Of a stretch of DNA of 64,000 nucleotides, positions 1-64,000 are shown in pieces. The position numbers were made by a program, and so were the translations under genes. The DNA lies in the NCBI GenBank assembly GCA_951813045.1, contig CATOTF010000002.1, positions 744,001 to 808,000 of the forward strand, read 5' to 3'. How positions within the stretch are numbered: position 1 is the stretch's first letter; the number at the start of each line of letters is the position of its first letter. A model generated the notes under the pieces. It ran no database searches. It saw nothing but the letters and a program-made list of their open reading frames with translations, and was not told the origin of the DNA. This stretch comes from an uncultured Rhizobiaceae bacterium. GTDB taxonomy: Bacteria; Pseudomonadota; Alphaproteobacteria; Rhizobiales; Rhizobiaceae.

Positions 1-294
1 GCATGCCTTTAAATTCCGTGCGCGGGAATAATAACCAAGACCCGCCCATGCCTTGAGTACATCGTCAGCGGTCGCGTCAGCTAGGTCCTCGACAGTGGGC
101 CATATTTCGACAAACTTTTGAAAATATGCACCAACAGTCGCGACTGTTGTCTGTTGAAGCATGACTTCCGACAGCCAAACGTGATAGGGATCAGAACGTA
201 ATCCCCGTTTGCCATCATCGGGGCCAACACGCCAGGGTAAAACCCGCGCGTGACGGTCGTACCAGGTGAGTAATCGGGCCGAAAATGATTCCAT
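1..294 (-). CDS. mutY: A/G-specific adenine glycosylase MutY (N-terminal part, gene runs off the window)
   Basis: MutY removes adenine mispaired with guanine or 8-oxoguanine in base excision repair. The 98 visible codons start at an ATG (complement of 292-294) and show the family N-terminus: a [12 protein letters not shown] stretch, then [15 protein letters not shown] with the helix that carries the TTV motif, and [14 protein letters not shown] leading into the helix-hairpin-helix region. The rest of the glycosylase domain, the iron-sulfur cluster and the NUDIX-like C-terminus lie outside the window. The start codon is only 12 bases from the divergent start of the DUF721 gene, so promoter or ribosome-site elements of each gene must overlap the other. 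Identity is secure from these motifs and from the mutY/DUF721/dsbA/smc order typical of Rhizobiales. Confidence 0.93.
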
Positions 295-306
295 GGAGAG
301 CACCCT

Positions 307-819
307 TTGTCGCAGGACGCTAAAAATCAATGGGTTTTAAGACGGGGTGCACAGCCGGTTGCGGACCTTGTCTCGAAATTACTTGACCCGGTGATCGAAC
401 GCCGCGCCGGAATGACGCTCGATCTAATCGCGTCCTGGAATGAAATTGTCGGCGAAAAACACGCAAGTTATTCCCGCCCGGAAAAACTGAACTGGCCACG
501 GCAAGTCAGTGATGATGATCCATTTGAACCGGCAACGCTGATAGTTGCCTGCGAAAGCGGTCATGCGCTATTTTTGCAGCATGATACCGGTGCGATTATT
601 GGCAATATCAACGCTTATTTTGGTTTTACAGCGGTGGGGAAGGTCAAGTTGGTACAAAAACCACTGCCCGCTCGTGATCAACGTCGAAAGTGGGGAAAAC
701 AAAAACTGAATTCTGAGAATACAGAACGGTTAAACCATATGCTGGATACGATTGAAGATGGACCGATTAAAGACGCCTTGAAGAAAATGGGCGAAGGTGT
801 ATTCAGCAAAGGTTCATGA
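307..819 (+). CDS. DUF721 (DciA-like) protein
   Basis: This 170-aa protein belongs to the DUF721 family. The family includes DciA, which in many bacteria helps load the replicative helicase DnaB; whether this member does so is inferred from the family. The conserved core is visible around residues 35-65: a [14 protein letters not shown] stretch followed by a [10 protein letters not shown] segment, and a later [13 protein letters not shown] segment resembling the second half of the domain. The chosen start is TTG at 307, preceded by GGAGAG at 295-300 with 6 bases between; no in-frame ATG gives a full domain. That ribosome site sits on top of the divergent mutY start codon. The C-terminal 50 residues are charged and probably disordered. 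Confidence 0.85.
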
Positions 820-964
820 ATACGCGTTCATTCTTGCTCATCTGGACGACAATTTGTCACAACACAAAAATTTGCAATGAAACTCCATAAATTAGCCTTA
901 GAATCATTGCGAAAGCGATGCAATTTCGCCCATAAAACCTAAAATACACTGCAAGGATTGAAAA

Positions 965-1594
965 ATGAAACTGCTCGACCGTCGGAAATTTATGTTTTTA
1001 TCGAGCGCAGTGGCGCTCACTGGAATTGTCGGTGGTACTGTCCATGCCCAGACGGTATCTGGATTGTTCGATGATATTCCCTTGGAAGACAATGTCATGG
1101 GTGACATCAACGCCAAAGTGACAATTGTGGAATATGCCTCGATGACATGTCCCCATTGCAAGTCATTTCACGAGAAAATTCTCCCTGGCATCAAAGAAAA
1201 ATACATTGATACTGGGAAAGTGAAATACATTCTTCGCCCATTCCCGTTTGACGGCGACCGGCGTGGGGAGGCCGCATTTATGTTGGCCGAATGTGCACCC
1301 AATAACAATTATTACGCCATGATTGATGCACTTTTTTCAACCCAGAATGTTTGGGCCGGGCAGGGTAATCCCGTTCCCGAACTGCTGCGCCTGTCAAAAC
1401 TGGCTGGCATGACGGAAGCTGATTTCAAAGCTTGTCTTGGTAATCAGGACTTGCTGACAAAGATTGTAGATGGGCGTAATAAAGCGGTGAAAGATTTCAA
1501 CGTTCGGGCCACACCTACAGTTTTTGTGAATGATGAAAAACTTGGGGATTCAACACTTGATTCCCTCTCAAAAGCCATCGAATCTGCACTCTAG
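965..1594 (+). CDS. DsbA-like periplasmic thiol:disulfide oxidoreductase
   Basis: A 209-aa thioredoxin-fold protein with a CPHC active site at C62-C65, the DsbA type. The N-terminus (MKLLDRRKFM followed by a hydrophobic stretch ending VHA) looks like an export signal with a twin-arginine, so Tat export is possible; cleavage would fall near residue 28. The cis-proline loop is seen as RATPTVFVN near residue 180. It would oxidise cysteines of exported proteins, or act as a ScsC/BdbD-like oxidase; partner not visible here. It sits between the DUF721 gene and smc, the usual Rhizobiales order. An RBS-like AAGGA lies just before the ATG. A hairpin follows the stop codon. Confidence 0.9.
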   Translation: MKLLDRRKFMFLSSAVALTGIVGGTVHAQTVSGLFDDIPLEDNVMGDINAKVTIVEYASMTCPHCKSFHEKILPGIKEKYIDTGKVKYILRPFPFDGDRRGEAAFMLAECAPNNNYYAMIDALFSTQNVWAGQGNPVPELLRLSKLAGMTEADFKACLGNQDLLTKIVDGRNKAVKDFNVRATPTVFVNDEKLGDSTLDSLSKAIESAL

Positions 1595-1619
1595 TGTTAT
1601 AAGCGACCCAATTATTGAA

Positions 1620-1642
1620 GGTTGGGAACCGGTTTCCCAACC
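1620..1642 (+). terminator. Hairpin between dsbA-like gene and smc, possible terminator
   Basis: GGTTGGGAA (1620-1628) pairs perfectly with TTCCCAACC (1634-1642) across a 5-base loop. It lies 26 bases after the dsbA-like stop codon and 37 bases before smc. No run of T follows beyond ATTT, so an intrinsic terminator is only one reading; an attenuating or mRNA-stabilising hairpin is also possible. Confidence 0.4.
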
Positions 1643-1679
1643 ATTTCGCCCATTATGGCGTTGGTTTTAGGTCGCAAAA

Positions 1680-4600
1680 ATGGAATTCAACAAGCTACGC
1701 CTTTTGGGTTTTAAGTCCTTTGTGGAACCGACCGAATTCTCCATTGAAAAGGGTTTGACCGGCGTTGTCGGGCCGAATGGCTGCGGAAAATCAAACCTTG
1801 TTGAAGCACTTCGCTGGGTAATGGGCGAAAACTCCTATAAAAATATGCGTGCGTCCTCGATGGACGATGTGATCTTTTCAGGATCCGGCAACCGCCCGTC
1901 ACGCAATATGGCCGAAGTTGCCCTGTTTCTTGACAATGAAACGCGTCATGCACCGGCTGCGTTTAATGATGCCGACGAATTGCAGGTTTCGCGGCGTATC
2001 GAGCGCGAAGCAGGCTCCGTTTACCGCATTAACGGCAAGGATGTTCGTGCCAAAGACGTGCAATTACTGTTCGCTGACGTTTCGACGGGTGCTCGCTCAC
2101 CTTCGATGATCGGGCAGGGGCGTATTGGCGAGTTGATTTCGGCTAAACCTCAAGCGAGGCGGGCTTTGCTGGAGGAAGCGGCTGGCATTTCGGGTCTCCA
2201 TTCGCGCCGCCATGAGGCGGAGTTGCGCTTGCGCGCTGCTGAAACCAATCTCGAACGGCTTGATGACGTTGTTTCGCAATTGGAAACGCAGTTGGACAGC
2301 CTCAAAAGGCAAGCGCGTCAGGCCAATAGGTACCGTAATATTGCAGGCGACATTCGTAAGGCGGAAGCAACAATTTTGCACCTGCGTTGGATGGCAGCCA
2401 AAGCAAGTGCTGGGGAAGCTGAAAAAGCGTTGACGGACGCAACCGTTACTGTGGGTGAAACCCAGTTGGTGCAGACGGAAGCTGCAAAAGCGCAGGCAAT
2501 TATCGCTAGTAAATTGCCCAAGCTGCGCGAAGACGAAGCAAAAGCGGCTGCAGCTTTGCAACATGTTATTATCTCCCGCAACCAACTGGACGAAGAAGCA
2601 AAACGCGTTGAAAAACGCAAGCAGGAACTGATTGCCCGGGCGACGCAGCTTGAAGCGGACATCAAACGCGAAGAAGAAATGATCGCGGAAAATGGCGATA
2701 TTATCGAACATTTGGCCCGTGAAGAAAAACAATTGACCTCGGAAACCGATGGTCAGGATGAAAAAGAAGTGCAGACTAAGGCCAAGCTTGAAAAAGCAAC
2801 CGAGGACCTTGCCGAAAGCGAACAGGAGCTTTCGTCTATTACACAAGAACTCGCTGCCATTCGCGCACAGTCCAGCCAGACCGAACGTAATCTTCGAGAA
2901 GGAAATGACCGTAGATCCCGCCTGCAACAGCAGGTAGCAACTGTTGAGACTGACCTTTTGGAATTATCGAAAAAGATTGCTCTGGAAACCGGGGTTCAGG
3001 ATAAAGCAAAACATGTCGGTGAGTTGGAACAATCCGCTTTGGAAGCAGAAACTGCTGCAGAACTGACGGAAAAGGAAGCGGAAGCCGCCCGCGAGGTTGA
3101 ACAGGCAAGCCGGAGCCCCGTAACGGAAGCGCAAACTGAGCTCAATCGGATTGAGACAGAAGCCAAAACATTGGCTCGAATATTGAATTCTGGTGGAAAG
3201 GATCTGTTCCCTGCAGTTCTTGAAAATGTTCGTGCGGAAAACGGTTATGAAAAAGCGCTCGGTGCAGCGCTGGGTGAAGATCTCGACCTGCCAATTGACA
3301 AGTCCGCGCCCGCTCACTGGTCGTTGATTGCCGGTGAGGGTGATCTGCCCCTTCCAACCGGTGTTGATGCGCTTTCAAAATTTGTATCAGCGCCGGCTGA
3401 ACTCTCCCGTCGTCTTGGGCAAATCGGCGTTGTATCCAAAGATCAAGGAATTTCGCTGGCTTCATCGCTGCACCCGGGTCAACGCCTTGTCACGCTGGAT
3501 GGAGACCTGTGGCGTTGGGACGGTTATGTGGCGACTGCTGAAGCACCAACGGCGGCTGCATTAAAGCTCGAACAGAAAAACCGTCTGGCCGAACTTGATG
3601 CGGCAGCAGTGCAGGCAACAAAGAACCTACGTTCCGTTGAGTCTGTGTTTGATCAGGCAAAGAAGAATGCAGCAATAGCGCGTGAGAACGAGCGAACTTT
3701 GCGTGAAAATCTTCGCGAAAACCAAAGTAGGTTGGGTTCTGCCAGAAAGGCATTGTCCGAAGCCGAACGTTCGATTGGGGAATTATCCAACCGCCAGTCG
3801 GCGCTTGAAGAAGCTAAAGTGCGCCTAGCTTCAAGTCTTGAAGAAGCCGATGCATTCGTTCTTGAAGCTGAAACCGCAAGGGCGTCATTGCCCGCGATTG
3901 ATGCGCTGGAGAGCAAATCACAGGTAGTCGGGAACACAACATCGCAACGTCGTGCGCAATTGGCTGAAGTTCGAGCGGAATTCCAAAGCCTGGCTCGGGA
4001 AAATGCCCTGCGGGTTGAACGTTTGGCAGCCATTGGTCGCGAACGGTCAGCCTGGAACGAACGGGCAATCAATGCGGACCGGCAAATACGGACCTTGCGT
4101 GAACGGCTTGCAGAAACAGTTTCTGAACGAAACGCTGCGGAAGCTGCTCCGGACGACATCTTGTTGCGCCGCCGCGCATTGATGAACCAGATTGAATCTG
4201 CGGAATTGGCGCGCAAAGAAGCCGCAGATGTACTTGCCGCGATGGAAAATGATCAACGGGAAGCTGATAAGGTTGCAAATGGGGCATTAACAGCGTTGTC
4301 CGATGCTAAACAGGTGCATGCTCGCGCAGAAGAACGGGTCGCTGCTGCCCGTGAGCGCCGCACTGAAGTTGAAGGTCGAATCGTCGAAGAATTGGAATGC
4401 CAGCCGCATATGGCTTTCGGGCAAACTGGCATAAAAGATGAAGAAAAGCTGCCTGAACAGGAAGCGATTGAACGCAAGTTGGAGCGGTTAAAAGGCGAAC
4501 GGGAACGTTTGGGCGCCGTGAATCTGCGTGCAGAGGAAGAACAATCGGAAATTCTGGAGCAGCGCGATACCTTGGTAAATGAACGCGATGATCTCATTGA

Positions 4601-5135
4601 GGCAATTCGTCAGCTTCGAAATGGAATTCAAAGCCTCAACAAGGAAGGCCGGGAGCGCCTTTTGACGGCATTTGATGAAGTTAATTCTCAGTTCCAGAAA
4701 TTGTTTACCCACCTGTTCGGTGGCGGTACGGCCGAACTTCAGCTTGTTGAATCTGATGACCCGCTGGAAGCGGGCCTGGAGATTTTAGCCCGCCCACCGG
4801 GTAAAAAACCGCAGACCATGACGCTTTTATCCGGTGGTGAGCAGGCGTTGACGGCGATGGCATTGATCTTTGCGGTATTTCTCACCAATCCAGCACCGAT
4901 CTGTGTGCTGGACGAGGTCGACGCCCCTCTGGATGATCACAATGTCGAACGGTTTTGCAACCTAATGGACCAGATGAGCGCGGATACGGATACTCGATTC
5001 GTAGTAATCACTCACAATCCGATAACGATGGCGCGTATGGATCGTCTGTTCGGTGTAACCATGGCTGAAAGAGGCGTCAGTCAACTGGTGTCCGTCGATT
5101 TGCAGACTGCCGAAACATTCCTTGAAGCTGGATAA
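1680..5135 (+). CDS. smc: Chromosome segregation protein SMC
   Basis: SMC is the ATPase core of condensin and compacts and separates the chromosome in the cytoplasm. At 1151 aa it is full length. The Walker A GPNGCGKSN is at residues 31-39. Two long coiled-coil arms, rich in Glu/Lys/Ala/Arg, flank a hinge near residues 500-640 (FPAVLENVRAENGYEKALGAALG opens it, in two parts here: FPAVLENVRAENGY then EKALGAALG). The C-terminal head has the signature LLSGGEQALTAMAL and Walker B ICVLDEVDAPLDD, followed by the THNPITM switch region. No scpA/scpB neighbour is seen. Many long reading frames on the other strand across this gene are by-products of its codon use. Confidence 0.97.
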   Translation: MEFNKLRLLGFKSFVEPTEFSIEKGLTGVVGPNGCGKSNLVEALRWVMGENSYKNMRASSMDDVIFSGSGNRPSRNMAEVALFLDNETRHAPAAFNDADELQVSRRIEREAGSVYRINGKDVRAKDVQLLFADVSTGARSPSMIGQGRIGELISAKPQARRALLEEAAGISGLHSRRHEAELRLRAAETNLERLDDVVSQLETQLDSLKRQARQANRYRNIAGDIRKAEATILHLRWMAAKASAGEAEKALTDATVTVGETQLVQTEAAKAQAIIASKLPKLREDEAKAAAALQHVIISRNQLDEEAKRVEKRKQELIARATQLEADIKREEEMIAENGDIIEHLAREEKQLTSETDGQDEKEVQTKAKLEKATEDLAESEQELSSITQELAAIRAQSSQTERNLREGNDRRSRLQQQVATVETDLLELSKKIALETGVQDKAKHVGELEQSALEAETAAELTEKEAEAAREVEQASRSPVTEAQTELNRIETEAKTLARILNSGGKDLFPAVLENVRAENGYEKALGAALGEDLDLPIDKSAPAHWSLIAGEGDLPLPTGVDALSKFVSAPAELSRRLGQIGVVSKDQGISLASSLHPGQRLVTLDGDLWRWDGYVATAEAPTAAALKLEQKNRLAELDAAAVQATKNLRSVESVFDQAKKNAAIARENERTLRENLRENQSRLGSARKALSEAERSIGELSNRQSALEEAKVRLASSLEEADAFVLEAETARASLPAIDALESKSQVVGNTTSQRRAQLAEVRAEFQSLARENALRVERLAAIGRERSAWNERAINADRQIRTLRERLAETVSERNAAEAAPDDILLRRRALMNQIESAELARKEAADVLAAMENDQREADKVANGALTALSDAKQVHARAEERVAAARERRTEVEGRIVEELECQPHMAFGQTGIKDEEKLPEQEAIERKLERLKGERERLGAVNLRAEEEQSEILEQRDTLVNERDDLIEAIRQLRNGIQSLNKEGRERLLTAFDEVNSQFQKLFTHLFGGGTAELQLVESDDPLEAGLEILARPPGKKPQTMTLLSGGEQALTAMALIFAVFLTNPAPICVLDEVDAPLDDHNVERFCNLMDQMSADTDTRFVVITHNPITMARMDRLFGVTMAERGVSQLVSVDLQTAETFLEAG

Positions 5136-5172
5136 TCGCCCAAAGGCACCCTAGCGTGAAAGCCCGTTGTAA

Positions 5173-6828
5173 ATGGCATTAGCTGAGCCTCCAGAAGATT
5201 GTTTCTTTTTATTCGGGATGGGCGAATTGGGAGCTCAACCAGACCCTTCAATTATGGGAACCAAGGGTGCAAATCTGGCCAAAATGGCTGCACTTGGCCT
5301 ACCTGTCCCTCCTGGATTTGTCCTGAGTGCAAAACTGGGCCAAAAAATTGCAGCGGGTGACGACGCTCTTTCGAGCGAGCTTCGCCAGCAGGTTCAGGCA
5401 ACTATTGGTGAAATCGAAAATAAACTCGGGCGAGATCTTGGCAATGCAATTGCACCTTTAACGTTGTCAGTTCGTTCCGGCGCTGAAGTTTCGATGCCTG
5501 GAATGATGGATACGGTTCTCAATCTGGGCCTAAATTCAATCACCGTTGATGGCGTTGCCAAGGAAAGCGGAGACGAGCGCTTCGCCTGGGACAGTTATCG
5601 ACGGTTTGTCCAGAGCTTTTCTCAGGTGGTTCTGGACTTAGACAGTTACGATTTTGAAGATGTTCTGGATGAAGAACGCATTCGAAACAATGTCGAAACC
5701 GATGCCGATTTATCTGCGGAAGCCTTAAAACGGGTGACGGAAACTTTTTTGGAGATCGTTGAGCAAAATTTTGGAGAACCGTTTCCCCAAGATGTGTTTC
5801 GGCAATTGGATCTGGCGCTACTCGCGGTATTCAATTCATGGAATACATCCCGTGCAGTGCGCTATCGTGACATGCATAAAATTTCCCATGAAGGCGGTAC
5901 CGCAGCCATTATTCAGGCAATGGTATTTGGCAATCGCGATGAAAACTCCTGCACCGGTGTCTATTTTACCCGTAATCCATCCACCGGAGAAGCAATACCC
6001 TACGGCGAATACATGCCCAACGCGCAAGGGGAGGATGTGGTGTCGGGAATTCGCACTCCAATGGAATTGACAGAAGCTGCCAGAACCGCGGCCATGTCTG
6101 ACAATCCCTCCATGGAAAAGGCGATGCCGCAAGCGTTTGATGAGTTAATAATGCACGGTGAAGCTCTGGAAAATCACTTTAGTGATATGCAGGAAATCGA
6201 ATTCACGGTCGAAAGCGGAAATCTCTTTTTGTTGCAAACACGGAGCGGAAAACGCACACCGAAAGCCGGGTTAAAAATTGCGGTTGAACTGGTCAACGAA
6301 GGTAAGATTACCAAACAGCAGGCGGTTGCATCGTGCAATATATCAGATTTGGAAGGCATGCTTGTATCGAAAGTCCAGCCAAAACAAGGTGCAGTGATAA
6401 TTACGAAAGGTTTACCGGCTTCGCCGGGCGCAGCATGCGGCAAAATCGTATTTTCATCACATGAGGCTGAGCAATCTCACGATAATAGTGAGAGCTGCAT
6501 TCTGGTCAGGCCAGAAACTGACCCCAAAGATGTTCACGGTATGCACGCGGCCACGGGAATATTAACCACACGAGGTGGCATGACGAGCCATGCCGCAGTC
6601 GTTGCCAGGGGCATGGGAAAACCCTGCATAACCGCAGCAATGTCGCTAAAGATTGACCCAGGCAATCACACCTGCACGAGTGCGGGGCAGGTCTACCAAG
6701 TTTCGGATACAATCACGATCGATGGCAGCACTGGTCTGGTTTATGCTGGTGAGCAACCAATCGTCACGCCTGAACCGGACGGCGAGTTAGCAATTCTTCT
6801 CCACTGGGTCGAGGAGCTTGCGAAGTGA
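5173..6828 (+). CDS. Pyruvate phosphate dikinase-like protein without the PEP/pyruvate domain
   Basis: The 551-aa product matches the first two thirds of pyruvate, phosphate dikinase (usual length about 870-890 aa). The ATP-grasp nucleotide domain is intact by motif: GTKGANLAKMAALGLPVPPG near residue 30, LSVRSGAEVSMPGMMDT near 100, and YFTRNPSTGE near 265. The swivelling phosphohistidine domain follows, with TTRGGMTSHAAVVARGMGK carrying the catalytic H473. The protein then stops about where the linker to the C-terminal TIM barrel (PEP/pyruvate site) would begin. No remnant of that barrel was found downstream in the same direction; a convergent gene starts its coding end at 6870. The protein could not carry out the full reaction alone. 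It may be a phosphocarrier, work with a separate partner, or be decaying, although the frame is clean. Confidence 0.85.
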   Translation: MALAEPPEDCFFLFGMGELGAQPDPSIMGTKGANLAKMAALGLPVPPGFVLSAKLGQKIAAGDDALSSELRQQVQATIGEIENKLGRDLGNAIAPLTLSVRSGAEVSMPGMMDTVLNLGLNSITVDGVAKESGDERFAWDSYRRFVQSFSQVVLDLDSYDFEDVLDEERIRNNVETDADLSAEALKRVTETFLEIVEQNFGEPFPQDVFRQLDLALLAVFNSWNTSRAVRYRDMHKISHEGGTAAIIQAMVFGNRDENSCTGVYFTRNPSTGEAIPYGEYMPNAQGEDVVSGIRTPMELTEAARTAAMSDNPSMEKAMPQAFDELIMHGEALENHFSDMQEIEFTVESGNLFLLQTRSGKRTPKAGLKIAVELVNEGKITKQQAVASCNISDLEGMLVSKVQPKQGAVIITKGLPASPGAACGKIVFSSHEAEQSHDNSESCILVRPETDPKDVHGMHAATGILTTRGGMTSHAAVVARGMGKPCITAAMSLKIDPGNHTCTSAGQVYQVSDTITIDGSTGLVYAGEQPIVTPEPDGELAILLHWVEELAK

Positions 6829-6847
6829 GCCGTTTAAAGCTCACTTC
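6822..6847. terminator. Hairpin between convergent genes
   Basis: GAAGTGAG (6822-6829), which contains the stop codon of the dikinase-like gene, pairs with CTCACTTC (6840-6847) across a 10-base loop. It lies between two convergent genes and could serve both, but no strong T-run follows on either side. Confidence 0.45.
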
Positions 6848-6869
6848 AATTCGCCAGTAGATGTTCTGG

Positions 6870-8258
6870 TTAGGATCCCTGCAAACCTTCCTTTTTCAAC
6901 CATAGTTCGGTTTCATTCAACGCGCTTTGCAATCGGTCAAATAATAGATTGAGCTCATCTTCATTAATGATCATTGGAGGGCATATGGCGATCGTATCGC
7001 CAATTGGCCTCAGGATCACACCCTGTTCCTGACAAAGTTCAGCACATTTAGCTCCAACGCCTAATTTGGGGTCATAAGATTGTTTTGTTACTTTATCAGC
7101 GACGATTTCGACACCTGCCATGAGGCCCGAATTACGCACCTCACCAACCAACGGGTGAGTACTTAAATCCGCAAGCCGACGTTCGAACGTTGGTGTGATT
7201 GCACGAACTTTGGCACAAATATCCATACGTTGATAAATTTCAATCGCCTTCACCCCAAGCGCACAGCCAAGCGGATGTCCACCGTAAGTATAGCCGTGGC
7301 CAAAGACGCCGATTTTTGCTGACTGGGCTTCCAACGCGTCCATCATAAAGTCAGGAACCATCACAGCCCCAAGTGGTGCGTATGCTGATGTAAGCTGTTT
7401 TGCAGCTGAAATTGTATCTGGTTGCATGCCGTGGGATGTGGCGCCAAACCATTCTCCGGTTCTTCCAAATCCGTTGATGACTTCATCGTCAATCAACAGA
7501 ATATCGTGTTCTTTCAAGATGGGTTGTATGGCTTCGAAATAGCCCGACGGTGGTACAATGACACCGCCTGCACCCATGACAGGTTCGGCGATCATCGCCG
7601 CGATTGTGTCGCCCCCTTCTTTGTCGATCATTTGTTCAAGCGACGATGCCAGTCTGGAAACAAATTCCGCTTCACTCTCTCCATCTTGTCCAAATCGATA
7701 GTGGTGGGGGCAGTCAGTGTGCAAAATTCCGTCGAAAGGGAGGTCAAAATCGATGTGATTATTCGGCAAGCCGGTCAGCGAGGCAGCCATCAACGTCACG
7801 CCGTGGTAGGCCTTGATGCGTGAAATAATTTTCTTTTTCTTCGGTCTACCGAGAGCGTTGTTATAATACCACGCAAGTTTGACCTGTGTATCATTAGCCT
7901 CAGAACCGCTTGATGTGTAGAAAACCTTCGACATGGGTGTGGGAGAAAGTTCTTTGAGCTTTTCTGCAAGCTCAATCGCAGGCTCTGTGCCTTTCCCGGA
8001 AAACTGATGGTAATAGGGCAAGGAGCGCAACTGTTCGTTTGCGGCCTCAATCATTTCCTCGTTTCCAAAACCGAGCCCCGCACACCAAAGTCCGGCCATG
8101 CCTTCAATATATTCATTGCCCTGTGTGTCATAAATAAACACCCCCTTGCCGCTTGCCATAATTGTGGGGCCGGTTTCACGCAATTTATGCAACGCAGCAT
8201 AGGGGTGCAGGACCGCATCAAGATCGCGGGTTTGTACGTTTGATAAGGGCTGGCTCAT
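6870..8258 (-). CDS. Class III aminotransferase (omega-amino acid:pyruvate type)
   Basis: A 462-aa fold-type I PLP enzyme. The family motifs are present: GLWCAGLGFG near residue 60, FYTSSGSEAND near 120, KAYHGVT near 155, the IDDEVINGFGRTG segment with the cofactor-binding Asp near 265, and the Schiff-base lysine K287 in SAAKQLTSAYAPLGA. Members of this branch move the terminal amino group of omega-amino acids, diamines, beta-alanine or taurine to pyruvate or a 2-oxo acid; the substrate cannot be set from sequence. It stands alone, convergent with the dikinase-like gene and divergent from the acyl-CoA ligase. The start MSQPLSN fits the usual N-terminus. Confidence 0.88.
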   Translation of the reverse strand: MSQPLSNVQTRDLDAVLHPYAALHKLRETGPTIMASGKGVFIYDTQGNEYIEGMAGLWCAGLGFGNEEMIEAANEQLRSLPYYHQFSGKGTEPAIELAEKLKELSPTPMSKVFYTSSGSEANDTQVKLAWYYNNALGRPKKKKIISRIKAYHGVTLMAASLTGLPNNHIDFDLPFDGILHTDCPHHYRFGQDGESEAEFVSRLASSLEQMIDKEGGDTIAAMIAEPVMGAGGVIVPPSGYFEAIQPILKEHDILLIDDEVINGFGRTGEWFGATSHGMQPDTISAAKQLTSAYAPLGAVMVPDFMMDALEAQSAKIGVFGHGYTYGGHPLGCALGVKAIEIYQRMDICAKVRAITPTFERRLADLSTHPLVGEVRNSGLMAGVEIVADKVTKQSYDPKLGVGAKCAELCQEQGVILRPIGDTIAICPPMIINEDELNLLFDRLQSALNETELWLKKEGLQGS

Positions 8259-8394
8259 AAGAATTATTCCATGAAATTTCTTTTAGTGACCGTAAAACCA
8301 ATTGTGGCTCCGCTGCAAGACAATTGACGGGCAAAGGGTCTTTACGCTCACGTCAAACTGGCGCAATACTGGATGTTCAGATTGGGAGAATTTT

Positions 8395-10023
8395 ATGCTC
8401 GGATTAATGCAAGACTGGCCTCTGTTGTGCCACAAGATTATCGATTACGCGGCGGCGCAACATGGTTCACGCGAGATCGTATCGCGTTCTGTTGAAGGGC
8501 CAATAACGCGGACAACCTACGCTGAAATCCACATGCGATCTAAAAAGGTGGCACAAGCCCTTGAGGCAGACGGTTTTGGCCTCGGCGACCGTGTTGCGAC
8601 TCTGGGATGGAATACCGCCCGCCATATGGAAGCCTGGTACGGAATTATGGGTGTTGGCGGTGTCTATCACACACTGAACCCGCGCCTGTTTCCCGAACAG
8701 ATCGCATGGATCATGAACCACGCGGAGGACAAGGCGATCTTTACCGATCTGTCATTTGTCCCAATTGTTGAGGCGATTGCAGATAAGGTGCCAAGCTTGC
8801 GGAAGATCATTGTTCTGACTGACGATGCCCATATGCCTAAGGAAAGCAAGCTTGATCTTGTTTCTTATGAAAGCTGGATTCAAGGCTATGATGGGGATTT
8901 CGCTTGGAAAGAATTCGACGAGAATACCGCTTGTGGCATGTGCTATACATCTGGCACAACTGGTGACCCCAAGGGGGTTCTCTATTCCCATCGGTCAAAC
9001 GTATTACATGCCTTGATTTCGGCGCAACCCGATGCCCTGGGCATGTCTTCCAATGAAACTATCATGCCGGTGGTGCCCATGTTCCATGCAAATGCATGGG
9101 GTATTGCCCATTCCGCCCCAATGGTTGGCGCAAAAATCGTAAACCCTGGCGGGCAGATGGATGGTGCATCCATCTATGAATTGCTGGACACGGAGAAAGT
9201 AACATTTACCGCGGCAGTTCCAACGGTCTGGCTGATGCTCTTGGGTTATCTGGAAGAAACCGGGAAAATGCTACCTCATCTCAAGCGTGTGGTGATCGGC
9301 GGTTCGGCTTGTCCGAGAGCGATGACCGAAAAATTTCAGGATGTTTACGGGGTGGATGTTGTCCACGCTTGGGGAATGACCGAGATGAGCCCATTGGGTT
9401 CACTTGGGTCCATTAAACCTGTCTACCAGAGTCTGACCGGGAGTGAAAAACTCGATCTTCAGGAAAAACAGGGTTACGCCCCGTTCGGTGTTGAGATGAA
9501 GATTACTGATGATGAAAACGTGGAACATCCATGGGATAGCAAAACATTTGGCCGCCTGAAAGTCCGGGGCCCTGCTGTTGCGGACGCCTATTATGGCGGC
9601 GCCGGTGCTGAGCAGTTCGACGATGAAAAGTGGTTTGATACTGGTGATGTCGCACACATCAATGAACACGGATACATGCAGATTACCGACCGCGCCAAGG
9701 ACGTAATCAAATCCGGTGGAGAATGGATTTCCACAATTGATTTGGAAAACCTGGCAGTTGGACACCCTGATATTCAAGAAGCTGCTGTGATCGGTATCGT
9801 GCACCCGAAATGGGACGAACGACCATTACTGATTTGTATTTGTAAAGAAGGTAAAACACCTTCTAAAGAAGAGATTCTTGCGTTCATGGATGGCAAGATT
9901 GCGAAATGGTGGATGCCTGACGATGTTGCTTTCGTTAATGAGATACCGCACACAGCGACAGGAAAAATTCAAAAAACAGAGCTCCGTAAACAATTTGCGG
10001 AGTATGTCCTACCAACTGCATAG
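8395..10023 (+). CDS. dmdB: 3-(methylthio)propionyl-CoA ligase-like acyl-CoA synthetase
   Basis: A 542-aa ANL-superfamily adenylating enzyme. The ATP-binding P-loop [18 protein letters not shown] is near residue 185, the [12 protein letters not shown] motif near 325, and the hinge [17 protein letters not shown] with a C-terminal catalytic Lys in [10 protein letters not shown]. The N-terminus [11 protein letters not shown] and the overall pattern resemble DmdB, which activates 3-methylthiopropionate from DMSP demethylation; medium-chain fatty acids are alternative substrates. I chose ATG 8395, preceded by GGGAGAA at 8384-8390, rather than an earlier in-frame start at 8302 that adds an unrelated leader. 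dmdA, dmdC and dmdD are not in the window, so the pathway link rests on similarity alone. Confidence 0.8.
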
Positions 10024-10063
10024 GGCCTATGCGTTAATTCGATAGGAAGCATCGGTATCAGAT

Positions 10064-11062
10064 ATGACAAACTATTTAGACCGTTTGTCGCACCAGGAAA
10101 GGAGAACCTCCTTTGCTGGTGTCTGGTGTGAAAGGCTTGCTGTATTCGCAGTTCCCTATCTTGCGATCGTCGTGTTGGGGCATCGGTTTGGGGCAGTCGA
10201 TACAATATCAACATTTTGGCTGTTGGGCTTGGGTATCCTGTTACTCATAGCAGCATTAATTGCCGGCGCATGGGGTTTTTACGAATTATGGACATATGGC
10301 CACTTAGCAGGGCTGAAATCAGCCCGCGGTATGGCCCTGTCAATCGTATTATTATTACCGTTTGCTTATCAAAGTGTCTTGGCGTTCACGCTTCCCCAAC
10401 TTTATGATATTTCAACGGACCTCGAGGACCCTCCAGCGTTTGATAGCGTTTTGGATGACCGGTTCTCGCCAATGAATCCGGTGATCGATCCTTCCGAAAT
10501 TACGAAACGCCTACAGCTACAATCCTATCCAAGAGTTGCCGCACGACGTTATCCGCTGGATACAGCGCGAGTATTTAAAGAGGTCGTTGCCTTGATGGCA
10601 GATCGTGACTGGACAATTTTAACGGCTGACACAAAACAGGGGCAGGCGCTTATTGATGAGGAGGGGTCGGGCCTGGTGGCTAAGCCAGTCGCTAACCTAA
10701 AGGGCATCCCACTTCGACCTTCGGTCCCCAGGTTCAGGCCAGGCGTGACCCCCGATGGGCAAGTAACCCCGGAAACAAGTGACGTTCCGTCTTTCGAAAC
10801 TGTACAGGTTTCGCCCATCGGTCGAACTGGTGGATTTGAAATTGAGCCGGATGACGAACGTTATGTGGAAGCTGTAGCGACGTCGCTTATCCTTGGGTTT
10901 GAAAGCGATGTTATTATCCGAATGGTTGAAGAGGAAGATGGAACCCTGGTGGACATGCGTTCTACATCCCGTTGGGGACCTCATGATCTGGGTTCAAATT
11001 CCAGGCGCATTATCGATTTTATGAATGATCTTGATTCTTCTCTTCAGGGGCTGAGCAACTAG
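10064..11062 (+). CDS. DUF1499 membrane protein
   Basis: A 332-aa protein with three predicted membrane helices in the first 115 residues (LAVFAVPYLAIVVLG, FWLLGLGILLLIAALIAGAW, GMALSIVLLLPFAYQSVLAF) and a soluble DUF1499 domain behind them. The domain is recognised by YPLDTARVFKEVVALMADR and by the closing segment VDMRSTSRWGPHDLGSNSRR. Function of the family is unknown. Around residues 205-250 there is a low-complexity Pro/Thr/Ser insertion. It follows the acyl-CoA ligase by 40 bases and ends 4 bases from the convergent hydrolase gene. Confidence 0.8.
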   Translation: MTNYLDRLSHQERRTSFAGVWCERLAVFAVPYLAIVVLGHRFGAVDTISTFWLLGLGILLLIAALIAGAWGFYELWTYGHLAGLKSARGMALSIVLLLPFAYQSVLAFTLPQLYDISTDLEDPPAFDSVLDDRFSPMNPVIDPSEITKRLQLQSYPRVAARRYPLDTARVFKEVVALMADRDWTILTADTKQGQALIDEEGSGLVAKPVANLKGIPLRPSVPRFRPGVTPDGQVTPETSDVPSFETVQVSPIGRTGGFEIEPDDERYVEAVATSLILGFESDVIIRMVEEEDGTLVDMRSTSRWGPHDLGSNSRRIIDFMNDLDSSLQGLSN

Positions 11063-11066
11063 AACT

Positions 11067-12017
11067 TCAAACCGGTTGGTAAATCGAATTTATTGCCGGT
11101 GGTCCGTCGCAGATAATAAACCTTTGTCCGACAAGGTCTTCCATATGGGCGAGGACAGAAAGGCCAGCTGCGCCGTGGAGTTTTTTATCCACTGTCCGAT
11201 ATATAACGCTCACAATCTCAGGAATGGTTTTCTGCCCTTTCCTGACCTGCTCCAATACAGCCCGTTCTCTCATTTTCCGGTGAGCTTTCAATGCCCGAAC
11301 AAAACTATGGGCGTTTTCCAGACGACCACCGTGCCCGGGAAAATATGTCTGTTGCTGCTCCGCCAGTAAAATGTCGAGTGATTTCATATAATCTGACATG
11401 GCCCCATCCGGGGGTGCAACAATACTGGTTGCCCAAGCCATGACGTGGTCGCCGGGGATCAGGTAGTCTGTATCCTGCCATGCAAACGCCACGTGATTGG
11501 CAGTGTGGCCTGGAGTGAATAGGGTTTTAAGAGACCAGCCGTCGCCATCAATTATTTCCCCGTGGGACAGTTTGTGATCGGGTATAAAATCGCTATCACC
11601 GCTTGCATCAAGTGGATTGATCTCACCGATATTGAGGGCGCGCGCAGGCCGGTGTGGGCCTTCGCCATATATCTTTGCTCCTGTCAGTTCCGCTAGAGGT
11701 GCCGCCAGCGGAGAATGATCCATGTGGGTGTGAGTGATAATAATGTGGCTGACTGGTCGACCGTTTATGGCAGACGTCAAAGCATCCAAATGGGCCTGAT
11801 TGGGCGGGCCGGGGTCAATGACTGCAACGCTGTCATGTCCAAGTAGATAACTGTTTGTACCGAAAAATGTAAAAGGGGAAGGATTATTACATGTAACCCG
11901 CGTAAGGCCCGGTACAAGTTCGACAGATTCTCCGTATCTGGGTAGAAAATCAGTTTTAAATTCCGGCGTTGCATTTTCAGAAGAACTCATAGCTTCGATA
12001 CCCGATTCAAATGTCAT
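11067..12017 (-). CDS. MBL-fold metallo-hydrolase (LACTB2/glyoxalase II-like)
   Basis: A metallo-beta-lactamase-fold enzyme of 316 aa (308 aa if it starts at the internal MSSSENA). The metal-binding motif HTHMDHSPLA is near residue 97, a second His in TPGHTANHVAF, and the Asp of LIPGDHVMAW; a late His lies in YFPGHGGRLE. The last 80 residues form a winged-helix-like tail (VRKGQKTIPEIVSVIYRTVDK), as in the LACTB2-like branch of hydrolases or nucleases. The true substrate is unknown. Convergent with the DUF1499 gene and divergent from the purine operon with 160 bases between starts. Confidence 0.82.
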   Translation of the reverse strand: MTFESGIEAMSSSENATPEFKTDFLPRYGESVELVPGLTRVTCNNPSPFTFFGTNSYLLGHDSVAVIDPGPPNQAHLDALTSAINGRPVSHIIITHTHMDHSPLAAPLAELTGAKIYGEGPHRPARALNIGEINPLDASGDSDFIPDHKLSHGEIIDGDGWSLKTLFTPGHTANHVAFAWQDTDYLIPGDHVMAWATSIVAPPDGAMSDYMKSLDILLAEQQQTYFPGHGGRLENAHSFVRALKAHRKMRERAVLEQVRKGQKTIPEIVSVIYRTVDKKLHGAAGLSVLAHMEDLVGQRFIICDGPPAINSIYQPV

Positions 12018-12177
12018 GGCGGAATGGAATTTTAGTCAAAATACTATGGGGATAGTGGCTTGATAAGCCAACAGAATATTTAACCTCGTAAAGCAGTTTT
12101 ATCGTCAAAAAAGATTGGCGGCCCATAAGGTATTTCTGTTACACCTGTTCAACTAATTGCGGAGTAACCACCTTATT

Positions 12178-13527
12178 ATGGGTGAAACACGAATTCCTGA
12201 AAAACCTCTTGTTTCAGCAACTGGCCTTGCAGCGGATTTAGCTCGCCGGGACGAAGAAAATAGTCCAATTCGCGTTTGTATAATCGGTGCAGGCGAAATG
12301 GGAACAGACCTCGTAACCGCCATTAGACAAATGCCGGGAATGGAAATCGCGTCCATTGTTGATCGCAGATTGGTTAGCGCCAAACCGGCTATGAAAATTG
12401 CCGGATATGATGACGATAAAGGTGTGATTTGTGATACGCCCGCCAGGATCACGAACGCAATTGAACGTAATCAAATCCCAATCGTACAGGACGCACATCA
12501 AGCTCTAAGTCACGGCCTTGTAGATGTTGTTATCGATGCGACCGGCGTCCCGGAAGCAGGAGCGGAACTGGGCATGGCAACGCTCGATGCCGGCAAACAC
12601 CTGGTCATGATGAATGTGGAGGCCGACGTCACCGTAGGCGCAATCATGCAAGATACTGCCGCAAGAAACGGTTTGGTTTATACGGTTGGCGCCGGGGACG
12701 AACCCAGTTCGGTTATGGAATTATATGACTGGGTAACGGCTCTGGGCTACCAGGTTGTTGCCGCTGGAAAAGGCAAAAATAACGCGTTTAAGATCGATGC
12801 CGTGCCGGACGATTACCGCGAAGAAGCAGAACGACGGAATATGAACCCGCGCATGCTTGTTGAATTCGTAGACGGTTCCAAGACCATGGTGGAAATGTGC
12901 TGCATCGCCAATGCAACCGGATTAATGCCCGACAAACCCGGCATGCACGGGCCTGATTGTTCTCTTGAAGATTTACACAAGGTGCTGTGCCCCGTCGAAG
13001 ACGGAGGGCTGTTAAATACCAGAGGATGCGTAGATTTTACGGTTGGCAAGGGGGTTGCGCCGGGCGTTTTTGTGATCGCAGACATGAGTCACCATCGCGT
13101 TCGCGAACGTCTCCATGATCTGCACCTGGGGGAAGGGCCCTATTACACTTTTTATCGCCCTTATCATCTCACCAGCCTTGAGGTTCCATTGTCAGCGGCA
13201 AGAGCCGTTCTTTATGGAACGAGCGATATGAAGCCGTTGCCGCGCCCGGTGGCAGAAGTTTGCGCTTTAGCCAAGAAAGACTTGAAGGCAGGGGATACTC
13301 TCGATTTTATCGGTGAAACCTCCTACCGTTCATGGGCAATGCGCGCAGATGTAGCACGGACTGAAGGAGCAATTCCTGTCGGCCTTCTTGATAAAGGGCG
13401 TGTATTAAATGATATTCCAATGGGAACTCTCATTACCCGCACGGACGTGGCGGTCAATATGGAAACACCGCTATATCGATTACGCGCCCAACAGGATGAA
13501 TGGCTTGGAAACGGAGTTTGCGCATGA
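12178..13527 (+). CDS. NAD(P)-dependent oxidoreductase with C-terminal SAF domain
   Basis: A 449-aa protein with an N-terminal Rossmann fold (VCIIGAGEMGTDLVTAIRQM near residue 35, split by an invariant GxGxMG) that resembles homoserine-dehydrogenase-like oxidoreductases, and a C-terminal SAF domain (KKDLKAGDTLDFIGE to NDIPMGTLITRTDV). The active-site chemistry is unknown. ATG 12178 is chosen; a TTG at 12157 in the same frame would add seven residues. It is the first gene of the purine-degradation operon and overlaps puuE by the four bases ATGA, which argues for a shared role, perhaps on a catabolite after allantoin; this is inference from position. Confidence 0.8.
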   Translation: MGETRIPEKPLVSATGLAADLARRDEENSPIRVCIIGAGEMGTDLVTAIRQMPGMEIASIVDRRLVSAKPAMKIAGYDDDKGVICDTPARITNAIERNQIPIVQDAHQALSHGLVDVVIDATGVPEAGAELGMATLDAGKHLVMMNVEADVTVGAIMQDTAARNGLVYTVGAGDEPSSVMELYDWVTALGYQVVAAGKGKNNAFKIDAVPDDYREEAERRNMNPRMLVEFVDGSKTMVEMCCIANATGLMPDKPGMHGPDCSLEDLHKVLCPVEDGGLLNTRGCVDFTVGKGVAPGVFVIADMSHHRVRERLHDLHLGEGPYYTFYRPYHLTSLEVPLSAARAVLYGTSDMKPLPRPVAEVCALAKKDLKAGDTLDFIGETSYRSWAMRADVARTEGAIPVGLLDKGRVLNDIPMGTLITRTDVAVNMETPLYRLRAQQDEWLGNGVCA

Positions 13528-14447
13528 CTGACGCTCAAAATAAAGGGGCTTACCTCCGTGACATGATCGGCTATGGCCGAACCCCGCCCGACCCCAAATG
13601 GCCTGATAGTAAGAAAATCGCGGTCCAATTCGTCATAAATTACGAAGAAGGCGGCGAGAATAATATCCTGCACGGTGATGCCGCGTCGGAAGCATTCCTA
13701 TCAGAAATTGTTGGTGCCGCCGCATGGCCCGGCCAACGGCACATGAATATGGAATCGATCTATGAATATGGGTCGAGAGCCGGCTTTTGGCGATTGTGGC
13801 GCATGTTTAATTCACGAAATATGCCGGTGACCGTGTTCGGCGTAGCGACTGCGATGGAGAAAAACCTCGAAGCGGTTGAAGCCATGCAGGAAGCCAATTG
13901 GGAAATTGCGTCCCATGGATTGAAATGGATCGATTATAAAGACTATAGCCGCGATAAAGAGCGTGCCCACATTGAAAAAGCCTGCAGACTTCATGAGCGC
14001 GTAACAGGAAAAGCGCCCTCCGGACTCTATCAGGGGCGCACATCAGTCAACACGCTCGACATCGCCATGGAAATGGGATGTTTCGACTGGCTGGCGGATA
14101 TTTATAGCGATGAATTGCCCTATTGGGTTGAAGCGCACGGCGGAAAACATCTTTATGTACCCTACACGCTGGACGCCAATGATATGCGCTTTGCGACACC
14201 TCAAGGGTTTAATGCTGGCGATCAATTCTACAATTATCTGCGTGACAGTTTTGATTGCCTGTTGGCTGAAGGGCGCGATGGCGCACCAAAAATGATGTCA
14301 ATTGGCCTTCATTGCCGATTGGTTGGGCGTCCGGGTCGTGCCTTGGCACTGGCGCGTTTTATGGATCATGTGCAATCACACAATGATGCATGGGTCTGCA
14401 CTCGAGGCGAAATAGCCAAACACTGGAAGCAGGTTCATGATGCGTGA
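13524..14447 (+). CDS. puuE: Allantoinase PuuE (polysaccharide-deacetylase fold)
   Basis: A 307-aa NodB-like metal hydrolase that opens the allantoin ring to allantoate. Markers of the PuuE group include the N-terminus DMIGYGRTPPDPKWP, the INYEEGGENN segment carrying the family acidic residues, the motif IASHGLKWIDY near residue 135, and YQGRTSVNT near 175. Start ATG 13524 overlaps the stop of the upstream gene (ATGA) and removes an eight-residue leader of an earlier in-frame start. It lies between the SAF-domain oxidoreductase and xanthine dehydrogenase, completing xanthine to allantoate apart from the urate oxidase step. Confidence 0.9.
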   Translation: MTDAQNKGAYLRDMIGYGRTPPDPKWPDSKKIAVQFVINYEEGGENNILHGDAASEAFLSEIVGAAAWPGQRHMNMESIYEYGSRAGFWRLWRMFNSRNMPVTVFGVATAMEKNLEAVEAMQEANWEIASHGLKWIDYKDYSRDKERAHIEKACRLHERVTGKAPSGLYQGRTSVNTLDIAMEMGCFDWLADIYSDELPYWVEAHGGKHLYVPYTLDANDMRFATPQGFNAGDQFYNYLRDSFDCLLAEGRDGAPKMMSIGLHCRLVGRPGRALALARFMDHVQSHNDAWVCTRGEIAKHWKQVHDA

Positions 14448-14488
14448 TTTTCACTTGACCCATTTTAATTGTTTGACACACTGAGCCA

Positions 14489-15889
14489 ATGACACACCCC
14501 ATTCGTTTTTCCCTCAACGGCGAACCCTTATCTGCCGAATGTCGCGCTGACATGACGGTGCTCGAATGGCTGCGTGATGAAGCGTTGTTACGCGGTACAA
14601 AAGAAGGTTGCGCAGAAGGGGATTGCGGTGCTTGCACCATATTGCTTAAGCGCCACGACGAAGAAAAATATGGTCCGGTCAATTCCTGCATATTACTGAT
14701 GGGACAAGTTGAAGGGGCGCAACTGACCACTGTTGAAGGCCTCGCGGCAAGCGGACCGGATGGTCATGAAGTCCAACGACGCATGGCCGAAAACGGTTCG
14801 TCCCAATGCGGTTTCTGCACACCGGGTATTGTATCGTCACTGGCAGGCTTGCTGGAAATTAACGGCGATCCAACCGAAAGCGATATCCACGACGCGCTGG
14901 CAGGGAATCTATGCCGCTGTACCGGTTACCGCCCAATTGTTGAAGCGGCATTCGAAGCAGCAAAAGCAAACATCGGTGGTTTACCTACCGGCGGGGGTGG
15001 CGAGGCCAACACAGAAGTTGGTATTGTTGAAAGCACGTGCCATGCGCCTACGGATTTATCAGAATTAGTGTCGTTGAAGGGGCAATTTCCAGATGCAACA
15101 CTGCTCGCCGGAGGGACGGATTTATCACTGCCAGTGGCCCACGCCCGTGAACGTTGGTCGCATACAATTCTCACCCGTAATGTTTCGGAATTGAGGAAAA
15201 TCAACCAAAACTCCGAACAACTGGAAGTTGGTGGTGCTGTAACCTGGCAGGAATTACTTCCCTATTTGCATCAACATTGGCCCAGTTTTGCAACGATGGT
15301 ACGACGGTTCGGTTCAACGCAAATTCGCACAATGGGTACCATTGCTGGTAACCTCGCAAACGCTAGTCCAATTGGAGATGGGGCACCGGCTTTGCTTGCG
15401 CTGGGGGCTAGTCTTACGCTCGCAGGGACGGGTGGTGAAAGAGATTTGCCGCTGGATGAATTTTTCATCGATTACCGCAAGTCGGCACTTGCAACTGGTG
15501 AGGTCATCAAATCGATCATTATTCCCATGCCCAAGGAACATGAACAATTTCGGGTCTATAAGATCTCGAAACGCTATGATCAGGATATTTCGACTGTATG
15601 TGGCGCGTTTAATCTTACGATTGCGGGTGATATCGTTACGGATGCAAGAATTGCCTATGGTGGCATGGCGGCAACCCCCATGCGCAGTAAAGACGCAGAG
15701 GCAGCATTGGTCGGTAAATCCATCAATGATGAGACAATTGCATCAGCAAAACTCGCGGTCCGGTCCACTTTTAAACCAATGGACGATATGCGTTCCTCAG
15801 CACAATACCGGTCTACCGTTGCGGCAAATCTGGTTGACCGTGTTGCGTTGGATATCGCCGGAGAAACGGTGGAGGTCATGGCCTTATGA
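14489..15889 (+). CDS. xdhA: Xanthine dehydrogenase small subunit (2Fe-2S and FAD)
   Basis: This 466-aa subunit passes electrons from the molybdenum site to NAD. The first [2Fe-2S] site has C41, C46, C49 (CAEGDCGACT) and C67. The second has C107, C110, C142 and C144 (QCGFCTPG and LCRCTGYRP). From about residue 185 the FAD domain follows, with LLAGGTDLSLPV, then TMGTIAGNLANASPIGD and the C-terminal CO dehydrogenase flavoprotein-like domain. The stop codon overlaps the start of xdhB by ATGA, so the two subunits are translationally coupled. The maturation factor gene xdhC is not in the window. Confidence 0.95.
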   Translation: MTHPIRFSLNGEPLSAECRADMTVLEWLRDEALLRGTKEGCAEGDCGACTILLKRHDEEKYGPVNSCILLMGQVEGAQLTTVEGLAASGPDGHEVQRRMAENGSSQCGFCTPGIVSSLAGLLEINGDPTESDIHDALAGNLCRCTGYRPIVEAAFEAAKANIGGLPTGGGGEANTEVGIVESTCHAPTDLSELVSLKGQFPDATLLAGGTDLSLPVAHARERWSHTILTRNVSELRKINQNSEQLEVGGAVTWQELLPYLHQHWPSFATMVRRFGSTQIRTMGTIAGNLANASPIGDGAPALLALGASLTLAGTGGERDLPLDEFFIDYRKSALATGEVIKSIIIPMPKEHEQFRVYKISKRYDQDISTVCGAFNLTIAGDIVTDARIAYGGMAATPMRSKDAEAALVGKSINDETIASAKLAVRSTFKPMDDMRSSAQYRSTVAANLVDRVALDIAGETVEVMAL

Positions 15890-18228
15890 CACTTCATCCT
15901 GATCACGAAGAATTAAGCATCAAACGCACCGTTGTCGGAAAGGGCTCTGCACACGACAGCGCCCGGCGCCATGTGCGCGGTGAAGCGATATACACTGATG
16001 ATATGCCTGACTTGCCGGGCACGCTCCACATTGCGCCCATTTTGTCACCGATAGCGCATGGTGATCTTCTCAGTATCGATTTAACCGCCGTTAAAGAAAG
16101 TACCGGTGTTGCCGATGTTTTGGTCGCGTCAGATATCCCTGGAAAAAACGAAGCCGCGCCGATCCTGTCCAACGAGCCAGTATTTGCTGAAACCAAACTC
16201 GAACATATTGGTCAAATAATTGGCGCCGTCGTTGCGACTTCTTTGGCCGAAGCCTTTCAGGCCGCCCAAAAAGTAAAGCTTGATATTCGCGAACTCGAAC
16301 CGATTCTCGACGTTGAAACAGCCTTCGCCAAAGGTCAGCGCGCGTTGGCAGATCAACACCTGACTGATGGTGACGCGAGCAAGGCTATCGCATCCGCGCG
16401 CCACAAACTCACCGGTCGACTTGAAATGGGTGGACAGGACCATTTCTATCTCGAAGGCATGGTTGCTTATGCGCTTCCCGGCGAAGAAAATGACATGCAG
16501 GTCTGGTCTTCCACGCAGCATCCAAGCGAAGTTCAACTTCATGTGGCACTTGTTCTCGGTATTAAAAACCATGATGTAGATGTTCAAGTGCGCCGCATGG
16601 GTGGTGCCTTCGGTGGCAAGGAAAGTCAGGCAACGATTATTGCCGCAATTGCTGCGCTCGCGGCTCAAAGAACGGGTAGGCCGTGTCGTTTCCGTTTGCG
16701 CCGGGATGACGATATGGCCGCAACCGGTAAGCGCCACGGTTATGTCATGAACTATGAAATGGGTCTGGAAAAGAATGGCCGGTTTACCGGACTAAAGGTC
16801 GAAGCGCTGGCGAATGCTGGGCATGTGGCAGACCTGTCCGGACCGGTGGTCACCCGCACACTCACCCATTTAGATAATTGCTATCATATCCCCAATGCCG
16901 ATTTTCTGGGGTTTGCCGCGAAAACCAATACGGTTTCTAACACTGCATTCCGCGGTTTCGGCGGTCCACAGGGCATTCTACTGACCGAAGCGCTGATTGA
17001 TATAGCAGCACGGGAATTGGATCTCGACCCCAATGAAGTGCGGGCGGTCAATTATTATGGACCACAGACAGGCGAAGTGACGCCTTATGCGCAGCCGGTC
17101 AAAGGCAATAGAATTCAGGATGTCGTCGACCGGGTGCTTGAGAAATCCGACTGGAAGAAGCGCCGTGCGGAAATTGAGGCGTTTAACGCGAGCAATAAGG
17201 TGCTGAAAAAAGGACTGGCCATGATGCCGGTTAAATTCGGGATTTCCTTTAACCTGACAGCGCTCAATCAGGCTGGAAGTCTTGTCCATGTGTATCAGGA
17301 CGGCTCCGTTCACCTGAATCACGGTGGCACCGAAATGGGGCAGGGGCTTTATACAAAAGTCGCTCAAGTTGTTGCTGATACATTTGGAATTGGCCTTGAA
17401 GAGGTCAAGATTACCGCGACGACGACTGGAAAAGTTCCCAATACTTCGGCCACTGCCGCGTCATCCGGATCTGATCTAAATGGTGCGGCTGCATTTAATG
17501 CTGCAATCCAAATCCGTAAACGCATGGCGAAATTCGCTGCAGGCCATCTGAATGTTGACGAAGATGAGCTGACGTTTTCGAATGGACAAGTCACGGCAAA
17601 TGGCAAAAGCATTCCGTTCGGTGAATTGGCAAAGAAATGTTGGTTCGGGCGCATTTCTCTTTCAGCAACTGGCTATTATGCGACGCCGGAAATCCATTGG
17701 GATTCCGCAACGTTAAAAGGTAATCCATTTTACTATTTCACTTATGGCGCAGCAGTTGCGGAAGTCGTGATCGATACGCTTACCGGTGAAAACCGCTGCC
17801 TTCGTGCCGATATTGTTCAGGATTGCGGAAAACCGCTCAACCCGACTATCGATCTTGGCCAGGTGGAGGGTGCATTTGTTCAAGGCATGGGTTGGCTGAC
17901 ATGTGAGGAATTGTGGTGGGATAAGTCCGGTCGCCTGCGCACAGTCGGGCCATCGACTTATAAAATCCCCGGTTCCCGTGATGTTCCGCCGCATTTTGAT
18001 GTGGAAATTCTGGAAGACAAGCCAAACCACGTAGAAACTATCTTCCGTTCCAAAGCGGTTGGGGAACCGCCGTTGATGCTCGCAATATCCGTGTGGTTGG
18101 CGCTTCGGGATGCGGTATCTTCATTGTCAAACGGAAAATTGGCAGCCAATCTTGACGCACCCGCAACTCCGGAGCGGGTCTTATTTGCCGTGGAAGATAT
18201 GAAGCAGAGGGCAGTAGATATTAAATGA
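15886..18228 (+). CDS. xdhB: Xanthine dehydrogenase molybdopterin-binding subunit
   Basis: A 780-aa molybdenum hydroxylase subunit that oxidises hypoxanthine and xanthine to urate. The molybdopterin contacts include RRMGGAFGGKES near residue 240 and NTAFRGFGGPQG near 350; the catalytic Glu near the C-terminus is in FRSKAVGEPPLMLA. LNHGGTEMGQGLYTK near 480 is a further family mark. Length is normal for bacterial XdhB. It overlaps xdhA and uraD by four bases each, in an unbroken operon. Identity as xanthine dehydrogenase, rather than another molybdenum hydroxylase, is supported by the neighbours puuE, uraD and uraH. Confidence 0.95.
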   Translation: MTLHPDHEELSIKRTVVGKGSAHDSARRHVRGEAIYTDDMPDLPGTLHIAPILSPIAHGDLLSIDLTAVKESTGVADVLVASDIPGKNEAAPILSNEPVFAETKLEHIGQIIGAVVATSLAEAFQAAQKVKLDIRELEPILDVETAFAKGQRALADQHLTDGDASKAIASARHKLTGRLEMGGQDHFYLEGMVAYALPGEENDMQVWSSTQHPSEVQLHVALVLGIKNHDVDVQVRRMGGAFGGKESQATIIAAIAALAAQRTGRPCRFRLRRDDDMAATGKRHGYVMNYEMGLEKNGRFTGLKVEALANAGHVADLSGPVVTRTLTHLDNCYHIPNADFLGFAAKTNTVSNTAFRGFGGPQGILLTEALIDIAARELDLDPNEVRAVNYYGPQTGEVTPYAQPVKGNRIQDVVDRVLEKSDWKKRRAEIEAFNASNKVLKKGLAMMPVKFGISFNLTALNQAGSLVHVYQDGSVHLNHGGTEMGQGLYTKVAQVVADTFGIGLEEVKITATTTGKVPNTSATAASSGSDLNGAAAFNAAIQIRKRMAKFAAGHLNVDEDELTFSNGQVTANGKSIPFGELAKKCWFGRISLSATGYYATPEIHWDSATLKGNPFYYFTYGAAVAEVVIDTLTGENRCLRADIVQDCGKPLNPTIDLGQVEGAFVQGMGWLTCEELWWDKSGRLRTVGPSTYKIPGSRDVPPHFDVEILEDKPNHVETIFRSKAVGEPPLMLAISVWLALRDAVSSLSNGKLAANLDAPATPERVLFAVEDMKQRAVDIK

Positions 18229-18737
18229 CAGGTTCAACATTTGATGCACTAAACGACCAATCTGACAATGAGTTTGTCGATACACTTAAAGATGTTTTCG
18301 AGCATTCACCATGGGTTGGGGAACGGGTTGTCGATCAACGGCCGTTTAAATCGGTGCGTGGGTTACACAGCGCCATGCTGGGACAACTGGTGATGGCTTC
18401 CCAACGCGAGCAGCTTGACCTCATCCGCGCGCACCCGGACCTTGCCGGTAAAGCTGCACTCGCAGGAAAATTGACTGATGCGTCAACATCGGAGCAGTCT
18501 GGGGCCGGGTTAGATACTTTGACCGACGAAGAGTTTGAGCGCTTTCACAGCCTTAATGATGGATATAAATCACGTTTCGGCTTTCCCTTTATCCTTGCGG
18601 TGAAGGGCCATGATAAGCACTCGATATTGGCCGCTTTCGAAACGCGCCTTACTAATGATGAAGATGATGAAAGAACTGAAGCGTTAAAACAGATCGGCGA
18701 AATTGCCCGGTTCCGCCTTGAAGCCATGTTCCTGTAG
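18225..18737 (+). CDS. uraD: OHCU decarboxylase (2-oxo-4-hydroxy-4-carboxy-5-ureidoimidazoline decarboxylase)
   Basis: A 170-aa all-helical enzyme giving S-allantoin from the product of hydroxyisourate hydrolase. Family marks: the [10 protein letters not shown] start, [16 protein letters not shown] with the catalytic His, the EQSGAGL turn, and [21 protein letters not shown] near the end (cited in two parts: [12 protein letters not shown], then [10 protein letters not shown]). The ATG overlaps the xdhB stop by ATGA. uraH follows after 14 bases. Confidence 0.94.
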
Positions 18738-18751
18738 GAAGCATAAATCGC

Positions 18752-19105
18752 ATGTCCAAATTATCCACTCATGTTCTTGATACAGCGAACGGTTGTCCGG
18801 CATCCGGTATGAAAGTCGATTTCATCCGTAATCCGGGAAAAGACGAAGAATTGGTAAAATCTGTAGTCACCAATGGCGACGGTCGCACTGACGGGTTGCT
18901 CTTAACTGCGGATGAAATGGTTGTTGGGGAATACGAGCTACGGTTTTCAGTGGCTGAATATTTTAGTGACCTTGGGGCCGATTTACCGAAACCTGCATTC
19001 CTGAACGTGGTTCCGATACGGTTTACCATAAGTGATGCTAGTCAGGGGTATCACGTTCCACTGGTCTGCAGCCCCTGGTCCTACTCGACTTATCGCGGTA
19101 GTTGA
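18752..19105 (+). CDS. uraH: 5-hydroxyisourate hydrolase (transthyretin-like)
   Basis: A 117-aa transthyretin-family hydrolase that opens 5-hydroxyisourate. The first strand [17 protein letters not shown] holds a catalytic His, and the C-terminus [11 protein letters not shown] is the family signature (YRGS). An RBS-like AGGAAG precedes the ATG. No signal peptide, so cytoplasmic. It is the last gene of the operon. Its substrate comes from urate oxidase, which this window lacks; a puuD- or uricase-type gene should be sought elsewhere. Confidence 0.95.
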
Positions 19106-19209
19106 AAAAAATCACTTTTGGCTTACAGTTCCGGTTGCCCGCTGGAAAGCAATCGCTTATAGAAATCGTCGCAACGACAAGAACGATCTGTTCAATTCGT
19201 TGCAGATGC

Positions 19210-19284
19210 TGGAGCGTGGCCAAATGGTAAGGCACCGCTTTTTGGTAGCGTAGACTGTAGGTTCGACTCCTACCGCTCCAGCCA
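19210..19284 (+). tRNA. tRNA-Gln (anticodon UUG), CCA encoded
   Basis: The sequence folds as a cloverleaf: acceptor TGGAGCG/CGCTCCA, D-arm GCC...GGC, anticodon arm with loop TTTTGGT giving anticodon TTG, T-arm GTAGG TTCGACT CCTAC, discriminator G and a genomic CCA at 19282-19284. The U1-A72 acceptor pair is usual for tRNA-Gln. The outermost pair of the anticodon stem (C27, T43) is mismatched. The gene lies between uraH and the convergent gap gene and shows no adjacent integrase. Confidence 0.93.
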
Positions 19285-19298
19285 TTCTTCTTAGATAT

Positions 19299-20300
19299 TT
19301 AGATTAACTTGCCCATGGCAACCGCTGTATCCAACATGCGGCAGGAAAAACCCCATTCGTTGTCGTACCAAGACAGGACGCGAACGAAGTTACCGCCGGT
19401 CACCTGTGTTTCAAGTGCCGCAACGTTTGAAGAGTTGTTGTCGTGGTTGTAGTCGGCGGATACCAGCGGTTCGTTGACGTAATCCAAAATGCCATTGAGC
19501 GAACCATTGGCTGCGTCATTAAGGGCAGCATTCACCTCTTCTACCGTCGTGTCGCGGCTCGCAAGGAATTTCAGGTCGATGCAGGAAACATTTGGAGTGG
19601 GGACGCGAATCGCCGATCCATCCAGTTTTCCGGCAAGTTCAGGCAACACGAGACCAACGGCTTTGGCAGCGCCTGTTGACGTGGGTATCATCGAAACGGC
19701 AGCAGCGCGGGCGCGATGCAGGTCCTTGTGAGCCGTATCCAAGGTCGGCTGATCACCGGTGTAGGAATGCACAGTGGTCATATAACCTTTTTCAATACCC
19801 AACGCGTCGTTCAAAACTTTAGCGACGGGAGACAGGCAATTGGTTGTGCATGAGGCGTTAGAAACGACGACATCATCACTTGTTAGTGTCTCGTGATTGA
19901 CCCCGTATACAATCGTTTTATCGGCATCTGCCCCGGGGGCGGAGATCAACACCCGTTTTGAACCGTTTTCCAGGTGTTGGGCCGCTTTGTCGCGCGACGT
20001 GAATATCCCGGTGCATTCAAACGCGATATCCACATCGCTCCAGGGAAGTTCTTTTGGGTCGCGAAGTGCGGTCACCCGGATGGGACCTCTGCCCACATCA
20101 ATCGTATTTTCACCGGTTGTCACATTTGCAGGAAATCGGCTGTGCACACTGTCATATTTTAACAGATGGGCGTTGGTTTCAACTGGAGCCAGATCGTTGA
20201 TAGCAACTACTTCGATGTCGTCGCGGCCATTTTCTATCAGCGCGCGCAATGTGTTACGGCCAATTCGGCCAAATCCGTTGATTGCGACTTTAAGGGTCAT
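19299..20300 (-). CDS. gap: Glyceraldehyde-3-phosphate dehydrogenase, type I
   Basis: A 333-aa NAD-dependent enzyme of central glycolysis/gluconeogenesis. The N-terminus [13 protein letters not shown] binds the cofactor; the active-site Cys is in [12 protein letters not shown]; the C-terminus [12 protein letters not shown] is typical. The start at 20300 (MTLKVAING) is preferred to an upstream in-frame start at 20336, which adds 12 residues not seen in the family. Isolated here: no pgk or tkt neighbour, which in many Rhizobiales sit beside gap. Confidence 0.96.
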
Positions 20301-20502
20301 ATAAGGTTCCAGAATAATGTTTGGGAGAAATTTCAATCGTTTTAAATCAATTTGGTAACGCTGGTCAACGATGCATCCTTCTCATTTCCGTGTTCGCCGG
20401 AAACCGAAGTTTGCAATTTCGAAAGTGTGAGAAAGATATGTGTTGGCGCTTGGCGTTAAACCCCCTATTTTCAGGTATAACTTCGAACCAAGAGATATCG
20501 CC

Positions 20503-21681
20503 ATGACTGCTTGCATTACCGGATGGGCCCACTCAAAATTTGGACGCCTTGGCGAAGAAACTGTCGAAAGCCTCATTGTCGGCGTTGTGGGCGACGCATT
20601 GGAGAATGCTGGGCTGGATGCCAGCGATATCGACGAAGTCTATCTGGGACATTTTAATGCGGGATTTTCTGCCCAAGATTTTACCGCAAGCCTTGTTTTG
20701 CAGACGTCTGACAAATTTCGCTTCAAACCGGCAACGCGGGTAGAAAATGCCTGCGCCACTGGATCGGCCGCCGTGCACCAGGGCGTAAATTCGATTGAAG
20801 CCAAACGGGCGCGTCATGTCTTGGTTGTTGGTGCTGAGCAGATGACAACTACCCCTGGACCGCAGATCGGAGAAAACCTGCTCAAGGCGTCTTACCTGCC
20901 GGAAGACGGCGATACGCCCGCTGGTTTTGCCGGCGTGTTTGGAAATATCGCGCAGGCCTATTTCCAGAAATATGGTGATCAATCCGATGCTTTAGCCGCA
21001 ATTGCAGCAATTGCAGCAAAGAATCACAAAAACGGTGTGTCAAACCCTTATGCGCAAATGCAGAAGGATCTTGGCTACGAATTCTGCCGTTCCGAAAGCG
21101 ATAAAAACCCATTTGTTGCCGGACCGTTGAAACGTACTGACTGTTCACTCGTCTCTGATGGTGCTGCTGCAATTGTGCTGAGTGACGTGGAATCTGCTCT
21201 TACGATGGAGAAGGCGGTTGTCTTTAGATCAATGGCCCATGCGCAGGATTTCCTGCCCATGTCGAAACGGGATATCCTTCAATTTGAAGGGTGTAATGTG
21301 GCATGGTCCAAAGCCCTAAAGGACGCGCGATTGACGCTTGATGATCTGTCGTTTGTCGAAACACATGACTGTTTCACCATCGCAGAGCTTATCGAGTATG
21401 AAGCCATGGGACTGGCGGAACCAGGCAAGGGTGCGCAGATCATTCTTGACGGTGTGACACAAAAAGACGGAAAACTCCCGGTCAATCCGTCTGGCGGATT
21501 GAAAGCCAAAGGTCACCCTATCGGTGCAACAGGTGTGTCCATGCATGCGCTTACTGCGATGCAACTAACCAATTCAGCACCCGAAGGGATGCAAATTCCT
21601 GACGCAAAACTTGGTGGAATATTCAATATGGGTGGCGCGGCGGTCGCCAATTACGTCTCCATAATGGAGCGTATCAAATAG
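20503..21681 (+). CDS. Thiolase-family acetyl-CoA acetyltransferase (SCP-x-like)
   Basis: A 392-aa thiolase. The acyl-accepting Cys is C84 in ENACATGSAAVHQG; HDCFTIAELIEYE and GHPIGATG provide the other conserved catalytic blocks. The C-terminal GGIFNMGGAAVANYV lacks the second Cys of classical degradative thiolases (CxG), as in the SCP2/SCP-x-like branch. The reaction may be condensation or cleavage of a branched or unusual acyl-CoA; substrate unknown. ATG 20503 is chosen over an upstream start at 20440 because the fold begins at TACITGWAHSKFG. Its end overlaps the convergent DUF3750 fragment by 8 bases. Confidence 0.88.
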   Translation: MTACITGWAHSKFGRLGEETVESLIVGVVGDALENAGLDASDIDEVYLGHFNAGFSAQDFTASLVLQTSDKFRFKPATRVENACATGSAAVHQGVNSIEAKRARHVLVVGAEQMTTTPGPQIGENLLKASYLPEDGDTPAGFAGVFGNIAQAYFQKYGDQSDALAAIAAIAAKNHKNGVSNPYAQMQKDLGYEFCRSESDKNPFVAGPLKRTDCSLVSDGAAAIVLSDVESALTMEKAVVFRSMAHAQDFLPMSKRDILQFEGCNVAWSKALKDARLTLDDLSFVETHDCFTIAELIEYEAMGLAEPGKGAQIILDGVTQKDGKLPVNPSGGLKAKGHPIGATGVSMHALTAMQLTNSAPEGMQIPDAKLGGIFNMGGAAVANYVSIMERIK

Positions 21682-22231
21682 TCGAATAGAGCTGATATGT
21701 CCCGAAAGATGGGATTTTTATCTGCCCTTTGATCGGGTTAATGCCGGCAACAAGACCGAGGAAATTGAGCTCAAGCCCGTCTTCCCAACCCAGCACTAAC
21801 CCGGCATAGCCGCCGAGGCTCATGCGCAGGGCATTGGACTTGTCCTGCTCAACCCAGGCCCCGTTTACCGGGAAGTCGCGTCCTACGGCTGTTGAAACAG
21901 TTCGCGCATCAAATCCGGGAACAGCACGGATGATGCTTGCAACAAATGTATTTGAGTTCGGTCCGGGCCAAAGGGTATAGTCACCTCGGTTGCTCCAGGG
22001 ATATTGCACAATGGCCTGTTCGATCTTTGGAATAAGAGCCTCTGCCTCCGCACCGCTGATCTCTCGATTTATTTCCGGTGTGTTGGAATACCAGCGCCCA
22101 TCCGGATCATAGGCATTGCGTCGCACAGGGTTACCCCATCCAACGACATCATATCGGTCATAGTGAGTTGCATTTTCAGGTTTTAAAACCAGCCATGAAT
22201 GGGTCGCAAATGCTCCCTTCAAACCGCCGGT
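21674..22231 (-). pseudogene. DUF3750 gene, C-terminal fragment (split by IS91-type element)
   Basis: About 184 codons of a DUF3750 protein, from GGLKGAFATHSWLVLKPE to the stop. The family function is unknown. The fragment is cut at 22231 by the left end of an IS91-type element. The missing 5' part lies on the far side of that element (24950-25137): joining them gives an open frame of about 247 codons with the sequence ...YVFSAT-GGLKGAFATHSW..., which fits the family. A start codon inside the element (22309) reads into the fragment in frame through about 27 element-derived residues, so a truncated chimeric protein of 211 aa could still be made, but it would lack the N-terminal membrane anchor. 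Confidence 0.88.
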
Positions 22232-22342
22232 TCGATGCAGGTTTCTCGGACGCCACGCTCGAATTTTGAGTCGCGGGTAGTGATTGTCTGGCGTCGGAGA
22301 AGCGCTCAAGCACGGAATCGCATGAGGTTTAGCTGAGATGGT

Positions 22343-22609
22343 TCAGCGGGTTCTATGGGGATTTGGGCGGCATTGTGGGGTTTGGATTGTCTGACAGGGT
22401 AGAGTTACCACCGAACTGATGCCGGTTTTGGAGGCCATTTGGGCACGATTTCGCCTCGGTTTCTTCCGTTTAGGCAGATCGGGGCATAGCGTTTTGGTTC
22501 TGCCGTTTGTTTTGCACATATCGGCAGTGTCGTCTGCCATTCGGCGGACGGTTAGGCAGGTCTGCTGATATGTGCGCGCCGTGTTCTGGGCCATGATTTG
22601 GATTGTCAT
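22343..22609 (-). CDS. Small ORF downstream of IS91-type transposase, copy 1
   Basis: An 88-aa basic, Cys- and Thr-rich reading frame whose ATG overlaps the transposase stop (ATGA). No family recognised. The overlap and identical preservation in copy 2 make translation possible, but the composition is unlike the other proteins here and it may only be an open frame in the terminal region of the element. Confidence 0.3.
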   Translation of the reverse strand: MTIQIMAQNTARTYQQTCLTVRRMADDTADMCKTNGRTKTLCPDLPKRKKPRRNRAQMASKTGISSVVTLPCQTIQTPQCRPNPHRTR

Positions 22610-23880
22610 GCGGCGGTCTTCTTTGATTTTGGTGGTGCTCTTGGTTGCTGTTTAGGCGCGAAAGCCTTGCCGATGATCAATCGTCCGCCGCAGCATGGGC
22701 AGGGCAATGCAAGAACACGGGGTTGTTCATCGGCACCTTCGACGGGATCGCCATTATCATGATCCGTGTCTGGCGCTTTGGCTTTGAGCAGGTTCCTGAT
22801 CAGGGTGATATTGTTGGCTCGATTGCCGTTTCCCAAGAAGCCGTAATGGCGGATGCGATGCTGGCCTTTTGGCAGGACATGGATCAGGAACCGCCGAATG
22901 AACTCATCGGTCTTGAGGGTCATGGTTTTGTGTCTGCACCTTGCGTTCGGGGGACCATCGACGCGGTAATCCTTGACGCGGAAAGTGACATGATTTGCGT
23001 CGAAACGGATCAGGCGACTATTTGAGATCGCAACCCGGTGGGTATAGCGCGACAGATATGCCAGCACCGCTTTAGGTCCGGCAAATGGCTCCTTGGCATA
23101 AACGACCCATTCGATTTTGCGCAAAGGTTTGAGGAAAGCATCAAAGGCGGGCTTATTGACAAGGTGGGCGTGATCGCCAAAGAAACGCATCTTCCCGGCG
23201 TTGTGCAACCTGACCAGTTCTTCCAAAATGAGACGCCGGTACAAGCGAGACAGAACACGCACGGACAGGAAGAAGTTCTTCCGGCTCGCTATCCATGCGC
23301 TCCGATCCGGTGATAGTCCGCCGCCCGGTACGATCATGTGGACGTGCGGGTGGTGCGTCATCGCCGATCCCCATGTGTGCAGTACCGAGGTGATGCCAAC
23401 TTGCGCACCGAGATGTTTTGGATCGGAGGCGATTTTGATCACCGTGTCTGCACTGATCCGCATCAGCAGATTGTAGATCTCCGGTTTGTTTTGGCGCGCG
23501 ATGTCAGCGATTGGCTTTGGCAACGTGAAGACGAGATGGAAATACCTCACAGGCAACAGTTCGGCCTCTCGTGCGACCAGCCATGCCTTTGCAGCACTCG
23601 CCTGGCATTTTGGACAGTGTCTGTTCCGGCATGAGTTGTAGGCGATGTGCTCGTGGGCGCAGTCTTCGCAACGCGTAACATGACCGCCGAGCGCGGCCGT
23701 GCGGCAGCGTTCAATCGCTGACATCACTTTCAATTGGTTCAGGCTGATGCGCCCGGCATTAGCCGCGCGCCACGCAGCACCATGGTCGCGGAAGATATCC
23801 GCAACCTCCAGACAAGAGGCGTTGGACGAGCCCCGGCGATGATGAATGCGAGGACCGCGACCAAAAGATGGACGGGGCAA
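22606..23880 (-). CDS. IS91-family transposase (HUH type), copy 1
   Basis: A 424-aa transposase. The N-terminal zinc-binding domain shows CEDCAHEHIAYNSCRNRHCP and CQ (residues about 70-92). The HUH metal motif is HHPHVHMIVPGG near residue 180, and the tyrosine motif YLSRYTHRVAISNSRL near 285. Such enzymes nick and join single strands in rolling-circle-like transposition. It starts 6 bases after the recombinase stop. It differs from copy 2 by one residue (Ala here, Thr there in CEDC-A/T-HEH). Confidence 0.93.
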   Translation of the reverse strand: MPRPSFGRGPRIHHRRGSSNASCLEVADIFRDHGAAWRAANAGRISLNQLKVMSAIERCRTAALGGHVTRCEDCAHEHIAYNSCRNRHCPKCQASAAKAWLVAREAELLPVRYFHLVFTLPKPIADIARQNKPEIYNLLMRISADTVIKIASDPKHLGAQVGITSVLHTWGSAMTHHPHVHMIVPGGGLSPDRSAWIASRKNFFLSVRVLSRLYRRLILEELVRLHNAGKMRFFGDHAHLVNKPAFDAFLKPLRKIEWVVYAKEPFAGPKAVLAYLSRYTHRVAISNSRLIRFDANHVTFRVKDYRVDGPPNARCRHKTMTLKTDEFIRRFLIHVLPKGQHRIRHYGFLGNGNRANNITLIRNLLKAKAPDTDHDNGDPVEGADEQPRVLALPCPCCGGRLIIGKAFAPKQQPRAPPKSKKTAA

Positions 23881-23886
23881 GGCAGA

Positions 23887-24813
23887 TTATGAGGACTTGC
23901 GTTTGGTCCTTTTGCGTTTGACCCCATTCAGATTATCCAATGGGCTTTCCACAGCTGCAATCATTCCAGTGGCAACGCTTGCATAACGCGCCGTTGTTGT
24001 GAGCTTGGTATGACCCAGCAGTGCCTGAATGACCCGGATGTCCACACCACTCTCCAGCAAATGCGTTGCAAACGAATGCCGCAACGTGTGCAATGTAACG
24101 GGCTTGGTGATCCCGGCGGCCCGCGCTGCTTGCTTGAACAATCGCGAGATCTGGCGGGAAGAAAGGTGCTTTCCGTTATATCCTGGAAATATCAAACGGT
24201 CTTCACGTGCGATACTCTTATCCTGACCGGTTGGGCGTTCTTTCCACCAGTCGCGCAGCAGGCCCAGAATATCGGAAGGCAACATAACGTTGCGATCCTT
24301 GCGCCCCTTAGCCTGCACAATGCGGATGATGTTTTGGGCGCTGTCTATATCGCCGACTTTAAGTCGAACAACTTCGCCTGCACGTAGCCCGCAACCGTAA
24401 GCCAGTGATAACATCACCTTCGCCTTCAGGCTCGGTGCCATGGCCAGAATACGCTTCACTTCCTCCTTACTGAGAACCAGCGGCACCTTTACTGGCTCCT
24501 TGAGGCTGAATATCTCCGCCACCAAATCGTGTCGCCGCAGCGTCACCCGGAACAGAAACTTTACGCCGGTCATGGTCTGGTTGCGCGTGCAAATGCTCGC
24601 GCCACTCTCGATCAGATATTCCTGAAAGTGCTTCACATCATCGGGTGTTGCCGTGTCGGGAGAACGATTGAGCCAGGCTGCAAAACGCTTGCAGGCGCGC
24701 AGGTGACTGGTCTGCGATGCCTTACCCAGATTGCGCCCTTTCATATCCGAAATCATGCGGGCACGAAGCGGCGTTGTGGAAGTCGGCGTCCGGGGCAATG
24801 TCTGAATGGTCAT
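23887..24813 (-). CDS. Tyrosine recombinase of the IS91-type element, copy 1
   Basis: A 308-aa phage-integrase-family protein, XerC/D-like in layout. The SAM-like N-terminal domain (residues 25-105) precedes a catalytic domain with Arg in YGCGLRAGEVVRLKVGD, then HTLRHSFATHLLESGVDIR and the closing LLGHTKLTTTARYA with the nucleophile Tyr. A strong GGAGGA precedes the ATG. In this subgroup of IS91-type elements a recombinase accompanies the HUH transposase; its exact role, possibly resolving cointegrates or circles, is not established by the sequence. Confidence 0.92.
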   Translation of the reverse strand: MTIQTLPRTPTSTTPLRARMISDMKGRNLGKASQTSHLRACKRFAAWLNRSPDTATPDDVKHFQEYLIESGASICTRNQTMTGVKFLFRVTLRRHDLVAEIFSLKEPVKVPLVLSKEEVKRILAMAPSLKAKVMLSLAYGCGLRAGEVVRLKVGDIDSAQNIIRIVQAKGRKDRNVMLPSDILGLLRDWWKERPTGQDKSIAREDRLIFPGYNGKHLSSRQISRLFKQAARAAGITKPVTLHTLRHSFATHLLESGVDIRVIQALLGHTKLTTTARYASVATGMIAAVESPLDNLNGVKRKRTKRKSS

Positions 24814-24949
24814 GGGAAAAATCCTCCGTCAATCGAGGCAAAAGCACCTCGAGACAAAGGAACCGCGATCAACTCCCCAACAGCAAATCTGACATAGTCA
24901 ATACAAAACCAAACAACGCGCCCCAACTATCGCGAAGCGATTTAGTGCT

Positions 24950-25137
24950 GTTGCCGAAAATACATATATTTTAGCTTCTTTAACAGTATGGGCTGCTGGC
25001 AGAATGTCCGCACTTGACCAATTAGCCTGCCGCCAACCTTGCGGCTTATACTTCAAGCTCCAGATGGCCAGATGCACAATCGATGGGAGGATGAACAACG
25101 CAAAGAAAAAGGCAAAAAGACGAAAAAGAAACCGCAT
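24950..25137 (-). pseudogene. DUF3750 gene, N-terminal fragment (split by IS91-type element)
   Basis: The first 63 codons of the split gene: a basic start and one membrane helix (FAFFFALFILPSIVHLAIW) and then WRQANWSSADILPAAHTVKE, which fits the DUF3750 N-terminus. The frame enters the element at 24949 and runs for 16 more codons before a stop. The C-terminal fragment is at 21674-22231. Confidence 0.85.
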
Positions 25138-25204
25138 TGTCGACCGTCTGGATTACTGTTGTTGCGCACATTAATTCCAATTGTGGAATTTACATGGCTG
25201 AAAA

Positions 25205-26587
25205 TTAGCTAATGGTATTTCCCGCAAGAGTAAGATGAGGATAGGGCGTGTTTTCAGCCAAAATCAAATCACGAGTGACTGATTTGGTCCATTCGTGGCC
25301 GATAATTCCACCGGATTGCGCACCTTGAATTATGTTGCCCGTAATTGATGTACTGCCAGCGCCTTTAACGACCGAAACCGCAATGCCCTCTCCAACTTCA
25401 CGGATGATGTTATTTGCCGCTATCACGTTTCGCAGGAATGGCCCCCATCCCAGCCCGATGCCGTATTTGGGCGCACTTTCAATCACATTGCCTGTTACTG
25501 ATGTATCCGCTTCGGCAAATATGCCGATACCAAACCCGGCAACTTCCGGTGGATAAGGGCCATTTGCCACCAGGTTACGGATAAGGTTGTTGGAACAAAT
25601 CGCCAGCCGTCCGCCTTCATTAAAATTGGCGATGGAAACGCCGATTGTTGCACCATCCACGATGTTATTGGTGATGATGGAGCCTTGAAAGGCGAATTCT
25701 GAATAAATGGCAGTCTCACCTGATCGCAGACAAGTATTGCCGGAAATCTGGGCGTTGCTCGCGCTGTTGGCCCGAATTGCCGAGAATGCGCAGTCAATAA
25801 TGTGGTTATTTGAAACAATCACGCCATTAGTACGAAACAGGTTTATGCCATTGCCCTGTTGTCCGGTGCCGCCCAACCGTGCTGAGATACGTTCGACGCG
25901 ATTACCTGTCACAACGGAATTATCTTCTCCAACCTGCCAACGGTGGATGAGAATTCCGCCATTGGAGCAATCCGAGACACGATTGTCTTGAACGGCCAGC
26001 CCGGTTCCATTCACGCTGTAGAGGCCTGATACGCCACCGGCGCCGGAAATCCGGTTTCGCTCGACGCGCCCGCCGCAAGTTTCCAGCGTTAACCCGGTAC
26101 CGAGACTGCCCATGAATTCGCAATTATCGATTTGGACGCTTGGACAGGCGCGGGCGTGAAGAAGGCCGCCAAATTCGTCGCCAAATGGTCGATTGGCACC
26201 ATCCAGTGTGATGCCGCTCATCTCGATTAATTCGCATCCAAGACCCGAAAGCATTGTACCGCCACCGCCGTAGATGATTCTGGAAGCACCAGAGATTCCC
26301 ATGAGACGGGTTCTGGTGGGAAGGTCTATGTTTGATACAACATAAGTTCCCGGTGGCAGAAATACGGGCTTATCGTCCTTGGCTGCACGATCCAGCACTT
26401 TTTGGAGCAATTTGCTTTGGTCATCATAAGCATCCGGGCGCACGCCGAACTTTGATGCGTCCACGGAACCGCGCAAGTCTGCAATTTGTAAATTGGGTTT
26501 TACAGCGCTTACTGCTCCCACTGTGCCAAACAGGGGCAGGGCAAGTGTGCTGAATCCAATTCCTTTTAGGAGCTGACGTCGTTTCAT
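25205..26587 (-). CDS. Tat-exported right-handed beta-helix repeat protein (TIGR03808-like)
   Basis: A 460-aa protein with a twin-arginine signal (MKRRQLLKGIGFSTLALPLFG) and a long parallel beta-helix made of about ten N-rich turns (patterns such as ITGNIIQGA, VSNNHII, ISGNTCLRS). The first part, SKFGVRPDAYDDQSKLLQKVLD, is the pectate-lyase-superfamily entry. Rhizobiales carry a Tat-dependent family of this kind (TIGR03808) of unknown function. It probably acts in the periplasm on, or binds, a polysaccharide, but no catalytic residues can be named. It is divergent from the HerA-like gene and downstream of nothing in its direction. Confidence 0.83.
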   Translation of the reverse strand: MKRRQLLKGIGFSTLALPLFGTVGAVSAVKPNLQIADLRGSVDASKFGVRPDAYDDQSKLLQKVLDRAAKDDKPVFLPPGTYVVSNIDLPTRTRLMGISGASRIIYGGGGTMLSGLGCELIEMSGITLDGANRPFGDEFGGLLHARACPSVQIDNCEFMGSLGTGLTLETCGGRVERNRISGAGGVSGLYSVNGTGLAVQDNRVSDCSNGGILIHRWQVGEDNSVVTGNRVERISARLGGTGQQGNGINLFRTNGVIVSNNHIIDCAFSAIRANSASNAQISGNTCLRSGETAIYSEFAFQGSIITNNIVDGATIGVSIANFNEGGRLAICSNNLIRNLVANGPYPPEVAGFGIGIFAEADTSVTGNVIESAPKYGIGLGWGPFLRNVIAANNIIREVGEGIAVSVVKGAGSTSITGNIIQGAQSGGIIGHEWTKSVTRDLILAENTPYPHLTLAGNTIS

Positions 26588-26713
26588 GTGCCAATCTGAT
26601 ACAAACTATTAAGAATCTCTTAAAGTGGTGCATTTCTTGTGCCACTCGCGAATTGCGTAGCAAGAGTGCTGGCTTTATAACGGCCTCAACACTTCCATTG
26701 AGAATGAAATATT

Positions 26714-28273
26714 ATGCTTCAAGACGGTCAGATTTACCTTGGAACCAGCCGCATGCCGGATGATAGTCTCCAAAAAGGCGAATATCTCAACCTCAAATTG
26801 GCCAACCGGCACGGGTTGATCACCGGCGCGACTGGCACCGGTAAAACCGTTTCCTTGCAGATACTGGCTGAAGGCTTTTCAAATGCCGGCGTTCCGGTCT
26901 TTTGTGCAGACGTCAAAGGTGATCTTTCTGGCCTCGCAAAAGCGGGAAAAGGCAAGGATTTCCTTGAAAAACGCGCGCAGGATATCGGCCTTGAAGATTA
27001 CGAGTATCAGGACTTCCCTGCGATATTTTGGGATCTTTTCGGTGATCAGGGCCATCCCATCCGCACAACCATTTCCGACATGGGTCCCCTTCTTCTGTCG
27101 CGCTTGATGGATCTGACTGATGCTCAGGAGGGGGTGCTAAACATTGCTTTTAGAATTGCCGATGACGAAGGGCTCATGCTGCTTGATCTAAAGGATCTGC
27201 AGGCCCTTTTGTCTGACCTTTCCGAGCGCTCTAAAGAAATTTCCAAACGGCTCGGTAATGTTTCCAAACAATCGGTATCCGCCATACAAAGGTCGCTTCT
27301 CGTTTTGGAAGAGCAGGGTGGCGATCATTTTTTTGGTGAGCCTGCGCTCGAAATCGCCGACATCATGCGCACCACTCGTGACGGTCGCGGGTCGATCAAT
27401 GTATTGGCAGCCGACAAACTGATGATGTCACCGCGGCTTTATGCAACATTCTTGCTTTGGCTGTTGTCTGAATTATTCGAGGAGCTGCCAGAGGTTGGAG
27501 ACCCGGAAAAACCGCGTTTGGTATTTTTCTTCGACGAAGCACATTTGCTGTTTCAGGATGCACCCAAGATTCTCACCCAAAGAGTGGAACAGGTTGTGAA
27601 ACTGATCCGTTCAAAAGGGGTTGGTGTCTATTTTGTCACCCAAAACCCGTTGGATGTGCCCGATGGCGTACTTGCGCAATTAGGTAACCGTATCCAGCAC
27701 GCGCTACGCGCCTATACACCGCGCGAACAAAAAGCGGTAAAAACCGCCGCTGATACGTTTCGTCCAAACCCTGACTTTGATGCGGTCGATACCATCACGA
27801 ACCTTGGGGTCGGTGAAGCGTTGGTTTCGACACTGGCGCGAAAAGGTGTACCGTCAATGGTGCAACGTACCCTCATTCGCCCGCCCCAGTCGCGTCTTGG
27901 GCCGCTCACCAAATCAGAGCGTGCAGATGTAAATAATGTGAGCCCGGTTGCCGGGCAATATGATGATTCCGTCGATCGTGAATCCGCTTACGAAATCCTG
28001 ATGAAGCGGGCGGAGGCTAAAGCCAAGGCCGAAGAGGAAGAACGCCGTCGTGAGGACCGGGAGGATGATGACGATGACGACGACGATGATCGTTATGAGA
28101 ATAGCCGGAGGCGCAAAAGTCGTTCGCGCGGTCGCTCACGTGGCAGGGCTCGCCGTTCCAGCCGTCAATCTGTTGGCGAAGCTGCGATAAAGTCGGTAAC
28201 ACGCTCTATCGCCAGTTCCCTTGGGCGCGCGTTGGTACGGGGGATTCTGGGTAGTTTGAAACGCGGTTTTTAA
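26714..28273 (+). CDS. HerA-like ATPase (DUF853/YjgR family)
   Basis: A 519-aa FtsK/HerA-type ATPase. Walker A is TGATGTGKT (residues 37-45); Walker B is [12 protein letters not shown] near 270; an Arg-finger-like RPPQSRLG lies near 390. YjgR relatives are DNA- or protein-linked ATPases of unknown role. The C-terminus is striking: an acidic run of nine Asp near residue 452 followed by an Arg/Ser-rich stretch ([20 protein letters not shown]), then a hydrophobic amphipathic end. It may be a disordered nucleic-acid-binding tail. Its end overlaps the convergent HAD gene by 4 bases. Confidence 0.88.
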
Positions 28274-28941
28274 ACGGGCTTTCCGTCGGAACCTATAAGA
28301 CCGTTCAGGTCTGCAAGCACCAGTTCCGGCGACAGGTCTTTATATTCGTCCGGTTGATTACCCCTGTTGCACCACACCGGACGGAAGCCAAAGGCACATG
28401 CTGCAGCCACATCCCAGCGGTTTGATGATTGAAAAGATACCGCATCTGGGTAAATTCTGAGATCATCGATAACCATTTGGTAGACTTCCGGCAGGGCCTT
28501 GAATTTCTCTATGCGGTCAACAGAAATAACGTGGTCTATTACGTCTTCTATTCCTGCTGATTTCACAGCAGCATTTAACATTCCGCTTGAACCATTTGAT
28601 AAGATTCCTGTTTTCACACCAGCATCTTTAAGAGCTTTGAGAACTGCTGGCACTTCCGGAAAACAATCCAACTCCCAATAAGCGTCCAGTAAGGCGACTT
28701 TTGCGCTGGGAGGTGCCGATGGGAATTTTGCAAATGCGTAATCAAGCGCCTGTTTTGTGATGTCCCAAAAATCGATGTATCGGCCCATCATCGTGCGCGT
28801 CCAGGTGAATTCCAGCTGTTTGGTGCGCCAAACATCAGATAGGGCTGCGTTGTCAGGACCCACGGCATCAGCGTGTTTGCGCACAGCAGCGTGTACATCA
28901 AACAGGGTTCCATAGGCGTCAAATACATAAGCGGCGTGCAT
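28270..28941 (-). CDS. Haloacid dehalogenase, type II
   Basis: A 223-aa HAD-superfamily hydrolase. The nucleophile is in [13 protein letters not shown] near residue 8; motif II is [11 protein letters not shown]; the Lys is in FKALPEVYQ; and the last motif [17 protein letters not shown] matches the type II dehalogenase pattern SSNxWD. It would replace halogen on 2-haloalkanoates by hydroxyl, with L-2-haloacids the usual substrate. Start 28941 ([11 protein letters not shown]) is preferred to an earlier in-frame start, which adds an unrelated leader. Confidence 0.88.
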
Positions 28942-29049
28942 GGTAAATTCTCTCAAGGCATTTTCATTTAATCCACCTGATGAATATGATTGCGTCAAGA
29001 CGATCTTCGCGTAACAGTGTGGGTTAGTGAATTAAATACGAGACGATCA

Positions 29050-29913
29050 ATGAGCGAATTCAGCGAAACCTGGACTTATTCCGATGATGAATGGCAGGAG
29101 GGTAATATCCCTGTCGTGGGAGCCCGCGAACATGCCTTTTGGTTGGGGTCCAGCGTTTTTGACGGGGCAAGAGCGTTTGAAGGCGTGTGCCCGGACCTCG
29201 ACCTTCATTGTGAGCGCTTAAACAATTCTGCAAAAGCGCTAGGCTTGCGCGCGCTTAAATCAGCAGAAGAAATTGAGGCGCTATGCCGTGAAGGGGTGGC
29301 GAAGTTTGCACCCGATGCGGCGCTTTATATTCGCCCCATGTATTTTGCGACACAGGGTAATGCGCTAGCAGTTGCACCGCTTCCGGAGTCGACCAAGTTT
29401 CTCATCAGTATCTACGTCACACCCATGCCAGCGCCAAAAGGGTTCAGTGTGACCATGTCGCCGTTCAGGCGTCCCACGCAGGAATGCATGCCATTAGATG
29501 CGAAGGCCGGATGCCTTTACCCAAATAATGCACGGGCGTTGATGGAAGCGGCAGAGCGCGGTTATGGAAACGCGATGCTTTGCGACATGTTGGGCAACGT
29601 TGCCGAACTGGCAACCGCGAATATATTCATGGCAAAAGATGGTGTTGTTTACACACCGGCAGCTAATGGTACATTCCTGTCAGGCATTACGCGAGGGCGC
29701 GTCATTTCACTTCTTTCAGAAGCGGGTTATGATGTGCAACAAACCACATTGCAGATCAGCGACTTTGAAAACGCTGACGAGATTTTCGCAACCGGTAATT
29801 TTTCGAAAGTCATGCCGATAACACGCTTTGAAAAGAGAGATTTACAGCCCGGACCGATTGCAGCGAAGGCCCGGGAACTGTATTGGCAATACGCACACGC
29901 TTTAGCCGCATAA
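29050..29913 (+). CDS. Class IV aminotransferase, branched-chain amino acid type
   Basis: A 287-aa fold-type IV PLP enzyme. The N-terminus holds HAFWLGSSVFDGARAFEG; the Schiff-base Lys is in DAKAGCLYPNNARAL; the phosphate-binding LATANIFMAKDG and FLSGITRGRVISLL follow. It may act on branched-chain amino acids (IlvE-like), but D-amino-acid and aminodeoxychorismate-type relatives share these motifs. ATG 29050 gives the family N-terminus; a start at 28990 would add 20 unrelated residues. sodB follows after 31 bases. Confidence 0.85.
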   Translation: MSEFSETWTYSDDEWQEGNIPVVGAREHAFWLGSSVFDGARAFEGVCPDLDLHCERLNNSAKALGLRALKSAEEIEALCREGVAKFAPDAALYIRPMYFATQGNALAVAPLPESTKFLISIYVTPMPAPKGFSVTMSPFRRPTQECMPLDAKAGCLYPNNARALMEAAERGYGNAMLCDMLGNVAELATANIFMAKDGVVYTPAANGTFLSGITRGRVISLLSEAGYDVQQTTLQISDFENADEIFATGNFSKVMPITRFEKRDLQPGPIAAKARELYWQYAHALAA

Positions 29914-29944
29914 CTTACATAGTCCATAACGAGGAGACTTCCCC

Positions 29945-30547
29945 ATGGCATTCACCCTTCCTGATCTTCCCTACGCCTACGACGCATTGGGTGACTATAT
30001 GTCAGCTGAAACGCTGGAATATCACCACGACAAACACCACAAAGCCTATGTCGATAACGGCAACAAACTAGCCGATGAAGCGGGCATGTCCGACAAATCC
30101 CTTGAGGAAATCGTTGTCGCCAGCCACGGCTCGAATGCTGGCCTGTTCAACAACGCCGCACAACACTACAATCACGTGCACTTCTGGAACTGGATGGCAC
30201 CAAACGGTGGCGGCACTTCGCTACCGGGCGAATTGCAAAAGGCCATTGATGCCGATCTTGGTGGATATGAAAAGTTCAAAGCCGATTTTGTTGCCGCTGG
30301 CATGACCCAGTTTGGTTCAGGCTGGTGCTGGGTTTCCGTTAAAAATGGCAAACTGGAAATTTCCAAAACACCAAACGGTGAAAACCCGCTTGTTCATGGT
30401 GCCTCCCCAATTTTGGGCTGCGATGTTTGGGAACATTCCTATTACATCGATTACCGCAACGCCCGCCCGGCCTATCTGGCAGCATTTGTCGATAATCTCA
30501 TCAACTGGGATTATGTGGCTGAAATGTACGCTGCTGCAAACAGCTAA
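29945..30547 (+). CDS. sodB: Superoxide dismutase, iron type
   Basis: A 200-aa Fe/Mn superoxide dismutase. Metal ligands are H27, H74, D160 and H164 (EYHHDKHH, NNAAQHYNH, GCDVWEHSYY). The active-site Gln sits at Q73 in NNAAQ, the position seen in iron enzymes rather than manganese ones. No signal peptide, so cytoplasmic. A strong GAGGAG precedes the ATG and a good terminator follows. Confidence 0.95.
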   Translation: MAFTLPDLPYAYDALGDYMSAETLEYHHDKHHKAYVDNGNKLADEAGMSDKSLEEIVVASHGSNAGLFNNAAQHYNHVHFWNWMAPNGGGTSLPGELQKAIDADLGGYEKFKADFVAAGMTQFGSGWCWVSVKNGKLEISKTPNGENPLVHGASPILGCDVWEHSYYIDYRNARPAYLAAFVDNLINWDYVAEMYAAANS

Positions 30548-30572
30548 GCTGAATGCGATATTGAATATAAAG

Positions 30573-30598
30573 GCCCGGTCGTTCGATCGGGCTTTTTT
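30573..30598 (+). terminator. Intrinsic terminator after sodB
   Basis: GCCCGGTC (30573-30580) pairs with GATCGGGC (30585-30592, one G-U pair) across a 4-base loop and is followed by six T (30593-30598). The second IS91-type copy begins 17 bases later and has left the terminator intact. Confidence 0.9.
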
Positions 30599-30725
30599 GT
30601 AGCGCAGGTCCGGATCGATGCAGGTTTCTCGGACGCCACGCTCGAATTTTGAGTCGCGGGTAGTGATTGTCTGGCGTCGGAGAAGCGCTCAAGCACGGAA
30701 TCGCATGAGGTTTAGCTGAGATGGT

Positions 30726-30992
30726 TCAGCGGGTTCTATGGGGATTTGGGCGGCATTGTGGGGTTTGGATTGTCTGACAGGGTAGAGTTACCACCGAACT
30801 GATGCCGGTTTTGGAGGCCATTTGGGCACGATTTCGCCTCGGTTTCTTCCGTTTAGGCAGATCGGGGCATAGCGTTTTGGTTCTGCCGTTTGTTTTGCAC
30901 ATATCGGCAGTGTCGTCTGCCATTCGGCGGACGGTTAGGCAGGTCTGCTGATATGTGCGCGCCGTGTTCTGGGCCATGATTTGGATTGTCAT
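30726..30992 (-). CDS. Small ORF downstream of IS91-type transposase, copy 2
   Basis: Identical 88-aa frame to that in copy 1, overlapping the transposase stop by ATGA. No recognised family; coding status uncertain. Confidence 0.3.
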   Translation of the reverse strand: MTIQIMAQNTARTYQQTCLTVRRMADDTADMCKTNGRTKTLCPDLPKRKKPRRNRAQMASKTGISSVVTLPCQTIQTPQCRPNPHRTR

Positions 30993-32263
30993 GCGGCGGT
31001 CTTCTTTGATTTTGGTGGTGCTCTTGGTTGCTGTTTAGGCGCGAAAGCCTTGCCGATGATCAATCGTCCGCCGCAGCATGGGCAGGGCAATGCAAGAACA
31101 CGGGGTTGTTCATCGGCACCTTCGACGGGATCGCCATTATCATGATCCGTGTCTGGCGCTTTGGCTTTGAGCAGGTTCCTGATCAGGGTGATATTGTTGG
31201 CTCGATTGCCGTTTCCCAAGAAGCCGTAATGGCGGATGCGATGCTGGCCTTTTGGCAGGACATGGATCAGGAACCGCCGAATGAACTCATCGGTCTTGAG
31301 GGTCATGGTTTTGTGTCTGCACCTTGCGTTCGGGGGACCATCGACGCGGTAATCCTTGACGCGGAAAGTGACATGATTTGCGTCGAAACGGATCAGGCGA
31401 CTATTTGAGATCGCAACCCGGTGGGTATAGCGCGACAGATATGCCAGCACCGCTTTAGGTCCGGCAAATGGCTCCTTGGCATAAACGACCCATTCGATTT
31501 TGCGCAAAGGTTTGAGGAAAGCATCAAAGGCGGGCTTATTGACAAGGTGGGCGTGATCGCCAAAGAAACGCATCTTCCCGGCGTTGTGCAACCTGACCAG
31601 TTCTTCCAAAATGAGACGCCGGTACAAGCGAGACAGAACACGCACGGACAGGAAGAAGTTCTTCCGGCTCGCTATCCATGCGCTCCGATCCGGTGATAGT
31701 CCGCCGCCCGGTACGATCATGTGGACGTGCGGGTGGTGCGTCATCGCCGATCCCCATGTGTGCAGTACCGAGGTGATGCCAACTTGCGCACCGAGATGTT
31801 TTGGATCGGAGGCGATTTTGATCACCGTGTCTGCACTGATCCGCATCAGCAGATTGTAGATCTCCGGTTTGTTTTGGCGCGCGATGTCAGCGATTGGCTT
31901 TGGCAACGTGAAGACGAGATGGAAATACCTCACAGGCAACAGTTCGGCCTCTCGTGCGACCAGCCATGCCTTTGCAGCACTCGCCTGGCATTTTGGACAG
32001 TGTCTGTTCCGGCATGAGTTGTAGGCGATGTGCTCGTGGGTGCAGTCTTCGCAACGCGTAACATGACCGCCGAGCGCGGCCGTGCGGCAGCGTTCAATCG
32101 CTGACATCACTTTCAATTGGTTCAGGCTGATGCGCCCGGCATTAGCCGCGCGCCACGCAGCACCATGGTCGCGGAAGATATCCGCAACCTCCAGACAAGA
32201 GGCGTTGGACGAGCCCCGGCGATGATGAATGCGAGGACCGCGACCAAAAGATGGACGGGGCAA
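30989..32263 (-). CDS. IS91-family transposase (HUH type), copy 2
   Basis: Same 424-aa protein as copy 1 with a single Ala-to-Thr change within the zinc-binding segment (CEDCTHEH). HUH motif and Tyr motif are unchanged, so it is probably active. Confidence 0.93.
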   Translation of the reverse strand: MPRPSFGRGPRIHHRRGSSNASCLEVADIFRDHGAAWRAANAGRISLNQLKVMSAIERCRTAALGGHVTRCEDCTHEHIAYNSCRNRHCPKCQASAAKAWLVAREAELLPVRYFHLVFTLPKPIADIARQNKPEIYNLLMRISADTVIKIASDPKHLGAQVGITSVLHTWGSAMTHHPHVHMIVPGGGLSPDRSAWIASRKNFFLSVRVLSRLYRRLILEELVRLHNAGKMRFFGDHAHLVNKPAFDAFLKPLRKIEWVVYAKEPFAGPKAVLAYLSRYTHRVAISNSRLIRFDANHVTFRVKDYRVDGPPNARCRHKTMTLKTDEFIRRFLIHVLPKGQHRIRHYGFLGNGNRANNITLIRNLLKAKAPDTDHDNGDPVEGADEQPRVLALPCPCCGGRLIIGKAFAPKQQPRAPPKSKKTAA

Positions 32264-32269
32264 GGCAGA

Positions 32270-33196
32270 TTATGAGGACTTGCGTTTGGTCCTTTTGCGT
32301 TTGACCCCATTCAGATTATCCAATGGGCTTTCCACAGCTGCAATCATTCCAGTGGCAACGCTTGCATAACGCGCCGTTGTTGTGAGCTTGGTATGACCCA
32401 GCAGTGCCTGAATGACCCGGATGTCCACACCACTCTCCAGCAAATGCGTTGCAAACGAATGCCGCAACGTGTGCAATGTAACGGGCTTGGTGATCCCGGC
32501 GGCCCGCGCTGCTTGCTTGAACAATCGCGAGATCTGGCGGGAAGAAAGGTGCTTTCCGTTATATCCTGGAAATATCAAACGGTCTTCACGTGCGATACTC
32601 TTATCCTGACCGGTTGGGCGTTCTTTCCACCAGTCGCGCAGCAGGCCCAGAATATCGGAAGGCAACATAACGTTGCGATCCTTGCGCCCCTTAGCCTGCA
32701 CAATGCGGATGATGTTTTGGGCGCTGTCTATATCGCCGACTTTAAGTCGAACAACTTCGCCTGCACGTAGCCCGCAACCGTAAGCCAGTGATAACATCAC
32801 CTTCGCCTTCAGGCTCGGTGCCATGGCCAGAATACGCTTCACTTCCTCCTTACTGAGAACCAGCGGCACCTTTACTGGCTCCTTGAGGCTGAATATCTCC
32901 GCCACCAAATCGTGTCGCCGCAGCGTCACCCGGAACAGAAACTTTACGCCGGTCATGGTCTGGTTGCGCGTGCAAATGCTCGCGCCACTCTCGATCAGAT
33001 ATTCCTGAAAGTGCTTCACATCATCGGGTGTTGCCGTGTCGGGAGAACGATTGAGCCAGGCTGCAAAACGCTTGCAGGCGCGCAGGTGACTGGTCTGCGA
33101 TGCCTTACCCAGATTGCGCCCTTTCATATCCGAAATCATGCGGGCACGAAGCGGCGTTGTGGAAGTCGGCGTCCGGGGCAATGTCTGAATGGTCAT
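32270..33196 (-). CDS. Tyrosine recombinase of the IS91-type element, copy 2
   Basis: Identical 308-aa recombinase to copy 1, with all catalytic residues (R, H-x-x-R, H, Y) in place and the same GGAGGA ribosome site. Transcribed ahead of the transposase. Confidence 0.92.
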   Translation of the reverse strand: MTIQTLPRTPTSTTPLRARMISDMKGRNLGKASQTSHLRACKRFAAWLNRSPDTATPDDVKHFQEYLIESGASICTRNQTMTGVKFLFRVTLRRHDLVAEIFSLKEPVKVPLVLSKEEVKRILAMAPSLKAKVMLSLAYGCGLRAGEVVRLKVGDIDSAQNIIRIVQAKGRKDRNVMLPSDILGLLRDWWKERPTGQDKSIAREDRLIFPGYNGKHLSSRQISRLFKQAARAAGITKPVTLHTLRHSFATHLLESGVDIRVIQALLGHTKLTTTARYASVATGMIAAVESPLDNLNGVKRKRTKRKSS

Positions 33197-33394
33197 GGGA
33201 AAAATCCTCCGTCAATCGAGGCAAAAGCACCTCGAGACAAAGGAACCGCGATCAACTCCCCAACAGCAAATCTGACATAGTCAATACAAAACCAAACAAC
33301 GCGCCCCAACTATCGCGAAGCGATTTAGTGCTCGAGCCCATTGTTGCCATTGGTCTGAATTTCGTCCAGTTTGTCGCCTGTCATTGAATAGCGG

Positions 33395-33598
33395 TCAATC
33401 ACTCCAAATGCTATTGTATGCTGCCTCAAAGCTCGGATCTGCCCGCTTTGCGAGAATTTCCATCACCTCCTGAACGCGTTCGATGTAATCGTCATCTCTA
33501 TTATAATCTGATATGGTCATATTTACTCGCGACCATAAATGCTTTTCAGACGAATATTTTTCCCAAGACGCAAGAAGTATGTCCAATCCTTTGCTGAC
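33395..33598 (-). pseudogene. Small membrane protein gene, C-terminal fragment (split by IS3 element)
   Basis: 67 codons and a stop, from VSKGLDILLASWEKY to AAYNSIWSD. No family recognised. The 5' part is at 34836-34976 beyond the IS3-family element. Removing the element with one copy of its target duplication joins ...FEESNES-VSKGLDILL... in frame, giving a 114-aa protein. The open frame that starts in the element at 33616 adds only five foreign residues and would lack the membrane segment. Confidence 0.75.
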
Positions 33599-33667
33599 GC
33601 TCTCTGGACTTGTCACGGTTTAGTTCCGTGTCCTTGAATTGGATTAATCCCATCAAGGAGAACTATT

Positions 33668-33943
33668 ATGGCACGAGGCCACACAGACGAATTCAAGCGT
33701 GAAGCGGTGCGTATTGCGCTGACCAGCGGACTTACCCGGAAACAAGTGGCATCAGATTTGGGGGTCGGCTTTTCGACGTTATCGAAATGGATACAACAAT
33801 CCCGGCCTGATGACCTTCCACCATCGGTTGATATTGATCTGGCCAAAGAGAATGAGCGGCTTCGCAGAGAGGTTCGTCTCCTCACGGAGGAGAGGGAGAT
33901 ATTAAAGAAGGCAACAGTGTTCTTCGCGGGTCAAAGCAAGTGA
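33668..33943 (+). CDS. IS3-family transposase OrfA
   Basis: A 91-aa helix-turn-helix protein (FKREAVRIALTSGLTRKQVA, then a leucine-zipper-like tail ENERLRREVRLLTEEREILK). It binds the element ends. A TCAAGGAGAA ribosome site precedes the ATG at 33668. OrfB lies in the -1 frame, and an A-rich stretch (ATTAAAGAAGG, 33901-33911) is a possible slip site for the OrfAB fusion. Confidence 0.92.
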   Translation: MARGHTDEFKREAVRIALTSGLTRKQVASDLGVGFSTLSKWIQQSRPDDLPPSVDIDLAKENERLRREVRLLTEEREILKKATVFFAGQSK

Positions 33944-34797
33944 GATTTGCGTTTGTCGAAGAACACAGGAAACACGTTCCGGTGGATCGGCTTTGCCATA
34001 TTCTGAATGTTACATCGCGTGGTTATCGTGCCTGGCACAACCGCCCTGTTAGTCAACGGCAGCGCGATGACATGGTGGTTCTGGCGCACATCCGTGAACA
34101 GCATCACTTGAGCCTTGGCAGTTATGGTCGCCCGAGAATGACGCAGGAGTTGAAGGAAGCCGGCCTTGCTATTGGTCACCGCCGTGTTGGCCGCCTGATG
34201 CGCGACAACGGCATTCGAGTGGTCAGAACACGCAAATACAAAGCTACGACCGATAGCAATCACCGCTTCAACATTGCGCCTAACTTGCTGGGGCGGAACT
34301 TCCAAGCGGATAAACCCAACCAGAAATGGGCAGGTGACATCAGCTACATCTGGACCCGTGAGGGCTGGCTGTATCTGGCAGTGATGATCGATCTACATTC
34401 ACGCCGTGTGGTGGGTTGGGCTGTCAGCAACCGGTTGAAGAAAGACTTGGCATTGCAGGCTCTCAACCGGGCTTTGGCCCTTCGAAACCCACCGCCGGGC
34501 TGCATTCATCATACGGACCGTGGCAGTCAATACTGCTCTCATGATTATCAAAAACGAATGCGTGAACTGAAGTTTAAAGTGTCCATGAGCCGAAAAGGCA
34601 ATTGCTGGGACAACGCCGTGGTCGAGACGTTCTTCAAAACACTCAAAGCCGAACTCATCTGGCGCGGCACATGGCAAACACGACAGCAAGCAACCGACGC
34701 CCTGTTCCAATACATCAACGGCTTTTACAACAGCCGCAGAAGACACTCAGCAATAGGAGGAATGTCGCCCATCAAATTTGAACGAAAAACGAGTTAA
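33940..34797 (+). CDS. IS3-family transposase OrfB (DDE integrase domain)
   Basis: A 285-aa integrase-core protein. The DDE triad is visible: Asp in KWAGDISYIWTREGW, Asp in HHTDRGSQYCSHDY, Glu in DNAVVETFFKTLKAE. The N-terminal HTH_21-like segment (RVGRLMRDNGIRVVR) is also present. It starts with GTG overlapping the OrfA stop, or is made by -1 frameshifting. Sequence type resembles the IS51/IS407-like groups of IS3. Confidence 0.93.
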   Translation: MRFAFVEEHRKHVPVDRLCHILNVTSRGYRAWHNRPVSQRQRDDMVVLAHIREQHHLSLGSYGRPRMTQELKEAGLAIGHRRVGRLMRDNGIRVVRTRKYKATTDSNHRFNIAPNLLGRNFQADKPNQKWAGDISYIWTREGWLYLAVMIDLHSRRVVGWAVSNRLKKDLALQALNRALALRNPPPGCIHHTDRGSQYCSHDYQKRMRELKFKVSMSRKGNCWDNAVVETFFKTLKAELIWRGTWQTRQQATDALFQYINGFYNSRRRHSAIGGMSPIKFERKTS

Positions 34798-34835
34798 ACG
34801 AGAACAGGATGCGGAATTAATACGGGACAAGTCCA

Positions 34836-34976
34836 GCTTTCATTCGATTCTTCGAATAGAGAATTGCTTACGTAGCCGAAGTCTTCAGCGTGCTTACCAA
34901 TCCAGTTGACTAGAAAAAAAAGCGCAATTGCTAGCGCGATGTGCGTCGCAAACTGAGTTGGAAATTCGATGTCCAT
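34836..34976 (-). pseudogene. Small membrane protein gene, N-terminal fragment (split by IS3 element)
   Basis: The first 47 codons: a short start, one hydrophobic helix (HIALAIALFFLVNWIG), then a polar stretch to FEESNES. GGGGAAG lies 5 bases before the ATG. The frame runs a few codons into the IS. The C-terminal half is at 33395-33598. Function unknown. Confidence 0.72.
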
Positions 34977-35191
34977 ATTACTTCCCCTGGGAACTACCCA
35001 ACCCGTACCCCGATGATGGGGGACCAGAAAGTAAAATCTTTATCTTATAAAGTAAGTCCTATCTATATCTAAGCTCGGCAAAAAAACTCTTTTCTTTTGA
35101 GCCAAGCGAACGGCAACTTCGTCCGCACACCAGACCTTCGTCGAAAGTCCACACTTTGGGTGGAAATCGTTATTGACGGACTTGTGTTAAT

Positions 35192-37273
35192 TCAATTCTT
35201 CCCTACTGCCTTCAGCGCAAATGAGTAAACCAGTGCGACTTCTTCGAGATAGGCGAAACGGCCCGTTTTCCCGAAGTGACCGGACCCCATATTTGTTTTC
35301 AGCAGGATCGGTGATTTGCCCTTGGTGACGTCACGCAGTTTCGCGACCCATTTCGACGGCTCCCAATATTGTACCCTTGGGTCTGTCAGTCCAGAGAGGG
35401 CAAAAATTGGCGGATAATCCTGTTCAATGACGTTTTCATAAGGGGAATAGCTGGCGATAATGTCATATTCGTCCGCACTCTCTATTGGATTGCCCCATTG
35501 GCTCCATTCCCCCGGCGTAAGCGGGAGTGATGCGTCCAGCATCGTATTCAACACGTCGACGAACGGGACTTGGGCTATGATGCCTGAATACAAATCAGGT
35601 TCCATATTGACGACTGCACCCATCAACAGGCCACCGGCTGACCCTCCCATGGCGACGATTTTTCCACGGGATGTGAATCCTTCTGATGCAAGATAATTCC
35701 CGCTGGCGTTGAAATCCTTGAAGGTTTTGGATTTACCGGCCTTTTTGGTTTGCTCGTACCAGTGACGGCCTTTTTCATCGCCCCCGCGCACGTGAGCGGT
35801 GCAATAGACAAATCCGCGATCAACCAGGCTCAATCTATTTGTCGAAAAACTGGCGGGCATGCCCATGCCATAGGAACCATAGCCGTACAAAAGGCAGGGA
35901 GCGGAACCGTCCAGCGGGGTGTCTTCATGATACAGAACGGTGAGCGGGACGTTTTCCCAGTCTTCCGTCGGAGCCTGCAAACGTCTTACAACATAATTGC
36001 TTGCGTCGTGGCCGGACGGAATTTCCTGTTCCTTGCGTAACATCCGTTCGCGGGTTTCGAGATCGTAGTCCCAGACCTGCGCAGGCGTAGATGGTGAGGA
36101 ATAGCTGAAACGAAAGTTGGTGGTATCAAACTCATATCCCGAACCAACGCCGAGCGAATATGCCTCTTCATCAAATGAGACGATATGCTCTTCACCGCTT
36201 GCAATATGACGTACGACAATGCGGGGCAGAGCGTCTTCACGCTCAAGTCTCACCATAAAGTCTTTAATAACAAAGGAGGAATCGAGCAGCACATGGGGCC
36301 GGTGCGGAATCAATTCTTTCCAGTCTTCCTCGTGTGGCGCGGAGATATTGGCGGTCATTATCCGAAAGTTCTCGGCTCCACCGGAATTGGTAGTGATGTA
36401 CAACGTATCACGATGCATATCGACACTATATTCGTGCTCAGCACGGCGGGGTGTAACCAGGATTGCTTCGGCTTTTGGGTTGTCAGCGGGCAGTAGATGA
36501 ACTTCGTCCTCATCGTTTTGTCCGGTGTGTATTTGGATCCATTTTCCGTCGAGAGATTTCCCCACATGTACATAAAATCGTGGGTCTTTCTCCTCAAAAA
36601 TCAGTTCTTCATCTTTGCCCGGTGCTTTGAAATATGCGGCGTTGGGTCGATGGTTTTCGTCGACTTTCACATAGACGTAGCTTTTTGCGTCGCTGCACCA
36701 TGTGAAACTTCCAACGTCCCGAACAAGCTCCTCACTGTCTGTTCCGGCATCTAGGTCGCGAATACGCATGTGGTGAAATTCTGAGCCGTTGGTATCAACG
36801 CTCCACGCGAGATTTTTGTGATCAGGTGAATGGGACATCAACCCAAGCGCAAAATACTCGGTACCTTCCGCTTCTTTGGGGCCGTCGAACAGGATCGTTT
36901 CGTCCCCGCCTTCTCGAGGTGCACGGGTGAAGAGGGGATATTCTTTCCCTTCCTCATAGCGACTTGCGTACGCAAATGGGCCATCAGGAGAAGCAACGGA
37001 TGAATCGTCCTGCTTGACGCGACCTTTCAACTCTTCAAAAAGCGCCTCCTGCAGAGGCTTCGTGTCTTCCATCAGGGTTTCGTAATATGTGTTCTCGGCT
37101 TCCAGATAATCCCGAATATCTTGTGGTAGAACCTCGGGGTCGCGCATGACATCTTGCCAGTTGTCAGCGCGCAACCATGCGTAGGAATCGCTGAGTTCTT
37201 TTCCGTGATGTAAAGTTTTGGAAGTGCGTTTTTCAGCGACGGGCGCGGGCAATTTGCCGAGATCAAAAGTCAC
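35192..37273 (-). CDS. ptrB: Oligopeptidase B (S9 prolyl-oligopeptidase family)
   Basis: A 693-aa serine peptidase that cleaves short peptides after basic residues. The N-terminal beta-propeller runs to about residue 420. The catalytic Ser is S545 in AMGGSAGGLLMGAV; the Asp is in LSGLTDPRVQYWEP and the His in GSGHFGKTGRF. Markers of oligopeptidase B are RGGDEKGRHWYEQ and LYGYGSYG. No signal peptide is evident. The GTG start follows directly after the stop of msrB (TGA-GTG), so the two are probably co-transcribed. Confidence 0.93.
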   Translation of the reverse strand: MTFDLGKLPAPVAEKRTSKTLHHGKELSDSYAWLRADNWQDVMRDPEVLPQDIRDYLEAENTYYETLMEDTKPLQEALFEELKGRVKQDDSSVASPDGPFAYASRYEEGKEYPLFTRAPREGGDETILFDGPKEAEGTEYFALGLMSHSPDHKNLAWSVDTNGSEFHHMRIRDLDAGTDSEELVRDVGSFTWCSDAKSYVYVKVDENHRPNAAYFKAPGKDEELIFEEKDPRFYVHVGKSLDGKWIQIHTGQNDEDEVHLLPADNPKAEAILVTPRRAEHEYSVDMHRDTLYITTNSGGAENFRIMTANISAPHEEDWKELIPHRPHVLLDSSFVIKDFMVRLEREDALPRIVVRHIASGEEHIVSFDEEAYSLGVGSGYEFDTTNFRFSYSSPSTPAQVWDYDLETRERMLRKEQEIPSGHDASNYVVRRLQAPTEDWENVPLTVLYHEDTPLDGSAPCLLYGYGSYGMGMPASFSTNRLSLVDRGFVYCTAHVRGGDEKGRHWYEQTKKAGKSKTFKDFNASGNYLASEGFTSRGKIVAMGGSAGGLLMGAVVNMEPDLYSGIIAQVPFVDVLNTMLDASLPLTPGEWSQWGNPIESADEYDIIASYSPYENVIEQDYPPIFALSGLTDPRVQYWEPSKWVAKLRDVTKGKSPILLKTNMGSGHFGKTGRFAYLEEVALVYSFALKAVGKN

Positions 37274-37681
37274 TCAGGCGTCCCCGTCTTCATTTGGTTG
37301 AAAATCCAGCGCTGCACCGTTCATGCAATAGCGCTGCCCCGTCGGCGCGGGGCCATCGGAGAATACATGCCCCAAATGTCCATCACAATCTGCACAGCGA
37401 ACCTCGGTACGTTTCATAAAAAACTTTCGGTCGGTATGCTCCGTCACAGCTTCTTCTGCTACCGGCGCGAAAAAACTGGGCCATCCCGTTCCGGAATCAA
37501 ATTTGGTATCCGATAAAAATAGCTCTTTACCGCAACCGGCGCATGCAAATTTTCCTGTACGTTTTTCATCGTTCAGCGGGTTTGAAAATGCCCGTTCCGT
37601 GCCCTCTTCTCGCAAAACATGAAACTGTTCACTGGTTAGAATTTGTTGCCATTCTTCTTTGGATTTATTGACTTTTGCCAT
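37274..37681 (-). CDS. msrB: Peptide-methionine (R)-S-oxide reductase MsrB
   Basis: A 135-aa selenium-free MsrB that repairs the R form of methionine sulfoxide. Zinc ligands C47, C50, C96 and C99 (CAGC, CADC) and catalytic C119 in QRYCMNG are visible, with GTGWPSF near residue 66. A start six codons earlier (37696) is possible. It follows the antiporter operon on the same strand and precedes ptrB without a gap. Confidence 0.95.
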   Translation of the reverse strand: MAKVNKSKEEWQQILTSEQFHVLREEGTERAFSNPLNDEKRTGKFACAGCGKELFLSDTKFDSGTGWPSFFAPVAEEAVTEHTDRKFFMKRTEVRCADCDGHLGHVFSDGPAPTGQRYCMNGAALDFQPNEDGDA

Positions 37682-37770
37682 ATCGGATTCCTTCATTCTG
37701 GAGGCTGTACATTTAAGGCCTGCAAACCATGTAAACAAGCCAATGCGAGGCTTGTAAACCACAGGGATAA

Positions 37771-39480
37771 TCAGGAAATGTTGAAGAGGTTCACCGCAAG
37801 GGCCGCACCCAGAAGAATGGCGAGCCACAGCACCATGGTTCCTGTCGGTTGAACTCCGGCAAACCGGCCTTTCGGGCCAAAAGTATCGGCAAGTGCGGAC
37901 AGTCCTGCAGAAAGTCCAAACGATACACCGCGCTTTAGTTCTTCCCATATTGCAGAAACTAACATGATGACAAAACCTGAAACAGCTGGAGCAATCTTGC
38001 GATAAGTCCAGTCCGTATCGAGGTTAATTGAAAGGAGTTCCGGAGGGTAGATCCCTGTTCTCATGAGAGTGCCGAAAGCAATGGCTGAGAAAAACAGCAA
38101 CTGAAACTGAGTGATGACATGTGTTGTTGTGTAGGGGTTGTATTTCACATCAAATGGCAAAATGCCGTAAAGCGCGTTTGGCCACACGCCAATTGCAATG
38201 CATAGAAATGCTGTCAGCCCCATCGCCAACAACATGTTCCACGGAGCTTCCGCGGGCCTCTTGCCGCTATCGTGGGCAAAGAATGCAAAGTACGGAATTT
38301 TAATTCCTGAATGGTGGAAGACGCCAGCTGAAGCGAACAGCAAGATCATCCAAACGACAAAGTGTCCGTCTTTTGCAGCGGCTGACAAGATCATCGATTT
38401 TGAGATGAAGCCTGAAAACAATGGGAACGCGGAAATTGATGCGGCACCGATCACACAGAATATCATTGTGTAAGGCATCGTCTTATAGAGCCCGCCGAGA
38501 TCGGACCCCTTGGCCGTTCCTGTTCTAAACAGAACGGCACCAACGCTCATAAACAGCAAGGACTTGTACAAAATATGGCTAAATGCGTGGGCAGCCGTCC
38601 CATTGATAGCCAATTCGGAACCAACCCCGATACCTACCACCATAAATCCAAGCTGATTGTTAAGTGAATAGGTTAAAACGCGACGCAGATCATTTTCAAT
38701 CACGGCAAAGAATATCGGGAACAGCGTCATTGTAGCCCCAATAGGGATGAGAATATCGGTGCCGGCAAACCCACGCGCTAGTGCGTAAATCGCGAGCTTT
38801 GTCGTGAACGCTGACAACACTACAGTGCCGGTAATTGTGGCTGCGGGATAGGAATCTTGCAGCCAATTATGAAGCAGTGGAAACGCACATTTAATTCCAA
38901 AGGCGAGTAAAATCAGCCAAGCGCCTGTTCCATCCAACGAAAAGGCATCAAACGCCAAAGAGCCTGTCTCGCGGTAATGAACAACCGCTCCCGCCAGAAG
39001 CACGACACCCGACGCTATTTGGATAATCAGATAGCGCATTCCCGTGTGGTAGGAGCCTTCAGTACGCCGCGCCCAGATGAGAAATACGGAAGCAATGGCG
39101 GTTCCTTCCCACCAAACAAACAAGGTAATCAGGTCACCAGCAAGAACGGCACCAATGGCTGATCCTGAATAGGCAAGTGCTGCGACCTGCTGCATCGTAT
39201 CGCGCACGTGCCACGCATAGAGCAACGACAGAAAGGCAGCGACAGAAAAGATCAGGGAGAAGACAAAGCTCAACCTGTCAAGACGAAACGCAGTCAGGGT
39301 TTCTCCAAATAAATTGTACTCGGTGGTTGTACCGTAAGGCGTCGTCAATAGGAGTGCGGTGCCAATCAGAGGGACCAAAAGCAGAGCGAATGCGCGCAAT
39401 TTTCCGTTAGGAACAAACGGCAGGAGCGCTGCACCAGCCAAATATATCAACGCAGGGTGCAACCACTCAGACATCAGCAT
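37771..39480 (-). CDS. ND5-like antiporter subunit, last gene of the Mrp-type operon
   Basis: A 569-aa polytopic protein with about 14-16 hydrophobic segments, of the proton-translocating ND2/ND4/ND5 family. Conserved points are the Glu in LITLFVWWEGTAIAS, the Lys in FGIKCAFPLLHNWLQDSYP, and AFTTKLAIYALARG. It may act as the N-terminal module of MrpA or as a third MrpD-like subunit. The long C-terminus carries two extra helices. It overlaps the 116-aa gene before it. Bioinformatic assignment as A- or D-type is uncertain. Confidence 0.85.
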   Translation of the reverse strand: MLMSEWLHPALIYLAGAALLPFVPNGKLRAFALLLVPLIGTALLLTTPYGTTTEYNLFGETLTAFRLDRLSFVFSLIFSVAAFLSLLYAWHVRDTMQQVAALAYSGSAIGAVLAGDLITLFVWWEGTAIASVFLIWARRTEGSYHTGMRYLIIQIASGVVLLAGAVVHYRETGSLAFDAFSLDGTGAWLILLAFGIKCAFPLLHNWLQDSYPAATITGTVVLSAFTTKLAIYALARGFAGTDILIPIGATMTLFPIFFAVIENDLRRVLTYSLNNQLGFMVVGIGVGSELAINGTAAHAFSHILYKSLLFMSVGAVLFRTGTAKGSDLGGLYKTMPYTMIFCVIGAASISAFPLFSGFISKSMILSAAAKDGHFVVWMILLFASAGVFHHSGIKIPYFAFFAHDSGKRPAEAPWNMLLAMGLTAFLCIAIGVWPNALYGILPFDVKYNPYTTTHVITQFQLLFFSAIAFGTLMRTGIYPPELLSINLDTDWTYRKIAPAVSGFVIMLVSAIWEELKRGVSFGLSAGLSALADTFGPKGRFAGVQPTGTMVLWLAILLGAALAVNLFNIS

Positions 39481-39817
39481 CTTTCCGGTCTAAGTCGAGT
39501 TCGGGATGTTCTTCGGATTCAACATCATGCGGAGTGTAATATTTTTCATCACGCATCAGGACAATGCGCATAGCCTTCGCGGCAATCACAAGCGCTGCGC
39601 ACATGAAGAAACCATACAGGGCATAGAATCCGGGAAAGTGTTCAATGTCGAAATAGGTTTTCTTGTAATAAAACAAGTCTAAAGCGGCCAGAATCACGCC
39701 AAACACAACCAGGCCCCAAAAAAATCGGTCAACCTTTTTGCGGTCATCTACCCACGAAAGTGAACGGACAATGATGGAATTGGACTGCCGATCATCTGTT
39801 TTCTTGGTGTTAGCCAT
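39467..39817 (-). CDS. Small two-helix membrane protein within the Mrp-type operon
   Basis: A 116-aa protein with two hydrophobic helices (FFWGLVVFGVILAALDLFYY and FYALYGFFMCAALVIAAKAM) and a charged C-terminus rich in Glu/Asp. No family recognised with certainty. It overlaps both neighbours (8 and 14 bases), which implies coupled translation and a stable place in the complex. No counterpart exists in the seven-subunit Mrp operons. Confidence 0.75.
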   Translation of the reverse strand: MANTKKTDDRQSNSIIVRSLSWVDDRKKVDRFFWGLVVFGVILAALDLFYYKKTYFDIEHFPGFYALYGFFMCAALVIAAKAMRIVLMRDEKYYTPHDVESEEHPELDLDRKDADV

Positions 39818-41324
39818 TGCTCACCTCCGGCACGGGAATTTGTGTTATTGGCTCCAGAAAATCGGTAATTGAATTCGCGTAGAAGAACAGCACGATGCAA
39901 CCAACGGCTGTTATGCATAACGGCATAACACACAGCAAGGGCGCTTCGGACAATCGTTCCCGCCAAGGGATATCAGCATTAATTGCCGTAGATCCTGTTC
40001 CCGTGGCGGGGCTAAAGAAACCACGAGCAAAAATTGGAACAAGATAGGCCACATTCAACAGGGAACTTACCATCAATACGCTCATCATGATTAGTTGACC
40101 GGAATCTGCTGCCGCCACCATCAACATCCATTTGCTCCATGAGCCAGCCATGGGTGGCAAGCCAATAATGTTCATTGCACCAATGCCGAAAGCTATGAAT
40201 GTAAATGGCATCGTCCGGCCAAGGCCGCGCATATCGCTGATTTCGGTTTTATGAGTTGCGACGTAAATCGCGCCGGCACACATGAACAGCGTTATTTTAC
40301 CAAACGCGTGTGTGACGATGTGTAACCCACCGCCGATTGCACCCATGGATGTTGCCAGCGCCACGCCTAACGTGATGTAGGAAAGCTGGCTGACGGTTGA
40401 ATAGGCCAATCTCCGTTTGAGGTTATCCTGCTGCATCGCAATGATCGACGCTGCCAAAATTGAAAATGCCGCCACCCACATCAACCATTCCGAAGCACCT
40501 GTGAGCGAAAGGTTCTCGATGCCGAAGATATAGACGCCAATCTTGAGCATAGAAAAGACACCCGCTTTCACCACTGCCACGGCGTGAAGAAGCGCGCTGA
40601 CAGGTGTGGGCGCCACCATTGCTGCGGGTAACCATCGGTGAAACGGCATGAGTGCTGCCTTACCAATGCCGAAGGCAAACAGGCCGAGCAAAATCGCGAG
40701 GAACCCGGCGGTTGTTTTGTCTGCAAGAATACCACCGACCACAAAATCCATACGCCCAGCGATAACATGAGTCCACACTATTGCGGTCAAGAGGAAGACA
40801 ATGCTGGTCCCCATGAGAATGCCGAGATAAGTGCGTGCGCCGGACTTGGCTTCGCCGGTCTCCTTGTGAGCGACCAGCGGATAGGTTGACACCGTCAACA
40901 ACTCGTAGAAAAGAAATAATGTAAGTAGGTTGGCTGAAAAAGCGATGCCGATAGTTGCAAAGATAGCAAATGCAAAACAGGCGAAAAACCGCGCGTGTTT
41001 TTTCTCGTTGTTGCCGCGCATGTAGCCCACACCGTAGATGTGCGTGAGTATCCACAAGGACGATGCCACCAGCGCAAACACCATGCCCAAGGGCTCAATC
41101 TTGAATGCAATCGAAATGTTGGGATGGAACTGAATGAGTTCCAGCGAATAGTCTGCCCCCAGACTAAAACCCTGATAAATCCGTAAGACTGTACCAAACA
41201 AAAGAATGGCGAGAACGAGGGTAATTCCGTCTCTCAGATTGTTTAGCTTGGGTAGCAGGACACAGGTTAGGCATGCTACCAGCGGTAACAGCATCGACAG
41301 GATGATTTGCATTGAAGGCGTCAT
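39810..41324 (-). CDS. MrpD-like antiporter subunit (second ND5-like)
   Basis: A 504-aa polytopic protein, about 14 helices. The family acidic residue is in FLFYELLTVSTYPLVAH; FGIGKAALMPFHRWLPAAM and HAVAVVKAGVFSMLK carry the conserved lysines. It is closest in pattern to MrpD/NuoN-like subunits that move protons. It overlaps the upstream ND5-like gene by ATGA and the 116-aa gene by 8 bases. Confidence 0.88.
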   Translation of the reverse strand: MTPSMQIILSMLLPLVACLTCVLLPKLNNLRDGITLVLAILLFGTVLRIYQGFSLGADYSLELIQFHPNISIAFKIEPLGMVFALVASSLWILTHIYGVGYMRGNNEKKHARFFACFAFAIFATIGIAFSANLLTLFLFYELLTVSTYPLVAHKETGEAKSGARTYLGILMGTSIVFLLTAIVWTHVIAGRMDFVVGGILADKTTAGFLAILLGLFAFGIGKAALMPFHRWLPAAMVAPTPVSALLHAVAVVKAGVFSMLKIGVYIFGIENLSLTGASEWLMWVAAFSILAASIIAMQQDNLKRRLAYSTVSQLSYITLGVALATSMGAIGGGLHIVTHAFGKITLFMCAGAIYVATHKTEISDMRGLGRTMPFTFIAFGIGAMNIIGLPPMAGSWSKWMLMVAAADSGQLIMMSVLMVSSLLNVAYLVPIFARGFFSPATGTGSTAINADIPWRERLSEAPLLCVMPLCITAVGCIVLFFYANSITDFLEPITQIPVPEVSNG

Positions 41325-42850
41325 TTCCGACCCTCCACACCCATAACGGTTGCCTCACCGCCGTAACCACCACCAATTAGGGATTCGGCTGCTGTTTGTG
41401 ATGCAACAGTGATCGTGCTCGCATCAAGACCAAACCAGATGGTCGCAATGACCAACACATAAGTGGGGACAAGCAGAGACAAGGGCGCCTCTGCCACAGC
41501 CACATTGGAAGTCGATGGCGTCAGATAGAGCGTTTCAACGCACTTCCATACGTAAATTACAGCCAGCAGCGACGAAGCTACGATCAGCAGCGCGATGAAC
41601 CAGTAACCCTGTTGAAATGCCGCGGTCAGGAGTAGCCATTTGGACACAAACCCGGCTGTTCCCGGCACACCTATGAGACTTAGGCCACCCAGAACAATCG
41701 CAGCACTTGTCCAAGGCATTTGGCGCCCAAGCCCTGCCATTTTAGGCAGTAGCGGTGAACCAATTCGCATGATGATCGCACCGACGGCCATGAACATGGC
41801 ACCCTTGGTAATTGCGTGGTTGAACAAATGCGCCATGGTGGCGGTCAGGCCTGCAGAACTAAACAGCGCAACGCCAAGTAACATATATCCAATTTGCGCG
41901 ATGCTTGAATAAGCCAACAGGCGTTTCAGGTTAACCTGATAAACGGCGATCAGGGACGCGGCGAACATGGCTATGATGGCAAATGGGAAGAAGATCAGGC
42001 GAACAGTATCCAGCTCGAATCCGAATTTTGCCGAGAAAACCGAAAACATGAAACGCAGCACGACATAAATCGCCACTTTTGTGGCCGTTGCAGCCAAAAA
42101 CGCGGAAATTGCCGAGGGCGCGTATGTGTACGCACCGGGTAACCAGCGGTGGAGCGGATAAATAGCGATCTTGAGGCCCATTCCAATGACGATAAACGCA
42201 AATGCCGTTCTCACTGTTTTATTGTCTTCCAACGGCGCAAGACGCTGCGACAGGTCCACCATGTTCAGTGTCCCAGTCGACATGTAGATGAGCCCGAGGC
42301 CAATCACAAAAAAGGTTGCGCCGATTGTGCCCAGTATCAAATAATCATAGGCAGCAGAAAGTGCTCGTTTGTCCTTATTCGCTCCCAAGGCTACAAGAAC
42401 GTAGGTCGACAGGGATGAAATCTCCAGGAATACGAAAACGTTGAACGCGTCACCGGTTATTGCGACCCCCAGAAGGCCTGTGAAGCACAGCATATAACAG
42501 GCGAAGAACAATGTGTGATGGTGTTCAGCGATCTCATCTTTGATGCTAACACGGGCGTAGGGAAGTACAACGGTGCTGATCGCCGACACGATAAGCAGCA
42601 CCAACGCATTGGCCGCGTCAACGCGGTATTCAATACCTAGCGGTGGTGCCCATCCGCCAAGGTGATAGGAAAGGACATCACCGTCGATCACCATCAACAA
42701 AAGATGGAGCGACAGGATCAACGCAAATAGGGAAGCAAAAAAGCTGATCCAGAATGCAACCGCACGATTGCCGAACAGCATGCACAGCGGTGCCGCTAAC
42801 AACGGTATCAGCACCACTAATATTAATGAGTGATTGACGAGTGCTGACAT
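41321..42850 (-). CDS. MrpD-like antiporter subunit (first ND5-like)
   Basis: A 509-aa polytopic protein of the same superfamily. Key segments are VFVFLEISSLSTYVLVALGA with the conserved Glu, GMGLKIAIYPLHRWLPGAY with the Lys, and ATATKVAIYVVLRF. Position directly after mrpC is that of mrpD in standard operons, so this is the best mrpD candidate of the three. It overlaps mrpC's stop by one base. Confidence 0.9.
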   Translation of the reverse strand: MSALVNHSLILVVLIPLLAAPLCMLFGNRAVAFWISFFASLFALILSLHLLLMVIDGDVLSYHLGGWAPPLGIEYRVDAANALVLLIVSAISTVVLPYARVSIKDEIAEHHHTLFFACYMLCFTGLLGVAITGDAFNVFVFLEISSLSTYVLVALGANKDKRALSAAYDYLILGTIGATFFVIGLGLIYMSTGTLNMVDLSQRLAPLEDNKTVRTAFAFIVIGMGLKIAIYPLHRWLPGAYTYAPSAISAFLAATATKVAIYVVLRFMFSVFSAKFGFELDTVRLIFFPFAIIAMFAASLIAVYQVNLKRLLAYSSIAQIGYMLLGVALFSSAGLTATMAHLFNHAITKGAMFMAVGAIIMRIGSPLLPKMAGLGRQMPWTSAAIVLGGLSLIGVPGTAGFVSKWLLLTAAFQQGYWFIALLIVASSLLAVIYVWKCVETLYLTPSTSNVAVAEAPLSLLVPTYVLVIATIWFGLDASTITVASQTAAESLIGGGYGGEATVMGVEGRK

Positions 42851-43275
42851 TACTTGGACTTCAATACTTCTTCTTCCAGCGCGGCCAATTCGTCGCGTTC
42901 CTGTTGCTGGTCCAGTGCCAAGACTTCGTCTTCTTCGATTGTTCCGTAACTCTCATTGATCCGCACAATTAAAGCCAGGCCAAGCGATGTTGTTGCGATT
43001 CCAACGACGATTGCGGTCAGGATAAGAACATGGGGCAGGGGGTTGGAATAAACTTCATCTGGATTACCTGTAAGAATGGGTGCCGTGCCACCGGCAACCT
43101 TACCCATCGAAATGTAAAGCATGAAAACGGCCGCTTGAAATAGATTTAGACCAACAACCTTTTTCAACAGATTGCCTCTTGAAACGACAATATATAGTCC
43201 CGTCATCATGAGAACGACAAACAGCCAATAATTCATGTGGCCGAAGATGAATCCAGAGCTGAACAGATTGTCCAT
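42850..43275 (-). CDS. mrpC: Mrp antiporter subunit C (NuoK-like)
   Basis: A 141-aa protein with three helices in NuoK-like spacing. The family motif NPLPHVLILTAIVVGIATTS is at residues 76-95, followed by LGLALIVRINESYGT. The C-terminal 25 residues are acidic and charged. In this family the subunit joins the D- and A-type channels. It lies three bases after mrpB. Confidence 0.92.
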   Translation of the reverse strand: MDNLFSSGFIFGHMNYWLFVVLMMTGLYIVVSRGNLLKKVVGLNLFQAAVFMLYISMGKVAGGTAPILTGNPDEVYSNPLPHVLILTAIVVGIATTSLGLALIVRINESYGTIEEDEVLALDQQQERDELAALEEEVLKSK

Positions 43276-43278
43276 CTT

Positions 43279-43719
43279 CTACCAATCCTCGTCATTGATT
43301 TGTGGAGGTCGGCCAGCGAATGCGTAATAGATCGCCAGCATCACTGCGAACACAGTGACACCAACGCCCAGTTCTACCGCAATTATGCCCCAGTGTTGTC
43401 CCTGATAGCCTTTTTGCGCCATTACGTTGTAATCAAGAAAATTGCCGCCTTGAAAAAGATTCACCACCCCTGTGCCCGCGTAAATTAACAGACCGAGTGC
43501 GACGAAACGGTGAACGACGTAGTCTGGCACCTTGTCGCGTAGATTGCGTAATCCGAATACCGTTCCATATAGAATAAAGCCCACAGCGAATATAACTCCG
43601 GCCTGAAATCCACCACCTGGACCGAAGTCACCGTGGAACTGTACGTACAATCCATAAAGCAATATTGGTGCTACCAGGATTTTTGTTATAGCCCGCAAAA
43701 TCAGATGATGATCCATCAA
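43279..43719 (-). CDS. mrpB: Mrp antiporter subunit B
   Basis: A 146-aa, four-helix MnhB-domain protein. The segment FHGDFGPGGGFQAGVIFAVG near residue 27 is the MnhB signature. It overlaps the DUF4040 gene by ATGA and is followed by mrpC. Confidence 0.93.
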   Translation of the reverse strand: MMDHHLILRAITKILVAPILLYGLYVQFHGDFGPGGGFQAGVIFAVGFILYGTVFGLRNLRDKVPDYVVHRFVALGLLIYAGTGVVNLFQGGNFLDYNVMAQKGYQGQHWGIIAVELGVGVTVFAVMLAIYYAFAGRPPQINDEDW

Positions 43720-44270
43720 CGGGTCTCCTTCCGCCGACGAGAACTTCGTCTGCCGAGCCCGCTAATCAGCAAAATAACCCCTAGTCCTGCGGTAAACACC
43801 ACGGTCACTTCGCCAAGCGTGTCGAACCCCCGGTAACTCGCCAGCACAGCGGTCACAATGTTAGGAACGTGGATATCTTCCGGAGTTTTGCGGATGTAAT
43901 CCGGACCTACATGCAATTGTACCGGTGCGGTCGGTGATCCGAATTCGGGCATGTCGAGTGTGCCGTAAATCAGCACGCCACCCGTCAAAAGAACAACAAT
44001 TAGCGGTACGGGCGAATAACGTTCTGGCTTTTTTTCAGTGCGGGCTGTTATTGCGATTGTTCCCAACATCAAGACGGTCGATATACCTGCACCGACTGCA
44101 GCTTCGGTGAAAGCCACGTCGACAGCATCCATTACCACAAACAAAAGTGCGGCCAATAAGCTAAACGCACCGGAAAGCATAACAACGGCAAAAAGACTGC
44201 GAACCAATGCAATAGCAATTGCTGACGCGACGAGGCCAAAAAATAAAAGGAGAGTTATGGCGAGTTCCAT
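43716..44270 (-). CDS. MbhD/DUF4040-type subunit (C-terminal MrpA part as a separate gene)
   Basis: A 184-aa membrane protein with five to six helices. AFSLLAALLFVVMDAVDVAF and TEAAVGAGISTVLMLGTIAI match the MbhD-like domain (DUF4040) that forms part of the C-terminus of large MrpA proteins; residues 145-178 (VLASYRGFDTLGEVTVVFTA) match the MbhE-like end. Here the unit stands alone upstream of mrpB. The N-terminal ND5-like part of MrpA is therefore encoded elsewhere, perhaps by the last gene of the operon. Confidence 0.87.
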   Translation of the reverse strand: MELAITLLLFFGLVASAIAIALVRSLFAVVMLSGAFSLLAALLFVVMDAVDVAFTEAAVGAGISTVLMLGTIAITARTEKKPERYSPVPLIVVLLTGGVLIYGTLDMPEFGSPTAPVQLHVGPDYIRKTPEDIHVPNIVTAVLASYRGFDTLGEVTVVFTAGLGVILLISGLGRRSSRRRKETR

Positions 44271-44656
44271 CAGCGCATCGCCTTTGATTTCTTTGTGGCA
44301 GTTTTTTTCGATTTTGAAGGCTTGGCCGATGTATCCGTATTGTCCTCGACCAGGTCTTGAGGACGCGAACCCGACATGAAGGCAGCATTCGCAACTGCAT
44401 GTGAGGCCGTCGGGCCAGTCAAGAACAGGAAGATTACGATAAGGACAAGCTTCACAGTCACGAGCGAAAATCCACCCTGTAACATCAAGCCGAATAGGAT
44501 TAATCCGGCTCCAGCCGAATCAATAACAGAAGCCGCGTGTAATCGAGCCCAAAAATCCCCCAACCGAACCATTCCCAAAGAGCCAACAAATAGAAAAAAT
44601 CCGCCCACTACAAAGCTAATCCAGGAAAGACCTTCTATTAGATTATCCCAAATCAT
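44270..44656 (-). CDS. mrpG: Mrp antiporter subunit G
   Basis: A 128-aa, three-helix MnhG/PhaG protein. Marks: FFLFVGSLGMVRLGDFWARL and HAASVIDSAGAGLILFG, then FLFLTGPTASHAVANAAF. The tail is Lys/Ser-rich. It overlaps mrpF by four bases and its stop overlaps the next start by one. Confidence 0.93.
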   Translation of the reverse strand: MIWDNLIEGLSWISFVVGGFFLFVGSLGMVRLGDFWARLHAASVIDSAGAGLILFGLMLQGGFSLVTVKLVLIVIFLFLTGPTASHAVANAAFMSGSRPQDLVEDNTDTSAKPSKSKKTATKKSKAMR

Positions 44657-44964
44657 TTGCCGTTCTCCGGCGAATCCGATGCGATAACCATCGGTTCATC
44701 CTCAATGGCGTCACCCAGCCTGCGGTAACGGAAAAACTTCAAAACTGCGATTGTACCAACAAAATTAATTAAGGCGTACAGCAGCGCGATATCGAGAAAA
44801 TCGGGGCGGCCGAACAAAAAACCAACAGTTCCAATGAGAAGAACTGTACATGTGCCAAATGTGTTCAACGCAAGAACGCGGTCATAAAGTGTTGGGCCAT
44901 AAAATAATCGCACCATCAGGATTGCCATACAAAGGGAGATGAGAAGGGAAATAAAGGCAAACAT
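44653..44964 (-). CDS. mrpF: Mrp antiporter subunit F
   Basis: A 103-aa, three-helix MnhF protein. GPTLYDRVLALNTFGTCTVL and RPDFLDIALLYALINFVGTI are the family segments; the Asp in YDRVLA is conserved. It overlaps mrpE by one base and mrpG by four. Confidence 0.93.
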   Translation of the reverse strand: MFAFISLLISLCMAILMVRLFYGPTLYDRVLALNTFGTCTVLLIGTVGFLFGRPDFLDIALLYALINFVGTIAVLKFFRYRRLGDAIEDEPMVIASDSPENGK

Positions 44965-45503
44965 CAGGTGATATTCCGCGGGCCGGATTTTTCGACGAAA
45001 CAGACCCGTTGTCCCATATCGTTTAGTGCGCTCAAATCCGCCGCTTCATCCGTCAATGCATGGACGATCATGTGTTCGGTTTCCGTTTCGACCGTGACTG
45101 TGCCAGGTGTGATTGTGATAGAATTGGCAAATAACATTTTGCCAAAGTCGCTGGTTTGATTTGCTGGCACTCCGATCAACCGTTGGCGTGTGGGTGTCTC
45201 GCGGGCCAGAATAACCTTCGCAACTGCCCAATCTGCCTTTCCAATTTCAATTGTCAGCCAAATTAGGTATTTTAGTAAAGCGATGGGATGGAGATCGAGA
45301 GCCTGATCGTTATCAACCAATTCCAGTTTATGAATGATCCAAGCGCAAAGCATCGCTGAAATCACTCCAAAAAAGATGATCAGCGGCTGGTAAATGCCTG
45401 ACATTAAAAGCCATAAGGCAAATAATGATAAAAGTAATGCTATTTGGCGAATGAAACCGCTCCGCAGCTGGTCTGAATGTCCAATCGAAAGGATTGGTTG
45501 CAT
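44964..45503 (-). CDS. mrpE: Mrp antiporter subunit E
   Basis: A 179-aa MnhE protein and the first gene of the operon. Two N-terminal helices precede the soluble domain with ANSITITPGTVTVETETEHM and IVHALTDEAADL. Transcription from here would give E-F-G-MbhD-B-C-D-D-(116 aa)-D and possibly read on into msrB and ptrB. The promoter should lie in the 433-base gap before mucR. Confidence 0.93.
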   Translation of the reverse strand: MQPILSIGHSDQLRSGFIRQIALLLSLFALWLLMSGIYQPLIIFFGVISAMLCAWIIHKLELVDNDQALDLHPIALLKYLIWLTIEIGKADWAVAKVILARETPTRQRLIGVPANQTSDFGKMLFANSITITPGTVTVETETEHMIVHALTDEAADLSALNDMGQRVCFVEKSGPRNIT

Positions 45504-45936
45504 TCTTTTTATGTACGGTTATTCCGGCTTGTCGCAAGGCCGATTGTTGGAATTATTCACAATTTCGCAACGGAATGTGAATTTCAATCGTTGCAATCTG
45601 CCGGAGCAGGAGGCTCAATCGTGCAGAACGGGGTTAAATCCCGCTTAACTGGTGCATTTAATCAGTAGAGTAGGTTTAATGTAAGTAATCATATAGTTTT
45701 TCGGATATTCTAATTTACTAGTAGATGTTATTGAGTTCACTGTTTTGCGGTAATAATACTCACAAGAAAATCCGACAGATTAACTTAGTATTGTTGACAT
45801 CATGAAATAGCCTCACTAATAGACCAATTACAGAGTCACTGCGATTGTCGACAAAAATTTGTAACGTCGACAGATTCTGAATGACGCGCAAATGCGTCCT
45901 AACTTTTACGAATAACCATATTTAGGGGCATCTAAA
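45504..45936. other. Intergenic region between mrpE and mucR (433 bases)
   Basis: No gene is supported here; short frames in it have no family marks. The half nearest mucR (about 45660-45860) is clearly A/T-rich with many TA steps, as expected for the promoter and for autoregulation by MucR-type proteins, which bind such DNA. Divergent promoters for mrpE and mucR must lie here. Confidence 0.6.
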
Positions 45937-46356
45937 ATGGAAATACAAAATAACGAAGACCAAACAATGCTGATGGAACTTACATCAGAAGTTGTTTGTG
46001 CATATGTGAGCAATAATCCAATTGCAGCTTCTGACTTAGCTGGTCTGATAAAGGAAGTGAATTCTGCATTGACATCCGTTTCGGGTGCTGAACAAGCTCC
46101 AGTGGTTGAAAAACAAAAACCGGCGGTATCCATTCGAAAGTCGCTCGGTCATGATCATTTGATCTGCCTTGAAGATGGAAAACCGTTTAAATCTCTAAAA
46201 CGGCATCTTAAAACTCACTACGATCTATCGCCCGACCAGTATCGCGAAAAATGGGGTCTACCGTCAGATTACCCTATGGTGGCACCTGCTTACGCGGAGG
46301 AGCGTTCGAGGCTCGCTCGCGAAATGGGTCTTGGAAGAAAACGCGCTGCTGCCTAA
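45937..46356 (+). CDS. mucR: Ros/MucR-family transcriptional regulator
   Basis: A 139-aa DNA-binding regulator typical of Rhizobiales, where MucR controls exopolysaccharide, motility and cell-cycle genes. The zinc-finger region runs from [20 protein letters not shown] to the conserved [18 protein letters not shown]. The usual second Cys is replaced by Asp: C77-x2-D80, with H90 and H94. Such variants are known among rhizobial homologs and use other residues to hold the fold. The N-terminal half is the oligomerising part. A strong terminator follows. Confidence 0.93.
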
Positions 46357-46385
46357 AATTCAGCTGTCAACGTGAATTACTTTTT

Positions 46386-46419
46386 AAAAAGGTGTTCTTT
46401 CAAGAGCACCTTTTTTTTT
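46386..46419 (+). terminator. Intrinsic terminator after mucR
   Basis: GGTGTTCTT (46391-46399) pairs with AAGAGCACC (46402-46410, one G-U pair) and is followed by nine T; the A-run before the stem extends pairing with the T-run. It could act in both directions. Confidence 0.92.
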
Positions 46420-46504
46420 AATATTTTGAATTAAAAGCAGGTTTTAGGGGAGTGGCGGAAAAACATTTAATATTTATCCCCGCTCCTTGAAATAGGATTA
46501 TTAT

Positions 46505-46528
46505 GGCGATGTAGTGTTTGACAAACCC
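46505..46528 (+). repeat. Left terminal inverted repeat of the IS1595 transposon
   Basis: 24 bases from GGCGATG to ACAAACCC, perfectly inverted at 49589-49612. The 8-base target repeat ATTATTAT abuts it at 46497-46504. Confidence 0.97.
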
Positions 46529-46573
46529 AGTACGAATAGGGTATAAACTGGCATCAAATCAGGAACGCTAGTT

Positions 46574-47551
46574 ATGTCTATTCTATCCCGCTCTTACTTC
46601 CATTGTGAAAAAGCCGCTTTTAAGCATGTAGAGGCTTCTCTATGGCCGAATGGACCTTCTTGCCCTCATTGCGGTGGTACTGATCGCATTAAGCAGATGG
46701 ATGGTATTCGCACCAAACCCTCTAAGAAGAACCCAGAAGGTGTTGAGCGCTTTGGCGTAAAGAAATGCTACGATTGCCGTGGCCAGTTCACGGTCCGCAA
46801 AGGCACTATCTTTGAGGAAAGCCACCTACCAATGCACAAGTGGCTACAGGCCATCTATTTGATGACTTCCAGTAAAAAGGGTATTTCCAGCCATCAGATG
46901 GCCCGTACATTGGAAATTCAGGTTAAATCCGCATGGTTTCTCACCCACCGTATTCGTGCCGCTATGGCATCCGGCCTATTCGATATGTCCCCCATGGGCG
47001 GTGAAGGCATGACTGTGGAAGCCGATGAAACCTATATCGGTAAGAAAGAAGACCAAACACCACCGGAAGCCCGTAAAGGTCGCCCTTACATCAGTAAGAA
47101 GTCTGGCGTACAAAAAATGGCCGTTGTATCTCTAGTTGAACGTGTTGGCCGTGTTCGCTCTTTCCACGTTGATAATGCAACTAAGAAGTCTGTAACCGAG
47201 ATTGTTTGGCACAATGTATCCCGTCAAAGCGCCCTGTATACTGACGAAAGCCGCCTATACAACGATGTGCGTCCCAAGTTCGCAACATCCGGCATGGTCA
47301 AGCATTCTGATGGTGAATATGTCCGTGGTGACATTCACACAAACACCGTTGAGGGCTTCTACAGCATTTTCAAACGCGGCATGAAGGGTGTGTATCAGCA
47401 CTGCAAAGAAAAGCACCTACACCGCTATTTGGCCGAATATGACTTCCGTTATAACAACCGCGTTCGTTTGGGCGTGGATGATGTGGAACGCGCTAACATT
47501 GCGTTGTTGGGTGTTGTTGGGAAGCGCCTCACATATAGGTCAGCTCGTTAA
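46574..47551 (+). CDS. IS1595-family transposase (ISXO2-like)
   Basis: A 325-aa DDE-type transposase. The N-terminal zinc ribbon has CPHCGG near residue 30 and CYDCRGQFTVRKGTIFE near 65. The catalytic domain shows Asp in TVEADETYIGKKE, Asp in SALYTDESRLYND, and the HTNTVEGFYSIFKRGMKGVY segment near 265 with the last acidic residue, ending HRYLAEYDFRYNNR. The frame is complete, so the element may still move. Confidence 0.95.
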   Translation: MSILSRSYFHCEKAAFKHVEASLWPNGPSCPHCGGTDRIKQMDGIRTKPSKKNPEGVERFGVKKCYDCRGQFTVRKGTIFEESHLPMHKWLQAIYLMTSSKKGISSHQMARTLEIQVKSAWFLTHRIRAAMASGLFDMSPMGGEGMTVEADETYIGKKEDQTPPEARKGRPYISKKSGVQKMAVVSLVERVGRVRSFHVDNATKKSVTEIVWHNVSRQSALYTDESRLYNDVRPKFATSGMVKHSDGEYVRGDIHTNTVEGFYSIFKRGMKGVYQHCKEKHLHRYLAEYDFRYNNRVRLGVDDVERANIALLGVVGKRLTYRSAR

Positions 47552-47707
47552 TTCCGTAGCGCCAAGTAAGAAAAACAAACCACGGCAACTCAATTTTTGG
47601 AACCAAAGCGATAGTAAAAAATCCCGCGTTGGTAAGAGATATTAAATCTCTTGACGCAGTTTACTCCCACAGTTTGGTGACCTAGAATCGGGCATAGGAA
47701 ACTATTC

Positions 47708-48517
47708 ATGTCCAAGTTTAAAGAGGTAGAATTCAAATTATTTGGCTTGCAGCACGAGAAAGACGGTGCTGTGAGGGCGGATATTTTTGCGAAAAAACTT
47801 GGGCAGTTTATTGATGGATTGAAGTCTGCAGACAAATTTATCAACGGTCAAAAAAGCCTCAACTACCTGATCACTGATTTGGAATACGGAAGTGCCGTAG
47901 CTCGAATAAGTGAAGCACAGATAAGCAACAAAGTGCCTATCAAGAGTTCCAGCATAGAGCTTGTCGAGAATGCTATGTCTGACATTCGTGATGGAAAGCG
48001 AATTGACAAAGACTTTCCGCCTAGAGTTTTGAAGACCATCGCAGACCTAGGAAATGGTTCTCACAAAGAGTTCTCCCATGGCGAAATCGACTTTATAGGC
48101 AAAACTGACAATGTTGTTCGGATTGACGATTTTTTTGACAGGCGGGCAGACAAAGCGTTTCAGCAAACTGCTTTTCAGGTCGAAGAATCTGATGCTTATT
48201 CTGGAGTTGCGTTCGTAGAGTACAGCGGCACCGTCAAAGAGGTTGATCTGCGCGGTACGATTGCGAGTGCAAAACTGTTTTTAACGGCTGGTGGTGCTGA
48301 AATAGACTGCATATGCAATTCTGTTTCCGTTGATAATCTCGCTTCTGCATTAGATCATAAGGTGATGGTGAGCGGCAAAGCTTTTTACGACGGGCAAAGC
48401 AAGTTGCCCGAAAGAATCGATATCAACAACATTCGAATTTTGAAAGCGGATGCAAACCTCCTTCGATGGGAAGGGAGGTTCCACTTTGAGCCCTCTGAAT
48501 TGGGTGGGGCTATTTGA
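47708..48517 (+). CDS. Unknown 269-aa protein, cargo of the IS1595 transposon
   Basis: I do not recognise a family. The protein is soluble (no membrane helix or signal), mixed alpha/beta by pattern, with an acidic middle (FSHGEIDFIGKTDNVVRIDD) and a C-terminal half that reads like a beta-rich fold (SGTVKEVDLRGTIASAKLFL; KVMVSGKAFYDGQ). AGGA lies 9 bases before the ATG. Its stop overlaps the start of the PIN gene (TGATG), so the two are translationally coupled. That arrangement, small coupled genes with a PIN nuclease second, is common in toxin-antitoxin and defence pairs; an antitoxin, adaptor or nucleic-acid-binding role is inference only. Confidence 0.8.
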   Translation: MSKFKEVEFKLFGLQHEKDGAVRADIFAKKLGQFIDGLKSADKFINGQKSLNYLITDLEYGSAVARISEAQISNKVPIKSSSIELVENAMSDIRDGKRIDKDFPPRVLKTIADLGNGSHKEFSHGEIDFIGKTDNVVRIDDFFDRRADKAFQQTAFQVEESDAYSGVAFVEYSGTVKEVDLRGTIASAKLFLTAGGAEIDCICNSVSVDNLASALDHKVMVSGKAFYDGQSKLPERIDINNIRILKADANLLRWEGRFHFEPSELGGAI

Positions 48518-49083
48518 TGAAGAACCTTTTTTGGGATTCCAATGTCTTCATTGCATTCATCAATGATGAGAACGAAGCCTACGACGTCGATAGCATCCGT
48601 CAATTTCTGATGGAGTGCCAAGGCAAAGGCAAGAAGTATCACATATACGCTTCAACGATGTCATTGGCAGAAGTCACACCTGGAAAAATGAAAAGTCAGG
48701 AATATGGGGAGTTTCAAGATTTCCTCAATGATTTTGAAGGTGTGATTGACTTAATTTCTCCAGACCCAAACATCATTAAACTTGCCGGCCATTTAAAGGA
48801 CAAAAAATACAAAAAGGGGTCGTCTGACAAAAGAATAATGACTATGGGCGATGCGATAATTGTAGCGACTGCAGTGGAATTGGAGGATACTTTTAATGTC
48901 CCGATTACTCATTTTCACACCTTCGATGATGGTAAGGGGAAAATCGGACCAGAAGGTGCCAAAGGTATTTCTCTCTTAAATTTCGCCGAGTGGTGTGAAG
49001 GAATCGAAGACGATCCCCACGTTGCGCGTGTATTGGAATTGGACATTTGCAAACCAAATCACCCCGAAAAGCACCTAGTATGA
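48517..49083 (+). CDS. PIN-domain protein, cargo of the IS1595 transposon
   Basis: A 188-aa PIN-like putative ribonuclease. Acidic residues expected of a PIN active site are visible: D7 in LFWDSNVFIAF, Glu in STMSLAEVTPG, Asp in TMGDAIIVATAVEL and Asp in THFHTFDDGKG. It is longer than most VapC toxins (about 130-140 aa), with a C-terminal extension after the PIN fold (NFAEWCEGIEDDPHVARVLE). ATG 48517 overlaps the upstream stop. Targets unknown; RNA cleavage is the family expectation. Confidence 0.85.
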   Translation: MKNLFWDSNVFIAFINDENEAYDVDSIRQFLMECQGKGKKYHIYASTMSLAEVTPGKMKSQEYGEFQDFLNDFEGVIDLISPDPNIIKLAGHLKDKKYKKGSSDKRIMTMGDAIIVATAVELEDTFNVPITHFHTFDDGKGKIGPEGAKGISLLNFAEWCEGIEDDPHVARVLELDICKPNHPEKHLV

Positions 49084-49235
49084 CCAAAGAAAAAACCCAA
49101 ATCGACAAATTCCGCGATACCGCCCGTGAGCTAGAAGCGGACGAATCCGAAGCTGCGTTTGACGCAAAGCTGCGTAAGCTTGTTGGTGCTCCTACAAAGG
49201 AACAGGAAGCTGAAGCTACAAAAGAGAAGAAATAA
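49080..49235 (+). CDS. Small charged protein, third cargo gene of the IS1595 transposon
   Basis: A 51-aa, highly charged, probably helical protein (KFRDTARELEADESEAAFDA, then KLRKLVGAPT). Its ATG overlaps the PIN stop by ATGA. Short proteins with this ARELE-DE-E-FD pattern are, to my recollection, often found beside ISXO2-like transposases, which would make it part of the element rather than of the PIN unit; I cannot confirm that here. Confidence 0.65.
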   Translation: MTKEKTQIDKFRDTARELEADESEAAFDAKLRKLVGAPTKEQEAEATKEKK

Positions 49236-49238
49236 CGC

Positions 49239-49361
49239 TTAGTCGTATGCGTCTCTCAGCTTCAAGTATTCAATAGCAAGCATTAGAATGCCAGCTTGAA
49301 AGTCGTCATGATTGAACAACGCCTCTATTAAGGCGTGTTCAAGGGTTTGTCGCAGGCTCAT
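49239..49361 (-). CDS. Possible 40-aa ORF at the right side of the IS1595 transposon
   Basis: A 40-aa frame on the minus strand, MSLRQTLEHALIEALFNHDD then FQAGILMLAIEYLKLRDAYD, with AGGGG about 9 bases before the ATG. Composition is that of a real small helical protein. It converges on the cargo operon with 3 bases between stops. No family known to me. Confidence 0.45.
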   Translation of the reverse strand: MSLRQTLEHALIEALFNHDDFQAGILMLAIEYLKLRDAYD

Positions 49362-49588
49362 ATTCACTACCCCTCAGTAGATTATAATGTTCGTAAGAGG
49401 ACACAAAACAAAAGAGGAGTCCACTTTTTAGCAAAATTAATCATGCTTGCAGCAATGTGGATGAGCACATTACTTTACCTTTCGTTAAGTGATAATAACG
49501 CAACGTAAGGCTTCTAATATCCCTCATATTGTTGCCTTAGGGTGGATGGGTTACTGTCGCAGGCGGCTCACCACCCGATTATATTGAC
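49362..49588. other. Non-coding right-hand part of the IS1595 transposon
   Basis: No convincing gene. It contains the upstream region of the 40-aa ORF and a 21-codon open stretch from 49450 without support. The last 50 bases approach the right inverted repeat. Confidence 0.5.
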
Positions 49589-49612
49589 GGGTTTGTCAAA
49601 CACTACATCGCC
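49589..49612 (-). repeat. Right terminal inverted repeat of the IS1595 transposon
   Basis: Perfect inverse of 46505-46528, ending CTACATCGCC, followed by the second ATTATTAT at 49613-49620. Confidence 0.97.
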
Positions 49613-49654
49613 ATTATTATCCTATAAATTCTTCTCTGGGAGCCTGCGACAACT

Positions 49655-50239
49655 ATGAAGATCACCGATTCAAACCTTTCCGCCAATTCCTTTCCTGAAA
49701 GTACGGGTATTCGCCGTTCGGATAATATTCAGCCTCATCGGGCTGAATTTCTTAACATTGAAGCAAAATCTAACCATCAATCGCACGATAAGACGTCTTG
49801 TGGTGAAAATGTTTTTCGCCTTCAGACATCCGTCGATCTACAATATGTCAAGGACGATACCGCCACTCCAATGTTACCATACGGAGAGGCGGTTTGCGCG
49901 TTATGCGAGAAAACTGTCTCACTAGCGTTGGGTATTTCGTTAGAGGGCCTTTTGGCTAAAACACGTTGCAATGCAGAAACGGCATTGGCCCGACAAATTG
50001 CGATGTATTTGTGCCACACCACATTTAGCCTGTTATTAACGGAAATTGGCGTGCACTTTGGGAGAGATAGAACCACTGTATCCTATGCCTGTGCATTGGT
50101 GGAAGATAAACGGGATGATCCTGAATTCGATTTAATGCTGAGCCAACTTGAAGCTTGTCAATCCCAGCCTAAAATGGGTCTTGATCCCGGAGTAAAATTG
50201 GCCAGATTTTGGGACGTTTGTGTTTTTGATCTGGTTTAG
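49655..50239 (+). CDS. DnaA domain IV-like helix-turn-helix protein, 3' end replaced by IS21
   Basis: A 194-aa frame. Residues 113-170 resemble DnaA domain IV: ARQIAMYLCHTTFSLLLTEI, then HFGRDRTTVSYACALVEDKR. Stand-alone proteins with this domain occur in Rhizobiales near mucR and sufE; a regulatory DNA-binding role is likely. GGGAG precedes the start. From about residue 176 (GLDPGVKLARFWDVCVFDLV) the sequence is the terminal region of the IS21 element, since CGGAGTAAAATT at 50188-50199 is repeated inverted at the other IS end. The native C-terminus is thus lost, though the domain itself is complete. The IS1595 transposon sits 35 bases upstream and probably cut its promoter away. Confidence 0.78.
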   Translation: MKITDSNLSANSFPESTGIRRSDNIQPHRAEFLNIEAKSNHQSHDKTSCGENVFRLQTSVDLQYVKDDTATPMLPYGEAVCALCEKTVSLALGISLEGLLAKTRCNAETALARQIAMYLCHTTFSLLLTEIGVHFGRDRTTVSYACALVEDKRDDPEFDLMLSQLEACQSQPKMGLDPGVKLARFWDVCVFDLV

Positions 50240-50241
50240 TG

Positions 50242-51018
50242 TCAGTTGATTTGAACAGATTTTTGTTTTCGGCTCTGGTGCAACCTGTAGCTTTCACCAT
50301 TCATCTCCAGGATGTGGACGTGGTGTGTCAGCCGGTCGAGTATTGCGCCCGTTAGGCGTTCTGATCCGAAGACCTCTGTCCATTCGTCGAATGGTAGATT
50401 GGATGTGATGATGATGGAACCGCGTTCATACCGTTGGCTGATTACTTCGAACAGCAACTCCGCCCCGGTTTTGGAGAGAGGGACGAAGCCCAGTTCGTCA
50501 ATGATCAGCAGGTCTTGAGCTGCCAGTTGTTTTTGATGCCGTTGCAAGCGACGTTCATCAACGGCCTCGATCATCTCATGAACCAGTGCAGCAGCCGTGG
50601 TGAAGCGGACTTTCATCCCCTTTTGGCAGGCAGCCAGTCCAAGGCCGAGGGCAACATGGGTTTTGCCGGTTCCACTTGGTCCTAACGCGATGATGTTTTG
50701 GCGTTTCGCAGCGTACTCGCAACGGGCCAGTTCCATCACGAGCACCTTGTTCACTGACGGGATCGTTTTGAAGTCAAAGCTGTCGAGGCTCTTGGTTGCC
50801 GGGAACTTCGCAGCTTTGATGCGTCGCTCCACCATTCGGCGCTCACGTTCAATCAGCTCCAACTCACATAACCGCAGGAGATATTGGACATGATCCTTAT
50901 TCTCAGCGGCACATTGTTGGGCCTGTTTGGTATATTCACTCTGGAAGGTTGGCAGCCGAAGTTTGGTCAGATGATGTTTGAGTAGAACTTGCGGTGTATC
51001 GGTAACAGTGTCGTTCAT
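50242..51018 (-). CDS. istB: IS21-family helper ATPase IstB
   Basis: A 258-aa AAA+ protein that assists the transposase in target choice. Walker A ALGPSGTGKTHVALGLG is near residue 115; Walker B LLIIDELGFVPLSKTGAELL near 170; SERLTGAILDRLTHHVHILE closes the domain. It overlaps istA by four bases (ATGA). Confidence 0.95.
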   Translation of the reverse strand: MNDTVTDTPQVLLKHHLTKLRLPTFQSEYTKQAQQCAAENKDHVQYLLRLCELELIERERRMVERRIKAAKFPATKSLDSFDFKTIPSVNKVLVMELARCEYAAKRQNIIALGPSGTGKTHVALGLGLAACQKGMKVRFTTAAALVHEMIEAVDERRLQRHQKQLAAQDLLIIDELGFVPLSKTGAELLFEVISQRYERGSIIITSNLPFDEWTEVFGSERLTGAILDRLTHHVHILEMNGESYRLHQSRKQKSVQIN

Positions 51019-52523
51019 GCTGCCGCCTCCGACAACAGCACGGCATAGCTGGCAGGTTTTGTCGTCTCGACCACCGCTTTGGGCAAATAGGGGTAGATGT
51101 CGAGATCAAGCCTGGGCGGTCGCCGCTCGATCCGGCACAGAATAAGGTGCTTGATCGCATCATAGCCAATGGCACCCAGATCCAAAGCTTGTTGGATTGC
51201 GGCGTGAACGTGCTCCAGCTCAAAAGTTTCCAGCAGACGCAGGATCTGAACATACTCGCGTTTTCCCGCCTTACCCATGCGGGCTTCTAATAAACGATGA
51301 AGGATCGCAAATGCATCGGGTAAACCCCAGCCTTGCAATGGTGCCGCCTGATCGAGAGCACCTACCTTTTGTTCCAGCAAGGGCAGATAGTGAAGCGGGT
51401 CGAAGATCATGTCTGCCTTCTCATAAGACCGACGATGGCGGGCAATAATCTCGGTTCCACTGCCAATCACAACCTCATGGATGTAACCGCGAACCTGAAC
51501 CTCATGATGGGCAAAGGCGACAGGAACGGAGTAATCATTATTGCGGTAGCGGATCATCGAGATTGACGTTGCCCGCGTGCTAAACTTTTCACACGCGTCG
51601 TATGGCGTTGGGGGCAATGCCATCAGCGCGTCCAGGTCTCTCAGCAATCGTTCACCAATACTCTCACCATGTCCGCGAACAACATCATCCTGACGCTTCA
51701 GGCAGCATTCTTCCAACCAGGCGTTCAAGGCATCAAAGCTGTCGAACCGTGGGGCTGGGATGAGAAAGTTCCTGCGACCGTAACCAATGACGCCTTCGAC
51801 ATTCCCTTTATCATTGCCTTTGCCAGGGCGACCAAACTTATCCTCAAACAGATAGTGCGATTGTAGCTCTGAGAAAGTTCTCGTGCGTATCCGTTTGCCA
51901 CCGCCCAGGATCTTTGCAACTGCAATCACGGTGTTGTCGTAGAGCATCGACAACGGCACACCGCCGAAGAAAGCAAACGCAGCATTGTGACCGTCACAGA
52001 AGGCTTCTGTTGTTTCCGCCGGATACGCCTTCATGAAGAACGCATCCGAATGCGGCAACGATATAGCGATGTAATGCAGCTTGCGTTCGACACCGTCGAT
52101 CACGCCGAACGTCTCACCAAAATCGACCTGAGCATGGCCGGGCGCGTGAACCAGAGGAACAAACACCTCCTGGGTTCGTCTTTGCTTCTCACGCACATAA
52201 TCAGTGACAATGGTGATCCCGCCAGTGAACCCGTGCTCATCCCGTAACCGCGCATGAATACGCTTGGCTGTGTGCCGTTGCTTTTTGATGACCTTTTTGT
52301 CGTCTTTCAGGATCTGATCAATTATCCCAACAAACGGATCCAACTTCGGGCGAACAGGCGCGGTCGTTCTTTGATAACCGGGCGGAACCGAGTGCTTCAG
52401 GATCTTCGCCACGGTTTTGCGATCAATCCCGAACAAACGGGCCACCTCGCTATTGTTCTTCCCATCCACATGGCACGCTCGACGCACCCGACTATACAAA
52501 TCCACAGAATACATCTTCCCCAC
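51015..52523 (-). CDS. istA: IS21-family transposase IstA
   Basis: A 502-aa DDE transposase. The N-terminal helix-turn-helix is NNSEVARLFGIDRKTVAKIL; the integrase core has Asp in HAPGHAQVDFGETFGVID, a second Asp in LSMLYDNTVIAVAK and Glu in NVEGVIGYGRRNFLIP. Frame complete. Confidence 0.95.
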   Translation of the reverse strand: MGKMYSVDLYSRVRRACHVDGKNNSEVARLFGIDRKTVAKILKHSVPPGYQRTTAPVRPKLDPFVGIIDQILKDDKKVIKKQRHTAKRIHARLRDEHGFTGGITIVTDYVREKQRRTQEVFVPLVHAPGHAQVDFGETFGVIDGVERKLHYIAISLPHSDAFFMKAYPAETTEAFCDGHNAAFAFFGGVPLSMLYDNTVIAVAKILGGGKRIRTRTFSELQSHYLFEDKFGRPGKGNDKGNVEGVIGYGRRNFLIPAPRFDSFDALNAWLEECCLKRQDDVVRGHGESIGERLLRDLDALMALPPTPYDACEKFSTRATSISMIRYRNNDYSVPVAFAHHEVQVRGYIHEVVIGSGTEIIARHRRSYEKADMIFDPLHYLPLLEQKVGALDQAAPLQGWGLPDAFAILHRLLEARMGKAGKREYVQILRLLETFELEHVHAAIQQALDLGAIGYDAIKHLILCRIERRPPRLDLDIYPYLPKAVVETTKPASYAVLLSEAAA

Positions 52524-52661
52524 CTAATACTCACAAGCACAAGGTGTCAGAGTGCGGAATTTTACTCCGCGACGGTCAGATTACCCAACCATTTCTGTGG
52601 TCATTTTGTCTCCGGGATTCACACAATTGAAGTATCCCGCCAACGTCTTTGCCGACGCGTA

Positions 52662-53102
52662 TTATTCACAAAACTCAGCTTGAGAATACTGAGCGATTGA
52701 TTTTATGCGTTGAACCATCGATTTCAAACCGTTTGCCCGTTGTGGCGTTAAATGTTCCGAAAGGCCAATGGCTTGAAAAATTTCGGTTTCGTCCGTTTCC
52801 AGTATTTCGTCCGGTGTTTTACCTGAAAAAATGAGCAGCGCGATGGCAACCAGGCCTCGAACGATATGGGCGTCCGACATGCCCTGAAAATGAACAAATC
52901 CGTTGTCTGTGAAGCTTTTCAGCCAGACTTGACTAGCGCAGCCTCGAACCTTGTTCTCGTCAACCAGGTCTGATGGATTCAGAGGAGTGAGGCTGTTTCC
53001 AATTTCGATGAGATAACCGTACCTGTCTTCCCAATCTTCAAGAAATGAGAAATTGTCAATTACTTCTTCAAGATTTGTTTCAGCGTTCAGTGGATTTGGC
53101 AT
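52662..53102 (-). CDS. sufE: SufE-family cysteine desulfuration protein
   Basis: A 146-aa sulfur-acceptor protein that takes persulfide from SufS for iron-sulfur cluster assembly. The acceptor is C55 in ENKVRGCASQVWLKS; the N-terminal NFSFLEDWEDRYGYLIEIG and the segment ADAH-like MSDAHIVRGLVAIALLI fit the family. A start 12 codons earlier (53138) is open but adds an unrelated hydrophobic leader. It lies divergent from the kinase gene. Confidence 0.92.
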   Translation of the reverse strand: MPNPLNAETNLEEVIDNFSFLEDWEDRYGYLIEIGNSLTPLNPSDLVDENKVRGCASQVWLKSFTDNGFVHFQGMSDAHIVRGLVAIALLIFSGKTPDEILETDETEIFQAIGLSEHLTPQRANGLKSMVQRIKSIAQYSQAEFCE

Positions 53103-53138
53103 GGATGGGCTTATAATTATCAGCGGTGCAGGTGTCAT

Positions 53139-53446
53139 ACTGCGTTATGAATAGAGATTAAAGCTCGATTTATTACCGTAATTGAATGATCACGCTTGTA
53201 TGGTTTCAAGTGTCTTTTGTCATGCATTGTTAACGACTGAACCTTTGAACCTCAGTTCGATTGCGATTCAAACCGGTGAGGCAAGTCAGGTAATACAACG
53301 TTAACCATAATTGTTAATTTCCAACTCGTATCCAACTTTGGATCGCAATTTCGAAACAAATTATCTCATGTTTAGTTTTCCGTTAAAGCCCTTGTGCAAT
53401 GATAACGGTTATGTGTTGCACGGTGCTCGTGCCATGAGGATTTGTA
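53139..53446. other. Intergenic region between sufE and the histidine kinase (about 308 bases)
   Basis: No supported gene. It is A/T-rich and should hold divergent promoters. If the kinase starts at a TTG or GTG inside its frame, part of its leader lies at the right edge. Confidence 0.45.
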
Positions 53447-55282
53447 TTGCGTTTCTCATTATCAAAGCGACCAGTATTCGGCTCGGTAAATGGATGGATA
53501 AATCCATCAGTTGCTTCTGGTACATATGAATATTTAGATCATGCCAGGTTTATTGGCCTGAATTTGGTGGTCGTAGGCCTTGGGCTTGTTGCTGCTCCAA
53601 TTCCATTGGTATTTGGAAAGGAGTTTGCGGCATCAAGTTTATTATTGGTCAGTTTTGTTGTCATTCCGATGTTGCTGCTCATCTTGGTGTCGCGAACTGC
53701 CAAGCTCGAGCTTGCAAAAACCGCAGCTCTTTTAAGTCTTTCTGTGTTGGTGGCGATTATTATTATCAGCACAGCCGCCCAATCGAATTTTGCGTTGGCG
53801 GCTTTCGCGATTATCCCCGTTGAAGCTGTTTTATGGCGCTGCCGTAAAGCGCATTTCTCCAGTTTAGCTGCCGTTGCTGCTGGGTTGATGCTGGTATTTG
53901 TTACTCCAAACACCGCAATATTATCCTTAGCCGTTGAATTGCCGCCCATCTGGTTATCGATGTTGGCATTGATTTACGCCATCAGTGTTGCCTGGCGAAT
54001 TCAAGCCTCCCGCGATGGTGAAAACGAGCGTTTGGTCAATGAAAATATCAATCTGGCCACGATATCTCAATCTACAACCGACCTCATTACCCGTAATTGC
54101 AGGAACGGGTCGACGTTGTTTGCTTCGCCCGCAGCAAGAGCTCTTACTGGAGTTGGCCCAAAGGAATTGATTGGGGCCGGTTTATTCGAAAAAACGCACC
54201 TTCAAGACCGGATCATTTTTTTAAAGGCAATTTCAGACGCCGTTCACACGGGGCGTAACCAGACTTGTGAAATTAGAATTCGATACAAAGGTGTTGCTGA
54301 TCAACTTTGGAAAAAAACACGGATTGTAATCCGGCTGACTTCAAACATTGAAACGGGTGCAACTGAAGTTATCTGCACCATCCGCGATATATCTTTGGAG
54401 TCTGATCTCAAGGCAGAACTTGAGAAAGTATCAAAACGATCTGACCAATTCAGCCAATCCCAACGGCAGTTTTTGGCTAAAATGAGCCACGAACTAAGAA
54501 CGCCACTAAATGCTGTCGTCGGATTTTCCGATGTGCTGCAACAGGAGCTGTTTGGGAGCTTGCCGCACGAACGGCACCACGAATATGTAAATCTCATTCA
54601 TGAATCCGGTCAGCATTTATTGTGTGTCGTCAATGATTTACTAGATATCTCTCGAATAGAGGCCGGAAAGTATGAGCTGGCTCTTTCTACATTCGATTTT
54701 GATTCTGTTGTAGCCAGCACCATAAATATGCTGCAGCCTTTGGCCGCGAAGAAGTCAATTGAGCTTACCTATGACGTTAATTCGGGTCTGGATGAAATTA
54801 CTGCGGACCGTCGATCCTGCCAACAAATTTTGATCAATTTGGTCACAAACGCAATCAAGTTCTCTCATCACGGTGGCAAGGTTCTTATCAAAGTTAAGCC
54901 ATTTGGCCGCTCGTTCAAAATTCAGGTGCTGGATGAAGGTGTGGGTATCGCGTCTGACTTCCTTCCAAAAATTGGGGAGCCATTTCTGCAAGCGGATACC
55001 GGTAACAGCCGGGAGTTCGAAGGAAGCGGGCTTGGCGTCTCGATTGTGAAGGGGCTGGTTGATCTCCATCACGGTGAATTCAAGATTCAGAGTACCGAAG
55101 GTGCAGGCACAACCGTCACCGTCACGTTGCCTATTCGAACTCGTATTTCAAAACCTATTCCTGGTGAAGCTGCAAACCAATTGGTTCGCTTAGATGAAGC
55201 CATCAAAGAAAAATCCGACACTACCAAACCAGTAACCTCCAGCGTATACAAAGGAGAGAGCCGTGCGCGCTTATCAGCCTGA
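53447..55282 (+). CDS. Membrane sensor histidine kinase (PAS, HisKA, HATPase)
   Basis: A 611-aa frame. Five or six membrane helices lie at residues 35-180, then a PAS-like domain (about 200-320), a HisKA domain with phospho-acceptor H348 in FLAKMSHELRTPLNAVVGFS, and an ATPase domain (NLVTNAIKF, DEGVGIASD, GSGLGVSIVKGL). The H-box and the stretch after it are of the DivJ/PleC/PdhS kind, so it may act on a DivK-like regulator and cell-cycle control; that is inference. The start is uncertain: no ATG precedes the first helix in frame, and TTG 53447 is the earliest option. Its end overlaps the next gene by 20 bases. No response regulator is next to it. Confidence 0.87.
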   Translation: MRFSLSKRPVFGSVNGWINPSVASGTYEYLDHARFIGLNLVVVGLGLVAAPIPLVFGKEFAASSLLLVSFVVIPMLLLILVSRTAKLELAKTAALLSLSVLVAIIIISTAAQSNFALAAFAIIPVEAVLWRCRKAHFSSLAAVAAGLMLVFVTPNTAILSLAVELPPIWLSMLALIYAISVAWRIQASRDGENERLVNENINLATISQSTTDLITRNCRNGSTLFASPAARALTGVGPKELIGAGLFEKTHLQDRIIFLKAISDAVHTGRNQTCEIRIRYKGVADQLWKKTRIVIRLTSNIETGATEVICTIRDISLESDLKAELEKVSKRSDQFSQSQRQFLAKMSHELRTPLNAVVGFSDVLQQELFGSLPHERHHEYVNLIHESGQHLLCVVNDLLDISRIEAGKYELALSTFDFDSVVASTINMLQPLAAKKSIELTYDVNSGLDEITADRRSCQQILINLVTNAIKFSHHGGKVLIKVKPFGRSFKIQVLDEGVGIASDFLPKIGEPFLQADTGNSREFEGSGLGVSIVKGLVDLHHGEFKIQSTEGAGTTVTVTLPIRTRISKPIPGEAANQLVRLDEAIKEKSDTTKPVTSSVYKGESRARLSA

Positions 55283-56039
55283 ACGTCTTAACCAAAATTC
55301 TGCAAAACAAAATTCAGCGGTCGAATTAGTCCAGCGACATCCTGCATTATGTGCAGGTGCTGCAATGTCTGTTGTTGTAATGTCTACGATTTTTATAAAT
55401 GCGGTGTGGTACCAAAATGGAACGCACCCAGCCCCACTCTTCGCTACTCGCACAATTGAGCAAGTCACGCCGATTAAAGAAGAGAAAAAAGTAGTCGCCA
55501 AGGTGACAGAAAACCCAGTTGTAAAAGAGGTTCCCGTTGATGAAACAACCAAGGAACTGCTTCGGGAAGTTCAGACCGCTTTGTCAGTACGGGGATACTA
55601 TCAAGGTAAGCTTGATGGCGTTTACGGTTCTCGAACAAATAGGGCAATTTCCAAATTTCAAAAAGACCATAGTCTTGAAGAAGATGGAAAGGCATCTGTA
55701 CGCCTGTTGACGCAGGTTCTTCTATCGGCTTCGGCAAAACCAGCCGAAGTTCCAGTGCCAAAGAATACTGAATTGGCGCAAAAACCCGGCGTTGAAAAAT
55801 CAACAACTGTCGTGACTTCCAAATCTAAGGAGCCGAAGGCAGATGGCCTTATTGCTCGTATTCAATCTGGATTACGGTCGTATGGTTATGATGATCTGAT
55901 CGTGGACGGACAAATGGGCCAACAGACGGCAACTGCAATCCAGCGCTTTCAACTCGATTATGGAATGAAGATTACCGGCGAACCATCTGACCGGGTCCTC
56001 CAAAAGCTACAGGATATTGGTGCGTACAACCAAGGTTGA
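55263..56039 (+). CDS. Membrane-anchored protein with two peptidoglycan-binding domains
   Basis: A 258-aa protein with a cytoplasmic N-terminus of about 35 residues, one helix (AGAAMSVVVMSTIFINAVWY) and two PG_binding_1 repeats: residues about 95-150 (VQTALSVRGYYQGKLDGVYG) and 195-255 (IQSGLRSYGYDDLIVDGQMG), joined by a Lys/Pro/Thr linker. It probably links the inner membrane with the cell wall. Overlap with the kinase gene (20 bases) and with the DUF1491 gene (one base) implies an operon, so the kinase may sense the envelope. Confidence 0.87.
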   Translation: MRAYQPERLNQNSAKQNSAVELVQRHPALCAGAAMSVVVMSTIFINAVWYQNGTHPAPLFATRTIEQVTPIKEEKKVVAKVTENPVVKEVPVDETTKELLREVQTALSVRGYYQGKLDGVYGSRTNRAISKFQKDHSLEEDGKASVRLLTQVLLSASAKPAEVPVPKNTELAQKPGVEKSTTVVTSKSKEPKADGLIARIQSGLRSYGYDDLIVDGQMGQQTATAIQRFQLDYGMKITGEPSDRVLQKLQDIGAYNQG

Positions 56040-56374
56040 TGCGCGTCACCTCAAACCTTTGGGTGTCTGCCCTAATAAAGCGAGCTCAGTCCGCTGGCGC
56101 ATTTGCCACAATAATTAATAAGGGCGCCAGTGAAGCTGGCGCTATTTTTGTTTGTGTAAATGATATGCAAGGGAAGGTTTCTGTGTTCGGTCCCGCGCCC
56201 CAATCACAGTATGATTCTCAAAGTGTATCGGAGAGAGACTTTGAATGTATCTTGAATGCGGGTTCGGATATTGAGGCTGATGACAGATTGTCTCGCGAAA
56301 AGTCCTTTGATCCTGACATCTGGATTGTCGAAATTGAAGACCGCGAAAGCCGATCGTTCATCGAATTTGGCTAA
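56039..56374 (+). CDS. DUF1491 protein
   Basis: A 111-aa cytoplasmic protein of the alphaproteobacterial DUF1491 family, function unknown. Family marks: LWVSALIKRAQSAGAFATII, the central GPAPQS, and DPDIWIVEIEDRESRSFIE at the end. Its ATG shares a base with the stop of the previous gene (TGATG). Convergent with the DUF2336 gene. Confidence 0.87.
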   Translation: MRVTSNLWVSALIKRAQSAGAFATIINKGASEAGAIFVCVNDMQGKVSVFGPAPQSQYDSQSVSERDFECILNAGSDIEADDRLSREKSFDPDIWIVEIEDRESRSFIEFG

Positions 56375-56398
56375 TATAATTCAATGCCCGCACTCGCA

Positions 56399-57526
56399 TT
56401 AACCAACAAGATGTTCCATATTTCTTTTGACGTCGCTGTTATTTGGAGCAATTGATCCTGTTTGTGGTCTGACAGTTTTCCCGTCTTCCAACTGGGGTTG
56501 ATGAACGGATGTCGAAAGATCTTTACTTGCTTTTGGCCATTGATCGATTGCCTGTTGACAGGTGTTGGATTTCAATTTTGCGTAAACTCGAATTGCACGC
56601 ATAGCGTTCTTCACAGATAACCCTATAGCTGGGTGCACCATGAGCTGTATCCGGTTTGACAATGAAGAATCCACGTCAGCGGCCTTCATTACAACTGCCA
56701 ATGTGTCACCGGAATCATCCTGCAACACCCGATAGGCCGTCTCCAGTGAAATGCCGAATCGCTTTTGAATCAATACTGCCATTGCTTGATGGCTTCTGCT
56801 CCGCGCGACTTTTTCAAATGCGTCTGCAAAGTTAAATGCAACAGATGATAAGTCTTCACTTTTACCGGGTAACCTATCCAACCGACCGCCACGAGCGGCA
56901 GCCTTAAGGAGGCTGTTTTCCAAGGCCGATCGCTTTGCCGTTTGTTTTGCCGGTATCTCAACCGCAGGGCTCTTTGCCTCAACAGATGACTGATTGAGAG
57001 GGCGTGACTCTATTTTATGGAAAAGTGCTTCGGCGCTACGATGCTGGTCGTTATTCGCGAGATTAACGTTACCAGATAAGTTCTGTTGTACCGTACCCAC
57101 GGAAAATTCACCCAACCGCCTGGTTACACTGGGTCCGATATCCCGCCGTTTGGCAATTACGGCGGCATACTGCGCACCATGGTTCTCAATAATCTGTAAC
57201 AATTGTAATTGACCAAGTGCCGTTGAATGCTCCAAAATTGGCATCGAAACTGAAAGGGGTTCCATAGCCAAGTAAAGCGCAATTGCACGAGGCGTATCTG
57301 TACATCTGGAAAGAGCACGAGCGAGCACCTGTTTTGTTCCGTGCCCAACTTCGTCAATTAGAAGATAAAAAGCTTCCTTGAATTGGTCGACAGCCAGCCG
57401 AGATGGGCTGTCCACGTCGCAAAACCGGTTTGTGGCTAATAATAATAGGTCATCTCGTGTGTCAGCTTGCGCCCGAGGCGCACTGAACCTGTCAAGGTGG
57501 GTGTTTTCTTTATGTCCAGCCAGCAT
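56399..57526 (-). CDS. DUF2336 protein
   Basis: A 375-aa helical-repeat protein of the DUF2336 family, common in Alphaproteobacteria and of unknown role. The repeat-like part runs from RDDLLLLATNRFCDVDSPSR to about residue 330 with short paired helices (ALALYLAMEPLSVSMPIL-like). No membrane segment. The last 40 residues are polar and probably disordered. It stands alone between convergent DUF1491 and the DUF1254 gene. Confidence 0.8.
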   Translation of the reverse strand: MLAGHKENTHLDRFSAPRAQADTRDDLLLLATNRFCDVDSPSRLAVDQFKEAFYLLIDEVGHGTKQVLARALSRCTDTPRAIALYLAMEPLSVSMPILEHSTALGQLQLLQIIENHGAQYAAVIAKRRDIGPSVTRRLGEFSVGTVQQNLSGNVNLANNDQHRSAEALFHKIESRPLNQSSVEAKSPAVEIPAKQTAKRSALENSLLKAAARGGRLDRLPGKSEDLSSVAFNFADAFEKVARSRSHQAMAVLIQKRFGISLETAYRVLQDDSGDTLAVVMKAADVDSSLSNRIQLMVHPAIGLSVKNAMRAIRVYAKLKSNTCQQAIDQWPKASKDLSTSVHQPQLEDGKTVRPQTGSIAPNNSDVKRNMEHLVG

Positions 57527-57697
57527 CGCCCGTGGTCCGTAGCATCAACGTTGACTACATTATGGACCACGAGGTCTTAGCAACCTGTTAACCATAACCA
57601 GTAGAAGTTTGTGATTAAGATCTGAGGATTTCTTTTGGTGAGCCACAATAGGGTTTATTGAACCAATGTCGGACATGAGAGGGACCGGAGATTTCTG

Positions 57698-58270
57698 TCA
57701 ACCTATGGTTTTCTCAATATCAAATCGTTCGCATCGGGAATCACGCAAAAACCTTTCCGTTTCGTTTGCCCAGCTTTCATCTTCCTGAAGCGCTCTAATC
57801 AAAATGAATCCCTGGCGCGCGGTGGATTCGACCAACACCGCCTGCTTGACTTCCTGAGGGGGGGATTTTCGAATTTGCGCCATCTGGACTGGGTTGACTA
57901 CAATCAACTGTAGTTGACGCTCAACAGCGGTTCTGTCGTTGAAACTATAGACATTCTGGCCACGCCTGTCGAAAATTGCGACAGACCAATATGGCAGATT
58001 ACCTTGCGCTGATACATGAACGGGTGCTTCGTCTAAATTGAACCTACAAGCGGCAACACCAAATGCCGGGTCCGCTAGGGGTATGAGGTCTTGTTTCACA
58101 CCAGGTTGTGAAATAACGGAAAACGACCACGGCTCACCAATATTGGCGAGTTTCGCCCAGGAATCTTTTGTAGCGTAGGAAGGGATAAGCAAAATAATCA
58201 GGATGTGAATGATACCGGAAAGTGTTATCACCATCGCCGTGCCGTAAATAAGTCTTCTTACCATCAGCAC
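57698..58270 (-). CDS. DUF1254-type membrane-anchored protein
   Basis: A 190-aa protein with one N-terminal helix (MVITLSGIIHILIILLIP) and an exported domain resembling DUF1254. Segments: NIGEPWSFSVISQPGVKQDL, DPAFGVAACRFNLDEAPVHV, and YWSVAIFDRRGQNVYSFND. In Rhizobiales it pairs with a DUF1214 protein, which here lies upstream and overlaps by 7 bases. The function is unknown; a joint envelope role is inferred. Confidence 0.8.
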   Translation of the reverse strand: MLMVRRLIYGTAMVITLSGIIHILIILLIPSYATKDSWAKLANIGEPWSFSVISQPGVKQDLIPLADPAFGVAACRFNLDEAPVHVSAQGNLPYWSVAIFDRRGQNVYSFNDRTAVERQLQLIVVNPVQMAQIRKSPPQEVKQAVLVESTARQGFILIRALQEDESWANETERFLRDSRCERFDIEKTIG

Positions 58271-58836
58271 CTCACAAGTAGGATTGATGGCATTTGTGTA
58301 TCCACGATTCCGGTTCCGCTGGTAATCGGGGAATCATACAAACGAAGGACAAACTTGAACTCACCGGACCCCACGATCTCTAGCCAGTTTTCCGTTGTGG
58401 ATTGGGGGCCGGCAAAAATTGAAAAACTGCCGTTTGATAGTCGTAGAAGATTTCTCGAATAAATGGCGCTTGGCAGGCCTGCGGTAGAATTCACTACATT
58501 TCCGTTGAGTTCGTGGGCCGTGAGTGTCCAAAAACGTGCTGGCGGAGTTTGACCGTCAAGTCGATATAAACACTCGCGTTTTAGAGGCTTACCATCGTTG
58601 TCGAGTTGCGCATGGAATGCAATCCCTTCTGCTGCTCCAAGCGGTACATCTCCAATAGCGGCCACTCTGGCTTTGGAATAGGGGTCGGCATCAACACTGC
58701 CTTCCGAGGGCCACGATGTCCACACCCCAATCTGCAAAGTCCCAAGCCCATTGTTTTGCAGTGATGCCCACGCCAGAAAACCGCCCAGCCCCAGGCTGAT
58801 CACGATAACGGCCAACATCTCCACAAACGCGCGCAA
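58264..58836 (-). CDS. DUF1214-type membrane-anchored protein
   Basis: A 190-aa protein with an N-terminal helix (MLAVIVISLGLGGFLAW) and a DUF1214 beta-sandwich domain: DADPYSKARVAAIGDVPLGA, YRLDGQTPPARFWTLTAHE, NWLEIVGSGEFKFVLRLYDS. It precedes its DUF1254 partner on the same transcript. In other DUF1254/DUF1214 proteins the two domains are fused; here they are separate. Confidence 0.83.
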   Translation of the reverse strand: MRAFVEMLAVIVISLGLGGFLAWASLQNNGLGTLQIGVWTSWPSEGSVDADPYSKARVAAIGDVPLGAAEGIAFHAQLDNDGKPLKRECLYRLDGQTPPARFWTLTAHELNGNVVNSTAGLPSAIYSRNLLRLSNGSFSIFAGPQSTTENWLEIVGSGEFKFVLRLYDSPITSGTGIVDTQMPSILLVRC

Positions 58837-58881
58837 GAACCTATCTCGACGATAAAATTGAAATATCGAACTTATATTTGT

Positions 58882-61065
58882 TCATTGTGTTTGAGAAGTG
58901 TTCGTAGAGGCATCAGCAACTGTATCGTTGGCTTTTGTATCTCCCGAAACGGTCAACGGTTTCAACGCTGGGGCGTTACGTAAATCAATTTCGAGGCGGC
59001 GTAAAATCGTGACGCTCTCTACAGACAATGGTTTTTGGCGAACGACGCTGACGGGCGCATCCGCCGGTCTATCTGAATCAACTTCTTTTGGTGCCGCAAT
59101 TTCGATTGGTTTTTCCTCTTCAACGAAGGGAAGGGCGCGCAGATCAATATTTTGATGCGCATAGGTCATAAACTTTTTCCAAGTCATTGCCGGCAATCGT
59201 CCGCCAGTCAGGCGTTTGGTTGGGCCATAATTGTCATTACCAAACCAAACGGCAGCAACATAATTTCCGGTGTATCCCACGAACCATGCATCTCGATACG
59301 ATTGAGTGGTGCCTGTTTTACCAGCGGTTTTTATGCCGTCAAGTTTCGCCCTTCTGCCTGTTCCCCATTCTGGAACTTGCGAAAGCATCACGTTCATGGA
59401 TTGCGTTGCTTTTTCCGACAGGACGCGCGTAGGTTTTGTTCCGTCTTTCCGGAAATCAAACAAAACATTGCCGCTAGTATCCGTGATCTGAGTAATGGTG
59501 TGACGATTGGTGGTCTCACCACCAGACATGAACACGCCATAACCCGTGGCTTGCTCAAGCACAGTCATTTCGTTTGTGCCCAGCGGCATGGCTGGTTCCG
59601 CAGTTAGTGGGGAATCTATCCCCATAGCTTCTGCAAGTCGCACGATGGGGCCTCGCCCGATTTTTTGTGCAACACGAACCGGTACGGTATTGATGGATTT
59701 CACCAAAGCAGTTGTCATTGTAACAGTGCCAAAACGGCGGTTATTATAGTTCTTAGGAGACCAGTTTCCGATCCGTATGGCTCCGCCACTTACCTTCGTG
59801 AGAGGTTCATAGCCCTTTTCCATGGCATAGGCGTAAACGTAGGGTTTGAAAGTAGATCCTGGCTGACGTTGAGCGCGAGTGGCGCGATTGTATTGGCTTT
59901 CACCATAGTCTCTTCCACCAACAAGCGCACGTAATTGACCACCATGTTCAATAACTGCCATAGCGGCCTGATTAGCCCGGTAGTCTTCACCGTATTGGCG
60001 TAAATGTGAAAGAACCGCATCTTCTGCGGCCGTTTGCAGGCTGGGGTCGAGTGTTGTTTTCGCAATCAAGGTATTTGTCGGCATGCCTGCCGCAAGATCC
60101 TTGACCTTCTCAAACGCATAATCGAGGAAATAATCCGGTGACTCAAGTTTCGCGCGCTCTATAACACTTGCGGGCCGACGGCGGGCATGAATTACCTGAC
60201 CTTCGGTCATGAAGGTTGCTTGCACCATGTTTGTGAGCACTTCATTTGCGCGCGCGCGAGCAGCAGGAAGGTTAATGTGTGGCGCGTATTTGGCGGGGGC
60301 TTTGTAAAGCCCAGCCATCATGGCTGCTTCGGCCAAATTGACGTCTTTGATATTCTTATTGAAATAAAATTCTGCAGCCGCTGCTGCGCCGAACGCCCCG
60401 CCGCCCATATAGGCGCGGTCAAGGTAAAGTTTCAGAATTTCCTTTTTTGATAGGTTATATTCCAGCCAAAGTGACAGGAAAGCTTCCTTGATCTTCCGTT
60501 CCAAAGTTCGTTCGTTTGTCAAAAACAGGTTTTTTGCAAGCTGTTGTGTGATCGTAGAACCACCCTGAACCACAGAGTTTGCCCGCGCGTTTTCCACCAT
60601 AGCGCGAACAAGGCCTAGGAAGTCTATTCCGATGTGTTCGAAAAACCTGCGGTCTTCAGTCGCCAGCACGGCTTTAATGAAGTGATCTGGAAGCGCATCG
60701 ACCGGTTCTGCGTCATTGTGCAAAACACCTCTTCTGCCTATTTCATTTCCAAACCGATCCAGAAATGTAACAGAATATTTCTGATTGGCACGCCAGTTCT
60801 TGTCGGTTTCCTCAAACGCTGGCTTTGCCAATGCCAGCATAAGGAGAGCACCGAAGACACCAAGCGTAAGGCCCTCGCAAGCGAGTTCGATAACACCTTT
60901 TTTAAACCCATAAACTCGAAACCGACGGAAGAATATTGTGAGAGATTCCCAGGTTTCGCCACCCGATGACTTGAACTTATACATGGCATCATCGACCCAG
61001 GAATCAACACCCATCAGCCAGTTTGACAGGCTCCATTTTCGTCTGGGTGCATAGGGGTCACGCAT
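58882..61065 (-). CDS. Penicillin-binding protein 1A (transglycosylase/transpeptidase)
   Basis: A 727-aa class A PBP that polymerises and cross-links peptidoglycan. A cytoplasmic lead of about 65 residues and one helix precede the GT51 domain, with catalytic Glu in AVLATEDRRFFEHIGID and the QGGSTITQQLAKNLFL motif. The transpeptidase domain has S404 in QPGSTFKPYVYAY, a SxN-type KSINTVPV, and AGKTGTTQSYRDAWFVGYT. The C-terminal 90 residues are polar and low in order. It lies upstream of the DUF1214/DUF1254 pair on the same strand (45 bases between), so all three may be co-transcribed. Confidence 0.93.
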   Translation of the reverse strand: MRDPYAPRRKWSLSNWLMGVDSWVDDAMYKFKSSGGETWESLTIFFRRFRVYGFKKGVIELACEGLTLGVFGALLMLALAKPAFEETDKNWRANQKYSVTFLDRFGNEIGRRGVLHNDAEPVDALPDHFIKAVLATEDRRFFEHIGIDFLGLVRAMVENARANSVVQGGSTITQQLAKNLFLTNERTLERKIKEAFLSLWLEYNLSKKEILKLYLDRAYMGGGAFGAAAAAEFYFNKNIKDVNLAEAAMMAGLYKAPAKYAPHINLPAARARANEVLTNMVQATFMTEGQVIHARRRPASVIERAKLESPDYFLDYAFEKVKDLAAGMPTNTLIAKTTLDPSLQTAAEDAVLSHLRQYGEDYRANQAAMAVIEHGGQLRALVGGRDYGESQYNRATRAQRQPGSTFKPYVYAYAMEKGYEPLTKVSGGAIRIGNWSPKNYNNRRFGTVTMTTALVKSINTVPVRVAQKIGRGPIVRLAEAMGIDSPLTAEPAMPLGTNEMTVLEQATGYGVFMSGGETTNRHTITQITDTSGNVLFDFRKDGTKPTRVLSEKATQSMNVMLSQVPEWGTGRRAKLDGIKTAGKTGTTQSYRDAWFVGYTGNYVAAVWFGNDNYGPTKRLTGGRLPAMTWKKFMTYAHQNIDLRALPFVEEEKPIEIAAPKEVDSDRPADAPVSVVRQKPLSVESVTILRRLEIDLRNAPALKPLTVSGDTKANDTVADASTNTSQTQ

Positions 61066-61211
61066 TGGTTTTATGCTGTCTCCGCATCATGATTGTGGTT
61101 TAAGAGCAAATATGCTGATTAAGCATTAAGTGGAGTTTACCGCACTTAAGTTATTTTCTACCATTTAGGCCTGTTCGGCAAGTAATTGACCTGACGTTTG
61201 GACATATTAAA

Positions 61212-61652
61212 GTGAACATTGAAAGCGTTCCCTTCTGGCAGATAAAATCTTTGGCTGAAATGACTGCCCAAGAGTGGGAGTCTTTATGTGACGGTTGTGG
61301 CCGCTGTTGTCTCAATAAGTTGGAAGATTGGGATACCGGAGAAATTCATTTTACCAATGTGGCTTGTACATTGTTCGATGGTAACTCCTGCCGTTGTAAA
61401 GACTATGAAAACCGTTTTAACACGGTTCCCGACTGCATTAAGCTCGAACCATGCGATATCAAGAGCTACCCGTGGCTCCCACAAACCTGCGCCTATCGGC
61501 GGTTGGACGAAGGCAAAGAATTGCCCGATTGGCACCCCCTGATTACCGGTGACCCCCAATCTGTCCATAAAGCAAAGATCAGTGTTCAAGGCCGCACAAT
61601 TCCCGAAGATGGGTTAAGTGTTGAAGAATGGGAAGACCATTTAATGGACTGA
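61212..61652 (+). CDS. YcgN-type cysteine cluster protein (UPF0260)
   Basis: A 146-aa protein with the metal-ligand-like pattern CDGCGRCCLNK near residue 28 and further Cys in CRCKDYENRF and TCAYRRLDEGKELPDWHPL. Family function unknown; an iron-sulfur or zinc role is inferred from the Cys spacing. The start at 61212 is GTG (reads GTGAACATTGAAAGC); no in-frame ATG precedes the domain. Confidence 0.88.
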   Translation: MNIESVPFWQIKSLAEMTAQEWESLCDGCGRCCLNKLEDWDTGEIHFTNVACTLFDGNSCRCKDYENRFNTVPDCIKLEPCDIKSYPWLPQTCAYRRLDEGKELPDWHPLITGDPQSVHKAKISVQGRTIPEDGLSVEEWEDHLMD

Positions 61653-61805
61653 CAAAGGAATAATTTCCAAAAATAGGAAAAATGTCCTTGACGCCGTGAC
61701 GGTCCTCGTGTAGTCTGCAGACACAATCGGAGAAATGGGCACATCGGCGGTGATAACGCCAGGTGCATGGCCGATCTATCTATCGTCTTTATCCAACTAT
61801 GAACT

Positions 61806-62315
61806 TTGAGAAGTGGAACTCCCTTGGGCGAAAAGGCCGATAGGAAGTGGGCGGGTTTGCGCCTGCTGTTTGAAACCTGGGGGGCGCCATTAAATCTGCT
61901 TTGGCAAGTTAGTGACGTAACATTGGAACAAATCGAACGGCGTTCCGTCACGGAAAGGTGGAAAACGAATGTGGCATCGGTCGCATTGCACGCCTCGGTT
62001 GTTCATTCATTCGAGGAACAGCTTGAGCGCATAACCGACCCCGGTAACGGTCTGGATGAAGAGAAACGTACCAGGGCGCTTTCGATGCTTGCCAAGGGTT
62101 TGGAGCCATTGGTTGCGCTGGCCGAGAAATTACGCCTGCAACCAGGTAGCCGTATCTCGGAGCCGCAAGACAAAAAACACAAAATGCACAATATCCAGCG
62201 GGACCAGGTAAACCATGAGGCTAGCGCCGAGCAAGACGCAAATCGAACTGCGGAACTCGACCGACAAATCGAGGCGCTCATTGAAGGCCTTGCACAAGAA
62301 GGGGAATTTGAATGA
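61806..62315 (+). CDS. Small-terminase-like protein at the start of a GTA-type cluster
   Basis: A 169-aa helical protein without strong marks. Position directly before the large terminase is that of the small terminase (g1) in GTA clusters of Alphaproteobacteria; the family resemblance is weak by eye. Segments: KWAGLRLLFETWGAPLNLLW and EEKRTRALSMLAKGLEPLVA, then a charged tail. The start is uncertain: TTG 61806 and TTG 61824 are in frame, and there is no ATG before the conserved part. Confidence 0.6.
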   Translation: MRSGTPLGEKADRKWAGLRLLFETWGAPLNLLWQVSDVTLEQIERRSVTERWKTNVASVALHASVVHSFEEQLERITDPGNGLDEEKRTRALSMLAKGLEPLVALAEKLRLQPGSRISEPQDKKHKMHNIQRDQVNHEASAEQDANRTAELDRQIEALIEGLAQEGEFE

Positions 62316-63582
62316 ATTTCTGCAAAAGGGATCCGATGAATTAAAATGCCGATTAATAGAGTGTTGGCGGTTGTGGGCCCGATTGTCCCAACGGCCCCCA
62401 CTTGATGTGTGGACAAATTGGCTTTTGCTCGGTGGTCGCGGGGCGGGAAAAACTCGAGCCGGGGCGGAATGGGCCAGAGGGATGGCGAACGGCGATTTGT
62501 TCTTTACCAAACGGCCAGTCGCACGCATCGCGCTTGTTGGCGAAACTTATGCCGCAGCAAGGGAAGTCATGGTTGAGGGCCAATCAGGCATCCTGTCGTT
62601 GCATCACGATGGGAATAGGCCAACCTGGACAAGCTCGCGTCGGCGGCTGGAATGGCCAAATGGCGCGATTGCACAGGTGTTTTCATCAGAGGACCTGGAT
62701 GCTCTTCGCGGCCCGCAATTCGGCGCAGCCTGGTGCGATGAATTGTGCAAATGGAGTAATGCTCAGGAAACTTGGGATATGCTGCAATTTGGATTGAGGT
62801 TGGGGGATTTCCCGCAGCAAGTGATTACAACAACACCGCGGCCAATAAAATTGTTGAAGGAGATTGTAGCGGATGAACGGACATCGATTTCGCGCATGAC
62901 GACAGATCAAAACCGCGCCAATCTGTCCCCCGGTTATTTTGATCGTATCGTCAACGTATATCGCGGTACGCGGTTGGGGCGTCAGGAACTGGACGGGGAG
63001 ATAATCGATGACCGACCAGATGCATTGTGGCAACGAGACGCCTTAGAGCGGGCACGAGCCCGACAGGCACCGGATTTATCGCGGATCGTGGTCGCGATCG
63101 ATCCTCCAATTACGGGTAATGCTTCCTCTGATGCCTGCGGGATTGTGGTTGCCGGGCGCGGTTGGGATAATCGTTGTTACGTACTGGAAGACAAAACCTT
63201 ATCTGCAGTGTCTCCGTCCCGCTGGGCAGATATGGCTCTGCAGCTTTATCAAAAATACGATGCAGATCGTGTGGTAATTGAGACCAATCAGGGAGGCGAC
63301 ATGGCCGAAAGTGTCTTACGTGCAGCCGACCCAGCTTTACCAGTAAGGCAGGTTAAGGCGTCGCGTGGAAAATGGTTGCGCGCCGAGCCTGTTGCCCATT
63401 TGTATGAACGGGGATTGGTTTCCCACGTTGGAACATTACCTCTGCTGGAGGACGAAATGTGTGATTTTGGCCTAGAGGGTCTCTCAACCGGTAAGTCGCC
63501 TGATCGGCTTGATGCGCTGGTATGGGCACTCACAGAATTGATGCTGACAACAGGGGAACGTCCTCGTGCCAGAGTAGTTTGA
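62308..63582 (+). CDS. Large terminase (DNA-packaging ATPase/nuclease), GTA type
   Basis: A 424-aa terminase. Walker A is LLLGGRGAGKTRAGAEWARG; Walker B is FGAAWCDELCKWSN; the nuclease domain shows IVVAIDPPITGNASSDACGI and VVIETNQGGDMAESVL with acidic residues, ending DRLDALVWALTELM. This is the ORFG2 kind of gene transfer agents and of HK97-like phages. TTG 62308 after AAGGGG fits the usual short leader; an ATG at 62215 in the same frame would overlap the previous gene by 101 bases. The spacing of 3 bases from GGGG is short, so the start is not certain. Confidence 0.9.
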   Translation: MNEFLQKGSDELKCRLIECWRLWARLSQRPPLDVWTNWLLLGGRGAGKTRAGAEWARGMANGDLFFTKRPVARIALVGETYAAAREVMVEGQSGILSLHHDGNRPTWTSSRRRLEWPNGAIAQVFSSEDLDALRGPQFGAAWCDELCKWSNAQETWDMLQFGLRLGDFPQQVITTTPRPIKLLKEIVADERTSISRMTTDQNRANLSPGYFDRIVNVYRGTRLGRQELDGEIIDDRPDALWQRDALERARARQAPDLSRIVVAIDPPITGNASSDACGIVVAGRGWDNRCYVLEDKTLSAVSPSRWADMALQLYQKYDADRVVIETNQGGDMAESVLRAADPALPVRQVKASRGKWLRAEPVAHLYERGLVSHVGTLPLLEDEMCDFGLEGLSTGKSPDRLDALVWALTELMLTTGERPRARVV

Positions 63583-63664
63583 AGCCTCTAAATAGTTATT
63601 GTAACGCGGTTCCGCTCTCAAATCTCACCGATTGATAGCGGAAGCTCATATTCAGGAAATAAGT

Positions 63665-64000
63665 ATGAAAAATTCATTCCGCTGGCTGCTGCCGGCGCGA
63701 TTCACTGTGAAAGATACTATTCCGCCAGAGCAGAAGGCTGGAGGTTTAACCAGTCTTTTCGCGATGTCCGGGGAGCGACACCTTCCATGGTCGAAGCCGG
63801 AATATTCCGTGATGGCTCGGAAGGGCTATATGTCCAATCCAATTGTTTATCGGTGTGTACGAATAATTTCTGAAACTGCCTCAGCCATTCCTAAACTGAT
63901 CTACGATGGAGCGGTTGAGCTGGACCAACATCCCATGCTGGACCTGCTTTCACGCCCCAATAACCGGCAGGCTGGTAACGAATTCTTCGAAACCCTGATT
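63665..64000 (+). CDS. Portal protein, HK97/GTA type (N-terminal part)
   Basis: The first 112 codons, open to the end of the window. MARKGYMSNPIVYRCVRIIS and DQHPMLDLLSRPNNRQAGNE are typical of the HK97-family portal, the third gene of GTA clusters. The portal forms the ring at the capsid vertex through which DNA enters. No integrase, repressor or lysis gene is seen so far, consistent with a GTA rather than a prophage, but the cluster continues outside. Confidence 0.88.
   Translation, partial: MKNSFRWLLPARFTVKDTIPPEQKAGGLTSLFAMSGERHLPWSKPEYSVMARKGYMSNPIVYRCVRIISETASAIPKLIYDGAVELDQHPMLDLLSRPNNRQAGNEFFETLI

What the first reader, a model, noticed from the sequence alone, without database searches (positions are those of the whole stretch)
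46505..49612. An IS1595-family transposon carries its own PIN-nuclease operon
Perfect 24-bp inverted repeats and an 8-bp target duplication (ATTATTAT) enclose a transposase and three coupled cargo genes: an unrecognised 269-aa protein, a 188-aa PIN protein with a long C-terminal extension, and a 51-aa charged protein. The stops and starts overlap (TGATG, ATGA). Passenger genes are known in IS1595, but a coupled two-gene unit with a PIN nuclease suggests a portable stabilisation or defence module. Seen: structure and overlaps. Known: PIN proteins are usually ribonucleases. Inferred: the module's role.
Basis: partly seen in the sequence, partly recalled or inferred. Interest (0 to 1): 0.75.

Follow-up and report, generated by a model that had tools for sequence, protein, structure and literature searches.

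The report
Jumping gene carrying a toxin-like pair
A small bacterial transposon carries two tightly joined genes, an RNA-cutting-enzyme look-alike and an unrecognised partner, that turn up together in other transposons and in viruses of bacteria, which suggests a movable toxin-and-partner or virus-defence unit that has not been tested.

Summary
In detail: an IS1595-family element at 46505-49612 with perfect 24-bp inverted repeats, an 8-bp duplication, an intact transposase and overlapping genes. The 269-aa protein (U) and the PIN protein are a real pair: all 14 loci found by U queries have PIN next door. Seven lie in IS1595 elements or remnants, six do not (one is a Pseudomonas phage, beside its annotated repressor), one is undecided. 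PIN queries also found five viral contigs, all with U. U has a predicted C-terminal OB fold; PIN resembles VapC toxins and keeps its acidic residues. One correction: the 51-aa protein is not cargo. Its family (S) marks one branch of the transposase tree (21 of 21 rows, support 99/95) and accompanies at least five kinds of cargo, whereas PIN changes about four times inside that branch. So S looks like transposon backbone and U-PIN one of several exchangeable cargoes; others are DUF3800, NYN and P63C proteins. Best mechanism, unproven: a VapC-like ribonuclease restrained by an OB-fold partner, acting as toxin-antitoxin or abortive-infection defence. New variant of a known kind.

The parts
46497..46504 (.). 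left copy of 8-bp target duplication ATTATTAT
46505..46528 (+). left terminal inverted repeat, 24 bp, perfect
46574..47551 (+). IS1595-family transposase, 325 aa, intact
   Evidence: Pfam PF12762 and PF12760, NCBIfam NF033547
47634..47652 (.). short palindrome AAGAGAT-5-ATCTCTT upstream of the pair; possible operator, could be chance
   Evidence: 31 of 500 shuffles give at least one as good
47708..48517 (+). U: 269-aa partner protein, no family match in Pfam or NCBIfam; unknown N-terminal domain, predicted OB fold at about residues 165-244
48517..49083 (+). PIN-domain protein, 188 aa, VapC-like fold, acidic residues D7, E52, D112, D137 kept; C-terminal extension after about residue 138
49080..49235 (+). 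S: 51-aa charged protein, lineage-specific backbone protein of this IS1595 clade rather than cargo
49589..49612 (-). right terminal inverted repeat, 24 bp, perfect
49613..49620 (.). right copy of 8-bp target duplication ATTATTAT

Best explanation
The element is an IS1595-family transposon of a lineage that keeps a transposase and a small charged protein (S) and swaps what lies beside them inside the ends. In this copy the slot holds a two-gene unit: U and a PIN ribonuclease. Most likely (inferred) U binds and restrains the PIN protein, perhaps sensing or positioning a nucleic acid through its OB-fold domain, and when U is lost, titrated or triggered (for example by phage infection) the PIN protein cuts an RNA, perhaps a tRNA or rRNA as VapC toxins do (recalled), and stops growth. 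That would act as an abortive-infection defence, as an addiction device, or as both. Shown here: the transposon, the pairing, the overlap, the spread through transposons and phages, the kept active-site acids, and the S/cargo split. Inferred: toxicity, neutralisation by U, the RNA target, and any protection.
For: Pairing: PIN lies next to U at 14 of 14 distinct loci found by U queries (neighbours). Junctions: 16 of 18 measured overlap, 2 have a 2-nt gap, with start codons chosen by me. PIN fold: the best PDB matches are toxins of the VapC kind (4xgr, 3zvk, 5ecw; E 5e-4 to 2e-3, TM to the model 0.41-0.43; one of 475 matches passes 0.001). Acids kept: three of four columns in 18 of 18 sequences, the fourth in 16 of 18. 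U C-terminus: OB-fold matches in PDB (LysRS, bacterial SSB; 29 matches of all kinds with E up to 0.001). Mobile homes: 7 of 14 U loci in IS1595 elements or remnants, a phage locus beside the annotated repressor, and a viral contig where the pair lies against the direction of phage-like genes. Sister cargo: DUF3800 in 5, P63C in 2, NYN in 1 S element; the NYN protein matches PADLOC HEC-09 at 1e-24. Order and overlap resemble PD-T4-10, a tested toxin-antitoxin defence pair with antitoxin first and toxin second (PMC9519451, passages).
Against: No experiment. U is far larger than usual VapB antitoxins (recalled) and shows no recognised DNA-binding domain. PADLOC gives no solid match: weak PDC-M32A hits (best 3e-4) in at most 3 of 18 U proteins (three other U proteins gave none even at E 10), and none for the PIN proteins scanned. 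The PIN model is only moderately confident (pLDDT 66). No known defence gene was confirmed next to a copy outside transposons. L088 and L091 carry a PIN with a partner that does not connect to U statistically. G035 has a PIN relative without a recognisable U, in a broken frame. The slot is not always filled with toxin-like genes: 13 of 30 scanned cargo ORFs have no Pfam hit at 0.01 and 3 more only hits below the cut-off.
Confidence: 0.5

Rival explanations
1. Pure addiction: U-PIN is a toxin-antitoxin pair whose only benefit is to keep the transposon, plasmid or prophage from being lost; it has no effect on phages.
For: Sits on transposons, on two plasmids (the Methylobacterium one with a divergent U) and in viral sequence; compact overlapping gene pair; sister and cousin elements carry other toxin- or antitoxin-like genes.
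Against: Also found with no related transposase nearby (e.g. L015, L014, L033), which addiction alone explains less well; the swapping of cargo within the S clade means no single pair is needed by the element.
Confidence: 0.25
2. Defence without toxin-antitoxin logic: U is the sensor or targeting subunit that guides PIN to phage RNA, and PIN is not toxic without U.
For: OB fold in U; full-length fold matches of U to two phage proteins, one a DUF6575 protein, a domain listed among defence components in PMC9519451 (passage); U is long and diverse (13-45 percent identity to the window's).
Against: TM-scores to those two phage proteins are only 0.37 and 0.41; no member of 18 U proteins matches DUF6575 in Pfam at E up to 1.
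Confidence: 0.15
3. U and PIN are transposition regulators of the IS1595 element.
For: A PIN gene lies downstream of the transposase in 12 of 52 elements examined (ten of the 52 were not chosen by transposase sampling).
Against: 40 of 52 elements have no PIN; PIN changes about four times on the S clade; at 6 of 14 U loci no related transposase is nearby and a seventh (G442) is cut by a contig end.
Confidence: 0.04
4. PIN is a housekeeping RNA-processing enzyme with an OB-fold helper, captured by chance.
For: PIN and OB domains are common in RNA processing (general knowledge).
Against: Patchy: U found in 3 of 385 class, 7 of 249 order and 2 of 398 phylum genomes searched (own genome counted in each; with one sequence, the others with an alignment).
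Confidence: 0.06

Closest known systems
IS1595 family transposons with passenger genes (tIS), e.g. tISCpe8, MTnSag1/tISSag10
   Same: Transposase family, inverted repeats of about 25 bp, extra genes inside the ends (PMC5704250 passages; Siguier 2009 is cited there and was not read; the 8-bp duplication as a family trait is recalled).
   Different: The examples named in those passages are a lincomycin resistance element and mobilisable elements; here a U-PIN pair plus the lineage protein S. Searches of the held library listed no paper on such a unit; the one paper holding both 'IS1595' and 'PIN domain' (PMC6211672) was seen as a listing only.
VapBC type II toxin-antitoxin
   Same: PIN protein with VapC-like fold and four acids; partner gene first, overlapping.
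   Different: Partner is 246-288 aa with a predicted OB fold instead of a small DNA-binding VapB (recalled); PIN has a C-terminal extension.
PD-T4-10 (Vassallo et al. 2022, PMC9519451; passages only)
   Same: Two overlapping genes, first one antitoxin and second one toxin, abortive infection.
   Different: No sequence link tested; the paper says neither protein had a predicted function, and the word PIN does not occur in its main text.
PADLOC candidate PDC-M32
   Same: Weak sequence hit of U to PDC-M32A (3e-4).
   Different: Hit fails in most U proteins, the PIN proteins scanned match no PADLOC model, and the one PDC-M32A hit found in 81 family genomes has no U or PIN beside it.
Tn7-like transposons with defence cargo (Benler et al. 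2021, PMC8649781; title and start of abstract only)
   Same: Transposon group with varied defence-type cargo.
   Different: Larger, different transposition machinery (recalled); here 1.9-4.3 kb elements with one transposase.

Membership tests
IS1595 transposon family | IS1595 DDE transposase with zinc ribbon | tested here: met
   NF033547 2.9e-55, PF12762 6.8e-33, PF12760 2.2e-7
IS1595 transposon family | inverted repeats and 8-bp target duplication | tested here: met
   24 of 24 and 8 of 8 in the window. In 52 elements: 48 with repeats of 17/24 or better, 37 of these with an 8/8 duplication; the end-finder favours ends with duplications
IS1595 transposon family | transposition activity | not testable with these tools
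VapBC toxin-antitoxin | PIN fold with conserved acidic active site | tested here: met
   (model pLDDT 66)
VapBC toxin-antitoxin | small VapB-type partner with DNA-binding domain | tested here: not met
   U is 269 aa, no Pfam or NCBIfam match, OB fold at the C-terminus
VapBC toxin-antitoxin | toxin inhibits growth, partner neutralises | not testable with these tools
   needs bench work
PDC-M32 (PADLOC candidate) | both M32A and M32B present | tested here: not met
   U weak to M32A; PIN no PADLOC hit
DUF6575 proteins | sequence match to DUF6575 | tested here: not met
   0 of 18 U proteins at E up to 1; only a fold-level match
Anti-phage defence system | protects against phage | not testable with these tools
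   context only

The most novel reading that the evidence does not exclude
A whole IS1595 lineage, marked by the small protein S (and sister branches marked by another small protein, B, on the opposite strand), is a dedicated miniature carrier that exchanges toxin-antitoxin or defence modules alongside a transposase and a lineage-specific accessory protein; and U-PIN, an OB-fold partner with a VapC-like ribonuclease, is an unrecognised defence family shared by transposons and temperate phages.
Probability: 0.4. Interest if true: 0.78.

Novelty: new variant of a known kind. Interest (0 to 1): 0.62.

Why it matters
It gives a concrete, testable two-gene unit with a partner class that the paper searches made here did not show for PIN toxins, found in both transposons and phage sequence. 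It also suggests that very small single-transposase elements, usually filed as insertion sequences, act as vehicles for swapping toxin or defence genes, with a constant small protein whose role in transposition can be tested directly.

Tried and rejected
PDC-M32 as identity of the pair: weak hits only, no PIN hit, and the one PDC-M32A locus found in 81 family genomes (G451) has no U or PIN. The first genome-contig scan with the single U sequence found nothing; with an alignment it found 3 loci, one of them G300 again and one G502 again. Two viral-contig scans with U alignments found nothing; the PIN alignment found 5. Plasmid and phage searches with other U or PIN relatives: nothing new; one search found the Pseudomonas phage. 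Sequence searches of solved structures for PIN, U and transposase gave no hit. PHROGs none for six proteins. Rfam and tRNA scans none. Promoter scan no better than shuffles, terminator scan fewer than shuffles. Repeats of 12 bases or more flanking six pairs outside recognised elements: only L033 has a direct one; L017 has a 13-base inverted match. A SIR2-like gene next to L017 was suspected by eye; a search of solved structures did not confirm it. Rows dropped: five elements with broken or cut transposase (L012, L034, L035, L036, L040) left out of both trees, and L032 (long branch) out of the careful tree; L041 (Methylocystis, transposase 36 percent identical, no S or convincing PIN match) was fetched but not put into the 52. 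Of 128 plasmid records with a related transposase only seven regions were opened. G035's PIN was left out of the alignments. Ten of 40 listed cargo ORFs were not scanned in Pfam (listed; 30 scanned). Cargo ORFs were picked by length, so some may be on the wrong strand: in L105 the picked ORF lies opposite a U-like frame.
Full report
What is there. The element spans 46505-49612 (3,108 bp) between a MucR-type regulator gene (45937-46356) and a DnaA-C domain gene (49655-50239). Its ends are identical over 24 bases, with no other copy in the window and none expected by chance, and it is flanked by ATTATTAT on both sides. The transposase is intact. The genome holds one copy of the element and a second IS1595-type transposase, 41% identical, elsewhere.

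The pair. U has no match in Pfam or NCBIfam, and only weak hits in PADLOC. Searching with U proteins or U alignments gave 14 distinct loci: the window, G300, G346, a Roseomonas marmotae plasmid, Rhizobium sp. SG_E_25_P2, G502, G487, G389, G442, two in G588, G398, G697, and Pseudomonas phage vB_PaeS_AV001. A PIN gene follows U at all 14. Searching with PIN gave ten loci, nine of which have U; the miss is G035, whose PIN frame holds a stop. Of 18 U-PIN junctions measured, 16 overlap by 1 to 26 nt and two have a 2-nt gap; I chose the start codons, often the furthest upstream, so the larger overlaps are upper values.

Homes of the pair. Seven of the 14 U loci lie in IS1595 elements or remnants: the window, G300 (transposase in three pieces), G487, G398 (transposase fragment, no ends found), G697 (broken transposase), Roseomonas, and G588 contig 12, where the transposase belongs to a distant IS1595 branch (31% identical) with its own perfect 24-bp ends and 8-bp duplication. 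Six have no related transposase nearby: G346, G502, G389, G588 contig 9, Rhizobium and the phage (none annotated in the 7.8 kb shown). G442 is undecided, because its contig ends about 400 bp upstream of U. In Rhizobium the pair follows a penicillin-binding-protein-like gene, with a terminase-like gene further on (by eye). In the phage it is next to the gene annotated as repressor; its PIN gene is itself annotated 'repressor protein' but matches my PIN profile at 8e-26. Five viral contigs found with PIN all carry U; in L042 the pair runs against phage-like genes on the other strand (by eye), and L045 has an IS1595-type transposase (35% identical) about 3 kb away.

What the proteins look like. 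Profile comparison links four of five U sub-groups (U1-U1b 99.9%, U1-U4 99.1%, U1b-U4 96.8%, U2-U4 96.3% probability); U2 (the Methylobacterium kind) connects well only through U4 (18% to U1 directly), and the fifth (L088, L091) is not linked. The AlphaFold model of U (4 sequences, pLDDT 77, pTM 0.55) has a C-terminal OB fold by Foldseek against the PDB (LysRS and bacterial SSB, E about 1e-4 to 1e-3, over about 100 columns). Against viral models the two best hits cover the full length, one a DUF6575 protein (E 2.3e-8, TM 0.37) and one unnamed (E 2.7e-8, TM 0.41); Pfam places none of 18 U proteins in DUF6575. DUF6575 is named among defence components in PMC9519451 (passages read). The PIN model (4 sequences, pLDDT 66) matches VapC-type toxins best, though only one match passes 0.001. 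In 18 PIN sequences three acidic columns are kept in 18 and the fourth in 16; the two exceptions (L088, L091) are the divergent sub-group.

The 51-aa protein is not cargo. I collected transposase matches in 249 genomes of the order (78 matches in 49 genomes) and fetched 40 loci, which with the window and G487 hold the 43 best matches; the other 35, weaker matches were not examined. With ten loci that came from other searches this makes 52 elements. 24 have a relative of the 51-aa protein (S), always on the transposase strand; 22 have another small protein (B), always on the opposite strand, some by weak hits (up to E 0.02); none has both; six have neither. PIN is in 10 of 24 S, 0 of 22 B and 2 of 6 others. 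In the 42 loci sampled by transposase alone: S 17, B 21, neither 4; PIN in 6, all with S. A careful tree of 46 transposases puts all 21 S rows on one side of one branch (support 99/95; 98% of 200 bootstrap trees; the bootstrap had not fully settled), whereas PIN needs four changes within S. Holding the 8 PIN carriers together is rejected only narrowly (p-AU 0.043, and I had seen the quick tree before naming the group). B needs five changes when the rows with neither protein are counted, one when only S and B rows are. A quicker tree agreed (one change for S, five for PIN within S). Searching 249 order genomes for S gave 28 hits; of the 19 at E up to 1e-8, 18 lie within 3 kb of an IS1595 transposase or fragment (the exception is G480), and of nine weaker ones three do, one of the other six being at a contig end. 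Pseudosulfitobacter has transposase and S with no U, PIN or other large co-directional cargo gene. S therefore follows the transposase while cargo changes.

Other cargo. Of 30 cargo ORFs scanned in Pfam (of 40 listed), 14 had a hit above the cut-off, 3 only weaker hits, 13 none at 0.01. In S elements: DUF3800 in five, P63C in two (one of them also with DUF3800), NYN in one, DUF1829 in one, and a DNA methylase with an Mrr-like region in one that also has U-PIN of the divergent kind (L092). In B elements: Panacea antitoxin-like in L085, a RelA/SpoT-like protein in L108, Trypsin_2 in L107; L086, which has neither small protein, also has a Panacea protein. Of nine cargo proteins scanned in PADLOC, the NYN protein matches HEC-09 (1e-24) and the RelA/SpoT-like one PDC-S33 (6e-96); four have weaker matches (6e-7 to 8e-4) and three none. 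So the slot is often, not always, filled with toxin- or nuclease-like genes.

How it most likely works. A VapC-like ribonuclease, restrained by a larger OB-fold partner translated just before it, is the simplest reading. Gene order and overlap recall PD-T4-10, shown by others to be antitoxin then toxin with abortive infection (PMC9519451 passages). Addiction and phage defence are not exclusive, and this evidence cannot separate them; residence beside a phage repressor and away from transposons tilts me towards defence. Every functional step is inference.

Novelty. IS1595 elements with passenger genes are known (PMC5704250 passages). Searches of the held library for IS1595 with PIN domain, toxin-antitoxin, passenger gene, defence system or cargo and for PIN with OB-fold and antitoxin showed no description of this pair in their listings; most listed papers were not opened, lists were capped, and most subscription papers are not held. 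I file it as a new variant of a known kind: known transposon family, known toxin fold, new partner class, and a backbone/cargo division with a lineage-specific small protein.

Noticed in passing
L033 (G588 contig 9) 5451-5537 and 6914-7000: An 87-nt direct repeat, 95% identical, flanks a U-PIN pair at what looks by eye like the start of a glgC-like gene; the insertion apparently duplicated a long target.
   Followed up: partly
22 of 52 IS1595 elements, e.g. L108, L110, L113, L116: A second small-protein family (B, motif like ARRRDEVVRRMANTPPQPR) sits on the opposite strand and never together with S; in L107 it is in the same frame as the Trypsin_2 ORF.
   Followed up: partly
L077 3843-4148 and L037 5966-6232 (coordinates in transposase orientation): Small reverse-strand ORFs near the right end resemble Cas2/VapD-like proteins by eye.
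   Followed up: no
L092 5525-7123 (G283): One element with a divergent U-PIN pair also carries an N6/N4 DNA methylase with an Mrr-like region, making it 4.3 kb.
   Followed up: partly
window 50242-52523: Two adjacent minus-strand ORFs (258 and 502 aa) look like an IS21 istB/istA pair by eye.
   Followed up: no
window 47634-47652: A 7-bp-arm palindrome lies about 55 bp before U; possible operator, but 31 of 500 shuffles give at least one as good.
   Followed up: partly
L013 (G035) 9861-10433 and 10473-10913: A PIN relative whose frame holds one stop, next to a short ORF that looks OB-like by eye; perhaps a decayed version of the pair.
   Followed up: no
L045 6555-7430: A viral contig with U-PIN also carries an IS1595-type transposase, 35% identical, about 3 kb from the PIN gene.
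   Followed up: no
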